Shown here: one piece after another, positions 1 through 27,569 of the stretch
Layout of the letters: each line of letters begins with the position of its first letter
Numbering within the stretch: position 1 is the first letter of the stretch
Made by a program: the position numbers and the translations under genes
Virus record (IMG/VR): IMGVR_UViG_3300020121_000062
Coordinates: 1 to 27,569 of that record
Reading direction: 5' to 3' (one strand)
Source: a virus
Length of the DNA stretch: 27,569 nucleotides
The notes under the pieces: generated by a model
What the model was told of the DNA's origin: nothing
The model's input: only the letters and a program-made list of their open reading frames with translations
Database searches by the model: none

Positions 1-160
1 GCTTGTTCTGAGGGAGATCCAAGGCAATGCCACTGCCGCAACCGCTGACGAGAAGTGAGCATTGGCGATGCGCTCGCTGCGGAACCGAGGTCGAGAGAAC
101 ACGCGCCAGTTCAGCGCGATAACTGCGCATATCGCGCCTGGTGGAATTTTAGGGAGGGCC

Positions 161-454
161 GTGACAGAAATACGAGACAACCAAAACCTCATAGAATGGG
201 GCACTCGGATTCGGTGGGCTCGCCTGCATGTCGAGCCCAATCTCGCGAAGTTCGCGCGCCTAATTGGTGTACCTCGCTCTCTCCTAGCTGAAATCGAAGC
301 TGGCATTTCACTGGCGATGCCGGATGAGATGGAACATATCTGCCATAGTCTGCGGATCGATGCGGCTTATGTGTTCCAAGGCCGACTTTCCGGGGTCGAT
401 CCTGAGTTGGCCCAACTGCTAGCGAGATACCACCCAGAATTGCGAGTGCATTAA
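161..454 (+). CDS. XRE/Cro-type helix-turn-helix regulator
   Basis: A 97-residue protein with a Cro/CI-like helix-turn-helix over roughly residues 12-66: a helix with the W-G-T-R-I-R-W-A-R pattern, then the LAKFARLIGVPRSLLAEIEAG stretch typical of XRE domains. It probably binds DNA as a repressor or Cro-like switch. I chose the GTG at 161 because an AGGGAGGG Shine-Dalgarno lies just before it and because upstream codons, back to an ATG at 62, give an arginine-rich leader that does not look like part of the fold. It runs convergent to the late operon. Its third codon positions are mixed rather than nearly all G/C, and the first 360 bases are about 56% GC by hand count, lower than the late genes. 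It could be a phage switch gene, a moron or flanking host DNA. Bases 1-160 hold no gene I can support. Confidence 0.6.
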   Translation: MTEIRDNQNLIEWGTRIRWARLHVEPNLAKFARLIGVPRSLLAEIEAGISLAMPDEMEHICHSLRIDAAYVFQGRLSGVDPELAQLLARYHPELRVH

Positions 455-467
455 AGCTGGCGGGTGA

Positions 468-480
468 CGCGCTAGGCGCG
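468..480. terminator. Small perfect hairpin between convergent genes
   Basis: A perfect 5-bp CGCGC/GCGCG stem with a TAG loop sits in the 37-bp gap between the convergent regulator and the end of the lysis cassette. Placement suits a bidirectional terminator, but no T-run follows on either strand, so this is weak. Confidence 0.2.
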
Positions 481-491
481 AGAAGCGCCCA

Positions 492-794
492 TTATCGCGC
501 GCCACTCTCGCCGGACCGGCGGACGACACAGCCCGCCGCCGTCGAACACGCCGCGCGCATCTGTGCATAGGCAATCGCGCAACTGTCACGCTCGCTCATC
601 GCCGCATTGGCGGTGCGTGCCGCGTGCCGCGCCCAGGCGATCAACTGGCTGATCGTTCGGTCGCCGGTCTGCGGCGGCGGATGGAGTTGCACCTTGGTCG
701 AGCAGTAAGGCGGCAGGTCCAGCGTCTCGGGCGACAGCACATGCGGCTGCGCCGTGCATGCCACCGAGGCCAGCAAGGGCAATACCCACCTCAC
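492..794 (-). CDS. Probable o-spanin (Rz1-like) secreted protein
   Basis: A 100-residue protein that starts with a short hydrophobic export signal (about residues 3-12) ending in SVAC-TAQP. The cysteine at about 13 could be a lipoprotein attachment site, although serine at -3 makes the lipobox imperfect, and cleavage by signal peptidase I is also possible. The mature part has a PPYCSTKVQLHPPP segment, then DRTISQLIAWA and several cysteines, which is the usual look of phage Rz1-like proteins. It would pair with the coiled-coil membrane protein encoded just upstream to fuse inner and outer membranes at lysis. The start is GTG and overlaps the upstream stop as GTGA, implying coupled translation. 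The family is assigned from position and composition, because spanins have little conserved sequence. Confidence 0.5.
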   Translation of the reverse strand: MRWVLPLLASVACTAQPHVLSPETLDLPPYCSTKVQLHPPPQTGDRTISQLIAWARHAARTANAAMSERDSCAIAYAQMRAACSTAAGCVVRRSGESGAR

Positions 795-1108
795 CGCCGC
801 TTCGGCGCCGGCAGTGGCGCGCGCAGCGCCTGGTTCACGTCGCTCTGCAAATCGCGCAGTTGTTGCCGAAGATCGGCGATTTCGCGTTCGTCCGTCTCAA
901 ACCGCAGCCGCAGCACCTCTTTCCGCTCCACCTCGCCGCTCATCGCGTCCAGATCGTGCCTGATATCGTCCTGCCTATCCTGCAACGCCACCAGCTTGTG
1001 GCTGTTCTGCCAGGCAACGGTCACGAACGCCCCGATCATCGTTGGCAGCAGCGCCGCAGCAGCCGCGAGAAGCCAGCCGTGGCGGCGACCGTCGTCAGTA
1101 CCGGCCAC
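791..1108 (-). CDS. Probable i-spanin (Rz-like) membrane/coiled-coil protein
   Basis: A 105-residue protein with one N-terminal membrane segment (about residues 12-33), then a heptad-rich charged region (about 40-92, with repeated D/E/R and L spacing) and a short proline-rich basic tail. One anchor plus a periplasmic coiled coil is the Rz topology. The gene follows a holin-like gene and overlaps the o-spanin candidate by GTGA. The start is GTG at 1108, just after the upstream TGA, with GAGGTGAGG as ribosome-binding sequence. An ATG two bases earlier in the mRNA is in another frame and gives no comparable protein. A different class of small phage membrane protein, such as an antiholin, cannot be excluded. 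Confidence 0.5.
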   Translation of the reverse strand: MAGTDDGRRHGWLLAAAAALLPTMIGAFVTVAWQNSHKLVALQDRQDDIRHDLDAMSGEVERKEVLRLRFETDEREIADLRQQLRDLQSDVNQALRAPLPAPKRR

Positions 1109-1109
1109 A

Positions 1110-1307
1110 TCACCTCACCTCGACCCGACTCATGCACGCATCGAGGACGCGATCCAGAAGTGCGGAACGCTGGGCCGTGGAGTGGCTTTCGAACCACAGA
1201 AAACCAGCGTTAATCGCCAACAATACCAGGAACGCCGGCGGCAGAGCCGTGAGAACCTTGTCGGCGAGCGACGCCACAACCCCACGGTTACCACCGGCGT
1301 CGGACAT
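1110..1307 (-). CDS. Small holin-like single-span membrane protein
   Basis: A 65-residue protein with a polar N-terminus, one strong membrane segment (about 20-41, LTALPPAFLVLLAINAGFLW) and a charged C-terminal tail ending in C-M-S-R-V-E-V-R. The PPAFLVLLxIN pattern is one I associate with small membrane proteins near alphaproteobacterial phage lysis genes. As first gene of the holin/i-spanin/o-spanin order it is the best holin or pinholin candidate here. Its ATG overlaps the stop of the proline-rich gene as TAATG. No separate soluble endolysin lies beside it. The only peptidoglycan hydrolase domain seen in the window is inside a large virion protein at 4369-6726. Confidence 0.5.
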   Translation of the reverse strand: MSDAGGNRGVVASLADKVLTALPPAFLVLLAINAGFLWFESHSTAQRSALLDRVLDACMSRVEVR

Positions 1308-1789
1308 TAGGCTTTGGGCGCCGGCGCTGGTGGCAGCGGCATGCCGGCATCGAGGCTTGGGTCAACGCACACGTAACGCCAGCCAAGCCCCGGAATGCCG
1401 GCAACTACCCAGAACGTGCCGGAAGGCGGCTTGGTCGAGGGAGGCGTGGCGCCTCCGGTGGGGGGCGGCGTCCCAGCGGTCGGTGGCGGGGTTGGCACTG
1501 GCTGCCCGGACACATGCGGGGGAACTGGTCCGCCCGAGACGTGCGGTGGACGCCCTGGCGGCGGCCAGATCGAACCAGGAGGCGGTGGAGCGATCGGGTT
1601 GGTCGGCACGATCGGCTGGCCGAACGACGGCGGCGGCCAGATGCCCGGCGGTGGTTCCGGCAATGTGGAGCCTATGGGCGGCAGGCCGCCCGGCAGGCTG
1701 TTGTCGATGCCCGGCTGGTCACCGGGCAATTCGTTGTCGATAGAGCCGCCACCCTCGCGTACGCGCAGAAAACCTGTTACATATGGCAT
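1307..1789 (-). CDS. Proline-rich phage protein
   Basis: A 160-residue protein dominated by proline and glycine, with repeated blocks such as IDNELPG / IDNSLPG, GSTLPEPPP, IWPPP (twice) and HVSG (twice). It ends in a compact non-repetitive domain (about residues 118-145) containing the pattern WVVAGIPGLGWRYVCVDP. I recognise this overall layout (LPG repeats followed by a W..A.IPG.GW.YV tail) from phage regions of alphaproteobacteria, where it has no assigned function. The start is the ATG at 1789, set by a strong GGAGGG seven bases upstream. An earlier TTG at 1813 would add eight residues and has no such signal. It heads the lysis cassette and is coupled to the holin-like gene by TAATG. Extracellular or virion decoration is a guess only. 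Confidence 0.6.
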   Translation of the reverse strand: MPYVTGFLRVREGGGSIDNELPGDQPGIDNSLPGGLPPIGSTLPEPPPGIWPPPSFGQPIVPTNPIAPPPPGSIWPPPGRPPHVSGGPVPPHVSGQPVPTPPPTAGTPPPTGGATPPSTKPPSGTFWVVAGIPGLGWRYVCVDPSLDAGMPLPPAPAPKA

Positions 1790-1796
1790 ATGATTA

Positions 1797-1802
1797 CCCT
1801 CC
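1797..1802 (-). promoter_or_regulatory. Strong Shine-Dalgarno for the proline-rich/lysis cassette
   Basis: GGAGGG on the minus strand, seven bases before the ATG at 1789. It is among the strongest ribosome-binding sites in the window and suggests independent translation of the lysis cassette after the gap left by the plus-strand gene. Confidence 0.6.
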
Positions 1803-1812
1803 GTCGGTTGCA

Positions 1813-2082
1813 ATGATCGAATTCGCCCTCGTCGTGATCGGCCTGTGCCTCGCCGCGGCCGCGATCGCCATCAGCTTGTGGCTGCTGCCATTCGTGCTGC
1901 TGCTGGGCGCCGTGACGGCCGGGCTGTTCGCCCTCGGCACACCGGTCGGCATTGCTGCCGCGGTCGGCATCGCCGTCGTCTGGCAGTCCTGGATGATCTG
2001 CCGGGAGGCGCGTCACCTCTGGTCACCTGTGCCGCCGAGAAGCCCGCCACCGACCGCGCCAGCCCGCGGCAGCCTGGCATAG
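1813..2082 (+). CDS. Two-span membrane protein encoded against the late operon
   Basis: An 89-residue protein with two, possibly three, hydrophobic spans across residues 2-60 (first around IEFALVVIGLCLAAAAIAIS, later around GIAAAVGIAVVW). A W-Q-S-W-M-I-C-R-E-A-R turn and a proline-rich polar tail follow. It is holin-like in size and topology, but that is inference. Codons from the ATG at 1813 end in G or C almost throughout, as in the late genes, whereas the codons from an upstream ATG at 1783 do not, so 1813 is the better start. No clear Shine-Dalgarno precedes it. Its last 70 bases overlap the 3' end of the 787-residue ejection protein on the other strand, and it fills the gap between the ejection and lysis modules. 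Confidence 0.5.
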   Translation: MIEFALVVIGLCLAAAAIAISLWLLPFVLLLGAVTAGLFALGTPVGIAAAVGIAVVWQSWMICREARHLWSPVPPRSPPPTAPARGSLA

Positions 2083-4376
2083 CGACCGGGGATCGAGAAC
2101 ATCTGCGGCGTCAGCCGGGCGCCCGCACGGTCGCCGAAGCCGGTCGACGTCTCCGCGGCCTGGCGCTGCAAGGCGGGCATATCGATCATCGTATCCCGCA
2201 GCTTGCTGGCGAACGGCACGCGCGCCAGCAACCGATCGATCCCCTGCGCGAGCATGGTGGTCGCTGTGCCTGACTTGTTCGGCGTCTGGCTGGCCTGCAG
2301 GCCGCGCTGCAGATAGGCCAGATCCTTGATGTCATCGATCGGCAGCCCGAGTTGGCGCAACACCGGCTCACCCTGGCCGCTCAGGTGCCGATTGACCCGA
2401 TCGATGAATCGCTGCGGATTCATCTCGTAGGCATTGCCGCTGTCGCCAAACAGGATCTTTTTCATCGCCGCCTGGCGCACGTCATCCAGCAGCCCGGAGT
2501 TTTGCCCGGTCTTGCTGGTCAGGTGGTCGATGATGTCCCGCAGCGGGCCGCCGGCGTCGAGGTCTTTGGTCGAGAACATCGCGTCGTAGACCTGTTGCCC
2601 TTTGAGCTGGCCCGACTCCATCTGCTGCATGAACTGCGCAGCGTTCTGGTTCTTCGGGTCCCAGAAATCGCGCAGCTCGGCGTTCGACTTCCGGGCATCC
2701 TTGAGCATCTGAATGCGCTGCGGGTCGCCGGTGATCTGCCCACCGTTCACCGCATTGTCTACCGACTCATCCAGCTTGCGCTTCATCTGGGTAATCAGCC
2801 GGAATTCCGTGCCGCCCTGCTCTGACTGATCGAGCAACGTGCTCAGATCCCGCCGTGCGCGTTCCATATGGCCGAGGTTGAACGGCCCCGCGGTCAGATC
2901 GTCCATGATCTGCTGCGCCCGCGTCGCCTTGGGCATGATCCCTGGCGTGTCCGAGACCTGCGCGTTGATATCCCCGAGCGAGGTTTTCAGATCGGCCACC
3001 GTCTGCTGCGGGAAGGTGATCGGGTTCGGCAAGCCCGCCTCGCCCTGCGGCGTCAGCCGCGGGAAGGCCGCATAGGCGATGTCTTTCTTATCGGCCAAGT
3101 CCTTGCCGGCAGCGGCGATCTTGCCGCCGATCGACTGGCCGAGCTGTTCGGTGGTTTGCGTGCCGCCGGTGGCGCGCAATGCCGCATCGGTCAGCTTGTC
3201 GCGCTGCATCTGGTCGAACGCCAGCATTTCCTGCCGGCCGCCGCGGGCGCGCAACAGGTGTTCCCGCCACAACGCGCCGGCGTCCATGGCACCCTGCCCG
3301 CCGGTCAGCGGCACGTCCTGACGTTCGCCGCGCAGCAGCATGCCGGCGCCGGTCGGCTGGCCGGACAGCGCGCCCTTCTGTTGCTTCAACAACGCATCGG
3401 CCTGGTCGGCGATCCGGGTATTCAGCGTGCGCAACTGACCGACGGTGAAGCCGGTCGGGTCGATGTTCTCATTGTCGAAGATCTGCCGGCCCGTGGTGGT
3501 CAGCATCGCCGGCGTCACTTGGTCGGTGTCCGCGGCATCGATCCCCGAGCGCATCATCTGCCCGGTGCCGCGCCAGGATCGCCAGAAGCTCGATGCGATC
3601 CGGCCGCCGAGCGTGCCGAGGCCGCCGAACGCCGCCGCCATGGCGATTTCCTGCGGCGTGGTGGCCGAGCCACCGCCGCCCAGCACGGCGACAGTCTGGC
3701 CGGTGCCCGCCTCGGCAGCGCCCTGCGCGGCGCCCTGCGTCACCGCCTGCGCCACCGCGCGCACCACGCCGGGCTGTTCCAGCGGGGCAGTCAGCTTGCT
3801 GGCGCCGGACGCGGCAAGGATGCCAGCGCCGGTCTTGCCGGTCGCCGTCACCAGATCCTGCACGTCGAAGCCAGGACGGGCGACGTAGTACGGTTTGCCC
3901 TGGTAGAGCACCACGGGATTGCCGTGCGAGTCCGGGCTCGCCTCGGTCACCTGGTTCGGATAGGCGGCCAGCAGCAGCCGCTGCAGTTGCTCGGGCCGCG
4001 CCCCCATCAGCAGCCCTTCGTGCAGGTTCTGCCGCGTCTGCAGCCGATCCATGTCGGCCGCCTTGGCCTGCCCCGGCAGTGCCGGCGTGGCGATCGGCTC
4101 GGCCCGTTCCAGCGCCTCGAAACCACCCGTGGCGTTGAACAGGTTAGGCTGGTCGGGGAAGCTGAATTTCGGCTCGCCGGTTTCGGTGTCGCGTCCCTGG
4201 AACGCCCGCACCGCGTCGGCCGGCAGACCGACGATGTTGTGCCAGTAGCGGCTCATAAAGCCGGGCGGCGGCGGGTCGGCCGGGGGAATCGTGTCCGGCG
4301 TGAACCGCTCGGCGGTGCCCAGCGGCGTAGCGCCTGGCGCCAGATCGTCCGCCGCGAAATCGCTAACGTCAGCCAC
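2013..4376 (-). CDS. Large probable internal virion / DNA-ejection protein
   Basis: A 787-residue protein without a recognisable enzyme motif. The N-terminus is proline-rich (to about 40), followed by an SRYWHNIVGLPADAVRAF helix. A glycine/alanine-rich segment at about 190-260 could insert into membrane. The C-terminal half is long, charged and mostly helical. Size, alanine-rich helical composition and position directly downstream of a SleB-domain virion protein fit the large ejection proteins of podoviruses (the role of P22 gp16/gp20), although I cannot show homology from sequence. The start is GTG at 4376, overlapping the upstream stop by eight bases, so translation is probably coupled. Its 3' end overlaps the plus-strand membrane gene. 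Alternative: a tape-measure-like or other structural protein. Confidence 0.6.
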   Translation of the reverse strand: MADVSDFAADDLAPGATPLGTAERFTPDTIPPADPPPPGFMSRYWHNIVGLPADAVRAFQGRDTETGEPKFSFPDQPNLFNATGGFEALERAEPIATPALPGQAKAADMDRLQTRQNLHEGLLMGARPEQLQRLLLAAYPNQVTEASPDSHGNPVVLYQGKPYYVARPGFDVQDLVTATGKTGAGILAASGASKLTAPLEQPGVVRAVAQAVTQGAAQGAAEAGTGQTVAVLGGGGSATTPQEIAMAAAFGGLGTLGGRIASSFWRSWRGTGQMMRSGIDAADTDQVTPAMLTTTGRQIFDNENIDPTGFTVGQLRTLNTRIADQADALLKQQKGALSGQPTGAGMLLRGERQDVPLTGGQGAMDAGALWREHLLRARGGRQEMLAFDQMQRDKLTDAALRATGGTQTTEQLGQSIGGKIAAAGKDLADKKDIAYAAFPRLTPQGEAGLPNPITFPQQTVADLKTSLGDINAQVSDTPGIMPKATRAQQIMDDLTAGPFNLGHMERARRDLSTLLDQSEQGGTEFRLITQMKRKLDESVDNAVNGGQITGDPQRIQMLKDARKSNAELRDFWDPKNQNAAQFMQQMESGQLKGQQVYDAMFSTKDLDAGGPLRDIIDHLTSKTGQNSGLLDDVRQAAMKKILFGDSGNAYEMNPQRFIDRVNRHLSGQGEPVLRQLGLPIDDIKDLAYLQRGLQASQTPNKSGTATTMLAQGIDRLLARVPFASKLRDTMIDMPALQRQAAETSTGFGDRAGARLTPQMFSIPGRYARLPRAGAVGGGLLGGTGDQR

Positions 4377-6726
4377 CGGCCGGCGCCGTCACGTCAGACG
4401 ATGAGAGATATTCAAACGGCCTGGCGCCCTTCTTCGGGTTAAGTAGGTTGCGCGTCCACACTTGCTGCCATTTGCCGCCGGGCTCTCTGGCCCAGGAGTA
4501 ATACGGCTCACCGACCGGATGCTTGGCCTTGTAGCTCGCCTGCGTCGTCTGATCGTCAGGATTGTCCGGTGGCCGGTCGAACACGCTTTGCGTCTTGCGA
4601 TTTTCATCGAAGCCCTCAAGCCCTTTGTCGGGGCGGCGGAAGCGGTTATTGGCGTCGATCGCGTCGTTGACACGCTGATCGGCGAGCTTGCCGGCGATCG
4701 ACAGAGCGGTGAGCCGATCCAGCGGGTTCTGTGCGTTTGAGCCCCATTGCGCGATGAGCTGACGCCCCTCCCAATCGCTCTGCGCGCCGATCCCAGGCAC
4801 ATGCACGTCGGTAAACAGGCCGCTACGCAGCGTATCCCAAAGCTGTTGATTGTTCATCGCCGCTTGCTGATCCGGCGTGCCGATTTTGAGCGTCACCAGC
4901 GCATTGCGTAGTTGCTTGCCCACCTCGGTATCGGCGATCCAGTTCGCCGGCCCCATCGACGCAGCGATCGGCTTCAACACTTCAATGTCACGTTGCCGCG
5001 CCCGAGCGACATCGGCCTGCGTGTTAATGCCTTTCAGCCGCTCCTGGTCGGCGGCCAGCACCGCGCCGGCATGGGTTTCCTTCATCTTTAGCTCAGCCTG
5101 TTGCCGCGCCACCTCTAGCTCGCGCTCTTGCTGGAGTCGGCTCTTTAGGGTTTCCGTGTCGATATCTGACTTTCGCTTGCGGTCCTCGGCGGCCAGATCG
5201 AGCTGGTATTTGACCGCATCCGCGCGACGTTTGTCGTCAAAGGTGGTCTGGATATCGCGCGCCTTGTTGTCGAGCGCGAGCTTTTGCGTCTCGTAATCCT
5301 TTTGTTCGTCGCTCACTTGCTGCGCGGTATGGATGTTCGGCGATTCCGCCAAAGCCCGCAGCCGGGCCGCGTGCGAAGCATCCAGGTCATTCCTCGACGC
5401 CTGGACGCTCGCCAGGCCCGGGGCGTCCATCTTCGGCAGCTCGGGCGGCGTCACCAGCGCCGGCGGCAAGGCCGCTGGCGGGGGCGCCGCGGCACCCTGG
5501 CCGGGCGTGCCGGCTGGCGGTGGCGCGGTCGCCCCCTGGCTGCCGGGCGCCGTCAGCGCGGCGCCGGCGGGCGGCGGTGCGGCCGTTGTGCCGTCGGTCG
5601 CTGTCCGCGGGGTGATCGCGGCGACCTGCACCCGCCCAGGCGCCGGACCACCGCCGCCGGGCGCCCGATAGCCGGGGTAGTAGAACTCATGGTTGCCGAT
5701 CGTGGTGCGGTTGCCGGTCGCCCAGCTCGGCATGTCGCGGCCGAGACTCTTTTGCAGCACGGGGTTGACGAAATGCGTCGCGCCGCCGGTCGGGTCCGCC
5801 GCCTCGCCCGACATGATCGGCCGCACCGCGGTTGTCAGAATCCGCTGGTATTGCTCCGAGGCCGGGTCGATCGCTTCCAGCTTCTTGCGCGTCTCGGGAT
5901 TGTTCCACGGCTCATAGGCGTTCGGCGTGAAGATGACATCGGTGACCGACTGACCGCCGGCCTTCGCCCGGTTCTTGATGGTCGCCGCCACCGCCTGCTG
6001 TCCGGCCGGGCTTTCGCCGCCGGCTTCGCCGATCACCGTGCGCACCGCCTGATCTTCCTCGGGGGTGACGCCTTCCGGCAGGTTCGGCGCAACGAACGGC
6101 GTCAATGGCGTCGGCGCGGCGCCCTCGCCAGTCTTGGCGCCCGGCTGGCCAATCCGCGACAGCGCCCCCTCGGCGGCGGCCCTACCGCCCTGGATCTGCT
6201 GCAGGATGATTTGCAGTTGTTTCAGCCGCGCCGCCGCGCTCATCCGCTGCACGTCGAGCGCGCCGTATTTCAGCGCGGTATTCGCGCGCTGGGTATCGCG
6301 TTGGTTGACCAATTCCTCATAGGCGGTCGGCACCTTGCCGGCGCTTTCCAGACCGGCGGCGAGGATCTGACCGAAATTCCGCGGCGTCGTGCTTGGCCCC
6401 GAGTTGGCCAGCATCGACAGCCCGAAATGCAGCAGCGCCCGGTTGCCGACGCTCTGCTGCTGTTCCGGCGTGAGGTGCGCCAGCTCCGGGTCGCCGCCGG
6501 ACAGCACCATGCCGGCCTGGCCGATGCCCTTGGCCAGCCGCTCAAAGAAACCGGGTTCCGCCGCCGCGGCCGCGTCCTTCGCCGGCGGCGGTGCGGCGTC
6601 CGCCGGTGGCGATGGCGTGGCATCCTCGCTGCTGGCGGCGCCGAGATACAGCGACGGCGCGGCATCGGGCGGCATGCCGTCGGGGAAGAAAGTATCGTCC
6701 GCGGCGGCGTCGAGCAGTCCTGCCAT
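4369..6726 (-). CDS. Virion-associated protein with SleB-type cell-wall hydrolase domain
   Basis: A 785-residue multidomain protein. Residues 1-60 are alanine/proline-rich and 60-195 helical. Residues 222-352 match the SleB/Hydrolase_2 fold: VIGEAGGE with the likely catalytic Glu at 234, then QQAVAATIKNRA, later GGATHFVNP and GNHEFYYPGY. This family cleaves peptidoglycan as a lytic transglycosylase-like enzyme. A long Pro/Ala/Gly linker (about 353-445) follows, then a charged coiled coil (about 450-590) and a C-terminal region with aromatic residues. Location among structural genes and the large size suggest a virion enzyme that opens the cell wall during genome entry rather than a simple endolysin. 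It may also be the only muralytic activity encoded in this window. It starts at ATG 6726, two bases after the upstream stop. Confidence 0.75.
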   Translation of the reverse strand: MAGLLDAAADDTFFPDGMPPDAAPSLYLGAASSEDATPSPPADAAPPPAKDAAAAAEPGFFERLAKGIGQAGMVLSGGDPELAHLTPEQQQSVGNRALLHFGLSMLANSGPSTTPRNFGQILAAGLESAGKVPTAYEELVNQRDTQRANTALKYGALDVQRMSAAARLKQLQIILQQIQGGRAAAEGALSRIGQPGAKTGEGAAPTPLTPFVAPNLPEGVTPEEDQAVRTVIGEAGGESPAGQQAVAATIKNRAKAGGQSVTDVIFTPNAYEPWNNPETRKKLEAIDPASEQYQRILTTAVRPIMSGEAADPTGGATHFVNPVLQKSLGRDMPSWATGNRTTIGNHEFYYPGYRAPGGGGPAPGRVQVAAITPRTATDGTTAAPPPAGAALTAPGSQGATAPPPAGTPGQGAAAPPPAALPPALVTPPELPKMDAPGLASVQASRNDLDASHAARLRALAESPNIHTAQQVSDEQKDYETQKLALDNKARDIQTTFDDKRRADAVKYQLDLAAEDRKRKSDIDTETLKSRLQQERELEVARQQAELKMKETHAGAVLAADQERLKGINTQADVARARQRDIEVLKPIAASMGPANWIADTEVGKQLRNALVTLKIGTPDQQAAMNNQQLWDTLRSGLFTDVHVPGIGAQSDWEGRQLIAQWGSNAQNPLDRLTALSIAGKLADQRVNDAIDANNRFRRPDKGLEGFDENRKTQSVFDRPPDNPDDQTTQASYKAKHPVGEPYYSWAREPGGKWQQVWTRNLLNPKKGARPFEYLSSSDVTAPAGG

Positions 6727-6728
6727 CG

Positions 6729-7133
6729 TCAGCCTCCGCGCACCAGGCCGAGCAGGCCACCGCCGGGCGCCCGCGGCTGGAACGGACCGGGCTGCAGTCC
6801 GAGTGTCGCCAACGCCTGCCGGCGCGCCTGCAGTTGCTGCAGCAGTTCTTCAATCGAGGTAAAACCCTCCCCGCGCGTAGCCTGCCCGCCGGCGGCCTGC
6901 AGTGCCTGTTGCTTCTGCTGCTGCGATTCCCCAAGTTTGGTGATGTCCGAAACGTCGGATTTCACCTCCTTGGCGGCTTTGCCAACCTTGTCCCAATTCC
7001 AATTATCGAACCAGCCGCTGTGACCGCCAAATGTCGCCGGATCCGACATATTGGTAAACGAGTCGGTCAGCGCCATTTCATCCGGCGTCGCCGGGGTAAT
7101 CTCAAAATCCCAGCCGTTGTTCGTGCCACTCAT
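6729..7133 (-). CDS. Small unassigned virion-module protein
   Basis: A 134-residue protein that I do not recognise. It has an acidic/aromatic N-terminus (GWDFEITPATPDEMAL, then a WFDNWNWDKVGKAAKEVKSD segment), a glutamine-rich helical middle (QQQKQQALQAAGG, then LLQQLQARRQAL) and a glycine/proline-rich C-terminus. The Trp/Asp cluster followed by an amphipathic helix could be a docking segment. It overlaps the PP-loop gene upstream by ATGA and lies two bases before the SleB-domain protein, so it is made together with the ejection proteins and may be a small internal or chaperone-like partner. That role is inferred from position only. Confidence 0.55.
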   Translation of the reverse strand: MSGTNNGWDFEITPATPDEMALTDSFTNMSDPATFGGHSGWFDNWNWDKVGKAAKEVKSDVSDITKLGESQQQKQQALQAAGGQATRGEGFTSIEELLQQLQARRQALATLGLQPGPFQPRAPGGGLLGLVRGG

Positions 7134-7885
7134 TGGGTTTTCCCCAGCAGACTCGCTAGCCCGCCCATTTCACCCACCTCGCGCGCCAGGTTGTTCATCG
7201 GCGCATGCAGTTCACGCACCACCAATTGCATGCGCGCCCGATAGTCATCGAACAGCGCAGGGTGAAACTGCCGCAGATAGGCCGCGCGTTGCTCGCCCCA
7301 CCAGGCGCTGCACCGGGCGCACTCCGGGGCGTTGGTGACGTGTTCATACACCCGGCAGATCGGCGCCCCGACGGCGCGCAGATAGGCGAACACGTCGGCA
7401 TGCGTCCAATCTTCCAGCGGATACCAGAACTCGATCCCGTCGGGACACTCGCCCGAGCGGAACGGCTGGCGCCGCATATCCACCGCCTTGACGCCGCGGA
7501 TCAGCAGGGTGTTGCCGTCGGCTTTGATGCGCTCGTAGAGCGGCTGCATCAGATTGGCGAAACAGCAATCGTACCGCGCCACCAGTGGGGTGCGTTCCTC
7601 GCCCATGTGGCGCGCCGTCGGATGCGCGCTATGCGGCAGCAGATCGGTCGGCATCCCGTGCGCGGCGATCCAGTCGCTCACATTGCCCTGCACATGCACG
7701 AAATGCGGGTAGAGCCCGCGCACATGCGCGACGATTTCCTGCACCTCGGGCAGTAGATCGCCGGTATCGAGGTGATAGGCGGTGATCCGGTCGGCGTAGT
7801 CGCGCAGCAGATAGGCGCAGGCCAGCGAGTCTTTGCCGCCTGAGAACGACAGCGCGATCTTGCTGTGCCGATCGAACCGGGTCAC
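7130..7885 (-). CDS. PP-loop / PAPS-reductase-fold protein with apparent Fe-S cysteine motif
   Basis: A 251-residue protein of the adenine-nucleotide alpha-hydrolase/PAPS-reductase superfamily. It has SGGKDS (residues 15-20) as PP-loop, LDTGD (about 44-48) and a later IRGVKAVDMRR segment. Cysteines are arranged CC, then 80 residues, then CXXC (YDCC to ECARC), the spacing known for the [4Fe-4S] cluster of assimilatory APS reductases. The C-terminal catalytic Cys motif of those reductases (ECGLH-like) is absent: no cysteine follows CXXC. So an ATP-dependent sulfur-transfer or adenylating reaction, as for DndC/ThiI/TtcA-type PP-loop proteins, is as likely as sulfate reduction. I chose GTG 7885, which overlaps the methyltransferase stop as GTGA with GGAAGG upstream. 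GTG 7903 is an alternative. It is coupled to the next gene by ATGA. Confidence 0.75.
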   Translation of the reverse strand: MTRFDRHSKIALSFSGGKDSLACAYLLRDYADRITAYHLDTGDLLPEVQEIVAHVRGLYPHFVHVQGNVSDWIAAHGMPTDLLPHSAHPTARHMGEERTPLVARYDCCFANLMQPLYERIKADGNTLLIRGVKAVDMRRQPFRSGECPDGIEFWYPLEDWTHADVFAYLRAVGAPICRVYEHVTNAPECARCSAWWGEQRAAYLRQFHPALFDDYRARMQLVVRELHAPMNNLAREVGEMGGLASLLGKTQ

Positions 7886-8547
7886 ACCCGCACCGCCTTC
7901 CACAATACCGGCATCAGATGCGTGAAGATCAAGGCGTATTCCGCGTCGTTGTCATACAGCCGGCGGAACAGCGCATCGTCGCCGTCGGGCGCCAGTAGCC
8001 TTGTCACCTTCCAGCCGCTCGCCGCGGCGAGCGCGTCCATGCGGTCGAACGGAATCGCCTCGGCGAACAGCCGCTGGCGCAGCAGCCGGTTGTCGCCGGA
8101 CAGCCGGGCATAGTCGAACACGAACAGCTCGCCGCCGGGCGCGGTGATGCGCGCCGCCTCGGCCAATGCCCGGTTGATCGGCTCGGCGTGGCACAGTGCA
8201 TACAGCAACATGCAGCCATCCACCGCCGCATCGTCCAGCGGGATCGCGTGCATGTCGGCCTGCAGCTTTTGAAAACCCGACGGTGCCACGGCAAGCTGAA
8301 AGGCGTTGTTGTTGACCAGCACGAAATCCAGATCCGGCCGTCGCGCCTGCATCAGCCGCGCCACTTCGCCGAAGCCGCAGCCGATATCGGCCCACAGCGT
8401 GCCACGTTTCGGCGCCATGAAATCCAGCAGCCGATCGACATGCGTCGCATCGGTCGGCGCCAGCCGATAGCCCTGCAGGATCTTGATGTCTTGGCTCAAG
8501 CCGTAGCGCGAGGCTTCGGTCAGCATGGCTTGGGGAATGGCGCTCAT
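7882..8547 (-). CDS. Class I SAM-dependent methyltransferase
   Basis: A 221-residue Rossmann methyltransferase. Motif I is ADIGCGFGE (residues 53-61). After strand 2 there is FVLVNNNAFQL, where many relatives carry an acidic ribose-binding residue, here asparagine. Motif III is QADMHAIPLDD (about 96-106), followed by a post-motif APGG turn near 136-139. There is no D/N-PP-Y/F motif of N6-adenine or N4-cytosine DNA methylases and no Pro-Cys of C5 methylases, so DNA base methylation is not indicated. The fold resembles small-molecule, lipid or sugar methyltransferases (Methyltransf_11 type). The ATG at 8547 overlaps the upstream virion gene's stop as ATGA, and the 3' end overlaps the PP-loop gene as GTGA. 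This places both enzymes inside the ejection-protein block. Confidence 0.75.
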   Translation of the reverse strand: MSAIPQAMLTEASRYGLSQDIKILQGYRLAPTDATHVDRLLDFMAPKRGTLWADIGCGFGEVARLMQARRPDLDFVLVNNNAFQLAVAPSGFQKLQADMHAIPLDDAAVDGCMLLYALCHAEPINRALAEAARITAPGGELFVFDYARLSGDNRLLRQRLFAEAIPFDRMDALAAASGWKVTRLLAPDGDDALFRRLYDNDAEYALIFTHLMPVLWKAVRV

Positions 8548-9485
8548 ATGATGACCGCCGCCGCCCCGGCGATGCTGGCCGCCGCGCCGACGCCGCCGGC
8601 GATCTGGCCGAACATATTGGACGGCGCGGTTTGCGTGCCGCTGCTGCTGGTGGTGGTGCCGTAGGGCGTGGTGCCGAGCGCCTGTTCCAGCAGTTGCTGC
8701 ATCTGGATCGGATAGTTCCACTGATCCTGCCACTGCGACGCGGCGAGGTCAGAGATCGCTTGCGATTGGCCTTGCTGCGCCCGCCCCGAGGCTTCCAGCA
8801 GACCGGCTTCCTTCGCGGTCTGGTCGCTCGACGTGCTGGCGAGCTGCGGCAGCAGTTGCGTCGCCCATTCACCGCCGGCGAGGTTGGTCTTGCCGAGGTC
8901 CATCGCCCGGCCTTGCGCGGTGTCGTAGCCCTGTTGCAGCAGGCCGCCGACAAGTTGCCCCTCGCCAAGCGCCTCTTGCGACTGCGCGACGCCTTCCTGC
9001 ACACCGAGGCGCGAGCCGCCGAACGCACCGACATTGCTGGCGTTGGCGCGCGTCGCGCCGAGCGATTGATTGAGCGCCTGGCGCATTTGCGTGACGGTCG
9101 GATCGACCACCGCGGTCTGGTAGGGGTTCATTAGGCTGGCGGTGTCGGTGTTGATCTGCCCCGTCGAGATAGGTGCGGCGCTGCCCATCATGCCGGTGGC
9201 GACGTTCTCCGCTGCCTGATAGGCCGGCGCGGTGGCGCCCTGCATGGTGCGGATCGTGTCATACGCCTGGGTTTGATCCGCCGACATCGGCGCGATCGTC
9301 GCGTTCGGATTGGCCTGGTAGGGCCGCGCGGCGATCGATTTTGCGTTCTCGTAGTTGTTCTGCCCGGCCGCATTGACCCAGGCCGGCAGTTGGACCTGCT
9401 GGGTCTGCTGCGTGGTCGAGGGGCTGCCGCCGCCGCGGGCGATCTGGAAGTCCGTCAGATAGGGCGGCCGCCATCCGTAGCTCAT
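8544..9485 (-). CDS. Probable DNA-ejection / internal virion protein
   Basis: A 313-residue alanine/glutamine-rich helical protein. Key pattern near residues 115-165: LMNPYQTAVVDPT, then a helix and ANASNVGAFGGSRLGVQE. This NPY...VVD...GAFGGSR.GV layout is one I recognise from virion proteins of podovirus-like phages located near ejection proteins. The C-terminus is a glycine/alanine-rich hydrophobic segment (about 290-313) that could associate with membrane. The start is ATG 9485 with GAGG five bases upstream, after a seven-base gap. It is coupled to the methyltransferase by ATGA. Analogy with the smallest P22 ejection protein (gp7) is by position and size, not shown by sequence. Confidence 0.6.
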   Translation of the reverse strand: MSYGWRPPYLTDFQIARGGGSPSTTQQTQQVQLPAWVNAAGQNNYENAKSIAARPYQANPNATIAPMSADQTQAYDTIRTMQGATAPAYQAAENVATGMMGSAAPISTGQINTDTASLMNPYQTAVVDPTVTQMRQALNQSLGATRANASNVGAFGGSRLGVQEGVAQSQEALGEGQLVGGLLQQGYDTAQGRAMDLGKTNLAGGEWATQLLPQLASTSSDQTAKEAGLLEASGRAQQGQSQAISDLAASQWQDQWNYPIQMQQLLEQALGTTPYGTTTSSSGTQTAPSNMFGQIAGGVGAAASIAGAAAVII

Positions 9486-9492
9486 GGCATCC

Positions 9493-9858
9493 TCACTGCG
9501 GCAGCGATTTAGTGAACAGGATCGAATGCGGCAGCCAGCCGGTGCGCCGGCCGACCCGTCGCCATGCGCTGCGGCCGTGCGTCCACATCAGGCTGCAGCC
9601 TTCCTCCCGCGCGAACGTCTCGACCCGCGGCTGCATCGCCATCAGCGCGTCGAGTTCGCCAGCACCGACCAGGATGTTCAACACGCGGCGTTGCGGGAAT
9701 TCCAGGATCTGCGTGGCGGCGATCGCGTTGCCGTCCGACCAGATCTGCGCCCGGCGCTCGCGTGCCAATCCGATCAGATCGTCCAAGGTCATCAGCGCGC
9801 CGTGCTCGATCAACGCCTGATTGATGCCCTGCACCAGTTTTAGCTTCTCGGGCGTCAT
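9493..9858 (-). CDS. Phage protein with possible GNAT-like C-terminus
   Basis: A 121-residue protein. The N-terminal half is helical (residues 1-45). The second half has strands ending RRVLNILVGAGELDAL, then VETFAREEGCSLMWTHGRSAWRRVGRRTGWLP and a final K-S-L. The arrangement 'A..EGC....GR.AW.R....GW......K.L' resembles the end of GNAT-fold proteins that occur beside tail genes in podovirus-like phages. I do not see a clear acetyl-CoA loop (R/Q-x-x-G-x-G/A), so catalysis is doubtful and it may be structural. It overlaps the upstream 70-residue gene by ATGA and precedes the ejection protein by seven bases. Confidence 0.5.
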   Translation of the reverse strand: MTPEKLKLVQGINQALIEHGALMTLDDLIGLARERRAQIWSDGNAIAATQILEFPQRRVLNILVGAGELDALMAMQPRVETFAREEGCSLMWTHGRSAWRRVGRRTGWLPHSILFTKSLPQ

Positions 9859-10067
9859 CGCGGCACCTGGACCGTTTCCAGCGCGCCGGCATCGTCCACC
9901 GTCACCCGCCAGGTCGCGCCACCGGGGGCGATCAGCAGCACCGCCGAATAGACCGGCTGCAGGGTCACGTCGGCCTTTTGCGACAGCGCGTCGGCGAGTT
10001 GGCGCATTTGGTCGGCCGGCGAGCCGGACAGGCCAGCAGGGAACGGCGCGGGCGGGCGATAGGCCAT
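9855..10067 (-). CDS. Small unassigned phage protein
   Basis: A 70-residue protein with a proline-rich start (AYRPPAPFPAG), a short helix (ADQMRQLADALSQKAD) and then a beta-rich end (YSAVLLIAPGGATWRVTVDDAG). I do not recognise a family. The strand pairs at the end look like a small beta-sandwich or adaptor. It is tightly coupled on both sides (TGATG with the nozzle-like gene upstream and ATGA with the next gene), so it is almost certainly part of the tail assembly operon. Confidence 0.55.
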   Translation of the reverse strand: MAYRPPAPFPAGLSGSPADQMRQLADALSQKADVTLQPVYSAVLLIAPGGATWRVTVDDAGALETVQVPR

Positions 10068-11605
10068 CAGCGGCGCCCGCCGGCGCGGGTAATCAGCCGG
10101 GTCTTGCCGAGCGCGAACGGCCCGTCGGCCAGCGCCTCGATCCGCATCCGGCAGCCGCGCGCCGAGAACCGCACATCGGTCAAGCCGCTGTCGTTGCTGA
10201 TCGGGAAAATTCCGGTGTCGAATTCCGGTCCGTTCATTTCCTCCCAGCCGAGGAAGCGATAGCCGACGGCGTTTTCCGGCCCGACGAAATCCTGTTCGAT
10301 CTGCAGCACATGCAGCCGGTTGTCGGCCCCCTCGGTCAGCGTGAAATCACCAGTTTCCACATAGATCTGCCCGACCCGCGAGGCGCCGTCGTCGAGCCAG
10401 CCGTATTCGTGCAGCACGACATGCCCGGCGAGGTCGCACATCACCGGGCGCAGCATGGTGCCGCGCACGTCGCCGGCGGTGCGCGATTGCTGGCCGATGA
10501 TCCATGGCGTGTTGGCGTCGCCGTAGTTCACCCCGACATAGCGGTTGCATTCCTGCGAGCCGCCGTCAGGGAAATAGAACCATTGCTCGGTGAACGCCGC
10601 ATTCGGCACGCCGAACACCCGGCCCACCATGTCCCTGTTCATCAGCGAGAACAGCCAGTCGCCCACCTCGGAGGCTAGCGGCGACACGCTGCCGTCGTAT
10701 TTCCAGAACGATTGCTGGCCGATCCACAAGGTCACGCCGCCGGCCTGGGTCATCGCCCGGCGGCTGATCGGGCCGCAACCGGCGGCGATCTTATTGATCC
10801 CATAGGCGTAGGGCGGGCCGAGATATTTCAGCAAATGCAAATCGTTGTCGGTCCAGATCAACACCCCGGACGGCACCCGCAGCGCATTCAGCGGCCGGCC
10901 CTCGGTTTCCATCAGCAGGTTGCCGGCGAGATTATCCACCGCCGTTGCCCACACGTCGGGATTTTCCTGATCGCACCAGGCGATTTGTCGCGAATTCCCA
11001 CCAGAGCCCAGCAACACGACATGCCGTTCATCGGTCACCACGACGCCGGCATTCGCCGCCGGCGCATTGGGCACCACGGCGGGCAACGTGTCCGGCGTGG
11101 TCGGCGACCAGCGAAACAGCCGCTGGTCTTGTGTCGGCACGATCATCAGATCCTCGCCGAACAGATCGAGCGACCACATATCGCCGAGCAGCGGCGAGAT
11201 ATCCGACACACCGATATTGCTCGGATCGCGCGCCGTGCCGTAGGCGTCGGCATTGTAGTCGCCGCGACCATAGCCAATCGCGGCACCCGGCGGCTCCAGC
11301 GGGCCGACCCCCGCCGGGGTGATGTCGCGCAACAGGCTGAATTCGAAATCCAGCGCATAGAGCTTGTTGTCGGTGCCGAACGCGCCCCACCGCTTGCCGC
11401 TATTATCGTGCCAGGTCAGCCCGTCACGCCCTGGACCGTCCATCAGGACGCTCGGCAGCGCCGCCGAGCCGCCGACCGGGATCAACTGGCCCGAGCGCCA
11501 GCGCATACCGTTCATGTCGAACCACCGCCCGGCGCTGACCGACGGCGTGGCGCCGCGATAGATGCCGGGGCGCGGGAAGATCGGAATGCGCCGGCGAGCG
11601 GCCAT
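10067..11605 (-). CDS. Probable tail nozzle/stabiliser protein (beta-rich)
   Basis: A 512-residue beta-rich protein. The N-terminus (PGIYRGATPSVSAGRWFDMNGMRWRSGQ, PVGG) matches a pattern common to podovirus tail proteins: a 'P-G-x-x-x-x-x-T...GRW.D...RW..G...P.GG' block. Recurrent aromatic-rich segments follow with WHDNSGKRW, LYALDFEFSLLRDITP, MWSLDLFGEDLMIVP and HVVLLGSGGNSRQIAWCDQ, suggesting propeller-like blades. The likely role is the tail nozzle or hub below the portal and adaptor (the position taken by P22 gp10), but the fold is inferred. It overlaps the collar gene as TGATG. Apart from the tailspike and terminase, this is one of the longest proteins in the tail block. Confidence 0.6.
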   Translation of the reverse strand: MAARRRIPIFPRPGIYRGATPSVSAGRWFDMNGMRWRSGQLIPVGGSAALPSVLMDGPGRDGLTWHDNSGKRWGAFGTDNKLYALDFEFSLLRDITPAGVGPLEPPGAAIGYGRGDYNADAYGTARDPSNIGVSDISPLLGDMWSLDLFGEDLMIVPTQDQRLFRWSPTTPDTLPAVVPNAPAANAGVVVTDERHVVLLGSGGNSRQIAWCDQENPDVWATAVDNLAGNLLMETEGRPLNALRVPSGVLIWTDNDLHLLKYLGPPYAYGINKIAAGCGPISRRAMTQAGGVTLWIGQQSFWKYDGSVSPLASEVGDWLFSLMNRDMVGRVFGVPNAAFTEQWFYFPDGGSQECNRYVGVNYGDANTPWIIGQQSRTAGDVRGTMLRPVMCDLAGHVVLHEYGWLDDGASRVGQIYVETGDFTLTEGADNRLHVLQIEQDFVGPENAVGYRFLGWEEMNGPEFDTGIFPISNDSGLTDVRFSARGCRMRIEALADGPFALGKTRLITRAGGRR

Positions 11606-12471
11606 CAGTTCATCCCGCGCATCGGCGACCGCAACAGCGCCGTCGGTGCCGCCGCCGCCGACGATGGCTGCGCGATCCCCGGCGGGCCGGCAAAGATGAT
11701 CTTGGTGGCCGCCAATAGCGGATTGCGCACATCAAACGACGTGCTGCTGCCGGAAATCCGTCCGGTGTGGCTGTGCCCGCCGGCATAGTCGGCCCAGATA
11801 ATATGCGAATGGTTGCCGTCGTTGGTGGTGGCGATGTTATGCGCGTGGAAGCCTTGGGCATCGCTCTGCGTGACGTACTGGGTCCAGTTATACGGCGTGC
11901 CGGGCGACCAGCCACCGCCGGTGGTCGTCAGGTCGCTCCTGACGTAGCCGTGGCTATGCTGGCCTTGCCCGTCGGTGCCGCCGCCGTGCGCATGCAGACC
12001 ATCCACCGAAGTCCAGCCGGTATGGCCGTGATCGGCCACCGCATCGATGGTAATTGGTGCGGCTGGGAGGTTCGCCGGCTGCAGAGTCTGCAGGAAGTAA
12101 CCAAACTTATAGCCTAACCCATATCCCGATACTAAGCCCGCCGAATCTGTCGTGCTGCCGACGCCGGCGATGACACGCCCCCTCGTATCAGGCACCGCGA
12201 AGTTGTTGATGCCATCGCCGCCATACATCGTGCCGATGATGGCGAACAGCTTGGGATGACTGGCGATCGAATACAGCGTGCCGTCGGCCAGCAGCCAGCC
12301 ATAGGGCGCGAAGGCGCCGGCAAAGTCCAGCATCGCGCCGATCGGCATCGCCGCGCCGAGCAGCGCGTCGATCAGCGCCAGATCGTTGTTGAGTTTCGCG
12401 CCCCAGGTGTCCCGGCTCGACCCGACTTCGGGTAGGGTCAGCCCCCAGAACGGCGTGCTGCTGTCAGCCAT
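11605..12471 (-). CDS. Tail-collar-domain fibre protein with His-rich C-terminus
   Basis: A 288-residue fibre protein. Residues about 35-100 carry a phage tail collar domain (PF07484 type): PIGAMLDFAGAFAP, GWLLADG, LFAIIGTMYGGDG, FAVPDTRGRVIAG. The C-terminal part has repeated H-x-H pairs (HAHGGG, HSHGY, HAHNIA, HSHII, HSHTG), as in short tail fibres where histidines coordinate metal along a trimer axis. A start of MADSSTPFWGL follows, chosen because GGAG lies seven bases upstream of the ATG at 12471. The upstream extension is arginine-rich and lacks support. It overlaps the 59-residue gene by eight bases and its stop overlaps the nozzle gene start. It probably trimerises and contributes to host recognition. 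Confidence 0.75.
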   Translation of the reverse strand: MADSSTPFWGLTLPEVGSSRDTWGAKLNNDLALIDALLGAAMPIGAMLDFAGAFAPYGWLLADGTLYSIASHPKLFAIIGTMYGGDGINNFAVPDTRGRVIAGVGSTTDSAGLVSGYGLGYKFGYFLQTLQPANLPAAPITIDAVADHGHTGWTSVDGLHAHGGGTDGQGQHSHGYVRSDLTTTGGGWSPGTPYNWTQYVTQSDAQGFHAHNIATTNDGNHSHIIWADYAGGHSHTGRISGSSTSFDVRNPLLAATKIIFAGPPGIAQPSSAAAAPTALLRSPMRGMN

Positions 12472-12643
12472 TGTCCGTCTCCACCGCGCGCGGATCGGCA
12501 ACGGTTTCATTGTCAGCGGTGCCGCGTGCAATTGTCTCAAGCCACGCCTGAACCTCTACCATGCGGCGCGCCTCAATGCCCTTGAGGTCGCAACGATGCA
12601 GGAAGGTCAGCGCGAGTTGCGCGAGCTCCTTTCGACCGGTCAT
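12464..12643 (-). CDS. Short helical protein between tail genes
   Basis: A 59-residue, mostly helical protein (TGRKELAQLALTFLHRCDLKG then an EARRMVEVQAWLETIARG segment) with an acidic tail. I recognise no family. Its ATG at 12643 overlaps the upstream gene's stop as ATGA, which fixes the start, and its last bases overlap the collar-protein gene. Placement between two receptor-binding type genes suggests a tail assembly chaperone or small adaptor, by position only. Confidence 0.55.
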   Translation of the reverse strand: MTGRKELAQLALTFLHRCDLKGIEARRMVEVQAWLETIARGTADNETVADPRAVETDNG

Positions 12644-13323
12644 ACCGTGATCCCGCGGGCGGTCATCACGTCTTTTACATGGGCATAGATCAGGTCGATG
12701 TTGGCCTTGGAGACGAAGGCATTGTAGTGCGCCAGGAAGGCAATATCGCACTGATTGGTGTTTCCGCCCGCCGCACCGCCGCCAAAGGTGTAGAGCGTCG
12801 CGCCGCCGGTGATGTTGCCCGCCGTGCCCCCGGTCGCGTTGGTGTTGTCGGTCAGGTTATAGACGAACGCAGCATTGCCGCCGCCGGCTTCCCAGGCATA
12901 GAACTTGAACACAGTCGTCGTCCCCGCCAGGGTCACCGCGGTCGGACTAGCCACGCCCGCCGCTGTGACCTGCGTCTGCACACTGCTCAAACTCGGCACG
13001 ACAGAGCCTTGCGCTGCAAGGGACGCAAACGCCCCCGTGCCTCCGGCAACGAACCGCGCGACACTTAGAAAAGTCTGCGCCGGCCCGTTCCCAGCGATTG
13101 CCGTCTGGATTTGGCTGACGCCATAGACGCAGTGCCCGTAGTTGGCGCTCCAGGTCGGCCCCGGACCAAAGTTGGTATAGGCACCGCCAGCCGTTATCAC
13201 GTTTTGCGACAGTGCGAGACTACCGCCCCAGTAGGACCATGCGGTAATGCCGGCGATTGTCGGCAACGGCTTAAACAGCGGATTGACAAAGGCGGCGCCG
13301 GCCAGTTGAACAGCAGTGGGCAT
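12640..13323 (-). CDS. Probable beta-sandwich tail/receptor-binding protein
   Basis: A 227-residue glycine/threonine/alanine-rich protein with regularly spaced beta-strands. A VFKFYAWEAGGGNAAFVYN stretch lies in the middle, and a C-terminal pattern of CDIAFLAHYNAFVSKANIDLIYAHVKDVMTARGI closes it. That ending (AFLAxYNAxxS...I..IY..VK....RGI) is typical of LamG/concanavalin-like tail proteins that count positions along a surface-exposed domain. It is encoded directly after the tailspike (gap of three bases) and coupled to the next gene by ATGA. It likely contributes to surface binding or to a second fibre, and the carbohydrate-binding function is inferred from the fold guess. Confidence 0.5.
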   Translation of the reverse strand: MPTAVQLAGAAFVNPLFKPLPTIAGITAWSYWGGSLALSQNVITAGGAYTNFGPGPTWSANYGHCVYGVSQIQTAIAGNGPAQTFLSVARFVAGGTGAFASLAAQGSVVPSLSSVQTQVTAAGVASPTAVTLAGTTTVFKFYAWEAGGGNAAFVYNLTDNTNATGGTAGNITGGATLYTFGGGAAGGNTNQCDIAFLAHYNAFVSKANIDLIYAHVKDVMTARGITV

Positions 13324-13326
13324 CGG

Positions 13327-16056
13327 TCAGGCTCCCGTGGAGAAATCGCAGCTATCGATCGCCGCCTGGCACGCATAGAGCGCAAGCAGGGTCGAGTTAT
13401 GCGCGCCGCCGCCACCGCCCCAGATGTCCGGAGGTGCGGACCCTGTGCCGTGCGCCTCACTGTCGGTCAGCGTCTGCTGATACATCGCGCGCGGATGTGG
13501 ATTGGCGGTTACGGCGCACGCATAACCATCACCCGCCCGGTCGAAATAGAAGTAGTTGCTGGTAACCGAGCCGGCCGTGCAGGTAATCGTCGGCTGCCAC
13601 GGCGCAGCGAAGCGTGGCACCGAGCCGTGAAACGGCATGATCCAGGGATCGACCGCATTGTTGATGCCGGTGTTGGCCTTGAACGCCACATTGCTGCCGG
13701 TGACCGACCATTCAAACTCCATCTGTCCGGTGCCGGCCGGCCAGTTGGAGACGACGGTCTTTGGCACGAGGATGTCATCCTGATCGGCGCCGGCCGCCGT
13801 CCGCGTGGTGTCAACCTGATAGTAGATATTGCCGGTCGCGCTGTCTCTGCCGACACGGAAGACGCCGCCGTTGTTGTTTGGCACGAACGTATTGCCCAAC
13901 TGAAACTGAATCTCGCCGCCGAGACCAGCCCAGCCGTTGGTGCCGATATAGAACCGTCCGCCATAGCCGTGACACTTGACCGGCCACGTATAAGGCAGCG
14001 GCACCGTGAGGCGCGATGTCGTGGTGCCGGTAACACTGAAATCGCGCACCAGCGGCAAATCTTCCGGGTCCCAGCCGAACTTGTGCATATTGGTAAACCG
14101 GAAGGTATCAATAAGCCCCATGTTATGCGCCAGCGCGTAGCTGCGCTCGAACGAGGCGGCGTAGGCGTGCGCGCCCATATTGAAATCGGCGTTGGCTTCC
14201 GGCGACGGCTGACTGCCGGCAGGCAGTTGATATTGCGGGCCGCTGTTCGAGGTCGCCAGCACGATGTCCGGGACTTTTGTCCAGGCACGTATCTTGTTAA
14301 GCACTGACAGCATGATTTGCAGCCGGAACGCCCAGCCGTCATTGCTGGCAAAGTTGATGATAACGAGGTCGGGATTGAGGTCTTGGATATAGAGCAGCCA
14401 CGCCCGCAGCGGATCGGTGTACCACGATCCAGCGTTGGGACTGGTCGGCACGGTGTCCAGGTTGCTCCACCGCTGCCCGCCGATGGCGCGGTTGTAGTAG
14501 CTGATGTTGACGCCGGGGTTCTGGTCGTGGATCGCCCGTTTGACGCGGACATACAGCATAGCCGACGAGGTGAAGCCGTTGCTGTCGGGCGAGGCCACGC
14601 TATCGCCGGTCATCACTACGACGGCGCTGCCGGCGCGGCAGGCGGTGGTGAACTGAGGACAATGCTTGCGCGCGACCAGCGTGCGTTGCACCGAGCGCGG
14701 CGGTGTCGGCGCAAATGGCGGGATCGGCCAGCGCCAGACTTTGTTATTCCGTAGCGTGCCGTTGCCGATCATCACGATATTAGCCGCAGCGACGCCGAGC
14801 GTCGGGCAGTTGTAGACCTTGTTGATCGCGATCATCCGCTCGCCGGCAGCTTGCGCGGCGGCGATACAGTTGTTGAGCGGCGTGCTGTCATCAGCCACGC
14901 CGTCGCCCACCGCGCCGTAGCCCTGCACAGGGTCACGCAACGGTGGGATCGGGTAAGTCCCGCCGCCGCCACCGCCGCCTGATCCCGTGGCGTGATCGAC
15001 ATAATCCTTATTAGCGGCCTGATTACCCACGGTCGGCGCGCCCGCCGGTAGGTAGAGCGGGCCGCTCATCGTGCCGCCGGTTCTTGCGATATAGAGCGCG
15101 TCAGCGGCAGACTTGCGCAGCGCGTGATTGCCCGCTGTCGCGTCAAACCCAAGCGTCAGACTGGTCTGCACCGAAGCACTGGAAATCTGCACTGTGCCAT
15201 CAGTGCCGACGCCGGCGGCGATGGCGCCAGTCGGGTCGGTCCAGGCGTATTGCAGCCCGGCATAGCGTGGATCGAGTGGGCCAAAGATAATATCGTTGAC
15301 AGTGAGCGTGGGAACCGTCAGCGCGCCGGAAAAGTTGAGTGAACCGACATTGAGCGTGCCGGCGATGGCGCCGCTATTGGCGCGAAATTGTGACCAGGCG
15401 AGCGTGCCGTCGGCGGTTATGCCGCCGGCGACGGCGCCCGTTGGATCGGTCCAGCCGTATTGCAGCCCGGCATAGCGTGGATCGAGCGCCGCCCAATTGT
15501 CACCCGCAACGGTCGCCACCTGGATGATCCCGCTCGGGGTCGTGATCGAAGTCGTGGCGTTCAAGGTGGCAAGCGTCGCTGTGCCGCCCTGAATGGTGGC
15601 GGTCGCAAGCGTGGCGGCGGTCGCCGCCAGCGCGTTGATCTGCGCTTGCCCCCAACGCCAGGTGCCATCTACACCAATTCCGCCGGCGACTTGCTGCGTC
15701 GGATCTTGCCAAAAATAGGCCAGTGTGCCGAGCCGCGGATCGGCGGCGCCAAAGCTATCGCCGCCGGCATCCGTCAACGGCCCGGTCAGCGTCCCGCCGG
15801 CGAGCGGCAGCATGGTATCGGTATAACGTTTGGTGCTGGCGTGCTGCGGCAGGGTCGGGTCGGCGTTGAGGCTCAGCGCGCCGGACATCACATCACCGGC
15901 CTTGAGCACGAAGTTGGCAAGCTGGTTGTTGGTATTCTTGATAATCGTGTCGAGCGTGTCGGCGTTCTGGTTGAGGTGGTCCCCCCAGATATCGTCATCG
16001 GCGCCGGTGGTCGGCTTTTTCAGCGCATAATTCGGCGTGGTGGTGAACCCGCTCAT
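13327..16056 (-). CDS. Tailspike/fibre with repeats and SGNH-hydrolase-like region
   Basis: A 909-residue adhesin. Residues 1-60 form a fibre base (TPNYALKKPTTGADDDIWG). Three related repeats begin at about 106, 192 and 262, each DPR...L.Y.W.DPT....AGG...DGT. A polyglycine linker is at about 359-366, then a GYGAVGDGVADDSTPL segment (about 379-394) as in pectate-lyase-type tailspike openings. An SGNH-hydrolase-like region follows: GDS at 484-486 (Ser486 as nucleophile), RAIGG near 523-527 and NFASNDG with Asn572. The Asp/His pair is less certain (His658 near D650). It could deacetylate or cleave host surface polysaccharide. The C-terminal third is beta-rich. The ATG at 16056 overlaps the upstream stop as ATGA. 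A GTG at 16077 would add seven basic residues. Confidence 0.7.
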   Translation of the reverse strand: MSGFTTTPNYALKKPTTGADDDIWGDHLNQNADTLDTIIKNTNNQLANFVLKAGDVMSGALSLNADPTLPQHASTKRYTDTMLPLAGGTLTGPLTDAGGDSFGAADPRLGTLAYFWQDPTQQVAGGIGVDGTWRWGQAQINALAATAATLATATIQGGTATLATLNATTSITTPSGIIQVATVAGDNWAALDPRYAGLQYGWTDPTGAVAGGITADGTLAWSQFRANSGAIAGTLNVGSLNFSGALTVPTLTVNDIIFGPLDPRYAGLQYAWTDPTGAIAAGVGTDGTVQISSASVQTSLTLGFDATAGNHALRKSAADALYIARTGGTMSGPLYLPAGAPTVGNQAANKDYVDHATGSGGGGGGGTYPIPPLRDPVQGYGAVGDGVADDSTPLNNCIAAAQAAGERMIAINKVYNCPTLGVAAANIVMIGNGTLRNNKVWRWPIPPFAPTPPRSVQRTLVARKHCPQFTTACRAGSAVVVMTGDSVASPDSNGFTSSAMLYVRVKRAIHDQNPGVNISYYNRAIGGQRWSNLDTVPTSPNAGSWYTDPLRAWLLYIQDLNPDLVIINFASNDGWAFRLQIMLSVLNKIRAWTKVPDIVLATSNSGPQYQLPAGSQPSPEANADFNMGAHAYAASFERSYALAHNMGLIDTFRFTNMHKFGWDPEDLPLVRDFSVTGTTTSRLTVPLPYTWPVKCHGYGGRFYIGTNGWAGLGGEIQFQLGNTFVPNNNGGVFRVGRDSATGNIYYQVDTTRTAAGADQDDILVPKTVVSNWPAGTGQMEFEWSVTGSNVAFKANTGINNAVDPWIMPFHGSVPRFAAPWQPTITCTAGSVTSNYFYFDRAGDGYACAVTANPHPRAMYQQTLTDSEAHGTGSAPPDIWGGGGGAHNSTLLALYACQAAIDSCDFSTGA
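15241..15486 (-). repeat. 36-bp near-identical DNA repeat within tailspike repeats
   Basis: Copies at 15241-15276 and 15451-15486, 210 bp apart (70 codons), differ at one base. They encode the LDPRYAGLQY-W part of the second and third protein repeats. A third, older copy (DPRLGTLAYFW) is only similar at the protein level. Confidence 0.85.
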
Positions 16057-16445
16057 GCCGCCTGCCTTTCGGTCCACGGCGGCAAGTCCTGTTGCCAGGT
16101 GCCGGTCTCACACGGGCCGACTTGCTGCCAGGTTTTCACCAACGCGCCCTGCAGGCTGAAACTGATCTGCGTCGCGGCGAAGAACGTCAGAATGCGATTC
16201 GGTCTAGCCCACAGGCTGAAACTTATTTGCGACATCGCCATCGGCTGCAGGATGCGCGTGGGCAGCGCGGCCGGGACGAAGCTGATCTGCGTGGCGCCGC
16301 CGGCGGCGCGCAATCGATAGGCAATGGCGCCCAGACTGAAACTGATCTGCGTCCGTCCCGCCACCGCCCACAGCGCCGCGGGATACGTGCCGTAACGCTG
16401 CAGACCGTATGGCCCGAGGCCATAATGGCGTGGCGCGACCGCCAT
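16053..16445 (-). CDS. Small tail protein with four 20-residue repeats
   Basis: A 130-residue protein. The N-terminus reads PRHYGLGPYGLQRYGTYP. Then four units of exactly 20 residues follow, each containing TQISFSL or a close form (RTQISFSLG, ATQISFVPA, MSQISFSLW, ATQISFSLQ). A short Gln/Trp-rich end contains TWQQVGP...TWQQDLP. Alternating polar and hydrophobic residues in each unit suit a repeated beta-strand or beta-solenoid rod. The ATG at 16445 directly abuts the upstream stop, and its TGA overlaps the tailspike start as ATGA, so it is probably assembled with that spike as stem, adaptor or chaperone. Function unassigned. Confidence 0.6.
   Translation of the reverse strand: MAVAPRHYGLGPYGLQRYGTYPAALWAVAGRTQISFSLGAIAYRLRAAGGATQISFVPAALPTRILQPMAMSQISFSLWARPNRILTFFAATQISFSLQGALVKTWQQVGPCETGTWQQDLPPWTERQAA
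16152..16351 (-). repeat. Four tandem units with exact 60-bp period
   Basis: A core of about 20 bp (aggctgaaactgatctgcg type on the plus strand) begins at 16152, 16212, 16272 and 16332, exactly 60 bp apart. Copies 1 and 4 are closest, and copies 2 and 3 have diverged. All stay in frame in the small tail protein. Confidence 0.9.
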
Positions 16446-16865
16446 TCAGATCGCCTGCACGGTGACGTTGTTCACCGCCAGTCGCATGATGTCGCCGGTC
16501 AGGATCTGCCGGCTGATCGGCGTCACGCCGTCGGCCGGATCGACCAGGGGACCCCAGTAGAGTCGATTGCCCGCGGTCAGCGCGTCCCACAGTTCAAACC
16601 AGCCGACGGTGCCCCAGTTTGCCGTGGCCGGTGACCATTCCATGGTCAGCGTATTGCAGGCCAGGTCGGTGCGGCCGACCACCAGCGCATAGGGCGCGCT
16701 GCGGCGGGCGTAACCGGATATATTGACTTCCAGACCGCCGAAGCCGGATGACGGCAGCGAGGTGGTCAATCCGGTGAAAATCGTTGTCGGCATGGTGAAC
16801 GCGGCGAAGCCGAGGGTGTGACCCAGCACGCGCTGGCGCAGGTAATCCGTGGCTGATCCGGGCAT
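16446..16865 (-). CDS. Tail-fibre-type structural protein
   Basis: A 139-residue protein with a layout I recognise from small phage 'tail fibre' proteins: LRQRVLGHTLGF, TIFTGLTTSLPSSGFGGLEV, ISGYARRSA, then WSPATANWGTVGWFELWDAL.AGNRLYWG and a closing GDIMRLAVNNVTV. That is 'HxLG..P..IF.GL.TS......EV...GYAR...W..A...WG.v..f...DA...GN.L..G'. It is beta-rich and likely sits at the tail tip or on the tail tube. It starts at ATG 16865, three bases after the adaptor stop, and its TGA directly abuts the start of the repeat protein. Confidence 0.65.
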   Translation of the reverse strand: MPGSATDYLRQRVLGHTLGFAAFTMPTTIFTGLTTSLPSSGFGGLEVNISGYARRSAPYALVVGRTDLACNTLTMEWSPATANWGTVGWFELWDALTAGNRLYWGPLVDPADGVTPISRQILTGDIMRLAVNNVTVQAI

Positions 16866-16868
16866 GGC

Positions 16869-17513
16869 TTAGAATCCCCGCACCACGGCACGCAGCGGCG
16901 CGCCGCTCATGTCCGAGGTGACTTTCCAGAGGTTCGCCGCGGCCACGGCGCCGTTGAAAGCGCCATCCATCTGCGTCGCCACGTCGTCGTCTTTCTCAAA
17001 CATCGCGCCGTATTTGCAGACCCCGAACAAATAGATTTGGTAAAGCGTATCGAGCACTTTGTTGCTGCTCTGCGGCTCACTGAGCGCCTTCGGCTTGGCA
17101 TACCAGGCCATTTCGACGATCTGCGGCTGCCAGGTCCGATTGGGCGGATTGGGGATCGCCGGATGCGGCAGGAATTCGATGCACGGCCCGACGATGCGAT
17201 AGGCCCAACTCGGACCCGCGGCGTGGCAGCCGCAGTCCGGGCCACCGGCAAGCGGCCCGGTAAAGTGATCCTCCATCGACAGCAGATGGCCGCACGGCTT
17301 GAAACGGATCGACTCGGCGGCGATCCAGTCATCCGGCAGGGTGATGAAGTTGGCATCGATCGCCTGGTCACCGCGCACCACCATGCAGCGCGCGCGCAGC
17401 ACCTCGGCGATTTCGGTTTCCACCATGGTCACCCATGACGGGATCAGTGAACCGATATCGCGACGGTTGAGCCACGCGGTTACATCGCTCTGCAGTTGGG
17501 CGTAGGTCGCCAC
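16869..17513 (-). CDS. Head-tail adaptor protein (gp4-like)
   Basis: A 214-residue protein whose first 65 residues match the adaptor family found after the capsid gene in podoviruses: YAQLQSDVTAWLNRRDIGSLIPSWVTMVETEIAEVLRAR, then ITLPDDWIAAESI. The general pattern is 'WL.R.DI...IP..I...E..I...LR' plus 'LP.DW'. Such proteins form the ring under the portal that links head to tail. The C-terminal half holds LDTLYQIYLFGVCKYGAMF and a helical end. A CGCH cluster near 93-97 is unusual. The start codon is GTG at 17513, three bases after the upstream stop, with no alternative ATG nearby. Confidence 0.7.
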   Translation of the reverse strand: MATYAQLQSDVTAWLNRRDIGSLIPSWVTMVETEIAEVLRARCMVVRGDQAIDANFITLPDDWIAAESIRFKPCGHLLSMEDHFTGPLAGGPDCGCHAAGPSWAYRIVGPCIEFLPHPAIPNPPNRTWQPQIVEMAWYAKPKALSEPQSSNKVLDTLYQIYLFGVCKYGAMFEKDDDVATQMDGAFNGAVAAANLWKVTSDMSGAPLRAVVRGF

Positions 17514-17516
17514 GGC

Positions 17517-17804
17517 TCACGCATGCGGCACGAATGGACCCGGCACCGGCGGCTCGGCCGGCACCGACGGATTCGAGGTCGGATCATCGACGTTGGCCGG
17601 CACATGCACCGGCGCCGGCGGCGCCGGCTCGGAGGCGGCCGCCTCGGCCGCGGCGCGGCCCGCCTCGGGATGCACCTTGATGATGTAGATCGGCAGGATG
17701 TCGGGGAAGAACACCGGCTGCTGCAGCTCGATTTCTGCCGGGTTGTCGCTGGTCGCCACCGGCACCGGGCTCGGCTTCATCAGTCGGTTGTTGTCATCGG
17801 ACAT
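17517..17804 (-). CDS. Small Pro/Ala-rich protein after capsid module
   Basis: A 95-residue protein: a short polar N-terminus, one ordered stretch (AEIELQQPVFFPDILPIYIIKVHPEAG), and then an Ala/Pro/Val-rich low-complexity tail. I do not recognise a family. A strong AAGGAG lies eight bases before the ATG at 17804, better than the surrounding genes, suggesting substantial translation. It could be a head decoration or minor capsid protein, inferred from position between head-completion and adaptor genes. Confidence 0.55.
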   Translation of the reverse strand: MSDDNNRLMKPSPVPVATSDNPAEIELQQPVFFPDILPIYIIKVHPEAGRAAAEAAASEPAPPAPVHVPANVDDPTSNPSVPAEPPVPGPFVPHA

Positions 17805-17816
17805 GGGGAAAGCTCC

Positions 17817-18140
17817 TTATGCGAGGCGGCCGCCGCCGTCGGTGCGGAAGAACCGCGCGTCGCGGCGCGACAGCCATTTGAGCAAGGCTTTGCGGTCGCG
17901 GGTGATCCCCAGCTTGTGCAGTCGGTTCCAGATGACGACGGGGATTTCCGCCACCTGGCGCATGTGCCGCTTGCCGTGGATATGCCGATCGTAGAGCGAC
18001 GCCATGCGCTGCGCGTCGCGCACCACGTCGCGCACATCCTGCGTCTGGGTCAGCAGCGGCAGGCCAGTTTCCGCGTCGCGCACCAGCCGCGTGCGGGTGC
18101 GGCGCAGCGGGTCGGCGGTGTCGAGGATCAGCCCGCGCAT
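17817..18140 (-). CDS. Post-capsid head-completion-type protein
   Basis: A 107-residue protein, basic and helical. The central and C-terminal pattern (HMRQVAEIPVVIWNRLHKLGI..D.KALLKWLSRRDARFFRTDGG) resembles small proteins that follow the capsid gene in podovirus-like phages, with 'VA.IP...W..L...GI..D...L..WL......FRT..G'. Its function is not established there. The ATG at 18140 is one base after the capsid stop. The reading frame continues upstream to 18254 across the end of the capsid gene, but that extension is arginine-rich noise. Confidence 0.6.
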   Translation of the reverse strand: MRGLILDTADPLRRTRTRLVRDAETGLPLLTQTQDVRDVVRDAQRMASLYDRHIHGKRHMRQVAEIPVVIWNRLHKLGITRDRKALLKWLSRRDARFFRTDGGGRLA

Positions 18141-18141
18141 C

Positions 18142-19122
18142 TTACTGATTGAGGTCCCAGACGCAGGCATGGGCTTTCGGTGCAGTCGGCCGCAGGGTGC
18201 CTTCGAACACCACGCCGCCCTGCGTGTTGTCGCCCGATTTGCCATATTCCTCATCGATGAAATCGCGATTCGGCAGCGGCGCGAGCTCGATATAGTCGGG
18301 ATCGATCAGCTCCATGACGTGCGCCGGCATGTAGCGGTCGGGCACAAGGTCGATCGGGCCGAAATCCGACAAGAACACGCCGACGGCGCCGACTATAGTG
18401 ACGGGGGACGGACTAGTGGCCTGCACGACGCTCTGCGCCACGATCGGATTGCCGGTGCCGCCCTGCGACATCTTGGAGAACCAACGCTTAATACTGGCGC
18501 TCATCAGCGCAGTGCGCGGCTTGCCGCCGGCGTTCCAGGCGCCCTGGATCGCGTCCTCGACCATATCCAACGTGAGGTCGCGCAAGGTGCCGGCGGTGTG
18601 CGCGTTGGTGCCGTTGCCGGTTGGGAACGCGCCGGTGCCGGCGCCGACGCTGCCATTGCTGCACCAGGTCTGGAAGCCCGCCATGGCGCGCGGATCGGCG
18701 ATGGTCTTGATCGACTCGCCGGTCAGCGCGAGTTCCAGGTCGCGTTTCAGTTCGCGGCCGCGCAGCACGATCTGGCGGGAGAATTCCTCCTCGCCGACCT
18801 GTTCGACCACGCGCAACGTGTCCGACACCGCGACGGTGCGCGCTAGGATTTGACAGACGTTGTTTAGGCGTAACGGCTGTTTGGCCGGTGACATCGCCGC
18901 GGTGAAGCCTTCCGGCTGGGGAACATTGGCCGCGGGATAGAGTTCCTGCACCAGCCATTCGGTGGTGACCTGATCGGCGCCGACGCGCGGGCAGAGCGAC
19001 ACCATCGGAGTCTCGATCGGATCGATTTCGTAAATAACGCTGGCCAGATCCTCCATCACGTTCGGCGCGGTGGTTTCCATGTAGGTATTCGCCGGCGCCG
19101 CCGACATCACGGGCAAAGCCAT
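18142..19122 (-). CDS. Major capsid protein, DUF5309/SU10 type
   Basis: A 326-residue major head protein. The start (ANTYMETTAPNVMEDLASVIYEIDPIETPMVSLCPRVGADQVTTEWLVQEL) shows the 'EDL...I..I.P.ETP........A....EW..Q.L' pattern of the DUF5309/SU10 major capsid family. Then come GFTAAMSP and a long helix with RVVEQVGEEEFSRQIVLRGRELKRDLELAL, and the C-terminal third contains IDLVPDRYMPAHVMELIDPDYIELA. It follows a probable scaffold, as is usual. A GGAG lies seven bases upstream of the ATG. The 289-bp leader with a hairpin could set its level separately from the operon. Confidence 0.85.
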   Translation of the reverse strand: MALPVMSAAPANTYMETTAPNVMEDLASVIYEIDPIETPMVSLCPRVGADQVTTEWLVQELYPAANVPQPEGFTAAMSPAKQPLRLNNVCQILARTVAVSDTLRVVEQVGEEEFSRQIVLRGRELKRDLELALTGESIKTIADPRAMAGFQTWCSNGSVGAGTGAFPTGNGTNAHTAGTLRDLTLDMVEDAIQGAWNAGGKPRTALMSASIKRWFSKMSQGGTGNPIVAQSVVQATSPSPVTIVGAVGVFLSDFGPIDLVPDRYMPAHVMELIDPDYIELAPLPNRDFIDEEYGKSGDNTQGGVVFEGTLRPTAPKAHACVWDLNQ

Positions 19123-19411
19123 ATCGCCACTCCATCGCGGGGCGCGCCGCCCAACGGGCGCGCGCGCGGTTTGAGGTCAATGGGGAATTCGCGATGGCGC
19201 GACGCCGGATCGTGGCGCTGCCGCGCTTGGTGCAAGCACTGCGCGGTCCGCATGACGAGGCGGGAAGTCGGGTCCGATCAGCGACGGCACGGCCGCGCCG
19301 TTGCTTGGTCCGTTGGACTGCCCCCGGCGACTACAGCGGGCGTTGCTTGGTCGCCGAAGCGACTGCCATGTCCCGCCGATCAGTCATCCAGAAGCCGAAA
19401 ACAGAGTCGCG
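19123..19411 (-). promoter_or_regulatory. Capsid-gene leader, longest gap in the late operon
   Basis: No gene of credible codon use lies in these 289 bases. Contents: the capsid Shine-Dalgarno (GGAG near 19130-19134), a GC hairpin at 19142-19165, and a 12-bp direct repeat, cgttgcttggtc on the plus strand, at 19299-19310 and 19341-19352. I see no convincing sigma70 promoter pair. Likely a separate control region for capsid expression, by position. Confidence 0.5.
19142..19165 (-). other. Strong GC hairpin upstream of capsid start
   Basis: GCGCGC (19142-19147) pairs with GCGCGC (19160-19165), and GCCC (19149-19152) with GGGC (19156-19159), around an AAC loop, with one bulged C at 19148. That makes ten base pairs. 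There is no U-run after it in the mRNA, so it is an RNA structure or attenuator rather than a classical intrinsic terminator. Confidence 0.5.
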
Positions 19412-20602
19412 TCAATTGTGCGCTTTGCGCGCCGCGCGGATCGCGGCATAGGCCGCCACCGCATTCTGCTGCGTCGGGCGTTGCTGGAAGGTGCGCGCCA
19501 CGTCGCCGTGCTGCACCGGCTGCGGTGCCCTGCCGTTGCCTGACACATTTGGCACGCGCGGCGCGTCGCCGCTGGTCTGCAGCAACCGGTCGAACGCCAT
19601 CGCTTTCCACAATGCCACGACATGCTTCGCCTCGGTGACGTTATCCATTTCCGCGGCGGTGAATCCCTGACCGAGCGCCCAGGCGCGCATGCGTTCCTGG
19701 AAATGCGCCCGCGTCGCGGCGTTCTCCCAGCCGGGGATTTCCTTCACCAGCATCTTATGGCCTTCGGCGAGGTGCTGCTGTTGCTGCTGGCGGGTTTCCT
19801 GCGCCTGCATGCCCTGCAATTGCGCCAGCCGGGCGCGCTCGGCCTGTGCGGCCTTCCAGGCAGCGTCTTGCCGTTGATATTCCGCCGGATCGGTCGCCGC
19901 CAGCTTCTGCCAGTCCGGTTCGGCCTGCATCTGCTGATCGAGTGCCGCGATCTGCCGCTGAATCTCTGGCACCAGCACCGGCATCATCTGTTCGATCGCC
20001 GCTTGCCGGTCATTGACCTGTTTGGCGACCGCGGCGAGCTGTTGCGCCTTTTTCGTGTAGTCGCTCGCCATCCGCACCGCGTTGGTGAGCTGTTCCGGGG
20101 TGAAATCCGCGCTGCGCCCGTCGATCGTCAGTCGAATCGGCCCAGCTTGCGGTGTCGCCTCGCCACTCGCCGCTGGGGCGGGTTGATTTTGCCCCGCCGG
20201 CGTCCCCTCGGCCGGGCGCGGCGCGCGCATCGTGGCGATCAGCTTGTCAATCGGGTCATCGCCGGCGGCAGTCGCCGCGACGGCGCCATTTGGCGGTGCG
20301 GCGTGGCCGTTGCTGGCCGGCGGCGCCGGATCGGACGGCGTACGCATCGCCGCCGGCGCGCTGACCGGCGCCGTCTGGCGTGGCGGGGCGGCATCCGCGC
20401 CATTACCCGGCGCTGCCTTGCGCGTGCGGCGCAGTTGCAGATGCGCGCCGATCGCGTCGCGCTCAGAAATCCCGCCGCGCAGCCGCGGCGACTGCCCGAG
20501 CGGCGGCGGCTGTACTGGCGTGACCGCTGGTGTGCTGCCCGGCGCCGCAGCCGGCGGCCCACCTGACCCACCTGACCCACCTGAACCGCTGGAGTCGCTC
20601 AT
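19412..20602 (-). CDS. Probable scaffolding protein
   Basis: A 396-residue protein placed between portal and major capsid protein, the usual scaffold position. The N-terminus (about 1-145) is disordered: GSGGSGGSGGPP, then long Pro/Ala blocks. The middle starts at IRLTIDGRSADFTPEQLTNAVRMASDYTKKAQQLA. That segment, followed by a Gln-rich coiled coil (about 190-280), is typical of capsid scaffolds. The helical C-terminus has GQGFTAAEMDNVTEAKHVVALWKAMAFDRLL, and a basic end (AAIRAARKAHN) may bind the capsid shell. It starts at ATG 20602 with a weak ribosome site, 12 bases after the preceding stop. Confidence 0.7.
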   Translation of the reverse strand: MSDSSGSGGSGGSGGPPAAAPGSTPAVTPVQPPPLGQSPRLRGGISERDAIGAHLQLRRTRKAAPGNGADAAPPRQTAPVSAPAAMRTPSDPAPPASNGHAAPPNGAVAATAAGDDPIDKLIATMRAPRPAEGTPAGQNQPAPAASGEATPQAGPIRLTIDGRSADFTPEQLTNAVRMASDYTKKAQQLAAVAKQVNDRQAAIEQMMPVLVPEIQRQIAALDQQMQAEPDWQKLAATDPAEYQRQDAAWKAAQAERARLAQLQGMQAQETRQQQQQHLAEGHKMLVKEIPGWENAATRAHFQERMRAWALGQGFTAAEMDNVTEAKHVVALWKAMAFDRLLQTSGDAPRVPNVSGNGRAPQPVQHGDVARTFQQRPTQQNAVAAYAAIRAARKAHN

Positions 20603-20614
20603 CCTGTGCCCTTG

Positions 20615-20881
20615 CTATTCATGCGCCTGGCTCTGCTGCAGCACCGTCGCTGCGCTCTGCCAATTTTCCACCGTCGCGGCGAGGTCAGCGCGCAGATCCA
20701 GCACCGCCAGCACCCGCAGCCGGGCATATTCGCGCGCTTCCAGCGTCAGCCCGCGCAACGCGGCATCGTTGTGCCGCATCACCTGTTCGTCCAGCGCCTC
20801 GCGCAGAAACGGATCATTCAGCAGCCGCTGCGCCGCGGCGGCCGCCTCGCGGGCGTTCTCGGTGCTGATCTGCAGCGCCAT
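20615..20881 (-). CDS. Small helical protein between portal and scaffold
   Basis: An 88-residue, almost wholly helical protein rich in Ala, Leu, Arg and Glu (ENAREAAAAAQRLLNDPFLREALDEQVMRHNDAAL, then RLRVLAVLDLRADLA). This N-terminal pattern of 'A..LL.DP.L..AL..' followed by a helix is often seen in phage proteins next to the portal, of unknown role. The ATG at 20881 directly follows the portal TAA with no gap, so it is probably translated by coupling. A portal-assembly or scaffold helper is inferred. Confidence 0.55.
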   Translation of the reverse strand: MALQISTENAREAAAAAQRLLNDPFLREALDEQVMRHNDAALRGLTLEAREYARLRVLAVLDLRADLAATVENWQSAATVLQQSQAHE

Positions 20882-23599
20882 TTAGCGGCCCGACGGCATC
20901 GGCCCCGCCGGCGGGAGCATGGCGCGATTGGCCAGCGTCGCCCCGGCGAGGTTGCTGCCGCCTTGGGTCAGCGCCCGGCGCATCGCCAGGATGCTCGCCG
21001 CATCCGGCGGCGGGCGCGGCCCGGCACCACCGGCCGGGCCGGCACCACCCCCCACCGGCGGCACTGGCGCGGTTACCGGAACGCCAGGCGGCCGCGCGGT
21101 GGGGATAGCCCGTCCGGGTACGCCCCCGGACGGTACGCCGAGCGCCGGCGGCGGAGGTGCAGCCATCGGCGGCGGCGGTGCGGCAGTCTCGGCTGGTGGC
21201 GGCACGAACAACGCCTGCAGCGGGATCTGGCTGCGGAGCGCCGCCTTGAATTCAGCAATGTCAGGCAGCGGCGTCTGATTGACCGCCGCGGTGGCGTAGG
21301 CGTTCACCCAGGCGGTGACCGCCGCCTCGGCGCGGCTGCGATCGTCCTCAAACGCCAGTTTCAGCCGATCGGTCTGCGCCTGGCGCTGATCGTCCACGAT
21401 CGACGCGGCCAGCTTGTTCTGCTCGACCTGGGCCAGCACCTGATCGGTGCTCGGTTGCGGCGGCGGCGGTGGTGGCGGCTGCCAGTTCGGCGGCAGCTCC
21501 TTGAAATACGTCACCACGTCGGAAATCCCCGCGGTTTCCGCCATCCGCGCCAAGGTGGCGCGGTAGTTCGGCAGCCCGACGATCGGCGTATCCAGCATGC
21601 CCTGCTGAATCGCCGGTGCCAGGATCTGTTCTTGCTTGGCGGCGATCGCGCTCAACATCGCCAGCCGCTCGGCCGGCGTGCCTTTGCCGCCGATGTTCAC
21701 TTGCACATCCCACTGCGCCGACAGTGCGCGCGGATCGACCGGCACCCATTTGCCGCGGATCGACAGCACGTTCGGCCGGTCCTGGTGCTTCGCCATCAGC
21801 CGCAGCAGCCCGAGATAGAGCGGCGCCAGGCCGGTTTCCGCCAAGGTGCGGGCGATCATGTCCAGCCGGTCTTGTGCGGCGCCGGTTTGCGCATCCACGG
21901 CGAGCGGCGTGGTGGATTGCAGGCTTTCCGCGGTCAGCCCCTGCGAGGTGCGCGTGATCCCAGTGCGGCCTTCGCGGATCGCGTCGAGCTGTTGCATCAC
22001 GATCAGCGCCTTGTCGCCGACGAACGGCTTGGCGAGCTCTTGCACGGCGCCCTGTTGCGTCACCCGGATGATCGAGCCGATCGCGGTTTGCCTGACATCC
22101 TCGACATAGGTCTGCCCGACGGTGACCACGGTGCGCGGATAGAGCGACTGGCCGAGCGCATCGAGCACACCGCGCATGACGCGGGTTTGCGTGCGCTGCA
22201 GATCCATCACCATGTCGGCCTGCGACATGCCGATCACCCGCCCCGGCTCGCGATACGGCGTCATCGCCGACAGCGGGATTTCGTCGGTGCGATCCCAGCG
22301 GCACAGTTTGGGCGAACTGCCGAGCGCGTGGGTGTGGATCAGCTCGGCGACGTGATCGCCGTCGGTGTCGAGCTTGATCCAGCCTTCGACATAGCGCACC
22401 AGCGCCATCGCGCGGTTTTGCCCCGGCTGCGCCACCCGCCAGGCATTGCCGCTGGCCGGATCGCGCGCCACCGCCTCGCGCCGCAGCCGCGGCGAGATTG
22501 ATTCCACCGTTGCCGCCCGCATCACCTCATCCTCGGGCAGTCCGGCGGCGATGAGGTCGGAAGCGGGGAGGTCCCGGACGTGAAACACCGCCCGCGCGGT
22601 GTCCACCTGATCGGCGTCGGCGACGATCCACACGCTGGCCGGATCGACACTTTCGACGATCGGCCAACTGCGCGCCGAGGTGCGCGTGATGCGGGCGCCG
22701 AACAGCACCGGCGGGCCGCCGGCCTGGAAATACGCCGCGCCTTCCGGCGTAGCAGCGAAGGCGCGTTGCTCGGACGGCAGCATCGGCCGCTTGACGATGC
22801 GTTGCGCGATGATGCCTGGCTCTTGCAGCAGCGCGGAAAGCTGCGGCGCCAGCAAACGATCGCAATCCTCAACGCGCTGCGCCCGCCGTTCGCCCCATCG
22901 CCAGCGTATCCAGCCGACTTTGCGCGTCAGCGCGTTCAGGATCGCATCATGCAGCACCAGCCACCCTCGATTGGCGGTGAACAGTGCCCAATTCGCGTAA
23001 CTCGTGGCCTGCCGGGCGAGTTCGGCGTGCAACTCGCCGAGTTGTTCGTTGTCGCTCACGGTGGGGATGAATTCAACGGGATGCTCGACCGCGGTAAACA
23101 CCCGGATCAGGCTCGGCAGGGTCGCCCGGATGGTGTCGCGCACCACGGTCATCACCAGTTGCGAGCGTCCGGGTTCCTCGCCGCCGATCTTTTCCCCGCG
23201 ATAGTAGGCCGACGCGGCGATCCGGTCGGCCGACAGCCGCGCGTCATAGCTTTGCGCCGCCTCGAAATACGTCATCATCGATGCCTGCACGTCGGCATCG
23301 GTGACCGCCAGACGGTCAAAGATGATTTCTTGCTGCCACGGCACGCCGGCCGGGGCGATGAACGGCTGCAGCCCGGCTTGGTAGTCCTGCAGCTCATCGG
23401 GCAGTGCGTCGAACGCATCCGGCAATGCCACGCGCGCCGCCGAGGCGGTGCTCAGGGTCAGTTTGCCGGCCATCATCATCTGCTGCGGCTCGCGATACGC
23501 CGGTGGCGGCGCCAGCGTGTGCAGATCGAGTGAACCGGGCGACAACAGCCCCTGCGGTGCCGGCTGTGCGAGTGGTGGCACGAAGGCGGTACCGCTCAT
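20882..23599 (-). CDS. Portal protein (P22-type, podovirus)
   Basis: A 905-residue portal. Around residues 105-235 it shows the pattern ASAYYRGEKIGGEEPGRSQLVMTVVRDTIRATLPSLIRVFT, later TSYANWALFTANRGWLVLHDAILNALTRKVGWIRWRW. I recognise this 'YYRGE....GRSQ.V...V.D.I...LPSL.R.F' layout as that of large podovirus portals. The middle holds a domain with DLQRTQTRVMRGVLDALGQSLYP. The C-terminal 200 residues are Pro-rich (PPPPPPP near 755) with a charged helix. It forms the dodecameric DNA channel and motor dock for the terminase. Start ATG 23599 has GGAAGGA about ten bases upstream. Confidence 0.8.
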   Translation of the reverse strand: MSGTAFVPPLAQPAPQGLLSPGSLDLHTLAPPPAYREPQQMMMAGKLTLSTASAARVALPDAFDALPDELQDYQAGLQPFIAPAGVPWQQEIIFDRLAVTDADVQASMMTYFEAAQSYDARLSADRIAASAYYRGEKIGGEEPGRSQLVMTVVRDTIRATLPSLIRVFTAVEHPVEFIPTVSDNEQLGELHAELARQATSYANWALFTANRGWLVLHDAILNALTRKVGWIRWRWGERRAQRVEDCDRLLAPQLSALLQEPGIIAQRIVKRPMLPSEQRAFAATPEGAAYFQAGGPPVLFGARITRTSARSWPIVESVDPASVWIVADADQVDTARAVFHVRDLPASDLIAAGLPEDEVMRAATVESISPRLRREAVARDPASGNAWRVAQPGQNRAMALVRYVEGWIKLDTDGDHVAELIHTHALGSSPKLCRWDRTDEIPLSAMTPYREPGRVIGMSQADMVMDLQRTQTRVMRGVLDALGQSLYPRTVVTVGQTYVEDVRQTAIGSIIRVTQQGAVQELAKPFVGDKALIVMQQLDAIREGRTGITRTSQGLTAESLQSTTPLAVDAQTGAAQDRLDMIARTLAETGLAPLYLGLLRLMAKHQDRPNVLSIRGKWVPVDPRALSAQWDVQVNIGGKGTPAERLAMLSAIAAKQEQILAPAIQQGMLDTPIVGLPNYRATLARMAETAGISDVVTYFKELPPNWQPPPPPPPQPSTDQVLAQVEQNKLAASIVDDQRQAQTDRLKLAFEDDRSRAEAAVTAWVNAYATAAVNQTPLPDIAEFKAALRSQIPLQALFVPPPAETAAPPPPMAAPPPPALGVPSGGVPGRAIPTARPPGVPVTAPVPPVGGGAGPAGGAGPRPPPDAASILAMRRALTQGGSNLAGATLANRAMLPPAGPMPSGR

Positions 23600-23624
23600 C
23601 GGTTAAAGTCCTTCCATGCCGGCG

Positions 23625-24086
23625 TCACCAGGAACCGCTGGCGTCTTGGCCTTGGCCACCACCAGAGGCCCCCTGGCCGCCACCGCCAGTGCCGCCTTCG
23701 CCTTCGCGGCCGAAATCGCCCCCGCCGTAGTTGCGGTTGGCCATCGCCATCTGGCGGAAGAATTCATCTTCGGCGGCCTGCGGCGAGACGCCGGGATCGG
23801 TGATGGTGCCTTGCGCGAGCTGCGCCAGATGATCCTGAATCATGCGTGGATCATTCCACAGCGGATTGCCGGCACTGCCAATGATGCCCAGCGTCTGCGG
23901 ATCGCTGGTGCCGTAGGCGTTCTGGTTCATCGCCGTCGCCCAGGCATTCGCCGCGGTCCGCGGATCGACCGGCATCTGCGGCGGCTTGGGCGTCACTGGC
24001 GCCGGCATCATCGGCGCACTGCTGAGCAGCGACATCGTTTGCGAGGCTTGTGGGTCGGTCGGCAGCGGCGTCAACAGCCCGACCAT
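23625..24086 (-). CDS. Unassigned protein with Gly-rich tail
   Basis: A 153-residue protein. It has a Pro-rich beginning (GLLTPLPTDPQ, APVTPKPPQMP), a helical middle with DPRTAANAWATAMNQNAYGTSDPQTLG, NDPRMIQDHLAQLAQG and AEDEFFRQMAMAN, and a low-complexity Gly/Gln/Ser tail (about 120-153). I recognise no family. ATG 24086 overlaps the upstream stop as TGATG. A GTG one codon earlier would make a GTGA overlap. It sits directly before the portal, so a head-related or packaging-related role is likely but only by position. Confidence 0.5.
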   Translation of the reverse strand: MVGLLTPLPTDPQASQTMSLLSSAPMMPAPVTPKPPQMPVDPRTAANAWATAMNQNAYGTSDPQTLGIIGSAGNPLWNDPRMIQDHLAQLAQGTITDPGVSPQAAEDEFFRQMAMANRNYGGGDFGREGEGGTGGGGQGASGGGQGQDASGSW

Positions 24087-24625
24087 CACGCCCCTGCCTT
24101 CACTTCGAAATCGTTGGATTGCGCGGTGATGCCCGAACGGCCGTAGACCCACAGCCGGAAATGATAGCTGTCGCCGACCGGCACCGCGTCGGCGGTCAGC
24201 AGCAACGTGCCGTCGGCGTCCATATCGACCGCAACCGGCGCGATGAACGACTCATCGATCGACAACACGATGCACTCGCAGGTCGCGGTGATCGGCTCGA
24301 TATGCCCTTCGGCGACCACGGTGACGCTGCCGCTGCCGGTCACGTCGGCCACCGGATTGATCCACAGCTTGTAGGCCGGGGGCGGATTGTCCGCGGTGAA
24401 GCCGTCGGCCGGCGGATCGGCGGCGTTCGGATCGTCCACCAGCCGCACCGAATAGCCTGGCGCCAGCGGCAGCCGCAGCAGCCCGACGCCGGCGCTGCCG
24501 AGCGTGCCGCCGACGCGCGCGCGGTAATCGGGATAGCGCCAGCCTTCGATGTAGGTGCCGTCGCATGGCACGTATGACGTGTCCTCGGGCGGTTGCTCGG
24601 TGACGATGGTGCCGGCCGCTTCCAT
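24086..24625 (-). CDS. Beta-rich unassigned phage protein
   Basis: A 179-residue protein. After a short polar start it reads DTSYVPCDGTYIEGWRYPDYRARVGGTLGSAGVGLLRLPLAPGYSVRL, then beta-strand rich segments to the end, including YHFRLWVYGRSGITAQSNDF. No signal peptide or enzyme motif is visible, and the fold is probably an all-beta sandwich. The start at ATG 24625 is one base after the previous stop. An upstream extension to 24844 in the same frame is arginine-rich and lies over the previous gene. It might be a head decoration or packaging-associated protein, from position alone. Confidence 0.55.
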   Translation of the reverse strand: MEAAGTIVTEQPPEDTSYVPCDGTYIEGWRYPDYRARVGGTLGSAGVGLLRLPLAPGYSVRLVDDPNAADPPADGFTADNPPPAYKLWINPVADVTGSGSVTVVAEGHIEPITATCECIVLSIDESFIAPVAVDMDADGTLLLTADAVPVGDSYHFRLWVYGRSGITAQSNDFEVKAGA

Positions 24626-24626
24626 G

Positions 24627-24890
24627 TTATGCCTCCCGCCCCGGCGTCTTGCGCCATTCGTAGAGATTGTCGCGGCGCCAGGCTTCGCCGTCGGCGGCGA
24701 TGGCGCGGGCTTCCTCGACCCGCGCCGCGTCGCTTTCCGGCCGGTCGCCCGAGCGGATCGCCGCCTCGCGTTCATCGGCCCAGGCGCGCACGAATTTGCC
24801 GAAGCTCGGATCGCGCGCCAGCAGCTCAAAGATCGGCTCGCCATCCAGCGCCTGATCGAACGGGGAAAACAGACCGCGTTTAGCCGGCAT
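24627..24890 (-). CDS. Small conserved-type phage protein
   Basis: An 87-residue protein: AKRGLFSPFDQALDGEPIFELLARDPSFGKFVRAWADEREAAIRSGDRPESDAARVEEARAIAADGEAWRRDN. The pattern 'GEP.F.LLARD.....V..WA..RE..I..G..P.SD...V.EA...A...E.WR..N' is one I recognise from hypothetical genes between terminase and portal in alphaproteobacterial phages, with no assigned function. ATG 24890 was chosen over ATGs at 24902 and 24905 because GAGG lies six bases upstream. It then overlaps the preceding gene by eleven bases. Confidence 0.55.
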   Translation of the reverse strand: MPAKRGLFSPFDQALDGEPIFELLARDPSFGKFVRAWADEREAAIRSGDRPESDAARVEEARAIAADGEAWRRDNLYEWRKTPGREA

Positions 24891-25107
24891 CGGGCGCCTC
24901 ATCATTCAGACAGACATCAGCCGGCGCGATATACTGGCATTCACCGCTGCAGCGCAGCGCCGGATGCTTCCAGCAAAACGGTTGATCCTGCATCGCGGCG
25001 ACCAGCCATTCGACCTTCTGGCGCGTCGCTTTGTCCACGCGCCGCACCGCGCAATACGGCACCAACCTGTCGAGCGGTCCGTGATCCTCATAGATGATCC
25101 GCCTCAA
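24880..25107 (-). CDS. Cysteine-containing small phage protein
   Basis: A 75-residue protein with a helix (DKATRQKVEWLVAAMQDQ) flanked by cysteine motifs: VPYCAVRR, then PFCWKHPALRCSGECQYIAPADVC. The Cys spacing C-x7-C-x3-C-x8-C could bind metal. I start it at TTG 25107. An ATG at 25206 (TAATG with the terminase stop) is in frame, but the added 33 codons end mostly in T, unlike every other gene here, whereas the other frame in that interval ends in G/C and encodes a membrane peptide. The start is uncertain, because no strong Shine-Dalgarno precedes the TTG. Codon use from 25107 onward is normal for the operon. Confidence 0.5.
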   Translation of the reverse strand: MRRIIYEDHGPLDRLVPYCAVRRVDKATRQKVEWLVAAMQDQPFCWKHPALRCSGECQYIAPADVCLNDEAPDAG

Positions 25108-25115
25108 GTCCTGCG

Positions 25116-25202
25116 CTATCGATCCACCAGCCAGATCACCAGCAGCACGATCAGCACCCACAGCACGAGGGAGAACAGCACGCCGGTTAGCATGCCGCGC
25201 AC
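25116..25202 (-). CDS. 28-residue single-span membrane microprotein
   Basis: A tiny reading frame from GTG 25202 (or ATG 25193): RGMLTGVLFSLVLWVLIVL and a further LVIWLVDR. It is one continuous membrane span followed by a short charged end. Every codon in the membrane span ends in G or C, as in the other late genes, whereas the overlapping frame in the same interval ends mostly in T. That is strong compositional evidence that this is the translated frame. GGAA about six bases before the GTG could be a weak ribosome site. It lies three bases after the terminase stop. The role is unknown, and a membrane-associated accessory is possible. Confidence 0.55.
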   Translation of the reverse strand: MRGMLTGVLFSLVLWVLIVLLVIWLVDR

Positions 25203-25205
25203 GCA

Positions 25206-26645
25206 TTATTCCATCCCCCCGATCACACGCCGGATCGGGGTTTTCGCGTGCAGCATCGGGCCAAGCGACAACGCCATGCCGGCCGGCGCGAAGGTCAGGC
25301 AGAGCGCGTCACCACTGTCCGGCGAGGCGACGCCGCGACTGCGCAACTGCGCCTTGCTTTCCACCTGTAGCCGGCCGTCCGACATGAAGGTGGCGCGCGG
25401 CGAGGTCAGATCCTGCCGCAGCTTGTCATCGCGCGGCAGGGTCACCTGGCGCGATTCCAGCCACTCGCGCACCTGATACCAAAGCTGATCGCGCATCCGC
25501 ACAAAGCGGCCGGTGACGCTCGGCACCTCGCCGACATTGAGCCCGAGGATCGGCAATTCCTGTTCGGCCAGGCGGTCCACCACGCCGGCGCCGATGCCGA
25601 TGACATCGATGACGATCAACGCGGGGCGCGCGGTGTGCGGCAGTGAGTCGTATTCCGCCTTGATGACCCCGGCCAGCGCCATGGTATCCAGCCCCGACCA
25701 GCGCCGCGGCATGTCGGTGACGCGCGTGCCGCGACGCTTGATGAGAACGCTTTCGGCGCTGCCGAAGCGCGCCACGTCAACCCCCCAGATTTCCGCCGCA
25801 CCCAGATCGAGCGCGATGTCGCGCAGCATCGCGCCATCGACCAGATCGGCCGGGATCAGCGTATCGGCATCGGCGAGCGGAAATTCACCGAGAACTCTGA
25901 CCCGGTAGCTGTTGGAATCCTCGCCGTAGCGATTGGCGATTTCGTCAACGAAGTCCCGCGACACCCGCGGGCTGTCCAGGCACGACACCCGCAAGGTGAA
26001 CCAGCGGTCGCGTTCCAGGTTATGCACCCGCCAGAAAAACCCGGTCGCCCTTGTTGGGTTTCCGCAACACAGCGTCACCGCACCCGGCGTGCTCATCGAG
26101 CCGCCCGCCGCCTCGAAGGTTTCATCGCTGACGCCCGAGGCTTCATCGATCACCAGCATGACATTCGGCGAGTGGATGCCCTGCAGCGATTCGGGATTGT
26201 CGGCGCGCGAGGTGCGGGCGGTGACGAAGCAATCATCCGGCGAGCTTTTGAGTTTGATGCGGTCGCTATCCACGTCGAACAGATCGGCCCAGGCTGGCGG
26301 CAGCAACCTAAACGTCGCGCGCACGTCGCCCATCAGCGCGTCGTGCAATTGCGGCGCCGATGGCGCGGTCACGCCGACCTTGAACGGCGCGCGTGTGCAG
26401 CAGAACCAGCAGATGCTGCTGGCCAGCCACACCCCTTTGCCAACGCCATGACCCGAACGCACCGCGATGCGCCGGTGGCCGTGCGCCAGCGCGCGATTGG
26501 CCTGTTGCTGCCATGGATCGGTCGTGCGGCCCAACACCTCGCGCCAAAACGCATTCGGCTGGCGGCTGTAGTGATCGACGCAGATCGACCAGGGATCGCC
26601 GCTATCGGCGATGAGCTGTGCAACGGGGGTGTAGCCGTCAGGCAT
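25206..26645 (-). CDS. Terminase large subunit
   Basis: A 479-residue packaging motor. The ATPase half has Walker A SGHGVGKG (64-71), Walker B VMLVIDEAS (162-170, Asp167/Glu168) and a CCGNPTRATGFF coupling segment (about 193-204). The nuclease half has VDVARFG with Asp290, VIDVIG with Asp347 and SPDSGDAL with Asp443/Asp446. These are the acidic residues expected for an RNase H-like nuclease that cuts concatemers and translocates DNA through the portal. It starts at ATG 26645, nine bases after the previous stop. No obvious small terminase is identifiable from sequence in the window. Confidence 0.9.
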   Translation of the reverse strand: MPDGYTPVAQLIADSGDPWSICVDHYSRQPNAFWREVLGRTTDPWQQQANRALAHGHRRIAVRSGHGVGKGVWLASSICWFCCTRAPFKVGVTAPSAPQLHDALMGDVRATFRLLPPAWADLFDVDSDRIKLKSSPDDCFVTARTSRADNPESLQGIHSPNVMLVIDEASGVSDETFEAAGGSMSTPGAVTLCCGNPTRATGFFWRVHNLERDRWFTLRVSCLDSPRVSRDFVDEIANRYGEDSNSYRVRVLGEFPLADADTLIPADLVDGAMLRDIALDLGAAEIWGVDVARFGSAESVLIKRRGTRVTDMPRRWSGLDTMALAGVIKAEYDSLPHTARPALIVIDVIGIGAGVVDRLAEQELPILGLNVGEVPSVTGRFVRMRDQLWYQVREWLESRQVTLPRDDKLRQDLTSPRATFMSDGRLQVESKAQLRSRGVASPDSGDALCLTFAPAGMALSLGPMLHAKTPIRRVIGGME

Positions 26646-26654
26646 CGGTGCCCG

Positions 26655-26837
26655 TCATGGCCCGCGCCAGAAGCCACCGCCGCCCAGTCCGCCGAACAAC
26701 ACCAGGACCAGCAGGATGACCAGGACCAGGCCGATGACGCCGACGCCGCCCGAGCCGTAATAGCCGCCCCGGTAGCCGTACCACCCGCCACCGCCGAACA
26801 GCAGCAGGATCACGAGGATCAGGAGGATGAGGGTCAT
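26655..26837 (-). CDS. DUF3309-like membrane protein
   Basis: A 60-residue protein with two hydrophobic spans (about 2-14 and 33-49) joined by a Gly/Tyr-rich loop (GGGGWYGYRGGYYGSGGVG). It fits the short DUF3309 family of proteobacterial membrane proteins, which have 'LILLIxLxLL...G....GYGPSGG.G....LVLIILLVLLL..G' form. The function of that family is unknown. ATG 26837 follows the previous stop by one base. In-frame codons upstream to 27035 run over the zinc-ribbon gene and are not needed. Confidence 0.6.
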   Translation of the reverse strand: MTLILLILVILLLFGGGGWYGYRGGYYGSGGVGVIGLVLVILLVLVLFGGLGGGGFWRGP

Positions 26838-26838
26838 G

Positions 26839-27087
26839 CTACCATCGCTGCATGCCGGCGCCGATCCGCGCCCGTCCTGCGTCCGTGACTTCCCCGCGCA
26901 ACGCGCCTCGATGGCGCCCGCAGGAGCGCGTATGCCCGCTGTTGAGGTCACTCGCCGCCACCACGGCATCGACGCCGCAATCACAGCGACAGCGCCAGCG
27001 GATGCGCGCAGTGCGGCGCGGGCGTTCTGGCTCAAGCGCCACCAGCCGGCCGAAGCGTCGCCCGGTCAGGTCAACCCGCACCGGCAT
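26839..27087 (-). CDS. Small Cys-cluster (zinc-ribbon-like) phage protein
   Basis: An 82-residue protein: VDLTGRRFGRLVALEPE, then IRWRCRCDCGVDAVVAASDL, then SGHTRSCG. Cysteines at about 33, 35, 37 and 56, with the 'DLTG..FG.L.....W.C.CDCG.....L.SG...SCG' layout, match small zinc-binding proteins often found in phages and near HNH/AP2-type proteins. DNA binding or a structural role is inferred. I use ATG 27087, which overlaps the GcrA-like stop as TGATG. The GTG codon just before it would give a GTGA overlap and one more residue. Confidence 0.6.
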   Translation of the reverse strand: MPVRVDLTGRRFGRLVALEPERPRRTARIRWRCRCDCGVDAVVAASDLNSGHTRSCGRHRGALRGEVTDAGRARIGAGMQRW

Positions 27088-27569
27088 CACGCCGCGGCCT
27101 TGCCGTAGCAGCGACGGCTACACTCGGCACAATAGGGGCCGAGGGCCATGCTGCCCGCCCGACTTGGCACGCGCGGCGCATCGCACACCCGCCAGGGCCG
27201 CATCGACAGCGGAAACTGGCAGCCGGTGCCGGGAATATCGACCACCTGTACCGCCGGCAGCGCCACCGGCGCCACCGCCCGCTTGCGCGTGGCGTCGGAT
27301 TTCCAGCGGAAAGACGGCGGCGGCCCCGACGCCGCGCGCTCGGTGGCTCCGAGGTTCGCGCGCGGCTTCGGTGCGGGGCGCGCCGCCCCCGCGGCAACGG
27401 GGCGGCGCCGCGAGCTGGTGGTGACGGGTTTCGCCTTGGCGGTCTTGATCGGGTTTTCTCGCGGCGGCAGCGCCAGCCGGCGCGCCAGGCCGATGATGAC
27501 GCATTTGCTCACGCCGAGGCGTTCGCCGATCTTGCTGGTGCTCAGTCCTTCGCCCCACAGGACTTCCAC
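27087..27569 (-). CDS. gcrA-like: GcrA-family cell-cycle regulator-like protein, 5' end missing
   Basis: 160 residues visible, continuing past the right edge. The N-terminal part is a GcrA helix-turn-helix: LWGEGLSTSKIGERLGVSKCVIIGLARRLAL. This is the 'LW.EGLS.S.IA..LG...N.VIG..HRL.L' motif. A long basic Pro/Ala linker follows. The C-terminal region resembles the sigma70-binding domain: GCQFPL, VCDAP and PYCAECSRRCYG, similar to 'C.WPIGDP..F.FCG.P...YC..H...AY'. GcrA of alphaproteobacteria binds sigma70 and activates promoters with methylated GANTC sites. A phage copy could redirect host transcription. The first residue in the window is not a start codon I trust (a GTG at the edge, likely internal valine). 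Confidence 0.75.
   Translation of the reverse strand: MEVLWGEGLSTSKIGERLGVSKCVIIGLARRLALPPRENPIKTAKAKPVTTSSRRRPVAAGAARPAPKPRANLGATERAASGPPPSFRWKSDATRKRAVAPVALPAVQVVDIPGTGCQFPLSMRPWRVCDAPRVPSRAGSMALGPYCAECSRRCYGKAAA

Follow-up and report, generated by a model that had tools for sequence, protein, structure and literature searches.

In bacteria, the protein GcrA assists RNA polymerase in starting certain genes. A gene for a GcrA-like protein was found at the right end of a viral DNA stretch of 27,569 bases (IMG/VR record IMGVR_UViG_3300020121_000062; G+C content of 66%), called the window throughout the text, near the gene for the large terminase subunit. What would a phage use such a protein for at this place?

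Extent, domains and divergence of the GcrA-like protein

The open reading frame scan of the record showed that the right end of the window cuts an open frame on the minus strand (27087–27569), of which 160 residues are in view and the 5′ end lies outside. The GTG at 27569–27567 is merely the first visible codon. As the first residue in view pairs with residue 11 of Caulobacter crescentus GcrA in the structural alignment, at least about 10 N-terminal residues are located outside the window. A search of IMG/VR with the last 30 window bases yielded no contig bridging the right end. The GC content at the three codon positions (0.68/0.65/0.84) fits a coding frame. Using the Pfam profile PF07750 (GcrA, curated cut-off of 26.9 bits) the protein was found with 40.9 bits (E 3.6e-10) over profile positions 14–147 of 155, and a six-frame Pfam search of the window identified the GcrA family again with 38.9 bits. 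Furthermore, it matched phrog_16311 (E 1.9e-8), a phage family without a functional label. The GcrA-like identity proposed by the initial annotation was borne out by these three matches. With the NCBIfam model NF050816 for the cell-cycle sigma70 cofactor GcrA, however, 26.9 bits were obtained, a tenth of the equivalog cut-off of 280. Judged from these profiles, the window protein is a distant member of the GcrA family and not the cell-cycle orthologue. Among the control genomes, a PF07750 match above the cut-off was also observed in the archaeon Sulfolobus acidocaldarius, an unexpected host for a family of alphaproteobacteria.

Both GcrA domains were recognizable in the translated frame. Like GcrA of C. 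crescentus and other alphaproteobacteria, the window protein combines a helix-turn-helix, a long linker and a C-terminal cysteine-rich domain of the sigma-interacting (SID) type. The AlphaFold2 model, built from an 8-row alignment, was of modest overall quality (mean pLDDT 62.5, pTM 0.29). The helix-turn-helix DNA-binding domain (27465–27569, minus strand), of which the first ~10 residues are missing, was modelled with a pLDDT of about 90 (86–92 for residues 1–30). The linker (27228–27464, minus strand) is mostly disordered, with pLDDT values below 50 for residues 43–113. The SID-type domain (27099–27227, minus strand) shows a C-C-C-C pattern and was placed by alignment to ten alphaproteobacterial GcrAs and by the PF07750 match up to position 147 of 155; it was modelled as a small domain of strands and a helix, with a pLDDT of ~80 near the end. 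Using VIA-align, the helix-turn-helix superimposed on 5yiv_A, the GcrA DNA-binding domain with methylated DNA, with 0.7 Å over 34 residues (44% identity, Z 4.0); unrelated helix-turn-helix chains came within Z 1 of this score. For 7ye1_G, GcrA in an RNA polymerase complex, 78 residues across both halves were aligned (Z 3.6), with an rmsd of 17 Å because the halves are turned relative to each other. A Foldseek search of the model against solved structures found nothing at E ≤ 0.001.

The host reference consisted of ten GcrA-family sequences whose genomes carry an alphaproteobacterial label, two of them divergent copies (L192, L196), and columns with the same residue in at least 80% of the ten were taken as conserved. 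Of such columns, the window protein shares 5 of 12 within the recognition helix and 6 of 15 within the SID. In the helix N, K and H, present in 8–10 of the ten host GcrAs, were found replaced by C, L and R. In the SID the host-invariant W of the C-x-W-P motif was changed to F, the loop before the second cysteine was shorter and the loop before the third one longer than in host GcrA. The fourth cluster position is C in place of the host H (C-C-C-H), so that a metal-site pattern would survive; the SID-type domain may bind metal. Three related phage proteins described below (L178, L004, L016) kept N and H of the recognition helix, lacked K and carried F or Y for W. Consequently, part of the drift is common to the whole clade.

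GcrA homologues of phages have been in print since 2012, namely phiCbK gp222 and those of CcrMagneto, Swift, Karma and Rogue (PMC3556154, available part of the text). Therefore, the window protein is a diverged version and not the first phage GcrA. The phiCbK group shares with the window a phage-encoded GcrA-family protein; it differs in belonging to large Caulobacter phages of 205–280 kb, and the available part of that text gives no position in a packaging operon. The window protein is far from host GcrA, unlike the GcrA-family protein gp5 of Agrobacterium phage Atu_ph08, which is 89.74% identical to a host protein (PMC6630229). Two GcrA-family genes, ORF4 and ORF5, are found in Brucella phage Y17 (PMC11836647), and S. 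meliloti phiLM21-like prophages also carry GcrA (PMC12429752); in the accessible parts of these three reports, which concern other hosts, GcrA appears as an annotation only. A coral-associated Rhizobiales phage is described in the accessible text with gcrA and cysH together (PMC11309003), and we found annotated cyanophages with GcrA-family genes, including Synechococcus phage Yong-M4-211. In a literature search based on listings and excerpts, with few subscription papers covered, neither GcrA beside terL nor GcrA with added cysteine clusters was the subject of any paper.

Gene order in the window and in related phages

The GTG start of an 83-aa ORF with an HNH-endonuclease-type DNA-binding match (26839–27090, minus strand; phrog_374, E 2.1e-15, profile 190–255 of 617) overlaps the stop of the gcrA-like gene (GTGA, 27087–27090). 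The gene for the terminase large subunit TerL follows at 25206–26645 on the minus strand (phrog_5902, E 6.9e-45; phrog_2, E 1.1e-39). Further downstream the SU10-type portal protein (20882–23599, minus strand; PF23899 SU10_portal, E 1e-142; phrog_1216) and then scaffold and major head protein are encoded. The gene had originally been placed next to the terminase. This was nearly right, as it lies on the same strand and near TerL, but 441 bases and the HNH-type ORF separate the two. No integrase was detected in the subset of window frames scanned. A weak XRE-type regulator ORF was observed at 62–454 (HTH_3 E 0.0022, under the cut-off; phrog_8 E 0.0009), beside a noncoding stretch of 336 bases (455–790). 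In the tail region a PAPS-reductase-type gene (7130–7903; PF01507, E 1.1e-11) and a gene for a class I methyltransferase (7882–8580) overlap; a similar methyltransferase ORF is carried at a different place by the relative G090. The combination of cysH and gcrA also occurs in the coral-associated phage mentioned above.

Relatives were sought first via TerL, which gave ten IMG/VR contigs, and then by an alignment search giving 80 loci, one of them not new. When 44 TerL rows were placed in a maximum-likelihood tree, the window formed one clade with L002, L003, L004, L016, L017 and L178 (support 100/99). In all six clade contigs with readable upstream DNA, window included, a GcrA-like gene precedes terL in the same orientation; the contig of L002, with a 99% identical TerL, ends before the gcrA position. 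As the TerL proteins of L017 and L178 are identical, five independent cases are counted. The distance to terL ranged from 3 to 1,135 bases in the five relatives. The gap of 3–9 bases in L016, L017 and L178 makes co-transcription with terL likely in these phages. The gap amounts to ~190 bases in L003, and in L004 it holds a weakly HNH-like ORF that also gave several helix-turn-helix matches. The interval (window 26646–27086; L004 6836–8008) is thus variable, with HNH-type ORFs in two phages and none in three others, and is likely an insertion spot for HNH elements.

The SID-type cysteine core was kept in six of six clade members showing that region. PF07750 was matched above the cut-off by L178 and L016 and below it by L004 (19.4 bits), and the L178, L004, L016 and L018 proteins also matched phrog_16311. 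In L018, on the next branch, a helix-turn-helix is present, but no clear SID. Other parts of the TerL tree yielded an ordinary GcrA in L021, and ORFs with the helix-turn-helix only at the same place in L032, L033 and L036. Hence, a gene at this place can do without the SID. In L178, L004 and L016 an ORF of 221–222 aa is followed by gcrA and then terL. This ORF had no PHROG match and no family was found for it; by position only, it is a candidate for the small terminase subunit. Inspection by eye revealed cysteine clusters before the helix-turn-helix, one in L178 and L004, two in L018 and three in L016. Those of L016 matched phrog_1271, an HNH-endonuclease family (E 7.2e-9), and gave a faint match to DUF2116 ("probable treble clef"). 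As copies of the SID they were rejected, the SID part of the profile being touched at E 0.17 to 2.9, which is no evidence.

G090, the record of L178, is bounded by a direct repeat of 127 bases and encodes an integrase (phrog_1, E 9.2e-37); it therefore reads as a complete temperate phage. The contigs of the window (at its right end), L002, L003 and L017 all stop inside gcrA or directly behind it. Local diversity may interrupt the assembly there, or a genome end is nearby. In the TerL relative phiM5, a terminal repeat of 357 bp lies immediately before terL. Upstream of the small-subunit-like ORF, an inverted repeat of 28–29 bp made of TGTNNACA-like units was observed in L178 (3693–3793), L004 (5150–5250) and L016 (1571–1694); in L016 the build is the same, but the letters differ and the spacer is longer, suggestive of a joint change of protein and site. 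It could be an operator or a packaging site, and was found neither in the window nor in L018.

The window GcrA had no tblastn match at E 1e-3 among 50,697 INPHARED phage records and no relative in an IMG/VR pattern scan, an IMG/VR scan with the L016 protein returned L016 itself only, and the L004 and L016 proteins had no match in the phage records; the ordinary GcrA of L021 had 3. At E 1e-3, PF07750 was matched in 1 of 10, 9 of 49, 0 of 30 and 1 of 3 TerL relatives of successive sets and in none of 3 annotated phage records related by TerL. Two of the nine were taken as chance, L174, located in a frame of 690 aa, and L175, which contains a stop and is on the other strand. A profile of the phage GcrA-like proteins gave 7 matches over 31 records, and a local profile over 104 of the loci gave 11 frames, 10 of them on the same strand upstream of terL. 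The eleventh (L020, E 0.007, other strand) was dropped. L029, with a weak PF07750 match (19.9 bits) missed by the local profile, was scored as "none" in the TerL tree. L179 and L180, found by GcrA alignment, were dropped as well, since their GcrA-like stretch lies only within a 1,595-aa protein without a PF07750 match.

Selection and GANTC sites

For the window and L003 a dN/dS of 0.19 was calculated over 56 shared codons, and likewise 0.19 for terL. For the gcrA-like genes of L178 and L004 the value was 0.53 over 220 codons, with a synonymous difference lower than in their terL, which hints at exchange. At the codon level purifying selection on the gcrA-like gene is visible. The gene is best described as real, diverged and maintained by phages.

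The initial annotation had suggested control through methylated GANTC promoters. GANTC occurs 41 times in the window compared to 97.8 ± 9.9 in dinucleotide shuffles. In codon-preserving shuffles of a gene set chosen by eye from the ORF list, 39 observed sites stood against 51.4 ± 5.5 (0.76 of expectation; 2 of 300 shuffles as low), and CTNAG was rarer still (0.46 of the codon-preserving expectation). As the deficit shrinks to 0.76 and CTNAG reaches 0.46, neither enrichment nor a clear host signature is indicated. The sole GANTC touching noncoding DNA (19404–19408) lies between the capsid and scaffold genes, one site in 1,266 noncoding bases, where the mean density (41 in 27,569) would predict ~1.9. 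L178 carries two GANTC sites 22 bases apart, 57 and 79 bases before the gcrA start, in a gap of 169 bases; the gaps before gcrA in L004, L016 and L018 hold none. In view of the lack of enrichment, the single noncoding site and the exchange of the recognition-helix N, K and H for C, L and R, promoter use of methylated GANTC is not supported. The DNA target is probably no longer methylated GANTC, or is only loosely tied to it. In the available parts of the respective papers, host GcrA is required by a prophage operon of B. subvibrioides (PMC7987155), and predicted GcrA sites were not unevenly placed in a survey of alphaproteobacterial phages (PMC9437464).

Possible roles of the phage protein

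Our tentative reading, to which we give somewhat less than an even chance, is a GcrA-derived sigma cofactor made together with the packaging genes and boosting late transcription of the phage. The initially proposed steering of transcription to late phage promoters is plausible in view of the two domains, the purifying selection and the position by the packaging genes. The protein would be produced along with the packaging proteins, its SID-type domain would grip region 2 of the host sigma70 as in GcrA, and the helix-turn-helix would recruit or stabilize RNA polymerase at phage late promoters, perhaps aided by the extra N-terminal cysteine clusters of the full-length relatives. Precedent for the mechanism comes from GcrA itself, in which, according to the available part of the text, the DNA-binding domain (residues 1–45) reads methylated DNA and the SID (108–173) binds sigma2 (PMC7403470). 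No target promoter emerged from the GANTC counts. Against a sigma cofactor speak the F for W in the SID, the 6 of 15 SID and 5 of 12 helix columns, the lack of GANTC enrichment, the NF050816 score far below its cut-off, the lack of a Foldseek match and the absence of the SID in L018, L032, L033 and L036. A more detailed scenario appears doubtful to us: a temperate lineage would have made the host sigma cofactor its own late activator by keeping the SID, re-aiming the helix away from methylated GANTC, adding one to three N-terminal cysteine-cluster modules and placing the gene in the packaging operon between the small-subunit-like ORF and terL. For comparison, late activators of the ArpU/RinA type are located beside terminase genes, and phage P2 has the zinc-finger late activator Ogr.

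The direct position upstream of terL, at 3–9 bases in L016, L017 and L178, would also suit a packaging accessory, i.e., a DNA-binding partner of the terminase or a part of the small-subunit work, with the SID-type domain binding a partner other than sigma. L032, L033 and L036, with a helix-turn-helix alone at this position, and L018, with its SID lost, point in this direction, and the small-subunit-like ORF without PHROG match gives no proof of a small subunit elsewhere. We consider this unlikely, since the cysteine core was kept in all six clade members showing it, L021 encodes a separate DUF5681 ORF (PF18932, E 2.2e-7) between its ordinary GcrA and terL, and the accounts of phiCbK and Atu_ph08, in their available parts, give no description as a packaging protein (PMC3556154, PMC6630229). 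The window protein itself matched phrog_16311 and PF07750 only and no TerS family.

A captured regulator driving methylated host promoters, such as those of replication genes, during infection has been put forward for phiCbK gp222 (PMC3556154) and Atu_ph08 (PMC6630229), as far as the available texts go. For the window protein such a take-over of the host is distinctly improbable, as the position among packaging genes suggests late expression, the recognition-helix N, K and H are replaced and the equivalog score is 26.9 against 280. A purely repressing or autoregulatory role at the packaging operon finds some basis in the GANTC pair of L178; with the same gap free of GANTC in L004, L016 and L018, we regard it as very unlikely. 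That the frame arose by chance or is decaying, as its 5′ end beyond the window might allow, is hardly credible given the PF07750 match (E 3.6e-10), the dN/dS of 0.19 with L003 and the homologues throughout the clade, for which this explanation is already contradicted.

If the protein is a mere copy of host GcrA, it would be a further example of what was reported in 2012. If it is a late activator, it would represent a phage transcription switch based on gripping sigma region 2, the two activities of GcrA, reading of DNA and holding of sigma, could be studied separately, and phrog_16311 would gain a function.
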